This document shows, in pieces, positions 1 through 64,000 of a stretch of 64,000 bases of DNA. Position 1 is the first letter of the stretch. The number at the start of each line of letters is the position of its first letter. The notes under the pieces were generated by a model. That model saw nothing but the letters and a program-made list of their open reading frames with translations, was not told where the DNA came from and made no database searches. A program made the translations under genes and the position numbers. Source of the stretch: Enterococcus silesiacus (GTDB lineage: Bacteria > Bacillota > Bacilli > Lactobacillales > Enterococcaceae). Where the stretch lies: positions 2,976,001-3,040,000 of the forward strand of contig CP013614.1 in NCBI GenBank assembly GCA_001465115.1, read 5' to 3'.

Positions 1-2
1 AG

Positions 3-233
3 CAAATAGCTGCACAAACCAATTTACCGATCAATATAATGCTAGATATTCAAAAAGATTCAATCTCAGACTATCTACATACTGGGATTTCAAGAATCAG
101 CTTTGGTCCTTCGACCTATATGCTTTATAATGAAAGTGAAAATAACGATTTAGATGAATTTTATACGTCCTTACTAGCAGATCTAGCTCAATATGAGAAA
201 CAAGAGCGTATAGAATTATTCAGAATAAAGTAG
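3..233 (+). CDS. PEP mutase / isocitrate lyase family protein, C-terminal part
   Basis: Only the last 76 codons are present; the frame is open to the window edge, so the gene starts upstream. The visible end reads NLPINIM, then about a dozen residues, then GISRISFGPSTYMLY. This matches the C-terminal part of phosphoenolpyruvate mutase/isocitrate-lyase superfamily barrels, where 'LPVN' is followed by a 'lGv.RiS.Gp' strand. The catalytic N-terminal part is outside the window, so the substrate cannot be told. The stop lies 15 bases before the ada start, so the two genes are probably co-transcribed. An internal Met at 39 is not a likely start because the homologous fold continues upstream of it. 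Confidence 0.7.
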   Translation, partial: QIAAQTNLPINIMLDIQKDSISDYLHTGISRISFGPSTYMLYNESENNDLDEFYTSLLADLAQYEKQERIELFRIK

Positions 234-248
234 AGAGGGGAATGCCCA

Positions 249-1298
249 ATGATCGGTGAAAAGGAAAAAAAGCACTACTACCAAGCACTGCTTGCAAAAG
301 ATTCCACCTATGACGGAATTTTCTTTGTTGGCATCAAATCAACCGGTGTTTTTTGTCATGCTACATGTCCGGCAAGAAAACCAAAGTATGAAAACTGCAC
401 CTTTTACGAAACAGCAGAAGAAGCCCTTTTATCTGGCTATAGACCATGCAAACGATGCAAACCATTATCTTTTCCAAGAGAAATCCCGCCACTCGTTCAA
501 AAAATGGTGGAGTTAGTAGAAGAAAATCCTGAAAAGCGTTGGAAAGACCAAGATTTCGCTGAATTGGGCATTCACTCGATGACTGCCAGAAGACAATTTA
601 AAAAAGTCTATGGTATGACGTTTGTTCAATATGCGCGCTCAAGAAGGATGGGGATGGCCTTGAAATCAATCAAAAATGGGGAAAAGCGAATCGATACCCA
701 GCTAGATGTCGGCTACGATTCACCCAGTGGATTCTATGATGCCTTTTCAAAAATCATGGGGAGAAATCCGAAGCAGTCAAAAGAGATCAAAATATTATCG
801 GCAGATTGGATTGATACGATTTTAGGACCGATGATGAGTATTGCGGATGACGACTATTTATATTTATTAGAATTTGTCGATCGGCGTGGCTTGGAAAGAG
901 AAATTGAGCGATTACGGAATCGAATGAACGCTTCGATCGTTCCAGGAAAAACCAAGATCAACGAGCAGATCAAAGAGGAGCTGGATTTGTATTTTGAGAA
1001 GAAACTGGATGAATTTAGAACACCGTATCTGTGTTTAGGTTCTGATTTTCAGAAAAGCGTTTGGCAAGCGTTGACGGAAATCAAGCGTGGTGAAACTTCT
1101 TCCTATAAAGCATTAGCGCAAGCAATCGGAAATCCGAAGGGGATGCGAGCAGTTGGGAATGCGAATGGCGCGAATCAATTGGCGATCATTATTCCATGCC
1201 ATCGAGTGATTCAGACAGATGGTAGTCTGGGCGGCTATGGCGGCGGTGTGGAACGGAAGAAGTGGTTGTTGAAGCATGAACGGGAGTATGATTTGTGA
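249..1298 (+). CDS. ada: Bifunctional Ada: methylphosphotriester/O6-methylguanine-DNA methyltransferase and AraC-type activator
   Basis: A 349-residue adaptive-response protein with three domains. The N-terminal zinc domain has Cys36, Cys40, Cys67 and Cys70, spaced as in E. coli Ada; the first would take the methyl group from DNA phosphotriesters. An AraC-type helix-turn-helix follows (about residues 95-185, ending near GRNPKQSK). The C-terminal O6-methylguanine methyltransferase domain carries the IIPCHRV active-site motif near residue 317, whose Cys accepts the alkyl group irreversibly. The ribosome site AGAGGGG precedes the ATG. It follows a PEP-mutase-family gene closely and ends in a hairpin terminator shared with the convergent neighbour. 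Such proteins normally activate their own gene when methylated; no operator was identified here. All key cysteines are intact. Confidence 0.95.
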   Translation: MIGEKEKKHYYQALLAKDSTYDGIFFVGIKSTGVFCHATCPARKPKYENCTFYETAEEALLSGYRPCKRCKPLSFPREIPPLVQKMVELVEENPEKRWKDQDFAELGIHSMTARRQFKKVYGMTFVQYARSRRMGMALKSIKNGEKRIDTQLDVGYDSPSGFYDAFSKIMGRNPKQSKEIKILSADWIDTILGPMMSIADDDYLYLLEFVDRRGLEREIERLRNRMNASIVPGKTKINEQIKEELDLYFEKKLDEFRTPYLCLGSDFQKSVWQALTEIKRGETSSYKALAQAIGNPKGMRAVGNANGANQLAIIIPCHRVIQTDGSLGGYGGGVERKKWLLKHEREYDL

Positions 1299-1304
1299 GC
1301 GGCA

Positions 1305-1352
1305 TAAAAAGAGCGATAACCACTGCTAAGATGTGGGTATCGCTCTTTTTCT
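1305..1352. terminator. Bidirectional rho-independent terminator
   Basis: Arms AAAAAGAGCGATAACCAC (1306-1323) and GTGGGTATCGCTCTTTTT (1333-1350) form a long stem with A-rich and T-rich edges, between the convergent ada and TPM-domain genes. It can serve both strands. Confidence 0.9.
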
Positions 1353-1363
1353 ATAAACTGTAT

Positions 1364-2992
1364 TCACCAACCGCCAGAAAAACCGCCACCGCCTGATGAA
1401 CCACCGCCACCAGAACTTCCTCCTCCGCCACTGGATGAACCACCGGAATCGCTACTGTGATAGCTTGAGGTACTGAAATGCTGTAACGTTTGATATCTAG
1501 CAAAATGGATTCCTGGTATTGCTCCTAAAAATAAACATTTATCAAGATCCATGATGGCTTTTTGATAATAGTCCGATTCAATTTTTTTAAAATCCTTCTC
1601 ACCTTTTTTAAAAGCTTTAGGCAATTCGCTTTCAAAGTTACCAGCTTCTTTAAAAAAATCTTCTTTACTGGTATCTTGACCTTTTAGCAGGTGATAGGAA
1701 ACGAGTAAAACCAGTAATTTTTCTTTTTGTTTTGTGTAAAATGATTTTGCTACATGCTCTTTTACATAGACTTGCACAATATTTCTCGTTTGCATGAACG
1801 CAACTCTAGCTTGAATGATTTTTTGTAAAATTTCTAAGTAGTCATTATCTGATTGCTTCAGTTTTGCTTGTAGTTGTTTTGTTGCTTGAGTGATGTTCTG
1901 TGGCTCTGTGAGGAAATCGCCTAAACTTTGGGCATACTCTTCATAGTAGCGCTCACTGATTTCCAAGCATAAGGTGCAATACGTTAGCTTGTTAGCTTCG
2001 GTCAGGTGATGCATACGATATTTACCCAGTTGTGTTGTATGATCTATGACATCACTTGTAAATAAAATTTTGGATAAATAACGACGCAAAAATGTATACT
2101 TGCCAAAATTAGCTAGAATCAATCTCCAGATAGGTGCTTCTCTAAAATAAATCGTAATCGATCTTTCTCTCACAGCTACTTTACCTAGCCAACGTACCTG
2201 TAACTCTTGGATAGAATCAAACAGAGGCATCTTTAAAATCCGTTTTTCTAAGAAACTCCTAAAGTAAAAGGAGCCAACAAAAAGACCCAGAGCAACGAAC
2301 ATTGATAGGATAAAATGATCCATGATAAAAGCTAAAACAATCCAAAGATAGTCCCAAAAATTCTTTTTCGGTTCTACATAGTGGTATTGAGAGTCATCAT
2401 AAGCGTTACTTGCTTGTTCTAGATCCTGAACTTCTTTTTTCGCTGCTTCGTAATTGCCGTAACGTTCATTCACTATCGATATGATGTTGTGGCTGATGAT
2501 AGTCAAGCCTTGATCATACTTCTCCTCACGAAACAACTGTTCCACACTTGTAGGCACAATGTCACGCTTCATACTATCTGTAATCACGTCTTCTACACCA
2601 TAGCCAACTTCTAAACGATACTTTCGGTCAGAGACTGCAATAACAAATAGAAAGCCGTTGTTTAGATCTTTATCGCCGATGCCTAACGTTTGGAAAGTTT
2701 CATTGGCGTAGGTTTCGATCGTTTCGTTTTTGGGTAATTTTTTGATGGTTTTTAGAACGAATTGCGGGCTGCCAGGTAGTTGTTTGAAATCAGATTCGTT
2801 TGCTTGGATGATGGCTTGTTTTGTTTCCTCGCTTAATAGACCAGCTTGATCGTCGACGAAGAAACTTTCGGCTGAGCTAGTTTGAGGGGTGGAGAGAGTG
2901 AAGAGGAAGATTGTGGTGAGAAAAAGGATTGTTTTAAAAAAGTTTGGTTTGGTAAAGTGTGTGTGTTTTTTATGTGTGTGATTTGAGTTCAT
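1364..2992 (-). CDS. TPM-domain membrane protein with glycine-rich tail
   Basis: About 542 residues. The chosen start (MNSNHTHKK) has AAAAGGAGC upstream; an earlier in-frame ATG at 3046 lacks one. A His-rich leader is followed by a signal-peptide-like hydrophobic stretch (TILFLTTIFLFTLS), then a TPM domain (formerly DUF477) beginning FVDDQAGLL and containing YRLEVGYGVED. A long transmembrane region follows (LWIVLAFIMDHFILSMF...), then a mostly helical cytoplasmic part. The C-terminus is almost only Gly and Ser and ends FSGGW, a common ending of YgcG-type TPM proteins. TPM proteins are membrane-anchored and have been linked to photosystem repair in plants, but their bacterial role is not settled. 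It stands alone on this strand, ending at the shared terminator. Confidence 0.85.
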   Translation of the reverse strand: MNSNHTHKKHTHFTKPNFFKTILFLTTIFLFTLSTPQTSSAESFFVDDQAGLLSEETKQAIIQANESDFKQLPGSPQFVLKTIKKLPKNETIETYANETFQTLGIGDKDLNNGFLFVIAVSDRKYRLEVGYGVEDVITDSMKRDIVPTSVEQLFREEKYDQGLTIISHNIISIVNERYGNYEAAKKEVQDLEQASNAYDDSQYHYVEPKKNFWDYLWIVLAFIMDHFILSMFVALGLFVGSFYFRSFLEKRILKMPLFDSIQELQVRWLGKVAVRERSITIYFREAPIWRLILANFGKYTFLRRYLSKILFTSDVIDHTTQLGKYRMHHLTEANKLTYCTLCLEISERYYEEYAQSLGDFLTEPQNITQATKQLQAKLKQSDNDYLEILQKIIQARVAFMQTRNIVQVYVKEHVAKSFYTKQKEKLLVLLVSYHLLKGQDTSKEDFFKEAGNFESELPKAFKKGEKDFKKIESDYYQKAIMDLDKCLFLGAIPGIHFARYQTLQHFSTSSYHSSDSGGSSSGGGGSSGGGGSSGGGGFSGGW

Positions 2993-3206
2993 GTTGCTCC
3001 TTTTGATTGTGTTGTTGTAGTTTAGGTGTTTGATCAGACAGTTCATTTGAAAATATCTAGTATACGATCGGTGCTATAAAAAGAACTGCCAAAACGGATT
3101 CAATTACTTTGAGACTCTCAGTCATTAATTTAGTAAACAGATAAGTTTTTTCGTTCTAAATAGTGATAAGTTATAGCATTTTTTTTAGGATAATGTATTA
3201 TTCTCA

Positions 3207-3971
3207 TTAATTTTCCCAACCGTCTCTTTTTAATGTTACTTCTAAAGCTTTTTCGGAATAGTGTTTCGGAAATTTAAATTTGGCGAATGATAGAAACAAG
3301 GATTTGCCTACTACAAAGGCTATAAAATAAGCGAGAGCAGTTAGTAGTATAAATAATACAAATGAACCTTCCATAAGTCCGCCTATCCCGATTCCAGCGG
3401 ATGTTCCAATCAAAAGAATCCCTTGACTCTTAGTAATTGCACTATCTACATCGCTATCACCTTTGACTTTTTTCTCCATCTCAATTACTTTTGGGTATTT
3501 TTTATGAGTTTTTCCGGTTAGAATCATCCAAAGGTACCATACTATTGAGATAAGTATAAATACAAAAGGTAGGAACAATAGAATATCGAATGCGAGATCT
3601 TGGTATTCTTTAGAGATAGAATTTGATAAAAAATTTCTATATTCAACGATAAGTAGAACATAGCTAATTTCTAAAAATCCCCAACTGACTAGAAAATGGA
3701 TAATTGGATCATATATTTTCGTTTTTATTAGTAATAGTGAGAATAGAATCAACACATTTATAACCAAAAAGAATAACACAATTACTTGGAATAACATTGT
3801 GTTAGGAAAGTAAATCCCTTCGTACTCAAAACTATCAATGTAGAGATACATGATTGGAAAGCAAGCCACAGCAATAAGACTTATCATTCTTGAAGCCTTG
3901 ATTCCGGCAAATTCTAATCTGTATTTTATTGGTGCGATAAAAAAATAATAATCGTCTGCTGTTTTTTTCAC
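3207..3971 (-). CDS. Six-TM membrane protein, paralogue of the gene at 4783-5562
   Basis: 254 residues with about six hydrophobic segments (near residues 27-47, 57-82, 90-111, 128-151, 182-200 and 204-223). The start is GTG, five bases after GGAGAA. It is a divergent paralogue of the gene at 4783-5562: both begin with a short polar segment containing DDYYFF or DDFFYF, share LLxxKTKxYxP after the second segment, have TGKT after the fourth, and end with KFPxxYxEK. The two copies flank a lipoprotein gene and all three read the same way, so they probably form one cassette. Its place directly behind a wrecked LXG toxin gene suggests membrane-located immunity against a T7SS effector; this is inference. 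I recognise no named family. Confidence 0.75.
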   Translation of the reverse strand: MKKTADDYYFFIAPIKYRLEFAGIKASRMISLIAVACFPIMYLYIDSFEYEGIYFPNTMLFQVIVLFFLVINVLILFSLLLIKTKIYDPIIHFLVSWGFLEISYVLLIVEYRNFLSNSISKEYQDLAFDILLFLPFVFILISIVWYLWMILTGKTHKKYPKVIEMEKKVKGDSDVDSAITKSQGILLIGTSAGIGIGGLMEGSFVLFILLTALAYFIAFVVGKSLFLSFAKFKFPKHYSEKALEVTLKRDGWEN

Positions 3972-4002
3972 TTGTTTCTCCTTATTGTTTAAAAAATAAG
4001 TA

Positions 4003-4680
4003 TTATTGTGTTGTTATAACAAGTTCCTCATTTTCGTCGTTGTTTTCTAGGTTATCAAAGTAATAAAAATAAAATTCTTCTTTTCCTAATTTAAATGGAA
4101 TGATTTCAGTCGGTTTTTGATTATTTACTTTAATTTTTTTGACTTCTTTTTTTACGGATAATGACCACGCAAAGTTAGGATGGTTTTTAAGAGATTTTGT
4201 AGCATAAGTATTGCTGTATAGATTTAGAGACAGATCTTGCTCTTCGGTAACACTACTATTTTTATGTAATCTACTATTTATAAAATCGCCGGGTACTGGT
4301 CCGTATGATAAGAGATTAGAGTATTCTTTTCTTCCATCTTTGTTTTGTGTTCTGAAGCGCATCTGAGCAAAAATTTCTTCCCCACCTGGTTGAAGAATAA
4401 TACCATAAAAAACGCAACTATCATTATCTTCCACAAGCTTAAGCGTTTTTACCCATGTAAAGTCTGCGGGTTTTCCCTCTGAAAAAGTATTATTTTTGAT
4501 AGCTTCTGCGATAGTTGGATAGTAAGCTTTAATGTGGTCTTCTTCGTTGAAATCAGGATCACCTTCAGTAACTCGCTCAATTCGGGTTGTGTTATTTCCT
4601 TCGTTGTCACCGAAACTAATGCATCCTTGTAAATTAAGGATACATACTCCTAATAATAAAAAAGTGATTCTTTTTCTCAT
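4003..4680 (-). CDS. Putative lipoprotein in the T7SS immunity cassette
   Basis: 225 residues. The N-terminus MRKRITFLLLGVCILNLQGC is a lipoprotein signal ending in the lipobox LQGC, so the mature protein would be attached through Cys20 to the outer face of the membrane. The remainder is hydrophilic with a mixed alpha/beta look and no family I recognise. It lies between two paralogous six-TM proteins in the same direction, about 30 bases from the downstream one. A surface lipoprotein beside an effector locus could neutralise a toxin acting outside the cell or during delivery, as proposed for some T7SS immunity lipoproteins; this is inference only. The ATG has AAGGAGAG upstream. Confidence 0.75.
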   Translation of the reverse strand: MRKRITFLLLGVCILNLQGCISFGDNEGNNTTRIERVTEGDPDFNEEDHIKAYYPTIAEAIKNNTFSEGKPADFTWVKTLKLVEDNDSCVFYGIILQPGGEEIFAQMRFRTQNKDGRKEYSNLLSYGPVPGDFINSRLHKNSSVTEEQDLSLNLYSNTYATKSLKNHPNFAWSLSVKKEVKKIKVNNQKPTEIIPFKLGKEEFYFYYFDNLENNDENEELVITTQ

Positions 4681-4782
4681 AGTTCTCTCCTTATGCTATG
4701 TTATAGATCAGAGTGGTGCTTACCATAATGAAATAATAGTTGTGAAAGAGCACCTCATGTTTTGAGAGTTCAAGCAAAGTTT

Positions 4783-5562
4783 TCATATATTAATTTTTCC
4801 CTCTTCTCTCATATTCTTTTCCCAATATATTGTTGGAAACTTTTTTTTCATGTATGAAATTACGATAAGTGAAGGTGCAAAAACTGACAAAATAACAGAA
4901 CTAAGTGTGAATAACAAGATCATTAAGTTTCCTTGGATAATATTTAAAGTATTATTTAAAAAAACAAACATGAGTATCAAGGGAAAGAATAACGGTAAAA
5001 TTTTACTGAAATTCCGACTGTTTTGTTCATATTTTTTTGCTTTTTTATGATTTCTACTTGTTTTTCCCGTTTTGATCGCATATAGATGGAAACATGAGCT
5101 AAGGATAAAACTGATTGGTGGTATAAGTATCAGTCGATTAATAAGTATAATTTTTTCATGCTCAATTATTGATAAATTTAGTGTATTAAATACTTCCATA
5201 TCATTATGATTCATAAAGAACTCAGTATAACCTACAATGATAAGTAAAAAAGCAATTCCTAAGAAAAGCAGACCAGCCATGAAATAAGCCATAGGTTCAT
5301 ATACTTTTGTTTTAAAAAGTAATAGATTCAAGAGAGAAAAGAGACTGATAAAGCTTAAAAATAGGTACGTTAACAATAATGGACCTGTTTGTGGTAATAC
5401 TTCTTGTCCATAGCTTATAACATAGACAGGTACCACAATTATTTGACACACAGCTACCCATAAAAAGAACTTCATAGATTTTAAATCTATAGCTGAAGAA
5501 TTAAGTGTCAATGAAAAATAAAAAAAATCATCACCTGTTAATTTTTTTTTGTTTGCATTCAT
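4783..5562 (-). CDS. Six-TM membrane protein, paralogue of the gene at 3207-3971
   Basis: 259 residues with six hydrophobic segments. It begins MNANKKKLTGDDFFYF and shares with its paralogue the LLLFKTKVYEP motif after TM2, TGKT after TM4 and a KKFPTIYWEK tail. The ribosome site AGGAGG is 11 bases before ATG. It is the first gene of a three-gene minus-strand cassette (membrane protein, lipoprotein, membrane protein) and starts about 20 bases after the end of an LXG toxin pseudogene, the position usual for an immunity gene. Function unknown; immunity is inferred from position and duplication. Confidence 0.75.
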   Translation of the reverse strand: MNANKKKLTGDDFFYFSLTLNSSAIDLKSMKFFLWVAVCQIIVVPVYVISYGQEVLPQTGPLLLTYLFLSFISLFSLLNLLLFKTKVYEPMAYFMAGLLFLGIAFLLIIVGYTEFFMNHNDMEVFNTLNLSIIEHEKIILINRLILIPPISFILSSCFHLYAIKTGKTSRNHKKAKKYEQNSRNFSKILPLFFPLILMFVFLNNTLNIIQGNLMILLFTLSSVILSVFAPSLIVISYMKKKFPTIYWEKNMREEGKINI

Positions 5563-5583
5563 GTATTTACCATTTCCTCCTCA

Positions 5584-6160
5584 TTAACCAAAAGACCAAT
5601 TTCCAGGATTCATTACATTACCAATTTTATTTTTAATATTATTCACACCATTTTTGATTTTTTTGATATCGTCTAAACACGATTCTGCATAGAGTTTAAT
5701 GTGCCAATAAACTCCTTAGACTGTGATACCTCATTACTAGAAGAGGAAATAAATGCTTTTTGTGGCACTGGTTACTTCTCTCTTATAGCTACTATCAATA
5801 ATACAACTTGCATCATTGTCTACTAAACTACTAAATTGATCCATTGAGTAGGTAAAATTAGACTTTAAGTCTTCTATTATATTATCATAAACTTCAATCA
5901 AATTGTCATGTGTATGTGAAATATAATTTTTTGTAGCTTTCGCTCCATCGCCTTTAAATGAACTCATATCTTTAATTATACTCAATCCAGACTTTGTTTC
6001 TGAAATGGCTGACGTCTCTTTATCAGCATTTTTAGTGAAATCTTCTTTTAATAATTTTAATCCATGGGGACCGTGGGCTTTTTTATGTAAGTTCAAGTAG
6101 ACAATATCGTCTTTTCCACGTAAACCAAGCGGCACAGCTAAGGTTTTATTAGCTGTATTC
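5584..6160 (-). pseudogene. LXG toxin remnant with an essC-derived 5' end, frameshifted
   Basis: Read on the minus strand, 6157-6062 nearly duplicates an internal part of essC (17360-17273): both encode [17 protein letters not shown] then KAHGPHGL. Right after this the frame changes into an LXG-type helical domain containing [14 protein letters not shown], the LxG-motif region of T7SS effectors. An open frame of 132 codons covers 5737-6135 and then breaks. Further pieces continue in other frames ([14 protein letters not shown], then CLDDIKKIKNGVNNIKNK) to a stop at 5584-5586. So the native start is missing and there are at least two frameshifts. The toxic C-terminal domain is gone, and the membrane/lipoprotein cassette behind it is orphaned. 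Confidence 0.8.
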
Positions 6161-6255
6161 TGTTTAATATTAACAAAATAGAGAATAATATTAGGTGGAT
6201 AAAAGAAAAAAGTAAAAAACTACTGAAAATAGTAATTTTTTACTTTAAGGATGAC

Positions 6256-6561
6256 TCAATATTTAACTTTTTCTTTTTGTCTCAACTCTGTAATTTGTTT
6301 CTCCATTTCCTGCAATGCTTGTGAAAAGTCTTTATGAAATGTACAGAAAATTTGAGAGCATGCATAGTAATTACTTGCAATTTTTTTCTTGTTTACTGGT
6401 CTTTGTTTATCACTAAAAAAATTATTTAGTAGATTCAGTGCATTTTGCCAAGAATTGAGTTGTTCTAAAAGGTCATGTAATGAGTAGATATCTTGATGGC
6501 TGATACTTTTAATTGGTTGATTTCTGTCATTTTTAATAGTTAACTGCTTTATTGTATTCAT
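6256..6561 (-). CDS. Hypothetical 101-residue protein
   Basis: Small, mostly helical, charged protein; the C-terminal half looks like a short coiled coil (QALQEMEKQITELRQKEK). The start has GAAGGAG eight bases before ATG. It lies downstream of a minus-strand promoter (6780-6808) and of a ten-codon ORF with a perfect Shine-Dalgarno sequence. I do not recognise a family. A helper or immunity role in the effector region is possible but unsupported. Confidence 0.6.
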   Translation of the reverse strand: MNTIKQLTIKNDRNQPIKSISHQDIYSLHDLLEQLNSWQNALNLLNNFFSDKQRPVNKKKIASNYYACSQIFCTFHKDFSQALQEMEKQITELRQKEKVKY

Positions 6562-6946
6562 TGTGATTCTCCTTCAAATTTTTTTGGAGAATTTCTTAAA
6601 TGTATGATATACTCAACTTGTCTATGGTGGAGTTTTAATTTAAGAAATTCGTTTCTTATTTTTAGAGCTCTGCTTTTTGTTTTAATAATTCATGAATTCA
6701 AAATAAATAAACTTGTTTACTTAGGTTCATGTTAGATCACCTCCTTTAAATAGAGCCTTCTGTATTTTTAGACGTCTAGGATATAAGATAATAATTATTC
6801 CTATACAAAAGAATGTTTCTATTAACTTTACACTCTCATTATACATATTTCTATTTACTTTATCAAGCGTTGAAGTAAACATTTAAATACTTTTTTGAAA
6901 AATATTGTAAAACCTAGTATAGTAATACATGAAAGAAGGTGTTATT
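6562..6946. promoter_or_regulatory. Divergent control region between the 101-aa gene and the XRE regulator
   Basis: Two promoters facing apart can be read. For the plus strand, TTGAAA (6895-6900), a 17-base spacer and TATAGT (6918-6923) precede the XRE gene. For the minus strand, TTGTAT (6808-6803), 17 bases and TATATC (6785-6780) precede the micro-ORF and the 101-aa gene. The perfect palindrome AATTCATGAATT lies near 6687-6698. No other gene is seen. Confidence 0.6.
6698..6730 (-). CDS. Ten-residue micro-ORF with a perfect Shine-Dalgarno sequence
   Basis: On the minus strand AAAGGAGGTGATC, the full complement of the 16S 3' end, lies four bases before an ATG that opens MNLSKQVYLF and then a stop. 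A promoter-like TTGTAT-17-TATATC (6808-6780) is placed to transcribe it. It may be a leader peptide, a truncated gene start or a very short toxin-like peptide. The strength of the ribosome site is the only real evidence that it is translated. Confidence 0.35.
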   Translation of the reverse strand: MNLSKQVYLF

Positions 6947-7411
6947 TTGGAGCAATTAGGAATCAATATTAGGAAATTACGTAAAGTCAGAGGTATGACA
7001 CAGGAAGAACTGGCAGAAAATGCTAAAACAACGAAGCAAAGTATTTTAAAGATCGAAAAAGGAGAAACAATTCCTCTGAGTACGACTCTTTACGCGATTG
7101 CATCTTCATTAGGCACGACTGTTGAGACTCTTTTTAGTGAGAATATTGAGCTTAGTCAGACTTCTGAAAATATAGTTTTGGATGTTTTGAGGAAACAAGC
7201 CTCATTTAATGAACTACATAGAAATATTTTGGAAGACAGTAAAGACGATGAATTTGATAAAGTAAATTTAGAGAAGGAGAGGAAACTTCTTCTTTCAGAA
7301 TTAGATATAGACAATCTAAGTAACAAAAAATTATATCAACTTATTCTATTGAAACAGAAATCTGAATTAGAAACTGCTCAAGAGAAATATTTAGAGACAA
7401 AATTTGTTTAA
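6947..7411 (+). CDS. XRE-family helix-turn-helix regulator
   Basis: About 154 residues. The first 60 form a Cro/C1-type HTH (RKLRKVRGMTQEELAE, then KIEKGETIPLSTTLYAIA), followed by a helical, charged C-terminal half of unknown role. The start is decided by the promoter: the -10 box TATAGT ends at 6923, so transcription would begin near 6930 and the ATG at 6929 would have no leader. TTG at 6947 has GAAAGAAGG seven bases upstream and is the better start. It is convergent with the immunity-like gene at 7480 and is followed by a terminator. Its 3' third is duplicated as a remnant at 10456-10605. It may control the effector region; the target is unknown. Confidence 0.8.
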   Translation: MEQLGINIRKLRKVRGMTQEELAENAKTTKQSILKIEKGETIPLSTTLYAIASSLGTTVETLFSENIELSQTSENIVLDVLRKQASFNELHRNILEDSKDDEFDKVNLEKERKLLLSELDIDNLSNKKLYQLILLKQKSELETAQEKYLETKFV

Positions 7412-7420
7412 TACAGAGGT

Positions 7421-7464
7421 AAAAGAACAGAACTGGCTTGGAATAATGCCAGTTCTGTTCTTTT
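7421..7464. terminator. Terminator copy 1 of a three-member family
   Basis: AAAAGAACAGAACTGGC and GCCAGTTCTGTTCTTTT form a perfect stem followed by T-rich sequence. It lies between the XRE gene and the convergent minus-strand gene. The same sequence type recurs at 9706 and 10603. Confidence 0.9.
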
Positions 7465-7479
7465 GTCACTTTTTAGATG

Positions 7480-8019
7480 TTAGTAGGCTAGGTCTTCTTT
7501 TTCTAAAATCCCAGTTGTTAAATTTAACTTGAAATTAAACCTACTTCTACCATATTGATCCTCATGGTTTTTATCTCCTTCACACACCACTGCAATGTAG
7601 CTGGGAAATTCTTGAAAATATAATATTTCGTAGCCAAGTGGTTTTTCTACTTCATATAGGAATTCACCATCTAAATCTAATGCAATTACATCTTTTCTTA
7701 ACTTATTTAACATCACTAAAAGTAAATTTTTAAAAGGAAAATAGCCAACTTGAACTAGTTCGTCAAACTTAAGAAATTTGGAAATCCCTTGGTGTAACCA
7801 TTTGATTTCTCCAGTTTCAAGATTGTATATCATTCTACAAGTTCCATCTAACTCAAAGTAATGTACAGAGGTTTTTATAAAATTTTTACCTACTTCGGCA
7901 TAAATTAATTTAGATTCTTCATTATAAGAGGCAAAGAATACGTTATTTAGTTTAATTTCAATTTTTTCTTCGTTAAAAGTCCAAGAGATGAGTTCACTAC
8001 TGTATATTAAATTTTCCAT
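7480..8019 (-). CDS. Hypothetical protein, immunity candidate
   Basis: 179 residues, soluble, rich in alternating hydrophobic/polar strands (IYSSELISWTF, IYAEVGKNFIKTSVHYFELD), suggesting an all-beta fold. No signal peptide or membrane segment. No family recognised. The stop is close to the terminator shared with the XRE regulator. It sits among orphan immunity genes and truncated toxins on the same strand, so cytoplasmic immunity against a lost T7SS effector is the likely role, by position only. The ATG is preceded by AAAGGAG. Confidence 0.6.
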   Translation of the reverse strand: MENLIYSSELISWTFNEEKIEIKLNNVFFASYNEESKLIYAEVGKNFIKTSVHYFELDGTCRMIYNLETGEIKWLHQGISKFLKFDELVQVGYFPFKNLLLVMLNKLRKDVIALDLDGEFLYEVEKPLGYEILYFQEFPSYIAVVCEGDKNHEDQYGRSRFNFKLNLTTGILEKEDLAY

Positions 8020-8177
8020 TATAAATTTCTCCTTTATTATCTAAAAGGAATATTTATTTTATAAGTTTAGTTTATTTTAGAATATCTATTTTTTGAATCT
8101 GAATTAATACCACCTATTTGAGCACAATTGCAATACGGATAGAGTTCAACAAATAATATTAATCCATATACAAAGAA

Positions 8178-8819
8178 TTATTTGTAGTCTAATACAATTA
8201 ATTTTTCTGTATCTGTAAATGGATCACTAATAATCTTTCTTTCTAAAAGCTCTTTTTCATATAAGTCAACTAGATACAACACGTATACTTCATTAGCATA
8301 TAGTGATAACAGCCATTCTGAGTCACTTGTACCAGGCTCCGTTTTAAAAATTAGTTTTCTGTCATTATTGATATATCCTTGGTACCAGAATCCGTGCTCT
8401 TCAAAAAAATAAATAGAATTACTATTTATTTTATTTACATAGGAAAAGTAAGATTGTGGGATTTTTAGTCTAGCCATATCTTCTTTAACTGTCTCAATAG
8501 TCCAATTATCTATATCATAATTTCTGTTTGGTATAACTATTTCAAATAAGAAATAGTTATTAAGTTCTTTAAAGAATAAATAATTTTCGGCAATTTCTTT
8601 ATTCTCAAACTGTTTTAGAACTTCTATTTCAGCTGTATTTCTTTTTTCTAATTTATAAAGAAAATAACTCCATTTTCCGTGTTCAATAGAAATTCCATAA
8701 TGATTTTCTAACGGTATAGATTTATCTTTTCGATCATCAACATACAGTTTATTATCTTCTTCAACAACTAAAATATCTTTCTCAGCTAGTAGCTTTATAA
8801 TATTTCCATGTGATAACAT
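8178..8819 (-). CDS. Hypothetical protein, orphan immunity candidate
   Basis: 213 residues, soluble, acidic, with many aromatic residues and alternating strands (WSYFLYKLEK, YLFFKELNNYFLFEIVIP). No signal or membrane segment and no family I recognise. A strong AAGGAGG site lies before ATG, immediately downstream of the stop of a truncated upstream frame ending KYGYIVPIK (8832-9007). That spacing is typical of a toxin-immunity pair; here the toxin is reduced to its last 55 or so codons and the second gene is intact. Confidence 0.65.
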   Translation of the reverse strand: MLSHGNIIKLLAEKDILVVEEDNKLYVDDRKDKSIPLENHYGISIEHGKWSYFLYKLEKRNTAEIEVLKQFENKEIAENYLFFKELNNYFLFEIVIPNRNYDIDNWTIETVKEDMARLKIPQSYFSYVNKINSNSIYFFEEHGFWYQGYINNDRKLIFKTEPGTSDSEWLLSLYANEVYVLYLVDLYEKELLERKIISDPFTDTEKLIVLDYK

Positions 8820-8831
8820 TCAGTTACCTCC

Positions 8832-9007
8832 TTATTTAATTGGTACAATATAACCGTATTTTAAAAGATTGTCTACATTTGCTTCTACCATATTTCCTTT
8901 TAAATCTGGGATTTTAAAATTAGTATAGCTAAACTTTCTGCAAATGAAAAGTACCCATGGATACTCTGAAATTTGTTCCTGAAAAAGAATAAATGTTAAA
9001 AATTTTT
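8832..9007 (-). pseudogene. Truncated 3' end of a toxin-like gene
   Basis: An open frame without a usable start reads FQEQISEYPWVLF, then KFSYTNFKIPDLKGNM, then DNLLKYGYIVPIK and stops 12 bases before the ATG of the next gene. The first codons abut the terminator hairpin at 9011-9053, so the gene was cut there. The position in front of an intact gene on the same strand suggests the tail of a polymorphic toxin; the family is not identified. Confidence 0.5.
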
Positions 9008-9010
9008 AAT

Positions 9011-9053
9011 AAGCCATGAAGCTATCTCATTTCAAGAAAATGCTTCATGGCTT
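9011..9053 (-). terminator. Hairpin terminator behind the gene at 9117-9461
   Basis: Arms AAGCCATGAAGC (9011-9022) and GCTTCATGGCTT (9042-9053) with a 19-base loop. On the minus strand the stem is followed by ATTAAAAATTTTT. It separates the gene upstream from the truncated toxin tail. Confidence 0.8.
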
Positions 9054-9116
9054 AATTTTATAAAGATTAGTATCTGATAGAAAAAATTTTGAGTCAGGAA
9101 TATCAATATATCTCAG

Positions 9117-9461
9117 TTAGAAATCTGAATAGGGAAATTCTTCTAAATCAATTGCTTCGATATTTTCACAATAAAAACTAATATATTTATATCCATCTTT
9201 TTCTCCATACCCGCTATCATCGTGTACGTGGAATCGCATATCCTCAGAGTAGTCATTGCTTACATCTTTCATATCCTCTACAATTAAATTATTAATAGGA
9301 GAATAGTTAATTTCTTTCAAAGATAAGTTTCTTACGTTTACAAATTTTAATTTTTCTAGAAAAATTTGATTATTTGTCGTGTTAGCAATTTTAGTATCTA
9401 TATTTAATACTGTAAGTTTTTCGTTAAAAATATTCTCTTCCACACAAAAATCTATTCGCAT
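9117..9461 (-). CDS. Hypothetical 114-residue protein, immunity candidate
   Basis: Soluble acidic protein starting MRIDFCVEENIF and ending EEFPYSDF, with strands separated by Asp/Asn-rich turns (HVHDDSGYGEKDGYKYISFY). No family recognised. The frame stays open for about 18 codons upstream of the ATG (reading TNLGWYNKQI) without another start, and no good ribosome site precedes it, so the 5' end may itself be a recombination joint. It directly follows the effector fragment at 9500-9610. Immunity function is inferred from position. Confidence 0.5.
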   Translation of the reverse strand: MRIDFCVEENIFNEKLTVLNIDTKIANTTNNQIFLEKLKFVNVRNLSLKEINYSPINNLIVEDMKDVSNDYSEDMRFHVHDDSGYGEKDGYKYISFYCENIEAIDLEEFPYSDF

Positions 9462-9499
9462 GATTTGTTTATTATACCACCCTAAGTTAGTATCTCTTT

Positions 9500-9610
9500 T
9501 CTCTTGTATTTTTTCATATCGTAGGTGAAATCATCGCCAATCTGTTTTTTGAACTCAATGTATTCCATTTTTAACTGTTTTCCTAAGGGAGTTACAGGTT
9601 CTAGTAAATC
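9500..9610 (-). pseudogene. Fragment of a pre-toxin-TG effector gene
   Basis: The minus strand encodes DLLEPVTPLGKQLKMEYIEF then KKQIGDDFTYD, nearly the same as residues of the intact effector at 12553-12651 (KREYIEFKKQIGDDFTY). The DNA match is about 90 bases. On its 5' side the homology ends abruptly at 9610, where a plus-strand regulator tail begins; on the other side the frame runs out within a dozen codons at a TAG. It is a relic of a second effector of the same type. Confidence 0.8.
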
Positions 9611-9699
9611 AAGCCTTAACAGATGTTATCGATAGGATTTGTGTAACCCTTGATTGTCAGGCAAGGGACATCGTGGAATTTGTTTTAGAAAAGAAATAA
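9611..9699 (+). pseudogene. C-terminal remnant of a small HTH (HTH_26/Cro-C1) regulator
   Basis: The plus strand reads LTDVIDRICVTLDCQARDIV then EFVLEKK and a stop at 9697-9699. This matches the ends of 70-residue HTH_26 repressors, where 'LdkICkaLdCqpgDIleyv' closes the domain. The N-terminal DNA-binding helices are absent and the remaining codons are joined to the effector fragment on the opposite strand. A family-2 type terminator follows immediately. Confidence 0.7.
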
Positions 9700-9705
9700 G
9701 CTTTT

Positions 9706-9752
9706 AAAAATAAAAGCAGAACTGATTTGAAATAATGTCAGTTCTGCTTTTG
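9706..9752. terminator. Terminator copy 3 of the three-member family
   Basis: AAAAGCAGAACTGA and TCAGTTCTGCTTTT form the stem, with a T-rich end. Related to the copies at 7421 and 10603 but with GCAGAACTG in place of AACAGAACTG. Lies between the HTH remnant and a convergent immunity-like gene. Confidence 0.85.
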
Positions 9753-9828
9753 TATCATTTTTCTTCATTTGGCATGTTTCTTAATTTTTTTGAATAGGTC
9801 AAGCAACAAAAAATCAGACTACGTTTCT

Positions 9829-10134
9829 TTATAAATCTGTATTTAAAATATTCCATGTTATGTCTTTTGCTTTATCAATAGGTTCGTTTAATAACATTCT
9901 TTTATCGTAATCATTGTCCCAAATATAAAATTCTCCTAATCCTCCTCTAGGTGGATATAAAGAATCATTGATTTTACGTATTTCTTCTAGATCATCAATA
10001 TTTTTACATTTATCTAGTTTGTCTAAAATTAATCTAATAGTTGATATTTGTGGAGTATTCGAATAATCTCCATAGAGAATTAAGCTTTCTAGGAGTATAT
10101 GATACTGCGTTTTTAAAATACTGATTTTTTCCAT
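9829..10134 (-). CDS. Probable immunity protein for the orphan toxin domain upstream
   Basis: 101 residues, helical, with LYPPRGGLGEFYIWDNDYDK near residue 60, a segment I associate with small immunity-like proteins encoded beside polymorphic toxins. No signal or membrane segment, so it acts in the cytoplasm. The start has AAAAGAGG before ATG and lies 15 bases after the stop of the toxin fragment at 10150-10455. The pair looks like a toxin/immunity module that has lost the toxin's N-terminal targeting part. Target enzyme activity unknown. Confidence 0.6.
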   Translation of the reverse strand: MEKISILKTQYHILLESLILYGDYSNTPQISTIRLILDKLDKCKNIDDLEEIRKINDSLYPPRGGLGEFYIWDNDYDKRMLLNEPIDKAKDITWNILNTDL

Positions 10135-10149
10135 TTTTATTAACCTCTT

Positions 10150-10455
10150 TTATTTTAATATAGATTCACTAATAACCTCTACACCTTTAATTTTCCATGG
10201 TTCAGATACAAAAATTTGAGTTTGCTCTAAACCACCAGCATAAAGACCATCCTGTAATCCTACCGGACCTTCATAGATTACTGTACCTTTTGGAATTTTA
10301 ACTTTATACATTGCATTAACAACAGACTGTCCTTCTAAAGCTCCAGTTTTTGGATTAATCCACTGCGGTTTAACAGCTGTATCAATACGCACTTTTGCAA
10401 CTGACTCCGGTGATTTCGATGTAAACCATTGTCTTAACCCATTTTTTTCATTTCC
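10150..10455 (-). pseudogene. Orphan C-terminal polymorphic-toxin domain lacking its 5' end
   Basis: The frame is open from the joint at 10455 and reads PGNEKNGLRQWFTSKSPESV, later KIPKGTVIYEGPVGLQDGLY and GGLEQTQIF. The intact effector ends with a comparable core (VPKGTVIYEGTAGPQ then GGGNQIYIP), so this is a related but distinct toxin cassette of about 100 residues. No natural start or trafficking domain is left, since the sequence upstream is the reverse strand of a regulator tail. The first ATG-like codon in frame is a GTG/CGT region near 10392, without a ribosome site. Immunity gene 9829-10134 follows. Confidence 0.7.
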
Positions 10456-10605
10456 TGGAGAGGAAACTTCTTCTTTCGAAATTAGATATAGACAATCTAA
10501 GTAACAAAAAATTGTATGAACTTATTTTATTGAAACAGAAAACAAAGTTAGAAATTGCTAGAGAGAAGCATTTAGAAACTAAATTTGTTTCAGATAGAGT
10601 TTAAA
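10456..10605 (+). pseudogene. Duplicate 3' end of the XRE regulator gene
   Basis: About 150 bases match 7276-7411 (GAGAGGAAACTTCTTCTTTC, then LDIDNLSNKKLY-coding sequence), with scattered substitutions and one base more near the start. The frame encodes LLKQKTKLEIAREKHLETKF before a stop. The HTH part is missing and the fragment abuts the toxin domain on the other strand. The homology continues through the following terminator. Confidence 0.9.
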
Positions 10606-10646
10606 AAGAACAGAACTGACTTGAGATAGTGTCAGTTCTGTTCTTT
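10603..10646. terminator. Terminator copy 2 of the three-member family
   Basis: AAAAAGAACAGAACTGAC and GTCAGTTCTGTTCTTTT form the stem. It aligns with the terminator after the intact XRE gene, including the flanking TTTTGTCA.TTTTTAGATGTT. Confidence 0.9.
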
Positions 10647-10803
10647 TGTCATTTTTTAGATGTTGCACTCTTAATTTGTACTATGCTTACATCTAACTTT
10701 TTATCTATAATTTGAATATTTGTTATTTTTAAGTCTGTAATCTTTAACTACTTTATTATAAAAAATGTGTTTAATATGATTGGTTTTAATTTTCAAAAGT
10801 TAT

Positions 10804-11526
10804 TTATATCTTGTTTTTTATATAGAAAGGAGATACATCATGTGTAGCTTGTTTACTAAAATCATCTTCCAAGGGCATGATATCTAGAACCATATCTTTG
10901 GCTAAATATTTTTTTACAACACTATTTATATCATTTATAAACACATTTATTCCAACATCTGATTCAATTATTAATAACAAATTGGGCAATTCATTTTCAC
11001 GAACAATTTGAAGAATATAGGCCTTTTTTATATATTGATGACGTTTGAATACTTTAATTAATTTTTTTATTAAGTCTGTAGGGGTTTCTTTTGGAATACC
11101 AGTATATACTTTCTCACCTTTTTTTAATTGATCACTTTCAACGATTCCCATCTGTTCTCGGTTCAAAACGATATTATACGAATTTGGATTAATCACTACT
11201 CCATTCCATACAGGGTTACTGAGTAGTAACTTTTGATAGTCTTCCCAATTTACTAGCCAGCCATCAACATGTTCAAAGTTTGGAAAACTTTTTAAGTCTA
11301 CCCATTCTGTAAATAAGGGGATATATTTTTCTCCATTTGTTTGTTGTAGATCTAGGATGCTTATTTTGATATTTTCATCATTGTTGTCTTTAACAATAGG
11401 TATCAATAAAGTACTTTTCTTTAAATATTTAAAAAAATTAGTTTCTGATTTGTCAGTATTTGTAGCTTTTAACTGTTCAATAATACTATTTAACTTTTCA
11501 TTTTTTAAAGGTTCATTTATATTCAT
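10804..11526 (-). CDS. SseB-family protein
   Basis: 240 residues resembling enhanced-serine-sensitivity protein SseB: an N-terminal SseB domain (PLFTEWVDLKSFPN, later GVVINPNSYNIVLNREQM) and a C-terminal SseB_C-like domain (KKAYILQIVRENELPNLLLI). The biochemical role of SseB is not known. It is the last gene of the effector operon; its start overlaps the end of the immunity gene by four bases, implying translational coupling. SseB-like genes recur beside toxin modules, so an accessory immunity or adaptor role is possible, but this is inference. Confidence 0.75.
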   Translation of the reverse strand: MNINEPLKNEKLNSIIEQLKATNTDKSETNFFKYLKKSTLLIPIVKDNNDENIKISILDLQQTNGEKYIPLFTEWVDLKSFPNFEHVDGWLVNWEDYQKLLLSNPVWNGVVINPNSYNIVLNREQMGIVESDQLKKGEKVYTGIPKETPTDLIKKLIKVFKRHQYIKKAYILQIVRENELPNLLLIIESDVGINVFINDINSVVKKYLAKDMVLDIMPLEDDFSKQATHDVSPFYIKNKI

Positions 11527-11837
11527 AATTCATTCTCATCTTTCGCATAATATTTTCCATCAGAAAACTTTCTAACAAAACCTGGTGCAGGAAAATCTGG
11601 ATAATTTACTTCCCACAGAGTACCACAACAATTACAAACATACCATTTATCAGCAAACCATTCTATAACTTCATTTTGTCCTACTCCAACATAATATGGA
11701 TGAGTAACTTTTTTTGATGTGAATATTTTATTTTTAGTTTGTGTTAAGAAAAAAGACTTTATTTCATTAAAACAATCAAGTGATGTTATCTTTGTTCCAG
11801 TTCTTTCACTGCAATCACATTTTATTTTCCGAACCAA
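11523..11837 (-). CDS. Probable cognate immunity protein, Cys-rich
   Basis: 104 residues starting at TTG inside the last codons of the toxin gene, overlapping it by 16 bases. The ribosome site GGAGGTGG is made by the toxin codons for Pro-Glu-Val-Asp. Cysteines occur as CDC near the N-terminus and CNCCG in the middle, followed by LWEVNYPDFPAPGFVRKF; the cysteines could bind zinc. No signal peptide, so cytoplasmic. Position, overlap and size all indicate the immunity partner of the effector at 11822-13084. The C-terminus overlaps the SseB-like gene. Confidence 0.7.
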   Translation of the reverse strand: MVRKIKCDCSERTGTKITSLDCFNEIKSFFLTQTKNKIFTSKKVTHPYYVGVGQNEVIEWFADKWYVCNCCGTLWEVNYPDFPAPGFVRKFSDGKYYAKDENEL

Positions 11838-13084
11838 CTTGCATCCACCTCCGGAATGTATATTTGATTTCCCCCACCGGGTAATGTACCTACTCTGTTA
11901 CCAAGGCTATCCTTTATTATTTGAGGTCCTGCAGTTCCTTCGTAGATAACTGTTCCCTTTGGTACTGTCACTTCAGTAACAGTAGTTGCCGTGTTCCCCC
12001 ATTGTGGATTCAAAGCAGAATCCAATTGTGACTGTAATCCACCATTTTGAGGAGTTCTAGATATGTATCTGCCTACTTCACCTGCAGAACCTCCTGAAGT
12101 CCTATACATAGTGGTATCTGTTGTTAATACTGTTTCTGTATACGTCCCACCCGTAAAAGTATCGGCTACACCGTCATCCAATGGACCTGCTTTTCCTGGA
12201 TAATATTTAGTTCCAACTTCTTTAGGCTTCTTAGAAGGAATTTTAACTTTCCCCTTAAAGAAACTATTATAAGCGGTAAGTCCAGCAAAAGCTAGGTTCA
12301 TTGCACCAAATAATCCAGATAATACCTTTTCTTCACCTGACAACTTTCTTCCAGTTAAAAGACTGTTACCAGTTGCAGCGCCCCAAAATCCTTCTAATGC
12401 ACCTACACCCGACATACCTAGTGAAATAATCGGTCCAATAACAGGGATACTTGTTACAGCTACAGTCAATGCAAAAGCGGCAGTTCCTTTAGCTAATGCT
12501 TCTAAAAAGGAATCATAATCGTAACTAGCAAGATTCATCGCCATCATTTGGTATTCTTCATAGGTGAAATCATCACCAATCTGTTTTTTGAACTCAATAT
12601 ATTCTCTCTTTAACTGTTTTCCTAACGGAGTTGCAGGTTCTAGTAAATCTTTTAGTGTCACAATACCCGATTGACCAGTAGAGAAATTACCTGATTTTGC
12701 TAAAGACCCAGTAGCTGCTGTACTATACCCTTTGATATCAACGTTACTCATTGCACCTAAAAAGTCATCTAATTTCATATTGAAAGGGAGATCGATATCG
12801 TTTTGAATAGATATAGGAGCATTTTTTGAATATTTGTGAAGTGTTTCAGTTAAAGTAGGAAAAGAAGCTAATTGATATTTTCCTACAGAATCCGTATCAA
12901 AAACAGAATTGATTTCTCCATCACTATCATATCTACTGATAGTGTCTTCTGCATCTGTGATGATATCAAAACTATCTTTGATTAAAGTCGCGATAGAATC
13001 AGCTGCTCCACCACCAGCGTTTAATCCAGCAATAGCACTAACGTCCTGTTGCCAATCTGCTTGAATACAATTTACTTTACTCAT
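11822..13084 (-). CDS. T7SS polymorphic toxin with pre-toxin TG domain and ADP-ribosyltransferase-like C-terminus
   Basis: 420 residues. The N-terminal 190 or so residues are not a classical LXG domain. A hydrophobic stretch (AFALTVAVTSIPVIGPIISL, about 205-225) leads into a pre-toxin TG motif (WGAATGNSLLTGRKLSGEEK). The C-terminal domain contains MYRTSGGSAGEVGRYISRTP, then SALNPQWGN, VPKGTVIYEGTAGPQ and GGGNQIYIPEV. This pattern of Arg, then Ser/Thr, then a final strand recalls ADP-ribosyltransferase-like (TreTu-type) toxins at the ends of Rhs/YD proteins; I assign it tentatively. It is downstream of three ESX-like helper genes and a DUF5081-like gene and upstream of a Cys-rich immunity gene. 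Export by the adjacent T7SS is the obvious route. Confidence 0.75.
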   Translation of the reverse strand: MSKVNCIQADWQQDVSAIAGLNAGGGAADSIATLIKDSFDIITDAEDTISRYDSDGEINSVFDTDSVGKYQLASFPTLTETLHKYSKNAPISIQNDIDLPFNMKLDDFLGAMSNVDIKGYSTAATGSLAKSGNFSTGQSGIVTLKDLLEPATPLGKQLKREYIEFKKQIGDDFTYEEYQMMAMNLASYDYDSFLEALAKGTAAFALTVAVTSIPVIGPIISLGMSGVGALEGFWGAATGNSLLTGRKLSGEEKVLSGLFGAMNLAFAGLTAYNSFFKGKVKIPSKKPKEVGTKYYPGKAGPLDDGVADTFTGGTYTETVLTTDTTMYRTSGGSAGEVGRYISRTPQNGGLQSQLDSALNPQWGNTATTVTEVTVPKGTVIYEGTAGPQIIKDSLGNRVGTLPGGGNQIYIPEVDASWFGK

Positions 13085-13410
13085 TAATAAATCGTCCCTC
13101 CTTTCACTTTAGCACTGTTCTGAGCATTTTCAGCAACTTTACTTGCGATATAATTATCTGTGTCTTTAAATTCGTTGGCTGTAAACTCTACTAGTGAAGC
13201 CATTCTTTCATAATGCTGAACTAAATCACTAATTTTTACAAATGCCATAGGATATATCGCAAATTTGTCTAATGCCATTCCTGATTCATAGAATCCAGTT
13301 TGTTGAAGTTCTGTGGCTGCTGTTACAGCTTCATTTAATATAGAACTTGTAGAACGGAGTAACGATACTAAGTCAGACATCTCGTCTGCACTAACCTGTG
13401 TTTTAGTCAA
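13084..13410 (-). CDS. Small ESX-like helical partner of the effector
   Basis: About 108 residues, all-helical, beginning MTKTQVSADEMSDLV and ending KVKGGTIY. The TTG at 13410 has AAAGGAGGAGG five bases upstream, better than the ATG at 13431. It overlaps the preceding gene by eight bases and its stop shares one base with the effector start, so expression is coupled. Length and helical character fit WXG100-like partners that bind the N-terminus of T7SS effectors, although no WXG motif is present. It could stand in for the missing LXG helices by pairing with the effector's N-terminal region; this is inference. Confidence 0.7.
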   Translation of the reverse strand: MTKTQVSADEMSDLVSLLRSTSSILNEAVTAATELQQTGFYESGMALDKFAIYPMAFVKISDLVQHYERMASLVEFTANEFKDTDNYIASKVAENAQNSAKVKGGTIY

Positions 13411-14083
13411 ACCAACCTCCTCCTTTCTCATATTCGATACCTAATGTATCAACCACTCGTTTATTCAATAATTCTTGACTTGTATGATAAATTTTCTTAG
13501 TTGTTACATCTATTTCAATCAATTTTTCTTCTTTTATGAAAAACAACCATTCTTTTACGGTACTGATTTTAGCATCATGAACTTTTATTTCACCGATTGA
13601 AAGGAGCTGTGAATCCACTGCTTCCAAAAGTGTTTCTTTTTCTTTGTTGTTGATTATTTCGTTATGAACAACTGGATTTTTTCCTGATTCACCTCTTAAA
13701 AGTTCATTTGTCAGATAGACTTCTTCTAAAAATTGTTGTCTCGTAAATTGGGTGAAGAGATAGCCATCTTCTCCTTTAATAATTCCTATCCCTTTAGTAT
13801 CATAAAATGTCATAAAGCAATTATTAACGAAAATGTACTTTTGATTTTTGCTGTATAATTCTAAAAAACGGATGACATCAGCGCCATGTTTCGTCAAATT
13901 ATTTTGTGCATCAATAATTTCTTTCTTTTTAAGTGATTGTTCTGCTTTTTTACTGGATTCAGTAGGGGATAAAGAGCAGTCTTGAATTTCAGGACATCCA
14001 ACTAAGAGTCTTTTGTCTATGGATTGGAGTAAAATGAATAGTTCTTCGGGTGTAAAGCTTTCTTTTATTGTCATAATTATCAA
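13403..14083 (-). CDS. DUF5081-like protein of the effector operon
   Basis: 226 residues beginning MIIMTIKESFTPEELFILLQ; the FTPEELFILL opening resembles DUF5081 proteins found in LXG operons. It has a mixed alpha/beta composition, no signal peptide and no membrane segment. Operon position between the small ESX-like genes and the effector suggests a cytoplasmic chaperone that prepares the effector for EssC, as EspG does in mycobacteria; the function is inferred. The stop overlaps the next start (TTTGACTAA). Confidence 0.6.
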   Translation of the reverse strand: MIIMTIKESFTPEELFILLQSIDKRLLVGCPEIQDCSLSPTESSKKAEQSLKKKEIIDAQNNLTKHGADVIRFLELYSKNQKYIFVNNCFMTFYDTKGIGIIKGEDGYLFTQFTRQQFLEEVYLTNELLRGESGKNPVVHNEIINNKEKETLLEAVDSQLLSIGEIKVHDAKISTVKEWLFFIKEEKLIEIDVTTKKIYHTSQELLNKRVVDTLGIEYEKGGGWFD

Positions 14084-14382
14084 AGTCCTTTAACTGCTTG
14101 AACTTCTCCGGAAGCCTCAAATTTTTTGATATTTTTTTTCAAGTCTTTTAATACTTTTTCGTGTTTTTTAAGTCCTTTTTCAATATCTTTGTGATATTTA
14201 ACAACAATATCCAAATAGGCGGCACAAGAATCTTTTGCTTCACCTGACCAAACAGCGCCACCGTGTAATTTGTTATTTACAAGTTGCGCTTTCTGCAAAG
14301 CATCACCTACTTTTTCTTGAATCAATGTTGCTTTTGTAATTGCATCTGCTAATTTTGTATCATCTATTTTTACGTCGCTCAC
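14080..14382 (-). CDS. WXG100-like protein (DUF5344-type)
   Basis: 100 residues from the GTG at 14382, which has AAAGAGG nine bases upstream; longer in-frame starts lie inside the preceding gene. Helix, the turn VWSGEAKDS (a WxG motif) and a second helix give the hairpin of the ESX family. The C-terminal half is Lys-rich (KKHEKVLKDLKKNIKKF). Similar pairs (YwqH/YwqI type) precede LXG-type toxins in Bacillus. It overlaps the upstream gene by 23 bases and the downstream one by four. Likely helper or co-secreted partner of the effector. Confidence 0.75.
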   Translation of the reverse strand: MSDVKIDDTKLADAITKATLIQEKVGDALQKAQLVNNKLHGGAVWSGEAKDSCAAYLDIVVKYHKDIEKGLKKHEKVLKDLKKNIKKFEASGEVQAVKGL

Positions 14383-14767
14383 GTTCTTCATCCTCTTTTC
14401 GTTTCTTTTCTGCTCTGACAGCGTCGTTGTGTTCTTTTTCCCTCTGTTTTTCAGCTTCGTATTTTTCTGCATACTCTTGTGCGACTTCGCTTGCTCTTTG
14501 TTGAGCCTGAGTTAGACTTTCTTGGTTTTGTTTGACCTTATTGATATAAGATTGTAAGTTTGCAGCGATCGACTTTGCTGAAGTCACGTAATGTTTAGAC
14601 GGTAAATCACTTGCTGACATTTCAGGCGCTTGGGATTTGTAGGTTGTTAGTATAGTAGAAGTACTTTTAGATTTTTTTTGATGATCAGATAAAAGTGATT
14701 TTAATTCTGATGCTAATTTTTTATAATTATCTCGTTGTTCTTTATAGAATCCAGTTTGAAATGCCAT
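14360..14767 (-). CDS. DUF5082 (YwqH-like) helical protein
   Basis: 135 residues, first gene of the effector operon. Helical throughout, starting MAFQTGFYKEQRDNYKKLAS and ending in a very charged tail (EAEKQREKEHNDAVRAEKKR). Size, helicity and place resemble YwqH/DUF5082 proteins that open LXG operons. AAGGAG precedes the ATG. Only 73 bases separate it from the end of essC, so it may be read through from the T7SS operon. Confidence 0.7.
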   Translation of the reverse strand: MAFQTGFYKEQRDNYKKLASELKSLLSDHQKKSKSTSTILTTYKSQAPEMSASDLPSKHYVTSAKSIAANLQSYINKVKQNQESLTQAQQRASEVAQEYAEKYEAEKQREKEHNDAVRAEKKRKEDEERERRKNR

Positions 14768-14839
14768 AGTAAAACTCCTTATTTTTATTTTAAGCAGGAA
14801 CCAAAATAAGTAATTTTGGTTCCTATTTTCTTATTTATA

Positions 14840-17800
14840 TCATCGACAACATTTCATTTTGTAGTAAACATTATTGGTATAGAAATAAGCTTCATCTACT
14901 TCAAGCAAAGGTTCATTCGCTTGATATGGTTTTTCAAAGATTGTTTGATCGGCTTTTCTTAATCCTAAAATTGCTTGTTTGGTATTTGTTTTGATATATT
15001 TTGGAATTGCTTCGTAACCACTTAAGAAATTCAAGTAAGAGTACATCACTAAGTGAATACCAACTTTTGGTGCACGTTCGTAAATAGCAATAAATTCATC
15101 GTCTTTAATCCCTGACTCTTTCACGAAATTCGCCATATTATCAATTAAGACGACCCATGCATCCGTATTGCCACTTTCTTGTCTACGCTCGATTTCAGCA
15201 AGTAACATTTCTGAGAATTGTCCAACTTGTTCACCAGAAACATATGTTGAAATGCGTTCTTGATATTGATTTAATGCACCTTCTGTATCAATGGCTAATA
15301 ATTTTACATTATCCATTTGACTAACAGTAGAGATCATTTGTTTTTGCAATAATGTTAGAACTTCTTCACGATCACTGAAAGCTACAAGATGTTTCATTTT
15401 AGCTAGGTCAATTGGGACAGCTTCAACTTCTTCATAATCAACGCCTAGAGGGATTAGCTGATTATTCATAGCATATTGAACTGATTTTTTCCGCTTGAAG
15501 CTTTCAAAATCAAGGATATCAGGAACCATCGGAATCGGTTCAGGTCTTTCACCAGTCCAATGTTCATCCATCTGCGCTACTTCTTCTTGAATCGCTTCAA
15601 TGATTTGTAACGTATCTTCGCCATCAGCTGGTAATGCTGCTTGGAATAATTCAGGTTCTTCTAACTTAATCAAGCCACGACCAGGCAAGTCATCAATCGT
15701 CAATGTTGTACGTCCAACTATGGCTCTAGGTTCTGAATCGTCAATCATTTTCAACACAATTTGCGTCTTGATATTACTTGAAAGTGTTGCTCTGATAGAG
15801 TTTTGTCTACCTGCAGATAGAAGTAGATGAAGTCCAACACCAGCACCTTCACGCGCCACTTGTGTAATGACTTTTTCAAGGATATCGTTGAATTTTGTAT
15901 CCTTCATTCCTTCAAAACCATCTAACAAGATAAGGATAATCGGTTCTTCTTTCCCACTAGCTCGTTCATACATATCCAAACTTGCCACAGAAAACTCACT
16001 CAATAACTTCTTACGTCGTTTCAATTCATCATTAATCCGTCTCGCAAACTTCTCAATTTTCTCTTCTTCATCAATACTCATCGTATCTGCGACATGCGGT
16101 AATTTCTTCAACGGCAGAAGTCCATTTGTCCCAAAGTCCAATAGATACACATTTAGTCTTTCTGGACTATGCACACGTGCTAAATCCATCACAACCGTCT
16201 GCATAAACGTACTTTTCCCATACCCAGGACTACTAAACACGGTCATATGACCTTCTTGCGTCATATTCAAACGCAAGGTATTCTGCGCCTGCATACTCGG
16301 CACATCCACCACACCCAAAACAGGCTCAAGCGGCTGTTTCTCTGTCAACCATTCTTCTCTAAAGTCCACAGGATGAAGGGTAGAAGAAGCAATCCGTTCT
16401 TCCAACGGCGGTAACCAAGGACGAGGAAGTGGGGTAATGTTTTCCCGTTCCGCCACTTCATGAATCCCATCAATAATGGCATCGAGTTCTGTCGGAATCT
16501 GCTTCACATCATCCGCATTTTCCAAGCCACTTAAATCTTCACTCAAAATCTCATACTGACCAAGGTCGTTAACCAAGTAAATCGTATGATCTTCAATCTG
16601 TTGGTCATCTTTCTCAGGCTGATAATCCGCACCACTCCAAGCACTTTGGAACAATTCATAAATCTCATTATTCCCAACTTGCAAGTAGGCACGCCCAGCT
16701 TGGGTGATTTCCGCCGCATCTGGTGTTTTCAACATTTCCATTGAATCGGCTTTATCCGCCACTTTCAATGCTAATTTAAATTTCGAGTTACTCCAGATTT
16801 GGTCATTGACCACACCACTTGGTTTTTGTGTCGCAAGAATCAAGTGAATCCCTAACGAACGCCCAATACGAGCAGTAGAAACAAGTTCTTTCATAAACTC
16901 AGGCTGTTCTGATTTTAACTCCGCAAACTCATCACTGATCAGGAAGAGGTGAGGCATCGGCTCGTCAACATCGCCACTTTTATATAATTTTTGATACTGA
17001 TTGATATGATTCACGTTATTCTCCGAGAAAAGGCGCTGACGGCGTTTTAGCTCGGCGTTTATAGAGATTAAGGCGCGCATACTTTGAGCGCCATCTAGGT
17101 TGGTAATACTCCCTAATAAGTGAGGGAGGTTACGGAACAAGTTTGCCATTCCCCCACCTTTGTAGTCAATCAGTAGGAAAGCTACGTCGTAAGGATGGAA
17201 ATTCACGGCTAAACTCAAGATATAACTCTGTACGATTTCGGATTTACCAGAACCTGTTGTCCCAGCGACTAACCCATGAGGTCCGTGGGCTTTTTCATGT
17301 AAGTTCAAGTAGACAATATCGTCTTTTCCACGTAAACCAAGCGGTACAGCTAAGGTTTTATGTGGCGAATGTTCCGCCCAACGTTGGGTCACATTAAACT
17401 CATCAAATTTCTCGATACCGTACATTTCTAAGAACGTCACGGCTTCTGGAATACTTGATTTCAAGTTTTGTAGGTGATTCAATGGCGCAAGCAGTCTTGG
17501 CAATTGTTCTTTATTAAATGCTGCAGGGAAGTGATCCAATTGGAACGATTTGTTCATCAATTTGCCTTCTTCTAATAAAAGAACCCCTGTGTTACGGTCA
17601 CGGATATCGATAACAGTTTTGATATTATCCGATAAACTACTCATGACATCTTCCACGAAAATCACGCTACAACCAAGCTCACTCGGATCTTCATTGAAGA
17701 ATTCCATAATGACATGATCCAAAATCAACTTTTCATCGGTGATCATTACCACATAATGAGGGGAGAAGATCGTACTATCCCGACTATTGCGGTTTTCTTC

Positions 17801-19294
17801 CATCGAATTTTTACGGTTTTTCAAAATTTGATTCAAGCTATTTAACACTTGATCTCGGCTCCGTTGGTTATAGACAAACCCACGCACGTTCACATCCTGC
17901 ATCGTTGCATGAGGCAACCAACGCATCCATTCCCACAGGTCTTTTTCCGCTTCTGGGAAAATCGAGATAAATTGTAAATCATGGTAACTATGGAACACTG
18001 ATAACTGATTAACCAGTAAATGAAGCTGTTCTAGCACTAAGTTTCTAGGTCCAATATACCCAACAGGTCCATTGACTAAATTCGCCACGATTGGCATATC
18101 CTCAAGCTCTAAGCTCTTCGTATAAAGCTCATAACCACTTTTTTCTAAATCATCCGTTTCTTTGCCACGTTCTTTGTTAGAATAGGTAATTTCACTTGAT
18201 GATTGCAGTGTTCCCAATCCTAAACGATAGAACAGGAAGTCAAAGTGCAACGGCGTTTTTTCATAAATTCTTGGGCTGTATGTTTTCGTCATATCCAATA
18301 ATTCTGAAACGTTTGGATAGTGGTAGAGTTGTCCTTGTTTTTGTTCTTGATTCAGTTGATGTAACTCTACCGATTTATCCACTAAGTATTTCTTATAGCT
18401 GACAGTGCGGTCGATCAAGCTTTGTTTGTGTTCTTTTTTCGTTTTAAAGTAATTCGTGATCGAGAAAATAATTGTGATCAAGGTCGTTGCAGCACTGGCT
18501 AAGACGAATAAGCCATTCGGTCTGAAAAAGGCCATTGCTACAGTTACCATCAACATCACGATCGGTGGTAAGATCGTTTTGATCAGTTGGTCTTGTTGTT
18601 TACTGTTTGGTTCACTTGGTGCATTGATCATCATTTTTTCTTCTGGTTCACGGTAAATGATTCGTGGTGAACGGTGGAAATCTGGGTAATCTTCATAGAC
18701 ATCATAACGAGACGTATAAATTTCACATAAGTCAGATTTGACGATCGTGCCTTCTGTAGCATGGATTTCATGCGTAAAGACTTTCAAGGTGTGGTGTAGG
18801 AAAGACAGTTCGTCTCCTTTACCAAGTAAATAGTCGGTGCCAGTAAAGAGCTGATTATTGATCATCAATTCACCAGAAAGCACCGTTAACAACCATTGCT
18901 CGTCTTGTTTTTTCAAAATAGCGGAAAGTGGCTCGGCTATTTTGTCATTTGACAATTCAAGTGTTGCGCCTTTGTCCGTACTTAAGATGATTTCTTTTTT
19001 GTCTAATAAATCGAATACATGTAATTTCGTCACAGGTGCTAAAATAACTGTTGCTTCTTGGTCATCTGATAATGAAAAGGTAAGGGGCGAGCCAAGGGAT
19101 AAAACATGCTCTTGGCCTTGGTGTGTCACTACCCACTCGTCTTGCTTTTCGATGGTTAGTTCATCTGCTTCTGTTAATAATGGTAAGTGAAGAGCGGCTT
19201 GATTGTCTGAACCGATCTGTTGTGTTTTCTCTTCATCAAGGATCAATTGATAGCGATAGCCTTGAAGGTAGATGATGGCTTGTGTCTTGGTCAT
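14840..19294 (-). CDS. essC: T7SS ATPase EssC
   Basis: 1484 residues, the membrane motor of the type VIIb secretion system. Two FHA-like beta domains occupy the first 180 residues, followed by two transmembrane helices near residues 240-285 (PPIVMLMVTVAMAFF...). Then come FtsK/SpoIIIE ATPase modules. The first has the Walker A motif GTTGSGKSE near 676 and LLIDYKGGG; the second has SSPGYGKST near 1019; the third lacks a normal Walker A and looks degenerate. The end reads YFYTNNVYYKMKCCR. In staphylococci the EssC C-terminus determines the effector set; here the effector operon lies directly downstream. Its start is separated from the essB stop only by the junction itself. Codons 645-675 are copied in the pseudogene at 6062-6157. 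Confidence 0.97.
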   Translation of the reverse strand: MTKTQAIIYLQGYRYQLILDEEKTQQIGSDNQAALHLPLLTEADELTIEKQDEWVVTHQGQEHVLSLGSPLTFSLSDDQEATVILAPVTKLHVFDLLDKKEIILSTDKGATLELSNDKIAEPLSAILKKQDEQWLLTVLSGELMINNQLFTGTDYLLGKGDELSFLHHTLKVFTHEIHATEGTIVKSDLCEIYTSRYDVYEDYPDFHRSPRIIYREPEEKMMINAPSEPNSKQQDQLIKTILPPIVMLMVTVAMAFFRPNGLFVLASAATTLITIIFSITNYFKTKKEHKQSLIDRTVSYKKYLVDKSVELHQLNQEQKQGQLYHYPNVSELLDMTKTYSPRIYEKTPLHFDFLFYRLGLGTLQSSSEITYSNKERGKETDDLEKSGYELYTKSLELEDMPIVANLVNGPVGYIGPRNLVLEQLHLLVNQLSVFHSYHDLQFISIFPEAEKDLWEWMRWLPHATMQDVNVRGFVYNQRSRDQVLNSLNQILKNRKNSMEENRNSRDSTIFSPHYVVMITDEKLILDHVIMEFFNEDPSELGCSVIFVEDVMSSLSDNIKTVIDIRDRNTGVLLLEEGKLMNKSFQLDHFPAAFNKEQLPRLLAPLNHLQNLKSSIPEAVTFLEMYGIEKFDEFNVTQRWAEHSPHKTLAVPLGLRGKDDIVYLNLHEKAHGPHGLVAGTTGSGKSEIVQSYILSLAVNFHPYDVAFLLIDYKGGGMANLFRNLPHLLGSITNLDGAQSMRALISINAELKRRQRLFSENNVNHINQYQKLYKSGDVDEPMPHLFLISDEFAELKSEQPEFMKELVSTARIGRSLGIHLILATQKPSGVVNDQIWSNSKFKLALKVADKADSMEMLKTPDAAEITQAGRAYLQVGNNEIYELFQSAWSGADYQPEKDDQQIEDHTIYLVNDLGQYEILSEDLSGLENADDVKQIPTELDAIIDGIHEVAERENITPLPRPWLPPLEERIASSTLHPVDFREEWLTEKQPLEPVLGVVDVPSMQAQNTLRLNMTQEGHMTVFSSPGYGKSTFMQTVVMDLARVHSPERLNVYLLDFGTNGLLPLKKLPHVADTMSIDEEEKIEKFARRINDELKRRKKLLSEFSVASLDMYERASGKEEPIILILLDGFEGMKDTKFNDILEKVITQVAREGAGVGLHLLLSAGRQNSIRATLSSNIKTQIVLKMIDDSEPRAIVGRTTLTIDDLPGRGLIKLEEPELFQAALPADGEDTLQIIEAIQEEVAQMDEHWTGERPEPIPMVPDILDFESFKRKKSVQYAMNNQLIPLGVDYEEVEAVPIDLAKMKHLVAFSDREEVLTLLQKQMISTVSQMDNVKLLAIDTEGALNQYQERISTYVSGEQVGQFSEMLLAEIERRQESGNTDAWVVLIDNMANFVKESGIKDDEFIAIYERAPKVGIHLVMYSYLNFLSGYEAIPKYIKTNTKQAILGLRKADQTIFEKPYQANEPLLEVDEAYFYTNNVYYKMKCCR

Positions 19295-20530
19295 CTAATT
19301 TCCCTCCTGAACAGTCGATCCTTGTGTTTGTTCAGCTTCTTCAGCAGCGTTCACACTTTCGTCACGTTTTTCTTTGTATTTTTTGTAGTCGGCTTCTAAT
19401 TTGCCAATGGTTTCTTCTTTTTCGGTACCAGTCATTTTCGTGTCTTTTCTCACTTGTTCGATTTTTTGGGTGATCCCATATAAAATCAAATCAGAATCTT
19501 CTAAGTTTTTCGCTACATCTAGCGCTTCGTCCAGATTTCCACGGCCATTTTCGATCCAGTAGTCTAGATAGTTTTCATCAGAACGTAAGGTTACGTTGTT
19601 TAAGATGACTTTTTTCTGTTGCTCTTGTAAGGCTTCACCTTGAATAAAGCTAAAGGCTAATTCATATTTTTGTGTAAATGGAATGCTCGTTGTTTTAACT
19701 GGTTCTAAGGTTGTGATCACAGCTTCATAGTCATTTTTCAAGAAAGCTGTATCTGTGTCTTGCATGCGATCCAAAAATGGTAAACGGAAAAATAGTAAGT
19801 AAACTAGAGGGATCACTAAGATAGCAGAAAGTACAGTCATCCAAATTGATAATTGTTTCATCACTTGGAATTTCGTTTTGCTGACTTTTTTGGTTGTTTT
19901 TGCAGCGTGCTCGACTGTTTGGTCGTACATTTGCACCAAGTATTGTCTGATGTCTTCAAAGCTTTCTTTTTTCAAGATTGTTTGGACAAATTCTGAGCCT
20001 TTTTTGATTTCTAATTGGCCTTCGTATAATTTGGTAAAATCGTCTTTCTTTTCAAATAAGGCGATGATCAAGCTTTTGTATTGTCTTAATAGTAGGTCAT
20101 TGTTTGTCACTTTAGGCGGCATTTTTCCAGTAAGTCCGCGATAAGCGATTTTTGGCTGTAAGTTGTAATCAAACAATAAATTTTCGGGATGGATAAAGAA
20201 GGTAAGAGGTAAATCTAATAATTGCTCAACGGCAGCCATATTGGCCATCGCCCGTAATTTATCTTCTTTTGAGCCAGCTTTTAATTCACCAAACGTGATC
20301 CGTTCTTTCGGTAATTCATAAGTGAAGGTCACCGCATCTTCTTCCCAGTGGATGCTTGTATCCATCAATAGAGGATGTGCGACTTTCAATAAAGCTAAAT
20401 CCTTTTCCTCGCTAACTTGGACTTCTGATTTTCTTAAGGCAAGCTGCCAGTTTTCTACCGTTTTCTTAAACTCATACGTATGTTTTTCAATTATGACTGC
20501 TACAGTGGTTTCTTTTATATTTTCCATCAT
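19295..20530 (-). CDS. essB: T7SS membrane protein EssB
   Basis: 411 residues. The N-terminal cytoplasmic part (about 1-220) has the pseudokinase-like fold of EssB/YukC (PLTFFIHPENLLFDYNLQP, then IAYRGLTGKMPP). One transmembrane helix follows (LSIWMTVLSAILVIPLVYLL, about 228-250) and then an extracellular helical domain ending in a Glu/Gln-rich tail. EssB is a core T7SS subunit that contacts EssC. Two adjacent ATGs occur; the second (20527) is better spaced from GGGGGAG in the esaB end. The gene abuts esaB and essC without gaps. Confidence 0.95.
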   Translation of the reverse strand: MMENIKETTVAVIIEKHTYEFKKTVENWQLALRKSEVQVSEEKDLALLKVAHPLLMDTSIHWEEDAVTFTYELPKERITFGELKAGSKEDKLRAMANMAAVEQLLDLPLTFFIHPENLLFDYNLQPKIAYRGLTGKMPPKVTNNDLLLRQYKSLIIALFEKKDDFTKLYEGQLEIKKGSEFVQTILKKESFEDIRQYLVQMYDQTVEHAAKTTKKVSKTKFQVMKQLSIWMTVLSAILVIPLVYLLFFRLPFLDRMQDTDTAFLKNDYEAVITTLEPVKTTSIPFTQKYELAFSFIQGEALQEQQKKVILNNVTLRSDENYLDYWIENGRGNLDEALDVAKNLEDSDLILYGITQKIEQVRKDTKMTGTEKEETIGKLEADYKKYKEKRDESVNAAEEAEQTQGSTVQEGN

Positions 20531-20788
20531 TTACTCCCCCAACACTTCGATTATATCGCCATCAGCAATTGGAAAATCTTTTAGTTTTTGTTCTTCATCT
20601 AAAAGAATTCCTTTATTCAACACTTTGATTTGGTATTTTTTAACGTCTTTTTCTTTGCCGAAAATTTGGTTTAATTCCCGAATAAACCGAAAAACAGTAA
20701 TGTTGTTTGGGATTCGTAAATCGACCATTTTTTCTTTGTTTTTTTGATATAGTAAGGTGACATTGATATGTTCTGTATTATCTGCCAT
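20531..20788 (-). CDS. esaB: Ubiquitin-like T7SS protein EsaB
   Basis: 85 residues from the ATG at 20788 (MADNTEHINVTLLYQK), preceded by GAGGAC; a longer frame to 20833 starts inside essA. The YukD/EsaB ubiquitin-like fold is seen in VDLRIPNNITVFRFIRELNQ and the ending DGDIIEVLGE. EsaB is a small cytoplasmic component needed for secretion in staphylococci and Bacillus. It overlaps essA by 11 bases and its stop directly precedes the essB start. Confidence 0.93.
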   Translation of the reverse strand: MADNTEHINVTLLYQKNKEKMVDLRIPNNITVFRFIRELNQIFGKEKDVKKYQIKVLNKGILLDEEQKLKDFPIADGDIIEVLGE

Positions 20789-21248
20789 GATTTTGTCCTC
20801 GTTTTCTGTTGTGATACAAAAATAAGGTAACAACTGTCACTAGTGCTAAACCTAAAATTAATGGGAATAACGCAGGAGGAGAAGAAACTGTGGAGCTAGT
20901 TTCTTCTCTTTTTACTGCTGCGTGATTATTTTCATTTGCTGCAAATAGCTGAGTAGCATCTAATTCTTTTACTTTTGCAGCTTTGGTTAGGAATAGGTTA
21001 GACATGTCTTCTTGTTTTTGTTTTTCTGCCAACGCTTTAGCATTGGCTGTTTTTTGGATCATTTCATCTTCGAATAAACGGTCTTCAGCGACAAAGCTTT
21101 TAGTTTTCCCATCATCGACTTGTTCTTTATTCAAACGATCTGTTTTTAATTCTAGGTTGTTATCAAGTAAGGTTTCATCAGCTTTGGCTGTGTCTGAAAA
21201 GGAAAAGAGACATATTCCTAGTAAAAGTAAGAACATCAGCTTTTTCAT
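20778..21248 (-). CDS. essA: T7SS membrane protein EssA
   Basis: 156 residues from MKKLMFLLLL, with AAGGAAGTG upstream. It has an N-terminal hydrophobic segment resembling a signal anchor (LMFLLLLGICLFSFSDTAKA), an extracellular charged helical middle and a C-terminal transmembrane helix (LFPLILGLALVTVVTLFLY) followed by KRGQNHGR. This topology and position between esaA and esaB fit EssA, a core T7SS membrane subunit. Its start overlaps the end of esaA by four bases. Confidence 0.9.
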   Translation of the reverse strand: MKKLMFLLLLGICLFSFSDTAKADETLLDNNLELKTDRLNKEQVDDGKTKSFVAEDRLFEDEMIQKTANAKALAEKQKQEDMSNLFLTKAAKVKELDATQLFAANENNHAAVKREETSSTVSSPPALFPLILGLALVTVVTLFLYHNRKRGQNHGR

Positions 21249-24200
21249 TTCGGAGTCACTTCCTTTGCTTTGCGTTTTGGTTTCCAAATGAAAATATTAC
21301 ATGCAATCAAGGCTGCGATGGCCAACAGATATAAAATGATCTGAACAATATTCAATGCATTTTTTGCCAGAATATCTGCTAAGTTATTTTCACCGATCGA
21401 CAATGGATTGACCGAGCGAATCAGGTCGACCATTGGATTATTGCCTTTGGTTTTACCGATCGCATTGGTGACAAAGACGTAGCTGATAAATAGGAAGAGA
21501 CTTAAGGCAAAACCAGCGATATGGAATTGCTTCAATGCATAGTGATTTAATAATGAGAAGATCAGCATAAACAGTACGATCATCATGACCCAAACGATTT
21601 GAGACTCTTTCACGATGCCTAATTCACTGATGCTTAGAATTCCTAAAATCAAACCAATGCCGATTGCGCTAAGACTGAGAAGTAGTGTTTCTAGCATGTT
21701 GTCTTTCAGCCATACTTTTTCTCGTTTGAACTTGTTTTTGACTTTTCTTGCGACAGGTTGCGTTGCAAACAGGTAAGCGATAAATAAGCTCAAGGTATAC
21801 ATGATCAAAATCCAAGTAAATGGTTCATTGATTTCAGTCGTTTTGATTGTTGCTTCTGATTTTCCGTTAACCGGGTTTGCGATAAATTGTAGTAAGGTGT
21901 TATTTGGTACGCCATCTTTATGCGCATTGTTCAACACTTTGATGAACGCTGAGACGAAATCATTGTTGTTTGCGAGTTCTGTATTTAGGTTATCCATGAT
22001 GACATCCGCATTTGCAGATAGGTCCTCACCATTTTTTTGAGCAGTTTGTACGTCTTTATCAAATGAATCAAACACATTACGTACATCAGAAGCTTCTTTT
22101 ACATTCGTTTCGGAAGCGTCTTTTACCATTTTAGTTTGTTCATTTAAAGCCTCTAAAGAAGCTTTAAGACTCTCTATTCGTGAATCAGTCTCTTTATTAG
22201 TAGAGTCAACGAGTTTTTCTCCGGCTGTCATTTCCTGAGACGTTTTACGCCAGTCCTCCATTTTCACTAATTGACCTGCGACGGTTTCATTTAATGTGAG
22301 ACTGTTTTCTTGAATTTTTCCTAATCTAGTACTAGCATCTTCTGCTTGTCTTTCCATATCAGTTGCTTTTCGTTGTAAGTCTATCAGTTCTTCTGATTGT
22401 TTCCTGTAATGACCGCGATCAAAGGTTTCATTGATTAATCCTTGCAGCACATCTGTTAGCGGCATTGACAGTAAATCATGAAATTCTTCAAAAGGATAAT
22501 CTTGAAATTCTTTTAATTCGGCATCAACTGATTTGTATAATTCTAAAACTTTACCGACTTCTTCAGAGTATTTTCGTTTTGCTCCTTGATAGTCTTGATT
22601 GAGGAAACCAGATACATCGACTTTATAAGGGAATGTTACGCTAACTGCTGTGCCTGTAGTAGGTGTCTCTGGTTCTATAGGAACTAGAGGGACGTCAGTA
22701 TCGTCGGCTTCTCTCTTTTCAGGTGTACTCGATTCGGTCGTTTCTTGTTTTTCTTCATCGACTGTTTCTTCTTTAACGATTTTTGTAGTTGTAGTTGCTG
22801 GAAGCATCCGGTTGATGTCCATCACTTTACTAATCTGTAGATCAAACTGCGGACTTCCATTGGTTGTCTCGTCATAATCTTCTTTGATGTTGTAAGATAT
22901 TGTGATATCTTTTTGATATTTTGTTAGATTAAAAGTGTACGTACCTGTTTGAAGAGGTGAATCAAATCTACCGCCATCTTTTACTCCATAGATTGACGTT
23001 ACTTCAACATACTCTGGAATGGTAACTGCTAATTGACCTTCTTCCATTTCAGTAAAGGATATTGTGAACTCTCCTCTTCTTGGAAGTCTATCCCATTCGT
23101 TTTCCAGACGATCATAGGCATATTTTAAGTCTCTATAGTAACCGTTGGTAGGCTCATCTACGAAATTCAATGTTTTGATTTCTTGCCCTTCAGGGTATTG
23201 ATTTCTTTGGTTGATTTCATTAATTGTTTCGTTAATAGCATCTACTTTTTCAGAAATCCCCGTCTGCATTGCGATGATTTGATCCAAAGGTTGTTGATCA
23301 CCATAAGGGACTCTAGGGTAAGTATAGATTGGATCTAAATTTAGAGAAATCCCTGTATAAGGTAATGAACCTAGTCGTTTTTGCATTATTTTTAAATGAT
23401 TTTTGTTGAATGTTTCAATATTTTTAACACTTGCTAAATGCTCATTTCCTTTTTTCTTTAAAGCATCACTTAAACTAATTTCAGGATAGTCATCTTCTTC
23501 AAGGTTTCGATAGCCAAAATAGGAATAAAAATATTCTTTATACGTTTTAAAATAATTTAAATTGATTTGTTTTAAATTCTCCAGCTGAGCATCAACTTCT
23601 TCTTGTGAAGCGGCTAACTGTTCTTGTAATTCTTTGGTTTTTTGAACATATTCTCCATCTGCTCCAACAGCACCGAAGTCGTTTTGCATAGCATCATTGA
23701 CACTTTTGATCGTTCGATATAGTTCGTCTGTTTCTGAACTTAAGATACTGTCATCCATGGCCACTAAAATAGCCAAAAATTCTTCATAGGTAATTTTGCC
23801 ATCCGCTCGTTGTTTTAATAATTCTTCGAGTGTTGTTGCCTGATCACCATGGCTAGATACTAGCGATTCAGTACTTTTCGTATAATTAGTCAATGTATCA
23901 GTTAAAAGATTGTTTGTTTCTAATGCATTTTTTGACTGTGATGTAATAGAAGGCAAATACTCCTTAAAGCTGATTGTTGGCTGGTAAAGAATATCTTGAA
24001 ACTTGCCAACTGAATCGGTTTGATTTGTATAGACTTTTTCAATGTTTCTTTGAGCGGTATACAAATTGTCCACGATACTGACTACATATAAATCCACGAG
24101 TTGCTGGTTCAGATCATTGACGATTTTTCGGCCAACACTTCTAGATTCATTTTCCAAAGTAGCATTTCCATTTGCATTGATTTTATAATTGACCTGAACT

Positions 24201-24568
24201 TTTTCAGGTGCTTCACTATCTAGTTCTAAAAGCTTGCTTGAAAAATTGCTTGGAATCGTAACAAGTAAGTTATAAGTGCCGTTTTTTAACCCATTTTCTG
24301 CAATTCCTCGACTAACGGTGAACCAGTTATAGGCCGCATCTTTTTCTATTTTCTTTACATAATCTGCGCCGAGGTTATAGTCTATGTTATTTTTGTTAAT
24401 CCCGTTATCTTCATTTACTAAAGCAATATTTAACCGCATATCTTGTTCTTCTTTTGCTTTATTTGCAGAGATATCGGTAAAATCTCGATTCATAAATATC
24501 AGCATAATAAGTAATATTACGACCATCCAAACAGACTTCAACAGATAATATAGTTTTTTACTGTTCAT
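21245..24568 (-). CDS. esaA: T7SS membrane protein EsaA
   Basis: 1107 residues. One transmembrane helix at 11-27 (VWMVVILLIMLIFMNR), then a very large extracellular region of about 850 residues with long coiled-coil stretches, then five transmembrane helices near the C-terminus. This is the EsaA/YueB layout; the extracellular arrowhead protrudes through the wall and in Bacillus is the SPP1 phage receptor. A low-complexity Glu/Thr segment (KIVKEETVDEEKQETTESST) lies near residue 600. It follows esxA after a hairpin terminator that would lower its transcription. Confidence 0.95.
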   Translation of the reverse strand: MNSKKLYYLLKSVWMVVILLIMLIFMNRDFTDISANKAKEEQDMRLNIALVNEDNGINKNNIDYNLGADYVKKIEKDAAYNWFTVSRGIAENGLKNGTYNLLVTIPSNFSSKLLELDSEAPEKVQVNYKINANGNATLENESRSVGRKIVNDLNQQLVDLYVVSIVDNLYTAQRNIEKVYTNQTDSVGKFQDILYQPTISFKEYLPSITSQSKNALETNNLLTDTLTNYTKSTESLVSSHGDQATTLEELLKQRADGKITYEEFLAILVAMDDSILSSETDELYRTIKSVNDAMQNDFGAVGADGEYVQKTKELQEQLAASQEEVDAQLENLKQINLNYFKTYKEYFYSYFGYRNLEEDDYPEISLSDALKKKGNEHLASVKNIETFNKNHLKIMQKRLGSLPYTGISLNLDPIYTYPRVPYGDQQPLDQIIAMQTGISEKVDAINETINEINQRNQYPEGQEIKTLNFVDEPTNGYYRDLKYAYDRLENEWDRLPRRGEFTISFTEMEEGQLAVTIPEYVEVTSIYGVKDGGRFDSPLQTGTYTFNLTKYQKDITISYNIKEDYDETTNGSPQFDLQISKVMDINRMLPATTTTKIVKEETVDEEKQETTESSTPEKREADDTDVPLVPIEPETPTTGTAVSVTFPYKVDVSGFLNQDYQGAKRKYSEEVGKVLELYKSVDAELKEFQDYPFEEFHDLLSMPLTDVLQGLINETFDRGHYRKQSEELIDLQRKATDMERQAEDASTRLGKIQENSLTLNETVAGQLVKMEDWRKTSQEMTAGEKLVDSTNKETDSRIESLKASLEALNEQTKMVKDASETNVKEASDVRNVFDSFDKDVQTAQKNGEDLSANADVIMDNLNTELANNNDFVSAFIKVLNNAHKDGVPNNTLLQFIANPVNGKSEATIKTTEINEPFTWILIMYTLSLFIAYLFATQPVARKVKNKFKREKVWLKDNMLETLLLSLSAIGIGLILGILSISELGIVKESQIVWVMMIVLFMLIFSLLNHYALKQFHIAGFALSLFLFISYVFVTNAIGKTKGNNPMVDLIRSVNPLSIGENNLADILAKNALNIVQIILYLLAIAALIACNIFIWKPKRKAKEVTPK

Positions 24569-24580
24569 TTATCATTCTCC

Positions 24581-24626
24581 TAAAAAAAGAGGAACAGTGA
24601 GGAGCAAGTGCCCTCCCTATTCCTCA
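24581..24626 (-). terminator. Intra-operon terminator between esxA and esaA
   Basis: On the minus strand GAGGAATAGGGAGG and CCTCACTGTTCCTC form an imperfect 14-base stem followed by TTTTTTT. It sits 13 bases after the esxA stop and just before the esaA ribosome site. Partial read-through would give much more EsxA than machinery. Confidence 0.85.
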
Positions 24627-24638
24627 GTTATGTGGTTC

Positions 24639-24941
24639 TTATAGACCTCTTCCGATTGCTGAAGAGATATTTTGATCTGTTTCTTCTACAATGTTGGCAA
24701 CTTCGTTCAATTGTTTATTGATTTGATCTAATAACTCAGCGAACTCAGTTACTTTTGGTTTTAAAGCAGTAAATTGATCGTTAAAGCTATCAAAACCGCT
24801 ACCTTCCCAGTTACCTTGAATTGTATCTTGCTCTGCTTGTAATTTTTGTAAAATATCTTGAACTTGTTGCGAACCATCCGTATATTTTGTTGAAGATGTT
24901 CTTAGTTCTTGTGGGGATAATTTAATTCTATCGCCTGCCAT
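24639..24941 (-). CDS. esxA: WXG100 protein EsxA
   Basis: 100 residues, a classical ESX protein: helix, the NWEGSGF turn (WXG) in the middle, second helix, and near the end VEETDQNISSAI, which fits the YxxxD/E-type secretion signal region loosely. It is secreted by the T7SS and is needed for export of other substrates. GGAGG lies nine bases before ATG. First gene of the T7SS operon, followed by a terminator. Confidence 0.97.
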   Translation of the reverse strand: MAGDRIKLSPQELRTSSTKYTDGSQQVQDILQKLQAEQDTIQGNWEGSGFDSFNDQFTALKPKVTEFAELLDQINKQLNEVANIVEETDQNISSAIGRGL

Positions 24942-25234
24942 TTGTCATTCCTCCAAATCGTTATTGTTAGAGGGCATTGATAATGCCCGCTAGTTACCTA
25001 AACGTTACCATAAAATAAGAGTTGGCAAAGACTTAATGTAAAAACTTGCATGTTTTAAGTAAAAAATAACGAAAATAATAGAATTATAAATTATCTTTAG
25101 GATTGTTTTTTATCTTCATCTGGATTTTATAGTGTTCTATTAGTCTGAAAAACAAAAAAATAAGAATGATAAGTCCCTCAATAGAGAAAAGTATTTATCA
25201 TTCTTATTTTGAAAATATGGTCAAAACTGTAGAT
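24942..25234 (-). promoter_or_regulatory. esxA leader and upstream region
   Basis: A compact hairpin (GGGCATT, loop GAT, AATGCCC; 24973-24989) lies in the presumed esxA 5' leader. A possible but weak promoter, TTTACA (about 25055) with TTATTT, lies upstream. The far end holds the LytTR-gene terminator. No gene is seen. Confidence 0.45.
25147..25207 (-). terminator. Terminator of the LytTR regulator gene
   Basis: ATAAGAATGATA (25160-25171) and TATCATTCTTAT (25196-25207) make a perfect 12-base stem; on the minus strand TTTTTTTGTTTTT follows. Confidence 0.9.
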
Positions 25235-25975
25235 TTACAATGATTGTCCTGATTTTAGAAAAATAGTATACGTTTGCTTTAGTTCATCTTTAAAGGTTCT
25301 ACTCATTGGTAAAGAAACAGTGTTCTCTTGCTGGATATTATTTTTAAACTGTTTGACGAATACTTCATTTTTCATGACTTCAACGATATAATTTAAATTC
25401 ACAACATAGCTGCCGTGTATTCGGGCAAATAAATCTTTATTTAATTTATCTATAATTTCAGCCATTGTTAAATATGTTTTATACACTTTTTCTGTTGTAT
25501 GAATGTACGCGATTCGTCCGCTTTTGACGATATAGATGATGTCGTCCATCGCTAAGACAACAAGTTTTCGGTTAAAAGAAAATTCAAAGTAGGCATGAAT
25601 GGCGTTAAAATAGCGATTAGATCGATCGATTATTTCTAGCAGATATTCTTGAGAAATTGGCTTCAATAGATAATCAAAAGCCTGTACTTTAAAAACCTCA
25701 GGCATGCGCTGAATATCGTCAGAAACAAAAATAATCAGTGCTTCTAAATCAAGTGTGCGTATTTGCTGCGCTAATGCGATACCGTCCATTTCGTTGATTT
25801 CCATAGAAATAAAGTAGATGCTATAGTTTCTTTTGCCTTTTTCTTTAAGATGTCTTAGTAATTTTTCCCCATTACTGAAGAAATCAAACTCATATTTGTG
25901 AGAATAGCGTAGTGCTATCGTTTTTTCGATTTTTCCCATTTCTCTCTGGTTATTATCACACAATGCAATCTTCAA
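25235..25975 (-). CDS. Orphan LytTR-family regulator with degenerate receiver
   Basis: 246 residues: an N-terminal receiver-like domain (1-120) and a C-terminal LytTR DNA-binding domain (about 140-240; IIYIVKSGRIAYIHTTEKVY, later LFARIHGSYVVNLNYI). The place of the phosphorylated Asp is Ser57 (YFISMEINEMDG, where family members have LDIxMPxMDG), and the acidic pocket reads CDNN. The conserved Lys (LLKPI) and Ser are kept. So it probably works without phosphorylation. There is no histidine kinase nearby. It is transcribed in the same direction as, and just upstream of, the esxA operon, which makes it a plausible T7SS regulator; this is inference. Confidence 0.85.
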   Translation of the reverse strand: MKIALCDNNQREMGKIEKTIALRYSHKYEFDFFSNGEKLLRHLKEKGKRNYSIYFISMEINEMDGIALAQQIRTLDLEALIIFVSDDIQRMPEVFKVQAFDYLLKPISQEYLLEIIDRSNRYFNAIHAYFEFSFNRKLVVLAMDDIIYIVKSGRIAYIHTTEKVYKTYLTMAEIIDKLNKDLFARIHGSYVVNLNYIVEVMKNEVFVKQFKNNIQQENTVSLPMSRTFKDELKQTYTIFLKSGQSL

Positions 25976-26070
25976 TGGCTCATCTCCCTTGAGTGTAAGA
26001 TCAATAATGTATGGTATGTGGTAATTATTTTTTTTAACAATATATTTTTATAGATTTTAATTATAGCATA

Positions 26071-26107
26071 TTTTTAGTACAGAAATTCTCAAAAATTGTA
26101 CTAAAAA
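26071..26107. repeat. Inverted repeat upstream of the LytTR gene
   Basis: TTTTTAGTACA (26071-26081) and TGTACTAAAAA (26097-26107) are perfect 11-base arms with a 15-base AT-rich spacer, about 95 bases upstream of the LytTR start. It could be an operator or an RNA hairpin. Confidence 0.6.
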
Positions 26108-26234
26108 CATAGTTTTTAGATAATTATTATAATGATTAAAAAAATATTTATTTTAATGGAAAATACCAGGAACCTCTCTCTATAATTGGCTTCCTTTTTT
26201 TGTTAAACTAAAGGAAGTGACAGGAGGAAATGAA

Positions 26235-26954
26235 ATGAAGGTACAACTGAACTACAATTCATACAATCAGCCAATCGGTTCTCCAGTGTCAGACTGGTCA
26301 ACAAGAGAGTATCCGTCAAAAAACATGTTAGAAGGAATGTATTGTCGCTTAGAAAAGGTAGAGTCAAGCAAACATGTTGAAGCGTTATATCAAGTATATG
26401 GACCGGAAAGTAAGGCTAAAAATTGGACCTATTTACCATTGAATCCGTTTGAAAGCAAAGTAGCTTTTTTGTCCTATTTAGAAACAATCAGTCGCTCTCA
26501 AGATCCTTTTCATTATGCAATTATTGATAAGGCTAGCGGGAAAGCACTGGGTACGCTAGCACTGATGCGGATAAATGCAGAACAAGGGTCAATCGAAGTT
26601 GGTTTTGTGATTTATTCTGATGCATTAAAAAAAACACGAATAGCGACAGAAGCGCAGTATCTTTTAGCCTGTTATGCGTTGGACGATTTAGGCTATCGAC
26701 GGTACGAGTGGAAATGTGATGCGTTGAATGAACCTTCTAGAAAAGCTGCACTACGTTTAGGTTTTACATTTGAAGGGATTTTCCGCAATGCTTTAGTGTA
26801 CAAGGGGCGAAATAGGGATACCGCTTGGTTTTCTATCATTGATAGTGAATGGCCGCAAGTAAAAATGCGGGTGGAATCGTGGTTGGAACCAACCAATTTT
26901 ACAGCTGAAGGAGAGCAAAAAAGACGTTTACATGAGTTTTTAGTACAAAAATAG
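26235..26954 (+). CDS. GNAT acetyltransferase, RimJ/RimL type
   Basis: 239 residues from ATG 26235, which has GGAGGAA eight bases upstream. RimJ/RimL-type GNAT fold: GKALGTLALMRIN and GSIEVGFVIYSD (strands 4-5), RYEWKCDALNEPSRKAALRL (the N..S..A..LGF motif) and GFTFEGIFRNALVYKGRNRD. Members acetylate amino-terminal or small-molecule amines using acetyl-CoA. The DUF-like N-terminus (PIGSPVSDW) is shared with many stand-alone cytosolic members of unknown substrate. An M24-fold gene follows 24 bases later. Confidence 0.85.
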   Translation: MKVQLNYNSYNQPIGSPVSDWSTREYPSKNMLEGMYCRLEKVESSKHVEALYQVYGPESKAKNWTYLPLNPFESKVAFLSYLETISRSQDPFHYAIIDKASGKALGTLALMRINAEQGSIEVGFVIYSDALKKTRIATEAQYLLACYALDDLGYRRYEWKCDALNEPSRKAALRLGFTFEGIFRNALVYKGRNRDTAWFSIIDSEWPQVKMRVESWLEPTNFTAEGEQKRRLHEFLVQK

Positions 26955-26978
26955 TTTATTTGAAAGGAAGTCATTAAC

Positions 26979-28373
26979 ATGAAAGAATCAAACATTCAAT
27001 TAGCAAAGCTTTCTAAACCTACGATTTTTCCAGGTGTAGCGCCAGTCTTTTTATCGGATGCAACGATGAATGAGCGGAAACAAAAGGTTTTGGACAATAT
27101 GAAATCAGAAGGTTACGATGCTCTAGTGATTTATGCGGATAAAGAGCATGGGGGCAACTTTGAATATTTGACTGGCTTTATTCCTCGTTTTGAAGAAGGC
27201 TTATTGGTTTTGGAGGATACAGGTAAATGTACACTGATTCTTGGAAATGAAAACTTAAAAATGGCCCAGGTTGCTCGGGTCGAAAATCAGTTGATCCATT
27301 GTCCATTGTTTTCTTTACCAAATCAGCCAGTGGATAATGAAGCGAGACTGGAAACTATTTTTGAAACGATTGGCTTGTCTGAAAAACGCCAAATCGGTGT
27401 TGTCGGCTGGAAAATGTTTACTACAGCTGAGTCGGACAATAAAGCCTACTTTGATCTTCCTTATTTTATTATTCAGGCACTTTTAACAAGTAAACATGAA
27501 CAGGCTGTTGTCAAAAATGCGGCTCATTTATTTATTGGAGGAGATAAAGGCGCTCGCACGACTCATAATGTGAATGAAATCGCCCATTATGAGTACGGTG
27601 CTAACTTAGCTTCTAGTTGTATTTTAAATGCAATGGATGCAGTGGCTATAGGCCAAACGGAGGCTGTCTTAGGGAACGAGTTGACAGCTGAAGGGCAAAC
27701 AAATACGGTTGTTACGATTGCAGCAACCGGGAAGCGATTTGAATACGGAAATGTTTATCCCACACACAAAAAAGTAGCGCTAGGAGATCCGCTGTCTTTA
27801 ACAACGGCATACAAAGGTGGTTTGTCTAGTCGAACTGGTTTTGTCATAGAAAATGCAGAGCAGCTTCCTGAAAACCAGCAAGATTACTTAGAGCGAGTTG
27901 CCAAACCTTACTATCAGGCAGTGACTACTTGGTTGGAAACGATAAAAATCGGAATGCAAGGAAAAGAGCTTTATCAAGCGATCGAAACCGTTTTTCCTAA
28001 AGCTGACTATCATTGGCATTTAAATCCTGGACATTTAGTATCAGATGAAGAATGGATGTCTTCGCCGATTTATGCTGAATCTGAAGAACGATTGAAGAGT
28101 GGCATGATTTTACAAATCGACATTATTCCATCTGTGGCAGGCTATGCAGGAGTGAGTGCGGAAGAGTGTGTTGCGTTGGCTGATGACAAATTACAAAAGC
28201 AAATTAGAGAAGAGTATCCTGCGTTATGGGAGCGAATCATCACGCGGAGAAAGTATATCAAGGAAATATTAAAGATCGATTTAAGTGAAGATATTATTCC
28301 GTTGTCTAATACTGTGGGATATTTACGACCGTTTTATTTAGCAAAAGATCAAGCTTTCAGCTGGGATAGGTAG
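26979..28373 (+). CDS. M24-fold (aminopeptidase P-like) protein with degenerate metal site
   Basis: 464 residues. The N-terminal creatinase-like domain starts at MNERKQKVLDNMKSEGYDAL, then a pita-bread-like C-terminal domain. Compared with active M24 peptidases, the two Asp ligands in the 'D.Ga.y.gy.sD.tRT' segment are replaced (SLTTAYKGGLSSRTG), although LNPGH and the ending GVSAEEC are recognisable. It therefore may bind a substrate without being a metallopeptidase. The ribosome site AAAGGAAG precedes ATG. Probably co-transcribed with the acetyltransferase; ends at a strong terminator. Confidence 0.75.
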   Translation: MKESNIQLAKLSKPTIFPGVAPVFLSDATMNERKQKVLDNMKSEGYDALVIYADKEHGGNFEYLTGFIPRFEEGLLVLEDTGKCTLILGNENLKMAQVARVENQLIHCPLFSLPNQPVDNEARLETIFETIGLSEKRQIGVVGWKMFTTAESDNKAYFDLPYFIIQALLTSKHEQAVVKNAAHLFIGGDKGARTTHNVNEIAHYEYGANLASSCILNAMDAVAIGQTEAVLGNELTAEGQTNTVVTIAATGKRFEYGNVYPTHKKVALGDPLSLTTAYKGGLSSRTGFVIENAEQLPENQQDYLERVAKPYYQAVTTWLETIKIGMQGKELYQAIETVFPKADYHWHLNPGHLVSDEEWMSSPIYAESEERLKSGMILQIDIIPSVAGYAGVSAEECVALADDKLQKQIREEYPALWERIITRRKYIKEILKIDLSEDIIPLSNTVGYLRPFYLAKDQAFSWDR

Positions 28374-28393
28374 TTTAATCATATAGATAGAAT

Positions 28394-28437
28394 AAGGAGC
28401 TCTTCTTTAAAATGATGAAGAGCTCCTTATTTTATTT
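28394..28437. terminator. Rho-independent terminator, bidirectional
   Basis: AAGGAGCTCTTC (28394-28405) and GAAGAGCTCCTT (28417-28428) with an 11-base loop, then ATTTTATTTT. Between the convergent M24 and kinase genes. Confidence 0.92.
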
Positions 28438-28448
28438 TGTGCGCTCAT

Positions 28449-28464
28449 TGTTACACGTGAAACA
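28449..28464. promoter_or_regulatory. parS-like site
   Basis: TGTTACACGTGAAACA matches the 16-base ParB-binding consensus TGTTTCACGTGAAACA at 15 positions. It overlaps the stop codon of the kinase gene and lies about 7 kb from parA-parB. A natural binding site for ParB nucleation is likely. Confidence 0.8.
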
Positions 28465-29416
28465 TTTGTTCTATTTCATGTATAACAATGTTATGTTTCA
28501 ATGTGTCAACAATTTCAACTGAAACATAACCAACCGCTTGTTCAAGAGCATTACTCATACCGCAAGCCATCCCGTAGCGCAAAGTTTCTTCTATAGAAAG
28601 ACCTTGGTCTATAGCAAATGCAACACCGCCCACGGTAGCATCGCCTGATCCTGTAGGATTAATGATATCGATAGCAGGTATGCCAACATCAAAGATTCGT
28701 TCATGATATTTTGCTACGGCACCCTCTCCGCCACAAGAAACTAGAATAAACGGAATTCCTACTAATAGCGGATGATTTAGCTGTTCGATAACGTCTTGTT
28801 TGCTTGTCAGCGGCCTATTCACTAGTTCTGCAAATTCATGAATATTAGGTTTGATAAAATAAGGTTTAATTGTGCCGTTTACGACATTTTGAAGCTGTTT
28901 TCCTGAAATATCCGTTAGAATTTTTACCGTTGGACCAAGCTGATCCTGTAGTTGTTGTAAATAATCTTGGTACAAATGCTCGTTTTTAGTATTAGCAGAA
29001 CCACATAAGGCAATGACGGGCGCCTCTTTTTGTTTAAAGGAAAAGTCGATCACAGTATCGATTATTTTTTTTGCAGTTGTATCGGTAATCTCAGGGCCGA
29101 GCTCTACGATTTCCGTTTGGTTTTTCTCTTGGTCCATCACAGTCACCGCGTTTCTTGATTCGCCAGAGATGGGGAAGAAGGCTGATTTAAATGGCTCCTG
29201 CTCAAGTTCAGCTTGAATAAATTTTCCGTTGATTCCAGCTAAAACTCCAGTGGTAGTTACGTCTCCGCCTAAAATCGCCGCAGTTCTTCCGGCATTGATG
29301 CCTTTTCCACCAATCGCTTTGATGGGATTGTTACAGCGGTTCATTTCTCCTAAAACAAATGTGTCGGTAAAATAAATAGAATCTATCGATGGGTTAAGTG
29401 TCACGGTTAAAATCAT
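28451..29416 (-). CDS. PfkB-family sugar-phosphate kinase (1-phosphofructokinase/LacC type)
   Basis: 321 residues. PfkB-family features: TVTLNPSID at the start, the GGKGINAG signature near residue 38, and the catalytic NPTGSGDATVGG near 250, where the Asp is the base. The subfamily with MILTVTLNPSID includes FruK and tagatose-6-phosphate kinase LacC. It is downstream of the DeoR gene on the same strand and opposite to the PTS/aldolase operon. With the class II aldolase it could make and split a ketose bisphosphate from the PTS product; the exact sugar is not told. The stop lies in a parS-like site. Confidence 0.88.
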   Translation of the reverse strand: MILTVTLNPSIDSIYFTDTFVLGEMNRCNNPIKAIGGKGINAGRTAAILGGDVTTTGVLAGINGKFIQAELEQEPFKSAFFPISGESRNAVTVMDQEKNQTEIVELGPEITDTTAKKIIDTVIDFSFKQKEAPVIALCGSANTKNEHLYQDYLQQLQDQLGPTVKILTDISGKQLQNVVNGTIKPYFIKPNIHEFAELVNRPLTSKQDVIEQLNHPLLVGIPFILVSCGGEGAVAKYHERIFDVGIPAIDIINPTGSGDATVGGVAFAIDQGLSIEETLRYGMACGMSNALEQAVGYVSVEIVDTLKHNIVIHEIEQMFHV

Positions 29417-29478
29417 TGTAGTTTCCTCTCCTTCAAAAGCCTGCTAATCTGGGCTTTTGAAAGTTCAGACAAACCCAG

Positions 29479-30237
29479 TTAGCTTTTCTTGTTTAATAAT
29501 TTTCCATAAGATTGATAAAAATTAAATGTTTGCTCATCCATTCTGTCGTCAGTAATCACATAGTCTAAATCGGATAATTTGTAAAACGTATACACATCAC
29601 TAACATTGAATTTTGTGCTGTCCGCCACAACAACTTTTTTCTTGGCATTTTTAAACGCGGCCCGCTGCACACCGCCTTCTAAATAGTTAGAAGTGGTCAC
29701 ATTATTGTTATAGATGCCGTTTGTTGCAGCAAACGCAATATCAATGTTGATCGTTTCAAATGTCTGCTCTGCGTGCTCTCCGATAAATTCTTCTGTAATC
29801 GGTGTAAAATCCCCTCCAGTCAACAAGATCCGGTAGTCTGTGTGTTCAATGATATAGTTGAACGCTAACAAACTATTGGTAACGATCATTAAATTTTGCT
29901 TCTTGATAAAAGGTAACGCATATAAAATAGTTGTTCCTGCTCCTACAAAAACAACCTGATGATCCTGGATCAAAGAATTCATGATTTTTCCGATATATTC
30001 TTTTTGCTCGATATGTAGATTGATTTTTTCGTGGGTAGCTAGTTCTTTATCTTTTCGATCGATTTTTTGCGCGCCACCATATAGACGAACTAATTGATTA
30101 GAATCGCTCAGTTCATTGATATCTCTACGAATCGTCATTTCAGAAACGTGTAATTCTGTTGCTATATCGGACACAGTCATAAATGTATTTTTTTCCAGTA
30201 ATTCTAAAATATGTGCATGTCGCTCTCTTTTTAACAT
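29479..30237 (-). CDS. DeoR-family sugar regulator
   Basis: 252 residues. N-terminal DeoR helix-turn-helix (MLKRERHAHILELLEKNTFM, then DIATELHVSEMTIRRDINEL), followed by the DeoR sensor domain of the ribose-5-phosphate-isomerase-like fold (FVGAGTTILYALPF, TGGDF). Such repressors respond to sugar phosphates. It lies between the kinase gene, which it precedes on the same strand, and the divergent PTS operon it probably controls. AAGGAGAA precedes ATG. Confidence 0.92.
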   Translation of the reverse strand: MLKRERHAHILELLEKNTFMTVSDIATELHVSEMTIRRDINELSDSNQLVRLYGGAQKIDRKDKELATHEKINLHIEQKEYIGKIMNSLIQDHQVVFVGAGTTILYALPFIKKQNLMIVTNSLLAFNYIIEHTDYRILLTGGDFTPITEEFIGEHAEQTFETINIDIAFAATNGIYNNNVTTSNYLEGGVQRAAFKNAKKKVVVADSTKFNVSDVYTFYKLSDLDYVITDDRMDEQTFNFYQSYGKLLNKKS

Positions 30238-30312
30238 AAAAAGTTCTCCTTTTTTGTTCGGGAATGTTTATCTATTACATTTTAAACGTAAAACGAACAA
30301 AAAACAATCAAA

Positions 30313-30349
30313 AGAAAGCGTTGACAAACCTTTATACAAGTTGTATTCT
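30313..30349 (+). promoter_or_regulatory. PTS operon promoter with overlapping cre site
   Basis: TTGACA (30321-30326), 17 bases and TATTCT (30344-30349). AGAAAGCGTTGACA (30313-30326) matches the CcpA cre consensus TGWAANCGNTNWCA at all but its first base and covers the -35 box, so glucose should repress. Downstream, repeated TTTAACATATGTTTACAAAG-like sequence may bind the DeoR protein. Confidence 0.8.
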
Positions 30350-30430
30350 TTTTGTATAAACAAAGTTTAACATATGTTTACAAAGTTGAACACAAAAAGT
30401 TTGATTAAGGATTAAAATGGAGGGGAAATC

Positions 30431-30907
30431 ATGAATACACAGCAAATGTTTCAACCAGAATTGATCGATTTAAAAGTTACGGTGCAAGATGAAGAAGAGC
30501 TATTCGAGCTTATTGCAAAGCGTTTAAAGCAGGTAGGATATGTAAATGATGGATATTTGGAGGGAATCAAGTCTAGGGAAAAAGTATTTCCAACAGGATT
30601 GATTACTGAATATCTTAATATTGCGCTGCCGCATTCTGACACGAAATATATTGAAAGGCCTTTCATATATATTATAAGAACAACAAAGCCGATCAAGGTC
30701 AAACAAATGGGAGATAATCAAGAGATGGAGGTGAGAGATTTATTTTTTTTAGGAATCAAGGAACCCTCGAAACAGGTTGGCTTACTACAAGAGTTAATGG
30801 TCTTATTTCAAAATGAAGCATTTGTTTCTGAATTACAAATGACAACAGAAATTGAGGACATGTTCAAATTATTCATGAACCAATGGGAGGAAGTAAAAAA
30901 TGGCTAG
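30431..30907 (+). CDS. PTS EIIA component (fructose/galactitol IIA type)
   Basis: 158 residues with the PTS_EIIA_2 fold. The phospho-acceptor His is in LNIALPHSD near residue 68. It receives the phosphate from HPr and passes it to the IIB. Starts at ATG after GGAGGGGAAATC and overlaps the IIB gene by eight bases. First gene of the operon. IIA proteins of this type separate from IIB and IIC occur with galactitol-type permeases. Confidence 0.9.
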   Translation: MNTQQMFQPELIDLKVTVQDEEELFELIAKRLKQVGYVNDGYLEGIKSREKVFPTGLITEYLNIALPHSDTKYIERPFIYIIRTTKPIKVKQMGDNQEMEVRDLFFLGIKEPSKQVGLLQELMVLFQNEAFVSELQMTTEIEDMFKLFMNQWEEVKNG

Positions 30908-31202
30908 AAAATTAATTGTGGCATGCGGTAGTGGCGTAGCAACGAGTACGACAGTTGCGGAAAAAATCAAAAGTAAGTTTGATACGGATCATATTGATTA
31001 TCCTGTAGAAGCGGTGGATTATAAGTCTATTTTACAGGAGTTACCGAATGCGGATATTTATGTTTATATCGCAAAACCAGATGAAGAAGTACTGCAAGAA
31101 GCAGAAAAACTAGGAATTTCTGTTTATGCGGGTGTTCCATTTTTAACAGGCATGGGCGTTGACGAAATCTATGAAGGAATCGTTAAGGATACAAGGAAAT
31201 GA
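30900..31202 (+). CDS. PTS EIIB component, galactitol type
   Basis: 100 residues. The phosphorylated Cys is in IVACGSGVATSTTV near residue 9, the lactose/galactitol IIB fold. Hands phosphate to the sugar during transport through the IIC. GGGAGGAAG precedes the ATG, inside the IIA gene. A hairpin follows its stop. Confidence 0.92.
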   Translation: MARKLIVACGSGVATSTTVAEKIKSKFDTDHIDYPVEAVDYKSILQELPNADIYVYIAKPDEEVLQEAEKLGISVYAGVPFLTGMGVDEIYEGIVKDTRK

Positions 31203-31206
31203 AAAA

Positions 31207-31236
31207 GGAGCTCGGATTATGACGAATCCGAACTCC
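31207..31236 (+). promoter_or_regulatory. Intercistronic hairpin between IIB and IIC
   Basis: GGAGCTCGGATT and AATCCGAACTCC form a 12-base stem with one mismatch and a six-base loop. No T-run follows, so it is more likely an mRNA-stabilising or processing hairpin than a terminator. Confidence 0.65.
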
Positions 31237-31297
31237 ACGTAAATAATAATACAAACTAATCATACCAAAAAATCAAAAAGATAGGTAGGTAGAAGAG

Positions 31298-32653
31298 ATG
31301 GAAATTTTTCAATCTGTGATTGATTATATATTAAATCTAGGTTCAGCAATTTTTGTTCCTTTGATTATCCTGATTATTGGGCTAATCGCTCGCATGCCGT
31401 TGAAAAAAGCGTTTATGTCGGCAATTACTTTAGGTGTAGCTTTTACTGGAATGAGCATGGTTATCGGATTTATGTCAGATGCCGTAAGTCCAGCGTCCGT
31501 TGCAATGGCTAAAAATACTGGAATCAGTTTGCCAGCTCTTGATCTGGGCTGGACAGGAGCTGCAAGTATTACCTGGTCTTGGTCCTATGCATTTGTCTTT
31601 TTCGCTGTTGTTTTAGGTGTGAATTTCATTATGCTTTTATTGAATTTAACCAAAACATTAAATGTCGATATGTGGAATGTCTGGGGGAAAGCTTTGACCG
31701 CCTACCTCGTGTACTTCATTAGCGGCTCACTAGTTGCAGGATTTATTGCCGCTGTTGTACAAGTAGTTTTGGAGCTGAAAATGGGGGATATGTTCCAGCG
31801 TCATATTCAAGATCTGACGGGAATTCCTTTAGTAACCGTAACTCATTTGATGAATATTTCAGCAGTACTGATGCTGCCGGTCAATATTGTGATGGATAAA
31901 ATTCCGTTCTTTAATAAAAAAGCCGACACTTCAGCTTTAAAAGCGAAGATCGGGATCTTTTCTGAGAATAGTGTGATGGGCTTTATCATTGGAGTACTAC
32001 TTGGTTTTGGCGCAGCATATGGCATTTCTGGTTCGTTAAATTTAGGAATCCAAGTGGCGACAGCGATGGCGTTGTTTCCGATGATCAGTAAGATGTTTAT
32101 GCAATCACTTTCTCCTTTGGCTGATGCCATGTCAGAAATGATGAAAAAACGGTTTAAAGATCGCGAGGTTTACATTGGTTTAGACTGGCCGATTTTGGCA
32201 GGACGCTCTGAAATTTGGGTAACAGCGATTATTTTAGTGCCAGTTTTTATTGGCTATGCAATGATTTTACCTGGTAATCAAGTATTGCCGCTCGCTGGGA
32301 TCATCAACTACTCGATTGCAGTCGGCGGTTTATTATTGACCGGTGGCAATTTGTACCGAATGATCACGCTAGGTGTTATTTACACGCCGCTTTACTTGTA
32401 CGGCGCAACATACCTGGCTCCTGTATTGACTGGTTTAGCGAAAAAAACTGGAGCAGTAGACTTAAAAGGTGGCAGTATTACCTGGTCATCGATCGAAGGG
32501 CCAGAATTTAGAATCTTATTTGCAGAAGCAGCTAATTTAAATGTTATGGCGATCATCGGCTTTATCATTTTTATTTCAATGTTCGTTTGGTTATATAAGT
32601 ATATGGCAAAAGAACCAGTACCAAGCGCACGTTATGAAGAAAGCGTTAAGTAG
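31298..32653 (+). CDS. PTS EIIC component, galactitol (GatC) family
   Basis: 451 residues, about ten to twelve membrane segments. The first residues (YILNLGSAIFVPLIILIIGL) and IARMPLKKAF, with later TGIPLVTVTHLMN and GSLNLGIQVATAMALFP, are characteristic of GatC-type permeases. It carries and, with IIB, phosphorylates a hexitol or related sugar. Substrate not determined. A class II aldolase and a PfkB kinase nearby fit a path from sugar phosphate to triose or tetrose phosphates. GTAGAAGAG precedes the ATG. Confidence 0.92.
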   Translation: MEIFQSVIDYILNLGSAIFVPLIILIIGLIARMPLKKAFMSAITLGVAFTGMSMVIGFMSDAVSPASVAMAKNTGISLPALDLGWTGAASITWSWSYAFVFFAVVLGVNFIMLLLNLTKTLNVDMWNVWGKALTAYLVYFISGSLVAGFIAAVVQVVLELKMGDMFQRHIQDLTGIPLVTVTHLMNISAVLMLPVNIVMDKIPFFNKKADTSALKAKIGIFSENSVMGFIIGVLLGFGAAYGISGSLNLGIQVATAMALFPMISKMFMQSLSPLADAMSEMMKKRFKDREVYIGLDWPILAGRSEIWVTAIILVPVFIGYAMILPGNQVLPLAGIINYSIAVGGLLLTGGNLYRMITLGVIYTPLYLYGATYLAPVLTGLAKKTGAVDLKGGSITWSSIEGPEFRILFAEAANLNVMAIIGFIIFISMFVWLYKYMAKEPVPSARYEESVK

Positions 32654-32675
32654 AGCTAAGAAAGGCTGGGCCGAC

Positions 32676-32936
32676 ATGGAACAAAAAGGCAAATGGTTGT
32701 TGCTGTTATTCATAGATATCCTGCTTTTTATATGTGCGCTATCACTCAATATCATAGCGCTGTATTTTTTAGTCATACTCCTCTCTTTTTTCATCTATAG
32801 AAATGGTAATGCAGTTCTTTTTAAAGAATATGATGACAGAAAAAGACAAAAATATGAAGACTATAAAGTAGTTCAAGAAGCAGCGAAGGAATCGATTCGT
32901 ACTGGAAAAATATTAAAAAAGAAGAAGGAGCTGTAG
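32676..32936 (+). CDS. Small membrane protein of the PTS operon
   Basis: 86 residues from the ATG at 32676; a longer frame starting inside the IIC gene is not likely. Two hydrophobic segments (WLLLLFIDILLFICALSL and IIALYFLVILLSFFIY) and a charged C-terminus rich in Lys and Tyr. No family recognised. AAGAAAGG precedes the start; the next gene starts seven bases after the stop. Function unknown, perhaps linked with the permease. Confidence 0.7.
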   Translation: MEQKGKWLLLLFIDILLFICALSLNIIALYFLVILLSFFIYRNGNAVLFKEYDDRKRQKYEDYKVVQEAAKESIRTGKILKKKKEL

Positions 32937-32942
32937 TAAATC

Positions 32943-33701
32943 ATGGCAGACGGAAGAATCTTATTTGAACGTGAAAGAGAAGATATGGCAAAGATCGTAC
33001 AGTTGATTTTTGAACGTAAAAACACCAATGTTGCGGGCGGTAATTTTTCATTTAAAACAACAGATAACAAGGGCAAAGAATTTATCATTATGACACCAAC
33101 GATGATGTCACAAGCGTATTTAGGACATGTTTCTCCTTCACAGATTTTAGTGGTGGAGCCCCATACGAGAAAAGTGATTGCAGGTGAGGGTGGATTGACA
33201 AGAGAGATCAATATGCACGAAGCAGTTTATGACGCAAATCCTGAAATCAAGGCAGTATTACATGCTCATGCACCCAATAGTATGTTTTGGGCTACCAGTG
33301 GCTTGGATATGCCTAATTTGACAGAAGCAACTCAGAAGGTGGAATATATTGAAGTGTTGGAATTTGAGCCGAATTGCTCAGAAGAGTTAGCGGAAATCGT
33401 TAGCAATCATATCAAAACGATGGCCCGCCAAGCTTTACCGCATGAATTTTTATTGGACAGTCATGGTGTATTAATTACCACAGGCGGCGAAACTGGGCTG
33501 GAAGCGATCCATTCTGCTTTAGCGATTCTGGATACAGTGGAGTGGAATGCGGAAATTGCCTATAAACAAACGATTTTTCAAAAATTAGGTCTTTTAGATG
33601 GTTATTATTCTAAAGGGGTTAAAATTGGTACGATCGAAGATTTAATAAACCATGAACCGATTTACAATCAAATGATCAAAGCAACAGCTGGCGGAGACTA
33701 A
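32943..33701 (+). CDS. Class II aldolase/adducin family protein
   Basis: 252 residues with the fold of fuculose-/ribulose-phosphate aldolases and epimerases. Zinc ligands are visible: HAHAPN (two His), and DSHGVLI (third His); the catalytic Glu may be in REINMHEAVY. GGNFSFK near the start is the phosphate-binding turn. Splits or epimerises a ketose phosphate. Last gene of the PTS operon; GAAGGAGCTG precedes ATG. Exact substrate not predicted. Confidence 0.9.
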   Translation: MADGRILFEREREDMAKIVQLIFERKNTNVAGGNFSFKTTDNKGKEFIIMTPTMMSQAYLGHVSPSQILVVEPHTRKVIAGEGGLTREINMHEAVYDANPEIKAVLHAHAPNSMFWATSGLDMPNLTEATQKVEYIEVLEFEPNCSEELAEIVSNHIKTMARQALPHEFLLDSHGVLITTGGETGLEAIHSALAILDTVEWNAEIAYKQTIFQKLGLLDGYYSKGVKIGTIEDLINHEPIYNQMIKATAGGD

Positions 33702-34008
33702 GAAAATAAACGATCAAAAGGTTGAAATGAAAGTGTTTCGCTTACTTGAAGTAAGTGACATTTTTATCATCGTTTATTCGGGTTTGAAAGGACTGAGTGC
33801 TAACTCTTTGAGTTAGCGTTCAGTCCTTTTATTTTTCAAAAAATGTTTCCGTGAAAAAAGGATTTTTTTTCTGCTATATAATAGAAAGAAACATTTTATT
33901 ATAACTGCTAAAAAACTTACTAAAAACATTGCAAGAAATTGCTATTTGCGTTAAAGTAAGAAAAGACAACTGTGAAACATTTTCTGTTTCACGCAAGGAA
34001 GGAAACGT
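33702..34008 (+). promoter_or_regulatory. Intergenic region upstream of rsmG with two hairpins and a promoter box
   Basis: A long imperfect palindrome lies at 33705-33778 (outer arms AATAAACGAT/ATCGTTTATT; inner arms CTTACTT/AAGTAAG). A terminator follows (33787-33836). TATAAT at about 33877 is a good -10 for rsmG. GTGAAACA/TGTTTCAC (33972-33992) forms a hairpin just ahead of the rsmG ribosome site. No gene. Confidence 0.6.
33787..33836 (+). terminator. Terminator of the PTS/aldolase operon
   Basis: AAAGGACTGAGTGCTAACTC and GAGTTAGCGTTCAGTCCTTT form a long stem with one mismatch, three-base loop, then TTATTTTT. Confidence 0.92.
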
Positions 34009-34725
34009 ATGACTCCAGAAGAATTTAAACAACTATTAAGCCAAAAAGAGGTCCAACTATCGGATCATCAGATGGAACAATTTGCCCGTTATTTTGAATT
34101 ACTCGTTGAATGGAACGAAAAAATGAACCTAACTGCGATCACCGAAAAAAAAGAAGTCTATTTAAAGCATTTTTATGATTCTATTTCTCTGGCATTTTTT
34201 GAAGACTTTTCAACAAATAAATCGATTTGTGATGTTGGCGCTGGTGCTGGATTTCCTAGTATTCCGCTAAAAATCGTTTTTCCCACATTACAAGTGACGA
34301 TTGTGGATTCATTGAATAAGCGAATCACATTTTTAACTGAATTAGTCAATGAGTTGAAGTTGGAAGACGTTTCTTTGTATCACGATCGTGCGGAAACCTT
34401 TGGACAAAAAGAAGACTTTCGTGCGGCTTTTGACTATGTAACTGCTCGTGCAGTTGCCCGTTTGAATGTATTGAGTGAGCTCTGTCTGCCATTAGTGAAA
34501 AAGGATGGTTTTTTCTTAGCATTGAAAGCAGCCAAAAGTGAGGAAGAAATCACAGAAGCCAAACCTGCGATTGCTACTTTAGGCGGTAAATTTCAAAAAG
34601 AAGTGTCATTTGAATTACCAATCACAGAAGATGAACGACATATCGTTGTGATCCAAAAGAAAAAGGAAACACCCAAAAAATACCCAAGAAAACCAGGGTT
34701 ACCAAATAAACAACCAATCAAATAA
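34009..34725 (+). CDS. rsmG: 16S rRNA (guanine-527-N7) methyltransferase RsmG
   Basis: 238 residues. The SAM-binding motif [13 protein letters not shown] near residue 76 and [20 protein letters not shown] at 40-60 are diagnostic. Methylates G527 in the 530 loop of 16S rRNA. The C-terminus is Lys/Pro-rich. AAGGAAGG before ATG. Head of the rsmG-parA-parB cluster, a gene order usually near the chromosome origin. Confidence 0.97.
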
Positions 34726-34740
34726 GATGGAGGGACACAA

Positions 34741-35502
34741 ATGGCACGAATAATTTCTGTAGCGAATCAAAAAGGCGGTGTTGGTAAGACAACGACCACT
34801 GTGAATCTAGGTGCTTGCCTTGCCTATTACGGCAAGAAAGTGTTGCTGATCGATATTGATGCTCAAGGAAATGCAACGAGTGGTATCGGCGTCCGTAAGC
34901 CAGATGTTGCAACGGATGTTTATGATGTATTAGTGAATGAAGAACCAATCAAAAACGTGATTCAGCAAACTTCTAGAGAAAATTTAGATATCGTACCAGC
35001 AACGATTCAGCTTGCCGGAGCAGAAATTGAACTGACGTCAATGATGGCAAGAGAATCCCGTTTAAAAGCGGCTATAGAAGAAATAAATGATATCTATGAT
35101 TTTGTTTTGATTGACTGTCCACCTTCATTAGGACATTTAACGATCAATGCTTTTACAGCAAGTGATTCGATTTTGATTCCTGTGCAATGTGAATATTACG
35201 CACTAGAAGGATTAAGTCAGCTATTAAACACTATTCGTTTAGTTCAAAAGCATTTTAACCCTGAGCTACGTATTGAAGGTGTATTGTTGACAATGTATGA
35301 TGCTCGGACAAACTTAGGTGCTGAAGTGGTTGAAGAAGTTCGTAAGTACTTCCGTGAAAAAGTTTATGACACGATCATTCCTAGAAATGTCCGTCTGTCA
35401 GAAGCACCAAGTCACGGTTTGTCGATTATTGATTATGATCCCCGTTCACGTGGTGCCGAAGTGTACCAAGCACTAGCAAAGGAAGTGTTGGATAATGAGT
35501 AA
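34741..35502 (+). CDS. parA: Chromosome partition ATPase ParA (Soj)
   Basis: 253 residues. Deviant Walker A KGGVGKTTTT at residue 12, IDIDAQGNATSG (A'), and DFVLIDCPPSLG (Walker B). ParA works with ParB to position and separate the origin region and to regulate initiation. Starts after GATGGAGGGAC. Overlaps parB by eight bases. Confidence 0.97.
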   Translation: MARIISVANQKGGVGKTTTTVNLGACLAYYGKKVLLIDIDAQGNATSGIGVRKPDVATDVYDVLVNEEPIKNVIQQTSRENLDIVPATIQLAGAEIELTSMMARESRLKAAIEEINDIYDFVLIDCPPSLGHLTINAFTASDSILIPVQCEYYALEGLSQLLNTIRLVQKHFNPELRIEGVLLTMYDARTNLGAEVVEEVRKYFREKVYDTIIPRNVRLSEAPSHGLSIIDYDPRSRGAEVYQALAKEVLDNE

Positions 35503-36388
35503 AGGAAAAGGTTTAGGTAGAGGTATTGATGCATTGTTTCAAGATTTTGCTAGTTTGGAAGATGTAGATGTTCAAAAAGAAGAAGTAATTGAAATTCCTT
35601 TAAATGAACTTCGTCCAAATCCTTACCAGCCAAGAAAAACATTTGACGAAGCATCCCTTCAGGAATTGGCAAACTCGATTCAGCAATCTGGTGTTTTTCA
35701 ACCAATCATTGTTAGAAAGTCTGCCGTTAAAGGATACGAAATCATTGCAGGTGAACGACGTTTCCGTGCGTCAAAATTAGCGGATAAAGAAACGATTCCG
35801 GCAATTGTTCGTGAGTTCGATGAAGAAGCGATGATGCAAGTCGCCGTATTAGAAAACTTGCAGCGTGAGGATTTAAACCCGTTAGAAGAAGCAGAAGCCT
35901 ACGATATGCTGATGAAAAACTTGAAGCTAACACAAGTTGAAGTAGCAGAACGTCTAGGAAAAAGCCGTCCGTATATTGCAAACTATTTACGTTTGTTGAC
36001 GTTGCCGACCCAAGTTAAAGAAATGGTTCAAGGTGAAACATTATCAATGGGACAAGCTAGAACACTGTTGGGTTTAAAAGATAAAGACTTGATTTTGATC
36101 TTGGCAAAACGTGTGGTAGAAGAAAATTTGACTGTTCGTCAGTTAGAGCAAATCGTCAATGACTTAAATGAAAATCAAGGCAAGAAAGCGCCTAGGAAAG
36201 AAAAGAAAAATATCAAAGATAAACCTTACTACATTCGTGAAAGCGAAGACCGTCTAATGGATAAATTTGGTACGACTGTCGCTATTCAAGAAAAAGAAGG
36301 TAAAGGAAAAATCGAGATTGAATACCTATCACAGTCAGATTTGGCCAGAATTTTAGATATTTTAGAAATTCATTTTGATGAAGCGTAG
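35495..36388 (+). CDS. parB: Chromosome partition protein ParB (Spo0J)
   Basis: 297 residues. The CTP-binding ParB N-domain has ELRPNPYQPRKTF, then IAGERRFRA near residue 86 (box II, GERRxRA) and ENLQREDLNPLEEA. The helix-turn-helix (LTQVEVAERLGKSRPYIANY) binds parS; the dimerisation domain is C-terminal. A parS-like site lies at 28449. The gene ends at a perfect 21-base hairpin terminator. Confidence 0.97.
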   Translation: MSKGKGLGRGIDALFQDFASLEDVDVQKEEVIEIPLNELRPNPYQPRKTFDEASLQELANSIQQSGVFQPIIVRKSAVKGYEIIAGERRFRASKLADKETIPAIVREFDEEAMMQVAVLENLQREDLNPLEEAEAYDMLMKNLKLTQVEVAERLGKSRPYIANYLRLLTLPTQVKEMVQGETLSMGQARTLLGLKDKDLILILAKRVVEENLTVRQLEQIVNDLNENQGKKAPRKEKKNIKDKPYYIRESEDRLMDKFGTTVAIQEKEGKGKIEIEYLSQSDLARILDILEIHFDEA

Positions 36389-36400
36389 TTAGAGAAGAAA

Positions 36401-36453
36401 AAGAGTACAGGGTAAAACTAATTTTTTAGTTTTACCCTGTACTCTTTTTTTGT
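36401..36453. terminator. parB terminator
   Basis: AAGAGTACAGGGTAAAACTA (36401-36420) and TAGTTTTACCCTGTACTCTT (36427-36446) are perfectly complementary and followed by TTTTT. Confidence 0.95.
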
Positions 36454-37422
36454 GTTAAGAATTTTAAATGGTATAGGTCTTACTAGTTATTAAAATAGCT
36501 ATTTTTGTAATGGTTTTTTTATAAAAAACATTATATATAAAATAACTACTATTTTTCTTGTTTTTATATAAAATAAGAAAAATCTATAATTGTTTAAATT
36601 AGCCCTTATAGATATTGCTAAATAGATACCTAATAGTTAAATACTTATACATCGAGTATACAATAAATAATTTGGACATGTCAATGAGGAATGAAAAATA
36701 ACAATATATTTAATTTATCTATATTATGGCTGGCTGAGGGGATCAAATCATATATTTAACAATAAGACCTTGCTAAGCAGCTATGTGACCAGCTAAAACA
36801 TATCGTGAATTCTGACAGTATTTCTATAGTTTAACATGTAATACAACTTATAGTAAATTTACTTATTTTCATACGCCGTCAAATGAACCGTCAAATAAAT
36901 CAGCAAAAATCTTGATCGTAGTAAAAGAAATTAATGGTTTTAGCTATTACTATACGTAATATAAACAATAGTTTATTAATTGATTATGAGGAAAAAAGAA
37001 GATAATTAACGTAAGAAATATATATTGTGGTTGTACATTCTCGGTTTTTTAAATATAAAAAAGAATACTAAATCTAACGGTGTTTTTAGTCAATCCGTTC
37101 AGAATATCAATATTCGTGCATGAATAAACACGCTCTATTTATTTTATTAAAATATTATTTTTTAGAATAAATATTTATTTAAAATAGTTGGGTTAACCGT
37201 CATACAGCCGTCAGCATTCAACATAAAGAATTATTAAATCAGCTCACGTGTCAAATTTTTCTTATTTTATATAAGAATAGGAAATTCCTATTATACTAAT
37301 ATTTGCAGTTTTATGCGGTGCACGAGTTAAAACGTGTGTCACAGTCATCAGCCTGAGGAATCGCATCAAACATAAATGGTTGGAACTTACTATATAAAAA
37401 TTAAGAGGAGGATTTTCTATTT
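36454..37422. promoter_or_regulatory. Long AT-rich control region with CCGTCA direct repeats
   Basis: Nearly 1 kb without a convincing gene. Two pairs of direct CCGTCA repeats occur: 36876 and 36888 (12-base period) and 37197 and 37208 (11-base period). The spacing suits tandem binding of an OmpR-type winged helix such as the adjacent gene product. A candidate hairpin (TAGGAAATTCCTA, near 37290) and several -10-like boxes are seen. Base composition is lower in GC than the flanking core genes. Confidence 0.5.
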
Positions 37423-38250
37423 ATGAGGAAAAAAATTATTATATTGACCGACACATTAAGTGCAAATGGACTGTTGCAAAATAGTTTGTTAAATATGGAC
37501 TATGAAATAATGGTTTCAAAAGATATATTGACTCAACCTAAAGATAAAGAGTTCTATTTTCTGCAAAATTTTGATCTTATTATTTATCAACAGTCCATGT
37601 ATAGCGGATTAAAAGAGTCATTTCTGGATAATTTAGTATTACTGAACAAGCCAATTGTTGTTTTAACATTTGAATCAGAGCAGGTCAATAGCTCTAAGTA
37701 TTTGACTGATGCTAATGTGAGCTTTGTCCGCTATCCGATATCCGTCACTGATCTAGCAAGCAAACTAGCAGCGATCTTTGAAGAAACAGCTAGTCGTGTA
37801 GGGAAAAATAGTCAGGAAAGAACAGTTGATTCTTCTGGGGATAATGAAGCCTCTTCTAAAAATGCTTCATCTTTTTCAAATGTGGTTAAAGCTAAAAGAC
37901 AGTACTCATTCCAATTAAAGGACAGAACGTTGATTATTGATAATTGGTTGATTCCATTGACGAAAAAAGAACATCAAGTATTAGAGCATTTTATTGAGTC
38001 AGATCAAAGAGTTTTTTCTAGTCAGGCACTCTGTGAGGCAATCTGGGCCAATGCCCAACAAAAAAACAAACAGGCATTGTTGAGTAATCTGATTAATCGT
38101 ATCAAACAAAAAATTATGGAAAAAACCTCGATTTTTGAACCATTTATTTTAAATAAAAAAGGGATCGGTTATTACTTAAATCAAGAGTTCATAGCAATAG
38201 ATGAACAAAATGATGGGAAAACAAGAGAACTGCTGGTAGGCAGCGTGTAA
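37423..38250 (+). CDS. Winged-helix regulator with pseudo-receiver
   Basis: 275 residues. The first 125 fold like a response-regulator receiver (IIILTDTLSANGLL, FDLIIYQQSMY, RYPISVTDLASKL), but the acidic pair and the phospho-acceptor Asp are absent (Tyr/Gln in the acceptor place). A Ser/Asn-rich linker leads to an OmpR-type winged helix (about 170-250; LIPLTKKEHQVLEHFIESDQ, ending NKKGIGYYL). GAGGAGG is 11 bases before ATG. First gene of a block with four further plus-strand genes. Likely a phosphorylation-independent activator or repressor of the block; the target is inferred. Confidence 0.75.
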   Translation: MRKKIIILTDTLSANGLLQNSLLNMDYEIMVSKDILTQPKDKEFYFLQNFDLIIYQQSMYSGLKESFLDNLVLLNKPIVVLTFESEQVNSSKYLTDANVSFVRYPISVTDLASKLAAIFEETASRVGKNSQERTVDSSGDNEASSKNASSFSNVVKAKRQYSFQLKDRTLIIDNWLIPLTKKEHQVLEHFIESDQRVFSSQALCEAIWANAQQKNKQALLSNLINRIKQKIMEKTSIFEPFILNKKGIGYYLNQEFIAIDEQNDGKTRELLVGSV

Positions 38251-38289
38251 TTATGAGGAAAATGATCAGTAAGAAGGGGAGCGGGAGTA

Positions 38290-39078
38290 TTGGCGATATT
38301 TAACAAAAAAGGTAAAAAGAAAAGAGATCGCGATGATGATTATGAGGAATACTACGATGAGTATGACGAGTATGATGATTACGACGAATACGATGACGAT
38401 GAATTTGAAGAGGAAGTATATGAGCCTCCTAAAAAAAGTCGTCCAGAAACTTCAACTAAAAGAGAGCGCGCAGAAAATAATATGAGAAAACAAGAGCAAG
38501 AGATACAACAAGAGCAAGCCGCTGTAATTGACCATTTAAATAATGAGAATCAACAATTTCAAAAAGAAATGCAGCGTCAAAAAACCATGGCGGAACGCCT
38601 GAAAGCAGAAGTCGAGAACAAGCAACAAGAAATCGATCAATTAACGATGCGTTTAACAAGTTCATCTAAGTCTAAAGAAAGAATTCTTGCTCTAGAAGAT
38701 CAAGTGAACCGATTAGAAGAGTTGAGAATACAACTAGATGAACAATTATTAGAGGAACGAAACAAAAGCATAGAGACTGAAAAGCAACTACGTCAGCAAG
38801 ATTTAATGAAAAATCAAATTGCAGAAGTCTTGATGGAAGCCAAAGAAAAAGCACAACAAATCATTGAACGGGCAACTATCGAAGCTGATCGAGCAGTAGA
38901 AACTGCCAGACACGAAACTAAAAAAGCTGTTTCAGAAGCTTCAACCGAGTTAAAAATGATTAACCAGGAAGCTGCAAATTACCATACACGAATACTTCGA
39001 CTACAAAGTGAAACGAGTGTATTGATGGAAGACCTATTAAGCAAATCCAGCCGATTAGCAGACCAGTCACTGGACTAA
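38290..39078 (+). CDS. Acidic, DivIVA-like coiled-coil protein
   Basis: 262 residues starting with TTG after AAGGGGAG. Residues 1-8 are basic (MAIFNKKG-KKKR), then about 35 residues are nearly all Asp, Glu and Tyr (DDDYEEYYDEYDEYDDYDEY and on). The rest is a long coiled coil (about 60-235) rich in Glu/Gln/Lys, including EVLMEAKEKAQQIIERA, reminiscent of DivIVA/GpsB-type proteins. No membrane segment or signal. Its acid segment is opposite in charge to the tail of the membrane protein at 40459, suggesting binding. No known family name. Confidence 0.7.
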   Translation: MAIFNKKGKKKRDRDDDYEEYYDEYDEYDDYDEYDDDEFEEEVYEPPKKSRPETSTKRERAENNMRKQEQEIQQEQAAVIDHLNNENQQFQKEMQRQKTMAERLKAEVENKQQEIDQLTMRLTSSSKSKERILALEDQVNRLEELRIQLDEQLLEERNKSIETEKQLRQQDLMKNQIAEVLMEAKEKAQQIIERATIEADRAVETARHETKKAVSEASTELKMINQEAANYHTRILRLQSETSVLMEDLLSKSSRLADQSLD

Positions 39079-39095
39079 GGGAAGGGGATTAAGGA

Positions 39096-40223
39096 GTGGT
39101 TTATCAAAATATTATGGTCGACATTTACCAAGCCGCTTCTCCAGCAGTAGGCGAGCGTCTTTTTGATGATGATATGCTGCGGGATATCTATTATATTTGC
39201 GAAGAGATTTTCCAAAAAAGAAATAAAAGAATCCCCTATCCACAAAAAGAAGTGGAAGAATATTTTGAAGAATTTCATACCATAATTTCTTTTTTCAAGC
39301 ATGTCGAGATTACTTTAGATTTTGTAGATCTTGATTGGTCAGCTGTGTTGGATGAGCTGATCCATACATTTCCTCAGATTGCCTGGATAGGTGGCTCCAA
39401 AGAAAAAGAAGATACTCGTGTCGTTTACTATATTGATTTTGTTCCCATCGCATATAGAGAAACTGGCTTTCCTTTCATGGTTAATCTTTTACAGTCGTTG
39501 GATCAGCAACTATTTGAAGGTGGAGACGATGTACTAGAATCCTTTGTTTATGAAATCGAGCAGCTTGTCGCTAAATTTATCAAACCTCTTAAGGTAGACA
39601 GCAAATCAACTGTAGAACAAGCCGAAGTGGTGGAGTATGAGGACAACAATGATGCTAGCTATTTGTTGAAGGTGGAAGAAGCAGTCAGCAGAGAACGGTA
39701 TGCAAAAGAGCGGATGCGACTTGCCAATAAAAAATTAGAAGTCGTAATCGATCAAATGGAACGGCAAAATTTATCTAGAGCTATGAAAGCATTAAGTAAA
39801 TCAGATAGTGATGAAAATGAGAATTGGGACCATATAGTAAAGGTCGATCTGAGAGAGTATTCCCAATTGTTACAAAAAGCCAAGTTCTTAGAGCAGTCTT
39901 GGATGATGAACAAAGAACTAATGACAAAATCTGAAAAAATGACGATTTCTGATAACCAACTGACATATGAAAGAGAACAGGTAAGAAGTTTCAAAGATTC
40001 AGTTTCTACAAATGAGATTTACTTGATTTTAGATGAATGTAAGCTGATTGAGTCAAGAGTGAAAATCAAAAAAAAATCTTGGTTTCGTCAACCTCATGTT
40101 CGAATCATGAAAATGGATTATGACAGTATCTTGAATAAAGCAGCATACTTCGATCTTATACAGGGAGAAAATTATTTACTTGAACAAATCGTGTTAAATG
40201 ATGAGTCAATTATTGATGATTGA
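39096..40223 (+). CDS. Hypothetical cytoplasmic protein of the accessory block
   Basis: 375 residues starting with GTG 8 bases after GAAGGGG, 15 bases after the preceding stop. Acidic, soluble. The N-terminal 150 residues appear globular (DIYQAASPAVGERLFDDDML; VVYYIDFVPIAYRETGFPF). The middle is coiled coil (RYAKERMRLANKKLEVVIDQ). No signal, membrane segment or known motif. Co-transcribed with the acidic coiled-coil gene. Function unknown. Confidence 0.65.
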   Translation: MVYQNIMVDIYQAASPAVGERLFDDDMLRDIYYICEEIFQKRNKRIPYPQKEVEEYFEEFHTIISFFKHVEITLDFVDLDWSAVLDELIHTFPQIAWIGGSKEKEDTRVVYYIDFVPIAYRETGFPFMVNLLQSLDQQLFEGGDDVLESFVYEIEQLVAKFIKPLKVDSKSTVEQAEVVEYEDNNDASYLLKVEEAVSRERYAKERMRLANKKLEVVIDQMERQNLSRAMKALSKSDSDENENWDHIVKVDLREYSQLLQKAKFLEQSWMMNKELMTKSEKMTISDNQLTYEREQVRSFKDSVSTNEIYLILDECKLIESRVKIKKKSWFRQPHVRIMKMDYDSILNKAAYFDLIQGENYLLEQIVLNDESIIDD

Positions 40224-40458
40224 CATATGCCTTTCTTAATTGACTAAAAGAACAAAGTGGATTGGGAATAGTCGGCTTTTCCCATCCATCACTACATACA
40301 AAAAGACACTATCAAGAAGATTAAAAAGAAAATCAATCGGAGTAATGGTTTGAAAGTAATCGGTTGACCAGAATTTTCATTTCGTTTTCGTAGTTGTTAA
40401 GTCTGATTTTTTTCAAATACATACATATGATTTCATTATGCAGGGAGCTTAAAATTCA

Positions 40459-41646
40459 ATGATTAATAAACGGAAAATACTTCGCCTGATTATTGCAATA
40501 ATAGGATCTTTTCTTTTACTGTTGACATTTATGATAGTCAACATGAAAGTCGGATTGGCTGTTTCAGTGAAGCCTATTTTACCAAACAATCAGCATAATC
40601 CAGAGGCAACGTATTATGATCTTAGAATGGAACCAAATCAAGAACAAGATTTGGCGCTGGAATTAATCAACACCTCTGATAAAAAACAACAGGTTACTTT
40701 GCAAATCAATGACGCTACAACCAATGAGATAGGGGATATCGATTATTCAGATCGCTCAAAAATCGTTGTGAGAGATAAAAGCCTCAAGTTTGGGTTGAAA
40801 GACATTGCAAGCTCTGAGTCAGAAATTACAATACCAGCTCATGAAACAATGACAACAATAGTACATCTAAAAATGCCTCCTAATCAATTCAATGGCATGA
40901 TTTTAGGGGGAATCAAAGTTGTTTCATCAGAAAAAAGTAATGGGGAGCAGACGTCTACTAATCAGCAAGATCACGCGCCAAAGACATATATCGTCGCTGT
41001 AAAATTAACAGAAACAGATACACCTATTACGGCAAATTTGAATTTACTAGGTGTTTTTTCTGTGAAAGAGTCAAAAAAAAATAGTATAAAAGCAACGATC
41101 CAAAATGATCAAGCTATCAATTTGGAAGATATCGAACTTACAGCGAAAGTCTATGAAGAAAACTCAGATAAGCTATCTTTTCAAACCAAATTAACAGGGT
41201 ATCGTATGGCACCTAATTCAAGTCTGACTTTTATTATCAATAAGGAGAATCAGGTGCTTCAACCTGGAAACTATCAGATTGCGATAGCTGCGAAATCTAA
41301 AGCGACTAATCAGGAATGGCAATGGGATGAGGAACTGAGAATTACGCAAGCTGAAGATAAAGAAAAGGACAATCTTGCAATGAGTAAAGAGAGCATCATG
41401 TTTTACACGATTATTTTTGTAAGTACATTTGTGGCATTATTGTTACTCTTGTTAATTTTACTGATCTTAAGAAAGCGTAAAGAAAAGCGTTATGCCGAAG
41501 CGTTGTATCACAAAAACAAAGAGCGGGAGCCTAATAATAAAAATCCTAAAAGAAAAAGAAAATCTGAAGGAAATAAGAGTGACAGTGTGAGGAGAAGACG
41601 CTCTGCGGAGTCTAAAAGACAAAGAAAGTCAACTCCTAACAAGTAG
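40459..41646 (+). CDS. DUF916/DUF3324 (WxL-interacting) membrane protein with basic tail
   Basis: 395 residues. A signal-anchor helix (LIIAIIGSFLLLLTFMIVNM), then the DUF916 peptidoglycan-binding domain (YYDLRMEPNQEQDLALELIN, RDKSLKFGL), then DUF3324 (about 170-300; YIVAVKLTE, LNLLGVFSVK), then a transmembrane helix (FVSTFVALLLLLLILLIL). This layout is that of WxL-interacting proteins that hold WxL proteins at the wall. The cytoplasmic tail of about 58 residues is rich in Lys and Arg (KNPKRKRKSEG, SVRRRRSAESKRQRK) and longer than usual. No WxL protein is encoded in the window. GGGAG precedes ATG. Confidence 0.85.
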   Translation: MINKRKILRLIIAIIGSFLLLLTFMIVNMKVGLAVSVKPILPNNQHNPEATYYDLRMEPNQEQDLALELINTSDKKQQVTLQINDATTNEIGDIDYSDRSKIVVRDKSLKFGLKDIASSESEITIPAHETMTTIVHLKMPPNQFNGMILGGIKVVSSEKSNGEQTSTNQQDHAPKTYIVAVKLTETDTPITANLNLLGVFSVKESKKNSIKATIQNDQAINLEDIELTAKVYEENSDKLSFQTKLTGYRMAPNSSLTFIINKENQVLQPGNYQIAIAAKSKATNQEWQWDEELRITQAEDKEKDNLAMSKESIMFYTIIFVSTFVALLLLLLILLILRKRKEKRYAEALYHKNKEREPNNKNPKRKRKSEGNKSDSVRRRRSAESKRQRKSTPNK

Positions 41647-41752
41647 TGACTAAGCTTGGGTGATAGAATTGAGGACCAGAAATTGATCAAACAATGTCTT
41701 TAGAGCATAAACAACAGGTTTATCAGTATAGAGACTTTAGGAGTTGGAGGAT

Positions 41753-42988
41753 ATGAATGAATCAGAGCAACACACCCAAAAACAGGAAAAAAGAATAATC
41801 AAAAAATATATTCTCCATCAAAAAGTCAATCCTAGACTTTTAGGAGTAGAACTTTACAATAAGCATTTAGATACTCCAAACGAGGCGTATCTATCATGTA
41901 AATTGATTTTTAAAAAAGATGTTCGATCATTAATGGAACTTGAGCGGATGGCTAACAAGATATATGAAACATGGACCGAAAAAAACGATGAATTAATTAT
42001 AAAAAAAATCAATGTTTTTACATCTACAGCGTACATTGTTTTGACCTTTACCATAGGTTTTTATGAAGAGACTCAGGTAAAACGTTTACGGGAACTAAAA
42101 GAATGTGCTAAAGAAATTATTGAAACCTATGACAATATACTCAAGCAAGAAAAAGAAGCTGAGTATAAAAGAAAAGAAGCTGAAATTTCTGGAGTATTAG
42201 AAAAATTCAGTCAGTTGACTGAGAAAATGGACGGGTTAGAAGATCGACTTACAAAAAATGAATCAATTGTTTTAGACTCTGGGGAGCAGTTGAAAACAGA
42301 ACTTACAAAAGTCAGCCAAACAATCAAAGAACAGTTGGGTCAAGGAGAATACAAGTTAAAAAGTATTCCAAATTATTCTGAAAAAAAAGAACAAGCAGGA
42401 ACAAAAATAAAATTAAGTAGTATAAATAAAAATCATTCAAATAAAAAAATCATAAGTTCAGAAAAAATTATAGTAAGTAAGTACAAACTTGATCGAGCCA
42501 AACAAGGTTCTGTGGCTTTACAAGTGAAAGTCTGGCCATCAAATTGGCTCCAGCAAAAAAAAAGAATTAACAGAAAACCAACGAAAAAAAACGAATTAAA
42601 AAGGTATGTGTCTAAGGTTGAGTTGGAAGTTTTAGCTTGTTTTACACGAAGCGAAGAAGTAAATAAAAAACGAATGGTACCCAAAAAACAATTTTTGGAT
42701 TTAAAAGCTAAAGTAGAATTTATCGATTATTTATGGATGTTGTTGGAGTTAGAAGGAAAAGAAGAAATCATCATTGCTGGTAAACTAAGTTGTAGAGAGT
42801 TGATTGAAGAGTTAGGTCAATTTATGGATAGTGTAGAAAAAGTTGCAACAGGTCCAACAATTTTTAGTTACTGGGTATATTGTTCGCAAGAGCTCTTGGT
42901 CAAATTAGAAGGATATGCAGCACTAAAAGATTTTTTAAGCAGTTCCTTAAGGCTAAGCAACAATCTACTAGTTAGTGAAGCAAGATGA
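41753..42988 (+). CDS. Hypothetical protein of the accessory block
   Basis: 411 residues from ATG 41753; AGGAG is nine bases upstream. N-terminal 100 residues appear globular (VNPRLLGVELYNKHLDTPNE, TSTAYIVLTFTIGFY). A coiled coil follows (about 110-205), then a basic linker (KRINRKPTKKNELKR), then a helical C-terminal domain. No membrane or signal. No family recognised. Reads in the same direction as the upstream DUF916 protein and could be part of a membrane-linked complex. Function unknown. Confidence 0.65.
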   Translation: MNESEQHTQKQEKRIIKKYILHQKVNPRLLGVELYNKHLDTPNEAYLSCKLIFKKDVRSLMELERMANKIYETWTEKNDELIIKKINVFTSTAYIVLTFTIGFYEETQVKRLRELKECAKEIIETYDNILKQEKEAEYKRKEAEISGVLEKFSQLTEKMDGLEDRLTKNESIVLDSGEQLKTELTKVSQTIKEQLGQGEYKLKSIPNYSEKKEQAGTKIKLSSINKNHSNKKIISSEKIIVSKYKLDRAKQGSVALQVKVWPSNWLQQKKRINRKPTKKNELKRYVSKVELEVLACFTRSEEVNKKRMVPKKQFLDLKAKVEFIDYLWMLLELEGKEEIIIAGKLSCRELIEELGQFMDSVEKVATGPTIFSYWVYCSQELLVKLEGYAALKDFLSSSLRLSNNLLVSEAR

Positions 42989-43366
42989 TTTGAAAAAGGG
43001 GTAGTGTGCAAGAAACTAGAACAGTTTCAGATGTATCATGCCTTTTTCTTTTGCTTTTAATATTATACAAATAGTATTTGTATAACAAAAAAAATGGATA
43101 TCAGACTTCCAAATATTTTCTTTATTTCTAAAATTTTTGAAACGAATTAAAAAAGATAATCATTCATACTTGGTTAAGAAAACTAAACGTATTGTAAGAT
43201 TGTCGCTTAGTTTAGTTGGGAGTAAATAAAAAGTGGATTTAAATACATTAATTTTTAATAAAATGATTTTCCAAAATCTAAAAATAACATAAATGTATTT
43301 AAACGTTTGGAGACATTTCTTTTTTATTGAATGAATAAAAATAATATTTTAGAAAGGATCTTAGTT
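42989..43366. promoter_or_regulatory. Inverted-repeat-rich region upstream of the recombinase
   Basis: ATACAAATA and TATTTGTAT (near 43064-43083) form a perfect palindrome with a one-base centre. TTTAAATACATT (43238-43249) and AATGTATTTAAA (43292-43303) are perfect 12-base inverted arms 42 bases apart. AAACTAA (about 43180) and TTAGTTT (about 43207) are a third pair. No gene. These could be arm-type binding sites or operators of the adjacent recombinase. Confidence 0.5.
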
Positions 43367-44470
43367 ATGGCAAGAAGAGGAGAAAATATCTATAAAAGAA
43401 AAGATGGGCGTTGGGAAGGCCGATACATAAAAGGTAGACAAAAGAATGGAAAAATCCATTATGGTTATATTTATGGATACAAGTACACAGAAGTAAAGCA
43501 TCAACTTATCTTGGTGAAATACGAAAAACAGACAAGCAATAGCAAAGATCTTCTTCCTTACGAGGGTCACTTAACGGATTGGACGAATTATTGGTTGGAT
43601 ACATTTGTCCGTCCTAAAGTGAAAAGCAGTACGTATGCTAGCTATAAAAATAAAATGGAAGTACACGTTTTATCAACAATAGGTTCGATCAAGCTGCAAA
43701 AGCTAAAACAATCAGATGTTGATACTTTACTTAAAAAAATGGATGAGACGCTTAAAGCCAGTTCGATTAGATCAATCTTTTCAGTCTTAAAAAATTGCTT
43801 GAGTAAGGCCATCTCTTTAAATTTATTGTCAGAAAATCCCTGTATAGGAGTGGAACTTCCAAAAACAAGAAGAAAAACAGTGCAAGCATTATCGGTCAAA
43901 GACCAAGCAAGATTGGTGAAAGAAGTAAACAGTAGTCAGAAATTTTTTTCTATCATGCTCGCTTTGCAGACGGGACTACGAATTGGAGAGATTTGCGGTT
44001 TAAAATGGGAAGACATTGATTTTGACAACAACACATTAGGTGTCAATCGAACTGTGCTGAGAATTCAGACGGAAGATAATGCTGGAAGAAAGACAGAAAT
44101 CGTGGAGGTTACTCCAAAGAGCAACAACTCACAACGAAAAATCCCGATTACTAACGCGTTAAAGGAAAATTTGTTAGAGCTTCAAAAAACGTCAACTAGC
44201 GAGTATGTTATTTCCAATAAACATAAAGCGTTGGAACCTCGTACAATCGCCTATCGTTTTCAAATAATTCGAAAAAAGATTGGCTTAGAAAAATTTTCTT
44301 TCCATTCTTTGAGACATACCTTTGCTACGCGATGCTTGGAAGCGGGAGGAAATATTGCAACAATAAGTTCTCTATTAGGTCATTCTTCAACAAAAATGAC
44401 GCTGGATTGTTATACAAACTCATTTTTTACAGAAGAGCGTCAATTGATGGAAAAGCTCGAATTTGTTTGA
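43367..44470 (+). CDS. Tyrosine-type site-specific recombinase (integrase)
   Basis: 367 residues from MARRGENIYKRKDGRWEGRY; GAAAGGATC is six bases upstream; an ATG 36 bases earlier has no ribosome site. N-terminal AP2-like arm-binding region, SAM-like core-binding domain (LTDWTNYWLDTFVRP), then the catalytic domain: Arg in TGLRIGE, His-x-x-Arg in HSLRHTFATR, His in LGHSSTKM and Tyr in CYTN. All catalytic residues are present. No excisionase or other mobile genes are near, so it looks solitary. It may move or invert the neighbouring block. Confidence 0.93.
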   Translation: MARRGENIYKRKDGRWEGRYIKGRQKNGKIHYGYIYGYKYTEVKHQLILVKYEKQTSNSKDLLPYEGHLTDWTNYWLDTFVRPKVKSSTYASYKNKMEVHVLSTIGSIKLQKLKQSDVDTLLKKMDETLKASSIRSIFSVLKNCLSKAISLNLLSENPCIGVELPKTRRKTVQALSVKDQARLVKEVNSSQKFFSIMLALQTGLRIGEICGLKWEDIDFDNNTLGVNRTVLRIQTEDNAGRKTEIVEVTPKSNNSQRKIPITNALKENLLELQKTSTSEYVISNKHKALEPRTIAYRFQIIRKKIGLEKFSFHSLRHTFATRCLEAGGNIATISSLLGHSSTKMTLDCYTNSFFTEERQLMEKLEFV

Positions 44471-44524
44471 TTCAAAAAATTACGACTAACCTTGTTGTGG
44501 TAGACGATTGACATATGTTGTAAG

Positions 44525-44560
44525 GTCTGAGAAGTAGCTCGAAAAGCCGCTTCTCAGATT
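44525..44560. repeat. Hairpin between recombinase and Mga-like gene
   Basis: TCTGAGAAG (44526-44534) and CTTCTCAGA (44550-44558) with a 15-base loop. No long T-run on either side, so terminator activity is uncertain. Confidence 0.5.
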
Positions 44561-44596
44561 AAACATGGTTTTGTTAGCAGCATGTTTTAGTAGTAT

Positions 44597-46108
44597 TCAA
44601 CGATTAGAAGAATAAATATCATATAACAATTGGTCAAGATCAGAGATATCTTTTTTTTCTTTGTAATTGGTCATAACGAAAAAGTGTTTTCCCCTCTTTT
44701 TCAAATGAGCGCAGTCTACATTACTAATGATTAAATCATAGAGTTGGTTATCGGCTAAAGGTTCTGCTTGTGCAAATGTAGACGACTCAATATATTTGAT
44801 CCACCAGTCCGTAAATTTTTTTTTGCGTAAGAGGTCACTTTCAATAAATATACCGACAGATACTTTTGTTTTGATGCATTCCTCGTAAAAACTTATCGCA
44901 TGAGCATATTTTGTAATAAGCATGATGTCGTGCGTATCATCTACAAAAATTCCTGGAAAACACCCTTTTAAATAGTTAGCAAAAGCGTTAACAATTTCAG
45001 CGTGTTCGCTTTTTTTCCACTCAGGATAATGGAGTTCCCAATAGTAATCAATTGTTCCTTTGAATATTAAATGGCGATATCCGATAGAATTTAAATAATA
45101 ATGGAGCGTTGCACGTTGTGCTTCGTTTAGGTAAGAAGCTGGATAACAGTTATTCATAAAATTTAAAAACTCTGTATTCAATCTCCTAATAAAAAACTTA
45201 CTGTATCGTTCAACTAAATCAATTTCTTTTAAGCAGTGAGAATGACTAGGGATGATTTCTTCGCCAAACATGAAGAGGAGCAAAAGGATGGTTTCATTAG
45301 GAGGCATTTTAAAGGAGTAATAAACTAGAAATGCCCCAAGTATTTTATTGACTTTTTTGAAAAGGCGAGTGTTTTTAAGCGCATTTATAAATTTCTTTTG
45401 GCCGCTAATGTCTGATTGGTTGTTGAAGAAGGGCTCCTGATCACTATAATCTTGGACATTTTTTTGAGCATTTCTCCTTTTTAATAGGCTTAAGTAGATG
45501 ATAAGTTTTTTTCGAGCAAAAATAGAAATTGAGCTGCCTAAGCTTTGCTGAATGCGATTGACTGTTTCATAAATTCTGGGGTCGATATGAGGGCTTTTTA
45601 ATTGGTGCTTAGGATCTGTGACTAAGTAAAGAGAGACATAAAAAAAACGAACTTGCAATTCGGAACCTAGCAAATGGCCGTTTTGGATGGATAAGTCGAA
45701 TTCATTTAATAAGGCATTCAATTCGTTGATTTTTCTAAAATAAGTTGAGTGACTAATTCCAATTTTTTCACATAAACGGGTGACATCAATCGTGCCGCAA
45801 AGCAGCAATTCTTCTAGAATTTTGTATTTTGGGGCGTGGCAAATCAACTCATTATATAAAGTGTGAAGGGAGTAATCAGGCTTTGTGTGAAAAGTAATGG
45901 TATGTTTGTTTACTTCGATAGCAAATCGGTTATTCGAATGTTTGGCTGATGTTATCAACCCTTCAATCAGCTTTGACAAAAAATAATTTCCAATATCTAA
46001 GTGGTGCAAAAGGTCTTTTTTTGTTGCAGTACCACCAACATTGCTTAAATGTATTAATAAGTCAATTTGATAAACTTCTAATTTTTCTAATAAGTCAAAT
46101 TTTCTCAT
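44597..46108 (-). CDS. Mga-like transcriptional regulator
   Basis: 503 residues. Helix-turn-helix domains near the start (TATKKDLLHHLDIGNYFLSK) and near 105-125 (IDVTRLCEKIGISHSTYFRK), followed by a long helical region, as in Mga/AtxA-type virulence regulators. PRD-like segments and an EIIB-like end are expected in the family but are not clear here. Enterococcal relatives often control surface proteins. It is convergent with the recombinase and ends the accessory block. AAAGGAG precedes ATG. Confidence 0.8.
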   Translation of the reverse strand: MRKFDLLEKLEVYQIDLLIHLSNVGGTATKKDLLHHLDIGNYFLSKLIEGLITSAKHSNNRFAIEVNKHTITFHTKPDYSLHTLYNELICHAPKYKILEELLLCGTIDVTRLCEKIGISHSTYFRKINELNALLNEFDLSIQNGHLLGSELQVRFFYVSLYLVTDPKHQLKSPHIDPRIYETVNRIQQSLGSSISIFARKKLIIYLSLLKRRNAQKNVQDYSDQEPFFNNQSDISGQKKFINALKNTRLFKKVNKILGAFLVYYSFKMPPNETILLLLFMFGEEIIPSHSHCLKEIDLVERYSKFFIRRLNTEFLNFMNNCYPASYLNEAQRATLHYYLNSIGYRHLIFKGTIDYYWELHYPEWKKSEHAEIVNAFANYLKGCFPGIFVDDTHDIMLITKYAHAISFYEECIKTKVSVGIFIESDLLRKKKFTDWWIKYIESSTFAQAEPLADNQLYDLIISNVDCAHLKKRGKHFFVMTNYKEKKDISDLDQLLYDIYSSNR

Positions 46109-46449
46109 AGCAAAACTCCTTTAAATGTCAGTATTGAAGTAAGGTATAGCGAAACTAGAGAGGTTATAGTCAATATTTTTCTTCTAAAAGCTCAACTGTA
46201 TTCTTACGTTGACATTGTGATTATTATCTAACATCTATAAAGTAAATACAATCTTATTTAAGCTGATTTATTTTTCATTTTTTGAGAAATACCTTTATTT
46301 ACTACTTGTATTTTATTAGTAAATATATAAAAAAGTAGAATCAATAAAATAGTTTTGCTTGATCGTCTAAAAAATGGTATTGTATCTTTGTATGTTTATG
46401 TCTGATTTTATGAAGATTGATGACTATTTTTAGAAGGGATATGTCTGTT
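46109..46449 (+). promoter_or_regulatory. Promoter region of DUF951-ychF
   Basis: TTGCTT (46355-46360), 17 bases and TATTGT (46378-46383) form a plausible promoter ahead of the DUF951 gene. The remainder is AT-rich and holds no recognised gene. The right end of the accessory block should lie in this stretch. Confidence 0.5.
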
Positions 46450-46647
46450 ATGTATGATCTTGGTGATATTGTAGAAATGAAGAAGCCCCATGCTTGTCAG
46501 GCAAATCGTTGGGAAATTATTCGAATGGGCGCCGATATTAAAATAAAATGTACGAACTGCGGTCATATCGTGATGATGACACGCCGTGATTTTGAAAAAA
46601 AAATGAAGAAAATTTTGGAAAAAAAACTGATAAAGGATAGTGAATAA
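46450..46647 (+). CDS. DUF951 family protein
   Basis: 65 residues, MYDLGDIVEMKKPHACQANR, then CTNCGHIV. The conserved VEMKKPH, the single Cys and the CxxC pair suggest a small zinc-binding protein. It is conserved in Firmicutes next to ychF. The start at 46450 has AGAAGGG 11 bases upstream. The role is unknown, possibly in nucleic-acid binding. Four bases separate it from ychF. Confidence 0.85.
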   Translation: MYDLGDIVEMKKPHACQANRWEIIRMGADIKIKCTNCGHIVMMTRRDFEKKMKKILEKKLIKDSE

Positions 46648-46650
46648 TCG

Positions 46651-47751
46651 ATGGCATTAACAGCTGGAATCGTAGGTTTACCTAACGTAGGAAAATCTAC
46701 CCTTTTTAACGCAATTACAAAAGCAGGTGCAGAGGCGGCGAATTATCCGTTTGCAACAATTGACCCAAATGTGGGAATGGTTGAAGTACCAGATGAGCGC
46801 TTGCAGCGTTTAACAGAGTTAGTGAAACCTAAAAAAACCGTACCAACTACGTTTGAGTTTACAGATATCGCCGGAATCGTAAAAGGCGCAAGCAAAGGTG
46901 AAGGTTTAGGGAATCAATTTTTAAGCCATATTCGCCAAGTGGACGCTATTTGTCATGTGGTACGTTGTTTTGATGATGATAATATTACCCACGTTGAAGG
47001 ACGTGTAGATCCGTTAGCAGATATTGATACGATCAACTTAGAATTAGTGTTAGCTGACTTAGACTCTATTACAAAACGTTATACACGAGTGGCTAAGATC
47101 GCTAAGACGAAAGATAAAGATGCAGTAGCGGAATTAGCTGTTTTAGACAAACTTAAACCAGTTTTAGAAGAGGGATTATCTGCAAGAACGATCGAATTTA
47201 CGGAAGACGAGCAAAAAATCGTTAAGAGTTTATTCTTATTAACAGCAAAACCTATTTTATATGTAGCAAATGTGTCAGAAGATGAAGTAGCTGATTCAGA
47301 TAATAATCCATATGTTCAACAAGTTCGGACTTTTGCGGCAAATGAGCAGGCAGAAGTAATCGTTGTTTGTGCACGTGCAGAAGAAGAAATAGCTGAATTG
47401 GATGATGAAGATAAAGCTGAGTTTTTAGAAGCACTAGGTATCGAAGAATCAGGCTTAGATCAATTGATTCGTGCTGCCTATGATTTATTAGGACTAGCAA
47501 CTTACTTTACTGCTGGAGAGCAAGAAGTACGTGCGTGGACGTTTCGTAAAGGAATCAAAGCACCTCAAGCAGCTGGGATCATCCATACAGATTTTGAACG
47601 CGGTTTTATTCGTGCAGAGACGGTTTCATTTGAAGATTTGAATACGTATGGCAACATGCAAGCAGCAAAAGAGGCGGGCAAAGTTCGCTTAGAAGGAAAA
47701 GAATATATTGTACAAGATGGCGATGTTATGCTTTTCCGTTTTAATGTATAA
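46651..47751 (+). CDS. ychF: Redox-regulated ATPase YchF (OLA1 family)
   Basis: 366 residues. G1 motif [12 protein letters not shown] at residue 8, [17 protein letters not shown] (G3), and a NVSE variation instead of NKxD in G4, which gives ATP preference. C-terminal TGS domain (ARAWTFRKG..., ending VMLFRFNV). Binds ribosomes; linked with oxidative-stress control. Co-transcribed with the DUF951 gene. Confidence 0.97.
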
Positions 47752-47852
47752 GAAAAAAATTGCTAAAAACTGTTTTTCTCCCTAAAAAATGTGTTAGAAT
47801 ACTTTTTAGGTAAAGACTGCCCCGTTGGCCACGGGCGAGGAGGACGCAAAAC

Positions 47853-48536
47853 ATGGAATCAGAAGCACTGCGAGATATTGTTTCAGAAAATCGTGAACTT
47901 GAACAAAAATTGACAAAGAGAAATGAACAATACATCTTTGACTTAAAAAAATCACTAGTTGCTGCTAATCTTTCAGAAGAAGCACAGACGCTTGCTTTAC
48001 ATGAAATTCTACCTCATTTAGTAGAAGGTCAAAAAAGTGGGAAGACTGCGCGTCAGCTTTTCGGAACAGTGGCTGAACGTACGGAGTCTATTTTAAATAA
48101 ACCAGAAGAACTGCCTGAGTCAACTCCTTTTTTGATGTGGTTGGATAATACATTGCTGTTATTCGGTGTGATGACAATCATGTTTTCAGTGATGATGCTG
48201 TGGTCTAAAGGAAAGACACAGCCTTTGGGGTTATTAACCTTAGTACTAGCATCAATGGCTGGTGGTTATGTGTTCTATCTAATGTATAAATATGTCTATC
48301 AGTATGATCGCCCAGGTGTAGATAAATCAAAACGCCCAGGCTGGTTTAAAACTGGTTTGATCTTAGTTGGTTCGATGCTGTTATGGCTAATCGTCTTTGC
48401 AGGTTCTGCAATGTTGCCAGTGGTTATCAACCCTGTGTTTGATCCAGTGGTCGTTATCATTATTGGTGGGATTGGCTTGGGTACTCGTTACTTATTGAAG
48501 AAAAAGTACAATATGCGCAGTAGTTTGGCGCGTTAA
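47853..48536 (+). CDS. DUF1129 membrane protein
   Basis: 227 residues: a soluble N-terminal part of 90 residues, then about four transmembrane helices (MWLDNTLLLFGVMTIMF; LGLLTLVLASMAGGYVFYL; TGLILVGSMLLWLIVFAGS; VVVIIIGGIGLGTRYLL). DUF1129 fold, function unknown, conserved after ychF in enterococci. A CCCGT/ACGGG hairpin lies just ahead of the GAGGAGG ribosome site, which could affect translation. Confidence 0.88.
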   Translation: MESEALRDIVSENRELEQKLTKRNEQYIFDLKKSLVAANLSEEAQTLALHEILPHLVEGQKSGKTARQLFGTVAERTESILNKPEELPESTPFLMWLDNTLLLFGVMTIMFSVMMLWSKGKTQPLGLLTLVLASMAGGYVFYLMYKYVYQYDRPGVDKSKRPGWFKTGLILVGSMLLWLIVFAGSAMLPVVINPVFDPVVVIIIGGIGLGTRYLLKKKYNMRSSLAR

Positions 48537-48547
48537 GAAATAAAAGC

Positions 48548-48598
48548 AAAAGAGACTTAAACAAAGCTAACAATAGTTTTGTTTAAGTCTCTTTTTTT
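48548..48598 (+). terminator. Terminator after DUF1129
   Basis: AAAAGAGACTTAAACAAA and TTTGTTTAAGTCTCTTTT form an 18-base stem followed by TTTT. Confidence 0.93.
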
Positions 48599-48760
48599 AC
48601 CAATGAACGAAGTCAAAAATTCAGCTAATATAGGATCGTTAAATATTGATAAATAAATTCAAACTAAAAGGGTTCATGTTTGAAAGAAAAGCCTCAGCGC
48701 GCTACGATAGAAACTAAGAATGAAATTTACAATTAATTTTCATTATGAGGAGGTGGATCA

Positions 48761-50443
48761 ATGAAAACATGGATCAAACAACAGAGTCATTTCCTGATTT
48801 TTTTGAGTTTTTTTATATTAAGTATACTGTCTTTATATATCGTTTATCTTCAAAACGGTCATATCATGATTGGTGACGATTATCATTTCCATCAAAATCG
48901 GATCGAAGGCCTAGCTGAATCTTTAAGGCATGGTATATTGTTGCCAAAAGTGAGTTACTTTTTTATTGGAGGATATGGGTATGCATCTAGTTTGTTTTAT
49001 CCAGATTTTTACCTGTATTTTCCGGCAATTCTACGTGTTTTCGGTTTTTCATTAGCGTCTAGTTTTGTTATTTTTTCTATTGGGATCAACTTTGCTACAT
49101 TTATTTTATCATATGTATCTGGAAGGTACATGGCGTTAACGAAAGTAAAAAGTTACTTATTTTCATTATTGTATACGTTATCGATTTATCGTTTACAGGA
49201 CTTTTTTAACCGCCAAGCTATTGGAGAACTTTTAGCAATGGGCTTTTTTCCATTAGTTCTAGCAAGTTTATATTTATTGAAAAATGGGAAAGAGAAGAAA
49301 TGGCTATTGTTGACAGTCGCTATGACAGGGATTGGATTAGCTCATTTTATTTCATTGGAAATCGTCAGCATTTTTATAGGGCTGTATATTCTTTTAAATA
49401 TGAAGCACTTTTTAAAGAAAAAAGTTCTTGTTGCGATATTAAAGGCCGCAGGAGTTACTATTTTGCTGCTGGCTTTCTATTTAGTCCCCGTTTTTGAGCA
49501 GATGAGGCATGTTACGTTTCAGGTGACGTCCAATCCATTGACGTTGATTTCAGATCGGAGCTACTTTTTGAGTGAACTAGTAGCCAACAGCTTTAAAAAT
49601 AGCGTATTTCATGCATCCTCAGCGAATATAGGTGTCATCCTGTTATTTGGTTTGGTGATTTACACAGTAATGTTTTTTAAGCGAAATTCGTCCAATCGTG
49701 AGTGGGTCATTCTTGCTTTGCTATTTATGTTTATGACGACAGACCTATTTCCTTGGAAGCTTTTTGACAATACGCCGCTTAATACAATTCAGTTTCCTTG
49801 GCGCTTTTTATCGATTGTGACTTTGTTGCTAGCGTTTCTTATCGCAAATGATGATCTGGGATTATTTAAAAAATTTCCAAGTAGTCAGATAATCTTAGCT
49901 ATGGTTGTTTTACTTGGTGTAGGGCTGTATGAAAAGGAAAGTATCGATACTGAAGGAAAACGGATTTTATCCCACCAGTCTTATGATCGAACGAATAGTT
50001 ATTACATTGGCGCTGGGCATGAATATTTGCCGGATAAAGTGGACTATTCCACTATTAAGAAAAATAAAAAACGCACAGTAGTTTATAGCCATGATGAAAT
50101 AGTAATAAAGGCTGTTAAAATGACGTTTGACTCAGTGTCATTTGACTATCATACTAAAAATACGCAAAAAGCGACGGTGACAATTCCATTTATTTATTAT
50201 TATGGCTATAAAGCTAAGATCGTAAGCAACGGAAAAGAAACAGTTGTTCCAGCTTCATTAAATGAGCATAACGGATTAGTAGATATTCAGTTATCAGAAA
50301 AAGGAAGTGTATCTATTTCTTATCAGGCCACATGGGCTCAAAAAATTTCAGCGTGTGTCTCAGTTTTTACCTTTTTGATCTGTGTCGTATGGCAAGTAGT
50401 ACCGATGATCTCAACTAGGTTGAAATCAAAGAAGAACCCTTAG
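48761..50443 (+). CDS. Large polytopic membrane protein, 6-PTPS-related / YfhO-like
   Basis: 560 residues with about twelve membrane segments in residues 1-400 and a C-terminal extracellular beta-rich part before a last helix (ACVSVFTFLICVVWQVV). IMIGDDYHFHQNRIEGLAES after the first helix recalls 'DxxfHlnRiegl' of 6-pyruvoyl-tetrahydropterin-synthase-related membrane proteins. That motif is found in GT-C-like glycosyltransferases. It probably acts in cell-surface glycan or lipid modification. Own ribosome site GAGGAGG. Function inferred. Confidence 0.75.
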   Translation: MKTWIKQQSHFLIFLSFFILSILSLYIVYLQNGHIMIGDDYHFHQNRIEGLAESLRHGILLPKVSYFFIGGYGYASSLFYPDFYLYFPAILRVFGFSLASSFVIFSIGINFATFILSYVSGRYMALTKVKSYLFSLLYTLSIYRLQDFFNRQAIGELLAMGFFPLVLASLYLLKNGKEKKWLLLTVAMTGIGLAHFISLEIVSIFIGLYILLNMKHFLKKKVLVAILKAAGVTILLLAFYLVPVFEQMRHVTFQVTSNPLTLISDRSYFLSELVANSFKNSVFHASSANIGVILLFGLVIYTVMFFKRNSSNREWVILALLFMFMTTDLFPWKLFDNTPLNTIQFPWRFLSIVTLLLAFLIANDDLGLFKKFPSSQIILAMVVLLGVGLYEKESIDTEGKRILSHQSYDRTNSYYIGAGHEYLPDKVDYSTIKKNKKRTVVYSHDEIVIKAVKMTFDSVSFDYHTKNTQKATVTIPFIYYYGYKAKIVSNGKETVVPASLNEHNGLVDIQLSEKGSVSISYQATWAQKISACVSVFTFLICVVWQVVPMISTRLKSKKNP

Positions 50444-50531
50444 TTACCCTTTCAAAATGATAAGAAGCGGATGAGAAAATACTCATGTTTTGGAAAAATA
50501 AGAGAAAATCTCTGCAAACAAGGAAATGCGG

Positions 50532-50560
50532 TTGACTTACCTTTTATTATCTGTTATTTT
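50532..50560 (+). promoter_or_regulatory. guaB promoter
   Basis: TTGACT (50532-50537), a 17-base spacer and TATTTT (50555-50560). I see no purine riboswitch between it and guaB. Confidence 0.65.
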
Positions 50561-50592
50561 CTTATATAAAATTAAATAGAGGAGTGGTCTGA

Positions 50593-52078
<1,486 letters not shown>

Positions 52079-52080
<2 letters not shown>

Positions 52081-52132
52081 AGATAAAGAAACTCCGAAGT
52101 CGATTATGACCTCGGAGTTTCTTTATCTTTAT
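52079..52132. terminator. Bidirectional terminator guaB / deacetylase
   Basis: AGATAAAGAAACTCCGA (52081-52097) and TCGGAGTTTCTTTATCT (52112-52128) form a long stem shared by the convergent genes; it overlaps the stop of the deacetylase. Confidence 0.93.
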
Positions 52133-53619
52133 TGTACAGGACGCTCATCTTTAGAACCGTAATACATATGCAAAGGTTTAGCCTTGTTACCTAATAATTC
52201 TTTAGAAGGTAGAATTTCATAACCTTCCCCACGTAACCGATCGATTACGGTAGCTACAGCATCAACAGTTTCCGGATGGATATCATGCATTAAAACGATC
52301 GTGTCATTATAGGCAGTTTCGTCAATCCGCTTGATGATCGCTTGTGCATTATGACTTTGCCAGTCTTGAGAATCTACAGACCATTGTATGATCGGTTTAC
52401 CAATAATTGTCGCTACGTCCTTGTTTACAGCGCCATAAGGCGGTCTGAAATCAGTTGGTAGCTTCCCGATTGCATGATATATGGCTTTATCTGTTTTTTG
52501 AACCTCGTCTTTTACTCGTTGTAGATCAACTCCGGTTAATTGAGGATGTGAATAAGAATGACTCGCTACCTCGTGTCCTTCATCAGCTACCCGTTTTACC
52601 AAAGCTTCATTTTTGACAACATTTTGACCCAACATAAAGAATGTGGCCTTGACGTTTTTTTCCTTTAAGATGTTCAAAAGTCTTGGCGTTGTTTCAGGAT
52701 TCGGTCCATCATCAAAAGTCAGTGAGATGTATTTTTTGTTTGGATCCAGTGGAGCAGGTAACGCATCTTTGATAGAATCAGGGTCAATATATTCAGGATT
52801 CACGTAGCCGGCAATCTCTTTATAAGATAACGTGATTTCTTTTTTCCCAGTTGCGTTGTCTGGTAGACCTAAACTGATTTTATCTGAATAATAGGTGAAG
52901 GCTGTTTGGTCCAAAGAAATACTAGGCATGTTTAGGACATTGTCAATGATAGTGTTAGCATCAGGACTCTCAGCAAGTAATTTTTGCTGAATAACTTGTT
53001 GAATGGCTAGAATATTTGCTTCACTCGTGAAAAGATCTTGAAGAGTCAAGGGCTGGTTTGTTTTTTGATTGACGAATGCTGTATCTTTACTCACTTCGGT
53101 TTGTTCAGTCCACTCTTCGTTTGTTTGATTCCAAGTATAGCTTTCAACAACAGGTTGGTACCCAATCACCTGTTCATTGGCTTTAATTATTTTTATATAA
53201 CCAACGAGTTTGAGGGGTGTCTCTTTCGGGCTATTTTTTTGAGCAGTATCTATTAAAGCTGTTAAGGCCACTTTTAATGCTTGAAATTGAGGGATAGAGT
53301 TAGTTACGGTTGGTTCATAAAGTAGGGTCTGAACATTGCCGTCCGTTTTTTCTTGCTCAGTATTCTCAAGTTTCGCTTGCTTTTGTGATTCTCGAATCTG
53401 CTCCAACAAAGCTATTTCTTTTTGCTGGTAATCATCATCTTCCAAGTTGCTTGCTTCTTTTGGTGGGTGCTGCATAGCGTAGGTTGCGTAGACACTTCCA
53501 CAGATCAAGATAAAAGAAATAGCAAAGAGTGCTGCAAAAGTTAATTTTCTGGAAAAGCGATGCTGTTTTTTTTCTCGCCGGCTGTTTCGGGTTCCCCGTG
53601 GGTGATTCTTTCTGTTCAT
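52129..53619 (-). CDS. Membrane-anchored polysaccharide deacetylase (PgdA-like)
   Basis: 496 residues. A basic N-terminus and a transmembrane anchor (LTFAALFAISFILICGSVYA), a DUF3298-like middle (about 100-270), then a NodB deacetylase domain (LTFDDGPNP, with the catalytic/zinc DD; SHSYSHPQL zinc His pair; RPPYGAVN; WSVDSQDW; LMHDIHPE). Probably de-N-acetylates peptidoglycan N-acetylglucosamine and gives lysozyme resistance. Whether it is the species' main PgdA is not told. Faces the wall. AGGGATAATG precedes the start. Confidence 0.9.
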   Translation of the reverse strand: MNRKNHPRGTRNSRREKKQHRFSRKLTFAALFAISFILICGSVYATYAMQHPPKEASNLEDDDYQQKEIALLEQIRESQKQAKLENTEQEKTDGNVQTLLYEPTVTNSIPQFQALKVALTALIDTAQKNSPKETPLKLVGYIKIIKANEQVIGYQPVVESYTWNQTNEEWTEQTEVSKDTAFVNQKTNQPLTLQDLFTSEANILAIQQVIQQKLLAESPDANTIIDNVLNMPSISLDQTAFTYYSDKISLGLPDNATGKKEITLSYKEIAGYVNPEYIDPDSIKDALPAPLDPNKKYISLTFDDGPNPETTPRLLNILKEKNVKATFFMLGQNVVKNEALVKRVADEGHEVASHSYSHPQLTGVDLQRVKDEVQKTDKAIYHAIGKLPTDFRPPYGAVNKDVATIIGKPIIQWSVDSQDWQSHNAQAIIKRIDETAYNDTIVLMHDIHPETVDAVATVIDRLRGEGYEILPSKELLGNKAKPLHMYYGSKDERPVQ

Positions 53620-53727
53620 AACATTATCCCTCTAATTTATAAATTTGATTGTGTACGGTAACCCAAATGTATCATGGTTAAATAGCACTTTCAACAAACA
53701 TCCTGCTAAATTAGTGATTCTTTCTAT

Positions 53728-55011
<1,284 letters not shown>

Positions 55012-55077
55012 TTATTTTAAAAGCTGAAAGAGCTCTTGAAGCTAAATAACATTGGGGCAAAATAAAAAGCCACTCCA

Positions 55078-55297
55078 TCCCCAGAAAAAAATCTTGGGAC
55101 GAAATGACTTGGATTTCGCGGTACCACCCAAGTTCAGCGTAACGCTGCACTTGTAATGCAGATAACGGCTGCCACCGGTTTGACTTATTTCGTCAAACGC
55201 ATGTACTAGAGATGGATTTCTTTATAGTAGAATATTTGCTCTCACCAACGCAAACTCTCTTAGATTCGGCACTATAAATACTTTTTCTCTTTGCTTG
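55078..55297 (-). promoter_or_regulatory. T-box leader of serS, specifier UCC
   Basis: The T-box sequence TTGGGTGGTACCGCG (55131-55117) is on the minus strand. Stem I starts with AGAGAG and closes with CATCTCT; the adjacent bulge GAAATCCA contains UCC, a serine codon, as specifier. The terminator form uses TTGGG...CGAAAT/ATTTCG.CCCAA (down to 55092) followed by ATTTTTTT. Uncharged tRNA-Ser stabilises the antiterminator. Confidence 0.93.
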
Positions 55298-55302
55298 TCA
55301 TT

Positions 55303-55331
55303 AGGATACAAAACTTTTGTCTGGATGTCAA
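55303..55331 (-). promoter_or_regulatory. serS promoter
   Basis: On the minus strand TTGACA (55331-55326), 17 bases, TATCCT (55308-55303). Transcription would begin near 55296, upstream of stem I of the T-box. Confidence 0.85.
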
Positions 55332-55341
55332 CCTTGCCCAA

Positions 55342-56493
55342 TCAATTTCTCTTTAAAGGCAGATGAATAATAAAAGATGTCCAATGATTATCAGAAGTTG
55401 CATAGATATAACCACCATGCAAAGCAATGATACTCTGTGCGATAGCTAAACCAAGACCTGTTCCACCTGTTTCCTGTGAACGAGATTCTTCCACACGATA
55501 GAATCGATCAAATAGTTGATCTAAAGATTTTTTAGGGATCGACGGGCCATCATTTCTAACAGCGATTACAACTTCAGTTCCAACTTTTTCCACGTCGATG
55601 ACGATATTTTTACCGCCTTTGCCGTATTTTAGTGCATTTGATAATAGATTATTGAAAACACGCACTAGTTTTTCAGTATCTCCATCCATCTTGATTGATG
55701 CTGGATTAGCATTGACTTGGATCGTCATATCATTTTTAGTTGCTTCTAGTTCAAAATCAGCAGCAAGTTGCTCAATCAACTGGGTCATATCGAAACTGAT
55801 AGTATTGACAGGGACAGCTGGTTGGCGAACCTTTGTATATTCAAAAAGGTCATCAACAAGTAGTTTCATTTGTTTAGCTTTTACATAAGCCGTATGCGTG
55901 TATTTCAACAAATCTTCCTGATTATGAAATTGCCGATCTTCAATCAAACCTAAATAACCTATAATAGAAGTTAAAGGAGTTCTAATATCGTGACTGACAT
56001 TTGTAATCAGCTCATCTTTCGATTTTTCTATTTTGCGTTCGTCTTCAATCGCTGCAACTGTACTATCAACCAAACCATTGATACTGGTAACAACTCTTGC
56101 TAAATCACCACTTAATTCGAAGGGAATACGATGGTCGTAGTTTCCATTAGCGATATAATGAAGTTCACTAATGATATGACGTAGCTGCATTTGACGATAA
56201 CGACGAATCAAGCGCCAGTACAACACACCAACATCAACTATAAAAAATATTGGAATGACAAACTTACTCAAGCTCCAAAATAAATCCGTATTCAATTCTT
56301 TGGCGAAAGCACCCTTAGTTGCCCAAATGATTCCTTGGAGTGTCTGGCTGCCGCTAAGTAAAACCGTAATTGAGACATTTAATAGAAGTAACAGGATAAT
56401 TGTCACAATTCCCTCAGCAAGTAATTCACTGATTTCTTTAGATGTTAAGGTAATTCGTTTTTGCTTTTCGATTTTCTTTTGTCTAACGAGCAT
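55342..56493 (-). CDS. croS: Sensor histidine kinase CroS
   Basis: About 383 residues from ATG 56493 (MLVRQKKIEKQKRITL), overlapping croR by 11 bases; a longer GTG-started frame runs inside croR. Two transmembrane helices (IVTIILLLLLNVSITVLLSG; FVIPIFFIVDVGVLYWRLI) around a short outer loop, HAMP-like segment, H-box NVSHDIRTPLTSIIG, N-box FNNLLSNALKYG and G-box GTGLGL. Position before serS and beside croR, together with the sequence type, fits CroS, which governs intrinsic cephalosporin resistance in E. faecalis. Assignment by synteny. Confidence 0.85.
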   Translation of the reverse strand: MLVRQKKIEKQKRITLTSKEISELLAEGIVTIILLLLLNVSITVLLSGSQTLQGIIWATKGAFAKELNTDLFWSLSKFVIPIFFIVDVGVLYWRLIRRYRQMQLRHIISELHYIANGNYDHRIPFELSGDLARVVTSINGLVDSTVAAIEDERKIEKSKDELITNVSHDIRTPLTSIIGYLGLIEDRQFHNQEDLLKYTHTAYVKAKQMKLLVDDLFEYTKVRQPAVPVNTISFDMTQLIEQLAADFELEATKNDMTIQVNANPASIKMDGDTEKLVRVFNNLLSNALKYGKGGKNIVIDVEKVGTEVVIAVRNDGPSIPKKSLDQLFDRFYRVEESRSQETGGTGLGLAIAQSIIALHGGYIYATSDNHWTSFIIHLPLKRN

Positions 56494-57172
56494 CGATTTT
56501 ATATCCAACTCCCCAAACTGTTTGAATGACTTTTTCTCCACCAGTTGCTTCTTCTATCTTATCTCTTAAGTGACTGACGTGAACCATGACAGTTTTTGCT
56601 GAAACAATACTTTCTTGTTGCCAGACCCGTTCAAAAATTTCGTCAGCACTAAACACACGATTAGGATGGCTAGCCAGCAGGTATAAGATACCAAATTCCA
56701 AGGCAGTTAGTTGAATTTCTTTTCCGTCAACAGTTTTAACTTCATGTGAATCTTTGTTAATAATCAATGAGCCAATTTCAAGTACATCAGGTTCATCTGC
56801 TTTAAGCTGCATTTGGCTACGTCTTAAAATTGATTTTACACGAGCCATGACTTCTAATGGATTAAATGGTTTTGTAACATAATCATCAGCTCCAGCAACT
56901 AAACCTTTGATTTTATCCATATCAGTTGTTTTAGCAGTCAGCATAATAATGGGAATTTGAGACTCTTTCCTTAATTCTTTAACGACTTGCATCCCATCCA
57001 TAATTGGCATCATAATATCTAAGATAAGTAAATCAATATCTGATATTGTCCGAATCTTTGATAACGCCTCTTTTCCATCATAAGCTTTAATCACTTCATA
57101 GCCTTCATTATGAATATAAATACTCAGTAGTTCTACGATTTCTTTATCATCATCAGCAACTAAAATTTTCAT
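56483..57172 (-). CDS. croR: Response regulator CroR
   Basis: 229 residues from MKILVADDDKEIVEL. Receiver: VADDD acidic pocket, phosphorylated Asp in LLILDIMMPIMDG, LTAK, TKPFNP. C-terminal OmpR winged helix (KEIQLTALEFGILYLLASHP; VWGVGYKID). With CroS regulates cell-wall stress response and cephalosporin tolerance in E. faecalis. ATG at 57172 is 11 bases after GGAGG; two earlier in-frame ATGs are possible. Confidence 0.9.
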   Translation of the reverse strand: MKILVADDDKEIVELLSIYIHNEGYEVIKAYDGKEALSKIRTISDIDLLILDIMMPIMDGMQVVKELRKESQIPIIMLTAKTTDMDKIKGLVAGADDYVTKPFNPLEVMARVKSILRRSQMQLKADEPDVLEIGSLIINKDSHEVKTVDGKEIQLTALEFGILYLLASHPNRVFSADEIFERVWQQESIVSAKTVMVHVSHLRDKIEEATGGEKVIQTVWGVGYKIDAR

Positions 57173-57401
57173 ATCATTCATTTCCTCCATATATATAGTA
57201 GAATTCTTCTTCTTTATTCTAACAAAAAAATGGAAAAATTGACAAAAACAAAGAGAAGTTACGGGAAATTTAGAATATGTTACTAAAAATTAAGAAATAG
57301 GATGAAAAAGTTCTGATTTTCGCTTAAAAACGAACAATAAAGAACAAAAGTAACGAAACAATCGGTAACGAAAAAAACTTCAAAAAAAGTGCAAATTTTA
57401 G

Positions 57402-57774
57402 TTGACCTAAGCCCAGAATCTTGGTATATTATATCTTGTCGCAAGGCACTGATGGAACACGCTGAACGACAAGCATAAGATAACAATCCAATGGTTGAAA
57501 AAAACTTTGGAAATCAGAAAAAAGTTATTGACAAACAATGACTATCCTGATAAACTAGTGAAGTTGTCAAAAGAAACAATGGTGACTGAACGAAAATAGA
57601 ATAACAATCAAGTTTGAAAAAAACTTGAAAAATCAGGAAGAAAGTTGTTGACAAATAACAAACAACCTGATAAACTAATGAAGTTGTCGCGAAACATTCG
57701 ATAACATCAAGCAGAAAAAAACTTTGAAACTTTTTTAAAAAAGTGTTGACATCAAATCGAAGATTTGATATGAT
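57402..57774 (+). promoter_or_regulatory. Four tandem rRNA-type promoters
   Basis: All have a 17-base spacer: P1 TTGACC (57402) and TATATT (57425); P2 TTGACA (57528) and TAAACT (57551); P3 TTGACA (57648) and TAAACT (57671); P4 TTGACA (57746) and TATGAT (57769). P2 and P3 are near copies 120 bases apart, with GAAGTTGTC after the -10 boxes. Downstream is a leader-like stretch and the 23S gene. Confidence 0.88.
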
Positions 57775-58023
57775 ATAAAAGTTGCTGCGAGGTAACACGG
57801 TAGACCTTTGAAAACTGAACAAAGTAAGACGAACCAAATGTGTAGGTTGTTTTTACAACGATTGTTCATTGAAAACTGGATATTGAAGTAAAAAAGTAAT
57901 CAAAACAAACCGAGAACACCGCGTTGAATGAGTTTTTTAATTAAAATAGTTCGAAGCTTATTTTATTGGTGACGCCTCTATCGCTAGAGAAACGAACCAA
58001 ACAATTTGACCGTAAGGTCATCA
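57775..58023 (+). other. rRNA leader/spacer directly joined to 23S, no 16S
   Basis: GACCTTTGAAAACTGAACAA (about 57803) is of rrn leader or spacer type; CATTGAAAACTGGATATTGA (about 57868) and ACAAACCGAGAACACCGCG (about 57904) are 16S-23S spacer sequence. No 16S rRNA sequence (for example GAGTTTGATC or the GGATCACCTCCTTTC end) lies between the promoters and 23S. Confidence 0.8.
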
Positions 58024-60934
<2,911 letters not shown>

Positions 60935-61030
60935 AAGAAACGAAATAAAAAAGTATTTCGGAATGTTTGATTACTACTTCAATCCAGTTTTGAGTGAATA
61001 ATCACTCAACTAAATAGTTACAACACCCAG

Positions 61031-61146
61031 TGTGGTGGCGATAGCGAGAAGGATACACCTGTTCCCATGCCGAACACAGAAGTTAAGCTTCTTAGCGCCG
61101 ATTGTAGTGAAGGGTTTCCCTTTGTGAGAGTAGGACGTCGCCACGC
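61031..61146 (+). rRNA. 5S ribosomal RNA
   Basis: TGTGGTGGCGATAGCGAGAA at the start, ending GACGTCGCCACGC; the ends pair and CCGAACACAGAAGTTAAGC is the conserved loop. About 116 bases. It lies about 96 bases after 23S. Confidence 0.96.
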
Positions 61147-61159
61147 TAAGTGTTGTATT

Positions 61160-61232
61160 GGAGGTTTAGCTCAGCTGGGAGAGCACCTGCCTTACAAGCA
61201 GGGGGTCGGCGGTTCGATCCCGTCAACCTCCA
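61160..61232 (+). tRNA. tRNA-Val (UAC)
   Basis: GGAGGTT/AACCTCC acceptor stem, anticodon loop CTTACAA, TTCGATCC T-loop. CCA is not encoded. Confidence 0.97.
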
Positions 61233-61238
61233 TTTTTT

Positions 61239-61311
61239 GAGCCGTTAGCTCAGTTGGTAGAGCATCTGACTTTTAATCAGAGGGTCGCAGGTTCGAGCCC
61301 TGCACGGCTCA
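61239..61311 (+). tRNA. tRNA-Lys (UUU)
   Basis: GAGCCGT/ACGGCTC acceptor, anticodon loop CTTTTAA, GTTCGAGCC T-loop. CCA not encoded. Confidence 0.97.
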
Positions 61312-61323
61312 TAGAAATATTTT

Positions 61324-61405
61324 GCGGGTGTGGCGGAATTGGCAGACGCACTAGATTTAGGATCTAGCGCCTTACGGCGTGGGGGTTCAAGTCCCTTCAC
61401 CCGCA
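61324..61405 (+). tRNA. tRNA-Leu (UAG)
   Basis: GCGGGTG/CACCCGC acceptor, anticodon loop TTTAGGA, long variable arm (GCCTTACGGC), GGTTCAAGTCC T-arm. CCA not encoded. Confidence 0.97.
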
Positions 61406-61439
61406 TTTTAGTCTCGTTTGTATAACAAGGCGAATATAC

Positions 61440-61512
61440 GCCGGCTTAGCTCAGTTGGTAGAGCATCTGATTTGTAATCAGAGGGTCGAGGGTTCAAATC
61501 CTTTAGCCGGCA
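61440..61512 (+). tRNA. tRNA-Thr (UGU)
   Basis: GCCGGCT/AGCCGGC acceptor, anticodon loop TTTGTAA, GGTTCAAATCC T-arm. Confidence 0.97.
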
Positions 61513-61520
61513 TCCAGACT

Positions 61521-61592
61521 GCGGAAATAGCTCAGTGGTAGAGCACCACCTTGCCAAGGTGGGGGTCGCGGGTTCGAACCCCGTTTTCCGCT
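61521..61592 (+). tRNA. tRNA-Gly (GCC)
   Basis: GCGGAAA/TTTCCGC acceptor, anticodon loop TTGCCAA, GGTTCGAACCCC T-arm. Confidence 0.97.
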
Positions 61593-61606
61593 TAGCTTGT
61601 TCTAAC

Positions 61607-61692
61607 GCCGGGGTGGCGGAACTGGCAGACGCACAGGACTTAAAATCCTGCGGTGAGTGATCACCGTACCGGTTCGATTCCGGTCCTCGGCA
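61607..61692 (+). tRNA. tRNA-Leu (UAA)
   Basis: GCCGGGG/CCTCGGC acceptor with one G-U pair, anticodon loop CTTAAAA, long variable arm (CGGTGAGTGATCACCG). Confidence 0.97.
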
Positions 61693-61789
61693 TTGCTTTG
61701 AAACCCTATGAATGGCAATTGTAAAATTGACAGAATAGATGTTGGCAAGTACGAAGCAGATAAGATATCTGACTTTGATCCTTGTTTTA

Positions 61790-61863
61790 GCACCCATAGC
61801 TCAACTGGATAGAGTGCTTGACTACGAATCAAGAGGTTAGGGGTTCGACTCCCTTTGGGTGCA
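61790..61863 (+). tRNA. tRNA-Arg (ACG)
   Basis: GCACCCA/TGGGTGC acceptor, anticodon loop CTACGAA (A34 normally edited to inosine), GGTTCGACTCC T-arm. Confidence 0.97.
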
Positions 61864-61947
61864 TAGTTGAAATATTGACTGCGCTTTAGAAGGTAATGAA
61901 GTATTAGTTCCTTTTAAACGTTTAGTCTTTTTTTATTATTATAGCTA

Positions 61948-62021
61948 CGGGAAGTAGCTCAGCTTGGTAGAGCACTTGGTTTGGGACCAAGGGGTCGCAG
62001 GTTCGAATCCTGTCTTCCCGA
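61948..62021 (+). tRNA. tRNA-Pro (UGG)
   Basis: CGGGAAG/CTTCCCG acceptor, anticodon loop TTTGGGA, GGTTCGAATCC T-arm. Last tRNA before the terminator. Confidence 0.97.
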
Positions 62022-62024
62022 TTT

Positions 62025-62056
62025 AAAGAACAGAGCAAATGCTCTGTTCTTTTTTC
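62025..62056 (+). terminator. Terminator of the rRNA/tRNA operon
   Basis: AAAGAACAGAGC (62025-62036), AAAT loop, GCTCTGTTCTTT (62041-62052), then TTTC. Perfect 12-base stem. Confidence 0.93.
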
Positions 62057-62139
62057 TTCTACTATTTAAATCTAAGAATAAATATTTATCTTTTCTTATC
62101 AAATCAGGCATTCCTCTTTATTAAACAGTTGAAGTTATG

Positions 62140-62166
62140 TATAATTAAGGTCAGTATTAGTCAAGG
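62140..62166 (+). promoter_or_regulatory. ctsR promoter -10 and CtsR operator
   Basis: TATAAT (62140-62145) followed by GGTCAGTATTAGTCAAG (62149-62165), which matches the CtsR heptad repeat (GGTCAAA-type, spaced) well. The operator covers the start of transcription, so CtsR should repress its own operon. Confidence 0.8.
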
Positions 62167-62182
62167 GAAAAGGATGAGTGTG

Positions 62183-62650
62183 ATGAGTAATCAAAATACT
62201 TCAGATTTAATAGAAGCATATCTAAAGAAGATTCTTGAAGAAAGCAGTAAGATTGAGATTCGCAGAGCTGAAATGGCTCATTTGTTCAATTGTGTTCCTT
62301 CCCAGATTAATTATGTTATCAATACTCGTTTTACGATTCAACGAGGTTATTCGGTTGAGAGTAAGCGTGGAGGCGGTGGATATATTCGGATTGCCAAAGT
62401 ACAAATTTCTGATAGTGATCAATTATTAAAACAAATTGCTCAGTTCACGGGTAATGAACTTTCAGAAAAAGATGCGTTGATTTTTGTACAGAAGTTATAT
62501 GAAGAAGAAGTCATCACTAAAAGAGAAGGAAATCTGATGTTGTCTGTTCTTGGAAAATCAGTTTTAGGCAAAGCAGGATCAAATGAAGATTATTTACGTG
62601 CTCAATTGATGCATTCATTTTTAGAACGTTTGAGTTACGAGGAGGAATGA
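62183..62650 (+). CDS. ctsR: Class III stress repressor CtsR
   Basis: 155 residues from [18 protein letters not shown]; a second ATG nine bases upstream (62174) is also possible. Winged-helix DNA-binding N-terminus ([32 protein letters not shown] with the glycine-rich wing). Represses clp genes; released by heat. The C-terminus is normally the McsB target, but here ctsR is followed by clpC directly, without mcsA/mcsB, as in enterococci and streptococci. Confidence 0.96.
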
Positions 62651-62654
62651 TAAT

Positions 62655-64000
62655 ATGGATGAATTATTTACAGAAAGTGCCAAGGCGGTATTAGCTATTG
62701 CACAAGAAGAAGCAAAATATTTTAGGCATCAATCCGTGGGCTCAGAACATTTATTGTTAGCACTAGTTTTAGAGCCAAATGGAATTGCTGGGAAGTCATT
62801 ACGCCAGTTGAACGCAGATAAAAATGATATTCGTGAAGAAATCGAACACTTAACTGGCTATGGAACTGTTAAGGCTTATCCTAAAGGTGCGTATTTACCT
62901 TATTCCCCTCGTGCAAAACAAATATTTGCTTATGCAGGTGATGAGGCAAAACGTTTAGGCGCACCAAATATTGGAACGGAACATATCTTATTAGGATTAT
63001 TAAGAGATGAAGATATATTAGCTTCACGTATTTTATTGAATTTAGGTTTAAGTTTATCTAAGATGCGTCAGTTGCTGATGAAGAAAATAGGTATTACTGA
63101 TCCGCAAATGAGTGGAAATGTAGGACGTCGTCGCAATAATCAAGCTCAAAAAGCTGCGCCGAAAGGAACACCAACGTTAGATTCATTAGCACGTGATTTA
63201 ACGAAATTAGCCCGTGAAAAAGATCTTGATCCAGTTGTGGGACGTTCACAAGAGGTTAGACGTTTGATTCAAATTCTAAGTCGCCGTACAAAAAATAATC
63301 CAGTTTTAGTTGGCGAGCCTGGTGTCGGTAAAACGGCAATCGCTGAAGGTTTGGCACAAAAAATTGTGAACGGTGAAGTGCCTGAAGATATGCAGGAAAA
63401 ACGCTTGATGATGTTAGATATGGGCGCTTTGGTAGCTGGTACTAAATATCGTGGAGAGTTTGAGGATCGATTAAAGAAAGTTATTGATGAAATATATCAA
63501 GATGGTGAAGTGATTTTGTTTATCGATGAATTGCATACCTTAATTGGTGCTGGCGGTGCTGAAGGGGCAATTGATGCATCGAATATTTTAAAACCAGCAC
63601 TTGCAAGAGGAGAACTGCAAACAATCGGTGCAACAACTTTGGATGAGTATCAAAAATATATCGAAAAAGATTCTGCTTTGGAACGCCGTTTTGCCCGTGT
63701 GCAAGTTGATGAACCAACACCAGAAGAAGCCGAAGAAATTTTAAAAGGACTCCGTTCTCGTTATGAAGAACATCATGGTGTGGAAATCACAGATGACGCT
63801 CTGCATGCAGCAGTTCAATTATCTGTTCGTTATATCAATTCACGTCAATTACCGGATAAAGCCATCGATTTGATGGATGAGTCTTCAGCTAAAGTTCGTT
63901 TAGATTTAGCCGACGAACCTTCCGAAATTAATAATTTACGTGTTGAAATTGCTCGTTTAGTTCAAGAAAAAGAAGAAGCAATCCAATCGCAGTCATTTGA
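62655..64000 (+). CDS. clpC: ATP-dependent Clp protease ATP-binding subunit ClpC, 5' part
   Basis: 448 codons are present and the frame is open at the window end. ClpN double repeat ([38 protein letters not shown]), first AAA+ domain with Walker [11 protein letters not shown] near residue 220, Walker [16 protein letters not shown], and [12 protein letters not shown]. The middle M-domain starts after [17 protein letters not shown] is nine bases before ATG, four bases after the ctsR stop. Forms the ClpCP protease. Confidence 0.97.

Follow-up and report, generated by a model that had tools for sequence, protein, structure and literature searches.

Between parB and the DUF951-ychF pair, the Enterococcus silesiacus chromosome carries about 10 kb of extra genes, which raises the question of what this block does and how its expression is controlled. 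We addressed it in a 64,000-nt stretch of contig CP013614.1 (the window; all positions refer to it) and in related genomes. The best reading is that the locus is a variant form of an already known switch type, promoter inversion by a tyrosine recombinase. We consider it quite likely that the block is a phase-variable surface operon, in which the recombinase Int would invert a promoter to switch genes A to E, the sequenced genomes being in the OFF state. The basis for this is a pair of recombination-type sites, a promoter sequence between them, the conservation of both, and inversion by this recombinase family at sister loci.

The block is a conserved operon whose seven-gene order is identical in 17 of the 22 genomes of the genus Enterococcus, so a sequence-only reading that saw an accessory, envelope-linked operon here was sound. 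Carriers include E. haemoperoxidus, E. moraviensis, E. caccae and E. crotali. All 16 related loci (L021-L036) keep the seven genes in unchanged order, and 14 of them have both flanks, parB and DUF951; L029 begins after parB at a contig end, and in L036 other ORFs adjoin the Mga gene. The same reading took the block to be an insertion and proposed comparing the parB-ychF interval across enterococci. That comparison, which covered 1.5 kb on the 3' side of parB, bears it out: parB is followed directly by DUF951-ychF, with the block absent, in 8 of 14 genomes (L237, L242-L248), two carry the block (G005, G007), and four (G004, G011, G016, G021) have no DUF951 within the 1.5 kb. In E. crotali, transposase-like ORFs separate the Mga gene from DUF951 (L065), and in both that species and G005 further strange DNA adjoins the block.

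All seven genes exist as first described, according to the ORF list and profile searches. Gene A (37423..38250, plus strand) encodes an OmpR-type winged-helix regulator (Pfam Trans_reg_C, PF00486, 42.1 bits) with a receiver-like N-terminus that, judged by eye, apparently lacks the acceptor Asp. Gene B (38290..39078, plus) has an acid N-terminus and a coiled coil, and gene C (39096..40223, plus; 375 aa) has an alpha/beta N-domain and a coiled coil; neither has a membrane segment. Gene D (40459..41646, plus) is a full WxL-interacting protein (WxLIP, DUF916/DUF3324), matching PF06030 and PF11797 at 117.2 and 102 bits, with a signal peptide-like start and a C-terminal membrane segment. Gene E (41744..42988, plus) encodes a 414-aa protein with 33 homologues found, and it is present at this locus in all 16 relatives checked. 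The operon ends with int (43331..44470, plus), a tyrosine recombinase (PF00589) and the proposed invertase, in which R217, H325, R328, H351 and Y361, picked out by eye, form what we take to be the catalytic R-H-R-H-Y set. An Mga/EbpR/MafR-type regulator (44597..46108, minus; NCBIfam NF053736, 138.5 bits against a cut-off of 130) follows. Both int and the Mga-type gene are kept in all 17 block-carrying genomes. Genes C and E matched no family above cut-off in Pfam or NCBIfam. The suggestion of a cytoskeleton-like system fell away, as no such family scored above cut-off in either database and there was no convincing fold match. Membership of gene B in the DivIVA/GpsB family was also rejected: Pfam gave no DivIVA match, and the NCBIfam Wag31 model reached only 10.3 bits (cut-off 260).

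The five plus-strand genes A to E had been proposed to form one module. They are indeed kept together in 17 genomes, but B and C also occur elsewhere with other partners, so the five are not one indivisible module. Such independent occurrence, named beforehand as evidence against a module, was found for B and C. The genes are instead a B-C pair plus locus-specific partners: B and C form a two-gene unit in 83 of 84 distinct copies, and the pair accompanies operons of several sorts, namely WxLIP, LysM-glucosaminidase, type IV pilus-like and SipW/BsaA matrix-protein ones. E. pallens, for example, has it at 12 loci, and one copy of the pair (copy 2, L041) is present in every one of the 22 genomes of the genus. 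From this gene neighbourhood, our guess is that B-C is an assembly-helper pair for envelope structures. It makes a defined target for further work, being two unnamed proteins that stay linked next to surface systems of four types.

The roughly 1-kb gap between parB and gene A (36389-37422) contains inverted recombinase sites and a promoter-like sequence, which the sequence-only reading did not mention. Just after parB, repeat search and alignment reveal a terminator-like hairpin (36398..36449) with perfect 24-nt arms and A/T runs on both sides, which would insulate parB from the switch. Beyond it, a palindromic core of tyrosine-recombinase type occurs twice, in opposite orientations: a left site of 30 nt (36554..36583, plus), 90% complementary to the right arm, and a right site (37255..37284, minus), identified by repeat search and 17-genome comparison. 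All 17 genomes have this inverted pair, and none of 680 shuffles produced an equally strong one (extension scores of 20-30 in the genomes against a maximum of 17 in the shuffles). Within each genome the central parts of the two arms match, and they do so even across differences between species (plantarum, moraviensis, 5H, termitis), a requirement of strand exchange, while the outer halves remain side-specific.

The sites enclose an AT-rich segment of 671 nt (36584..37254; 500-763 nt across the 17 genomes), and this is the part that we propose inverts. It holds a candidate sigma-70-like promoter, TTGACA-18-TATACT (36655..36684, minus), recognised by its consensus match and facing left, away from gene A; with one mismatch to consensus, it lies on the minus strand in 17/17 genomes. 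Two direct repeats occur in the segment: CCGTCA-N6-CCGTCA (36876..36893, plus), a candidate arm-type recombinase site that was found in none of 100 shuffles of the window, and CCGTCA-N5-CCGTCA (37197..37213, plus), found by pattern search. Genome-wide there are 14 such repeats and none of the reversed pattern, and 13 of the 14 fall in the window segment or in int segments of the same genome.

The E. silesiacus genome has seven further recombinase genes of the int family inside inverted-site segments. These segments precede pseudo-receiver regulators and, in most cases, WxL clusters. Among these int genes, the one at L147 is flanked by a site that is nearly identical to the left arm (one mismatch in 26 nt). 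A first set of 78 int ORFs, minus L082 (skipped because it is cut off), gave 77 rows, many duplicating places, and resolved into 16 window-type and 44 other distinct genes. Of the other genes, 33 lie between inverted sites scoring at least 17 (0/1540 shuffles) and 39 reach 14, the 99th percentile of shuffles. The five below 14 include three at contig ends (L083, L103, L106) and two that are not (L085, L095). A second set (n=47) combined seven of the eight other int genes of the genome itself with the 40 best-scoring non-window genes among the matches listed, which come from 17 other genomes; it leaves out the genome's own int at 1345484-1346575 and L150, which has a box and no int. Here, 40/47 lie between sites scoring at least 17 (1/940 shuffles), and seven score 9-16, three of them below 14. 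An A-type neighbour occurs at 31 or more of the 47 loci, a lower bound because only three A-type queries were used. Enterococcus sp. 669A has nine loci.

Inversion itself is seen twice at these sister loci: L089 compared with L084 and L092, and L055 compared with L045 and L051, have flanks in the same orientation and the segment in the opposite one, with breakpoints at the sites. At these loci a promoter-like site diverges from int, and the reversed state would therefore be ON. Counting against the model, copy-2 segments conserve TATACT without a good -35 at normal spacing. The -10 of the T4P type is TAGAAT in 3/4 loci and TAAGAT in L061.

Applied to the window, this suggests the following mechanism. 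As sequenced, the segment's strong predicted promoter would be directed at the terminator behind parB (OFF). We infer that Int, whose gene closes the operon, carries out recombination between the sites and turns the segment round, after which the promoter would be used to read A-B-C-D-E (ON). Regulator A may govern output once the operon is ON and D would act as a wall-binding membrane protein, while B and C, as a cytosolic pair, might help to place or assemble envelope structures, a guess from the company they keep. In contrast to its relatives, the window-type int is not between inverted sites: the 16 distinct genes (26 rows) score only 9-13, so sites around int in the window were rejected, and another recombinase, such as that of L147, might act instead. 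The earlier proposal that the recombinase carries or switches the module is supported as to switching, given the inverted core sites, the promoter and the flipped sister loci, and not as to carrying, since the block sits in one place in 17 genomes and no inverted sites surround int here.

None of the 17 genomes has an inverted copy of the window segment, and the switch could therefore be slow, locked or dead here. A past inversion system may have become a normal operon read from a promoter near A, with int kept for another task. The single orientation in 17/17 assemblies and the unusual position of int outside the segment fit this account, but int identity stays at 80-95% while D and E drop to about 50-60%, the arms still match within each genome where species differ, and the promoter and sites are conserved in all 17. 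The remaining int segments, too, are one-way with few exceptions (37/39 distinct loci in the first set, 31/31 in the second), yet flipped ones exist. We therefore regard a fossil or locked switch as unlikely.

Two further accounts reinterpret the repeats themselves. If they were attachment sites, the block would be a mobile element that the recombinase inserted beside parB, as the empty site in 8/14 genomes, the strange extra DNA in E. crotali and G005, and what we take to be the Tn916-type look of int might suggest. We disfavour this as very improbable: all 17 carriers have the block at a single location, its ORFs include nothing for excision or transfer, and both repeats, in inverted orientation, lie to the same side of the cargo, where recombining them would flip 0.7 kb instead of excising the block. 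Smaller still is the chance that the repeats serve regulator A as operators or represent an RNA or transcription feature. Each arm is a palindrome of regulator-site size and OmpR-type proteins bind repeats, but the near-identical palindrome at L147 flanks an int gene, and sister loci show inversion of the stretch that such palindromes enclose. CCGTCA boxes also occur in 12 of the 13 int loci of the second set (sites of at least 17) where the three A queries found no A-like neighbour, so the boxes track int, not A. Since the repeats accompany int segments, the idea that they are boxes for regulator A is weakened.

Promoter inversion, the preferred reading, has precedents. Invertons under tyrosine recombinases, among them the RecV-associated flagellar switch of C. 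difficile, cwpV and E. coli fim, likewise have a promoter segment between inverted sites, a linked tyrosine recombinase and surface genes downstream. The enterococcal case differs in host group and cargo, in sister loci with int inside the inverted segment, in the receiver-like winged-helix regulator after the switch, and in the CCGTCA repeats near the segment ends, which resemble integrase arm sites. Tn916-type integrases use core and arm (DR2) sites, and int presumably shares with them its domain order, palindromic core sites and paired direct repeats; the difference is that a short resident segment is inverted here rather than an element excised. Compared with WxL (csc) clusters (PMC10599100, PMC2530867), the block likewise has a full WxLIP in gene D, but it has two or three cytosolic proteins in place of a WxL protein (Pfam finds no WxL-domain match among its proteins) and is under an apparent inversion switch. 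Among SipW/BsaA biofilm matrix loci (TIGR04090), the E. pallens-type L107 has B-C, SipW, BsaA-type proteins and an int segment; the window locus lacks SipW/BsaA and has in common only int, sites, A-type regulators and B-C.

Searches of openly licensed PMC papers listed no report that ties promoter inversion to WxL or surface operons of enterococci. A wider reading is tentative, a little short of an even chance: many non-faecalis enterococci may run much of their surface (WxL clusters, the WxLIP operon, type IV pilus-like and SipW/BsaA fibre operons) through separate recombinase switches that are mostly OFF in culture, with B-C as a new cytosolic two-protein machine for assembly or placement that is common to several unrelated surface systems. 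If so, several independent switches would give members of a single enterococcal clone different surface compositions, and laboratory cultures, being mostly OFF, would cause such surface systems to be missed.

The sequence-only reading described a seven-gene block inserted between parB and DUF951-ychF (36454..46449), and the ORF list and family searches bear out its content: a winged-helix regulator (A, 37423-38250), an acid coiled-coil protein (B, 38290-39078), a 375-aa protein (C, 39096-40223), a DUF916/DUF3324 protein (WxLIP; D, 40459-41646), a 414-aa protein (E, 41744-42988), a tyrosine recombinase (int, 43331-44470), and an Mga-type regulator on the minus strand (44597-46108). The chromosome is a 3.93-Mb Enterococcus replicon, and its closest named relative is E. 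crotali, whose C is 96% identical. The full block is present in 17/22 genus genomes (the window's own and 16 relatives), with the order A-B-C-D-E-int-Mga identical at all 16 related loci and both flanks (parB and DUF951) observed at 14 of them. The remaining five genomes (G004, G011, G014, G016, and G021) contain more distant C copies only, at other places. The proposed insertion also held up: DUF951-ychF comes immediately after parB in 8 of 14 genomes compared, and seven of these eight are from other genera of the family. Given this arrangement and the seven-gene conservation, we regard the block as an old insertion that became fixed in a single clade. At the E. crotali locus (L065 17207-18615), ORFs judged by eye to be transposase-like separate Mga from DUF951.

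Tyrosine recombinases are well known to invert promoters, and comparison of the sequences makes it quite likely that such an inversion switches the A-E operon. The 1.03-kb gap between parB and A (G+C 26-29%) contains a pair of inverted arms, found by repeat search at 36554-36583 and 37255-37284, which the earlier reading had overlooked. Each arm is itself palindromic with a short spacer, as is characteristic of core sites for tyrosine recombinases. The pair is kept in 17/17 genomes, 500 to 763 nt apart, and scores 20-30, while the top score of 680 dinucleotide-type shuffles was 17. The central parts of the left and right arms match within every genome, even where species' sequences diverge, as central strand exchange would need; in most genomes the outer half on the left is unlike that on the right, yet each is conserved on its own side.

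On the minus strand of the inner segment, all 17 genomes have TTGACA-18-TATACT, one mismatch from consensus (window 36655-36684), which in the window points to parB and a terminator-like hairpin (36398-36449). Inversion of the segment would aim this putative promoter at A. The inner segments all have the same orientation (two pairs add a short minus match, 34-39 bits), so all 17 genomes would be OFF. Some of the 17 also have weaker plus-strand promoter matches (two mismatches) close to the left arm, and there may be a basal promoter close to A. In the proposed mechanism, Int would invert the segment upstream of A, cells in the ON state would produce A-E, D would be located in the membrane and wall, and B and C would work inside the cell.

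Inversion is visible at sister loci (other int-family loci). When L089 (E. pallens) is compared with L084 (Enterococcus sp. 665A), both flanks align in plus orientation (the right one at 95% identity, the left one over a short stretch of 88 nt at 81%) and 1643 nt align in minus, with breakpoints that coincide with the two sites. The same pattern was found for L089 versus L092 and for L055 versus L045 and L051. Among loci with sites, 37 are oriented one way and two (L055 and L089) the opposite way. Conserved promoter-like sites diverge from int at type IV pilus-type loci (TTGACA in 4/4, TAGAAT in 3/4), E. pallens-type loci (TTGC, 17 nt, TATAAT in 6/6), and loci of the B-C copy common to all 22 genus genomes (TATACT in 7/7, without a good -35), so the rare orientation would be the ON state.

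Inverted sites are also usual around int genes other than those of the window type. In a first survey (seven own-genome int genes plus 40 non-window ones among the matches listed), 40/47 had sites scoring at least 17, versus 1/940 shuffles. In a second set of 44 distinct non-window int genes, 33 reached at least 17, versus 0/1540 shuffles, and 39 reached at least 14, the 99th percentile of shuffles. The 16 distinct window-type int genes have no inverted sites around int (scores 9-13). At E 1e-70 or better, the family occurs in 37/105 genomes of the taxonomic family and 4/17 genera.

At E 1e-60 or better, the matches listed include nine family members in the window's own genome. Seven of the other eight were examined: inverted sites are present at all seven, with scores from 14 to 30 (the 14, at L144, is within reach of chance), and each has an A-like regulator downstream in the same direction. 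WxLIP homologues lie downstream at L144, L145, L147, L149, and L151, and a domain test found WxL domains in two L144 proteins. The genome contains 14 instances of the pattern CCGTCA-N4..7-CCGTCA and none of its reversed form, and 13 of the 14 fall in the window's segment or an int segment; we infer that these direct repeats are candidate arm-type sites of the recombinase. A lone CCGTCA direct repeat lies at L150 8473 (3.559 Mb), with int absent nearby. The genome has 17 A-type pseudo-receiver regulators versus nine int genes (int among the matches listed), and some of these regulators are probably without a switch.

Our confidence in the switch stops short of certainty because the window locus has no flipped copy (17/17 in one orientation), int lies outside its own segment, and the genome's other recombinases could act on it. 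Over 26 nt, a single base separates the L147 core site from the left arm in the window, and large inversions or cross-talk involving both loci are possible. The int segment with this nearly shared site spans L147 8000-9580 (1.815 Mb). As far as our searches show, three things are new relative to the openly licensed literature: the genus-wide use of promoter inversion ahead of enterococcal WxL clusters and related surface clusters, the placing of int, which the segment encloses at sister loci but not in the window, and the B-C pair.

Of 84 distinct C copies, 83 have a B-type protein encoded upstream in the same direction, no more than 2.6 kb away, and for 65 of them the distance does not exceed 400 nt; the sole exception begins at a contig end. 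The pair occurs in the window operon, in the copy common to all 22 genus genomes, which adjoins a LysM-glucosaminidase, in four genomes as int-B-C-A-type-glucosaminidase upstream of a type IV pilus-like operon, and at E. pallens-type loci that also carry int, signal peptidase I, a glucosaminidase, a SipW-type peptidase, three BsaA-type matrix proteins, and an LPXTG protein (gene families tested at L107 only). The pilus-like operon, behind an int segment and B-C at L038 (G004), L039, L040, and L061, encodes two T2SSE ATPases and a protein with an N-methylation motif. Hydropathy indicates no membrane segment in B, C, or E, and two hydrophobic stretches in D, one at the N-terminus and one close to the C-terminus. 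A role for B-C inside the cell is a tentative proposal, held far less firmly than the switch; what suggests it is that the pair is found alongside wall hydrolases and operons for fibres or pili.

A species-genome scan requiring exact conserved peptides found 69 B-C loci, all titled Enterococcus or Lactobacillales MAG; none was from E. faecalis or E. faecium. Distant copies may escape such a scan. It counted 16 loci in sp. 665A, nine in sp. 669A, and 12 in E. pallens (L078, L086, L089, L092, L094, L095, L098, L099, L102, L107, L110, and L115), with an int ORF adjoining B at 11 of these 12. E, with 33 homologues found, is present at 16/16 related loci and, as far as seen, is restricted to loci of the window's kind. 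Its AlphaFold model (poor) opens with strand-helix-strand-strand and continues as a long coiled coil, an organisation resembling that of C; profile comparison found no similarity between the two. C- and E-type proteins (P0116 and P0150) are also filed under 'Erwinia sp. CPCC 100877', an assembly that is likely mislabelled or mixed.
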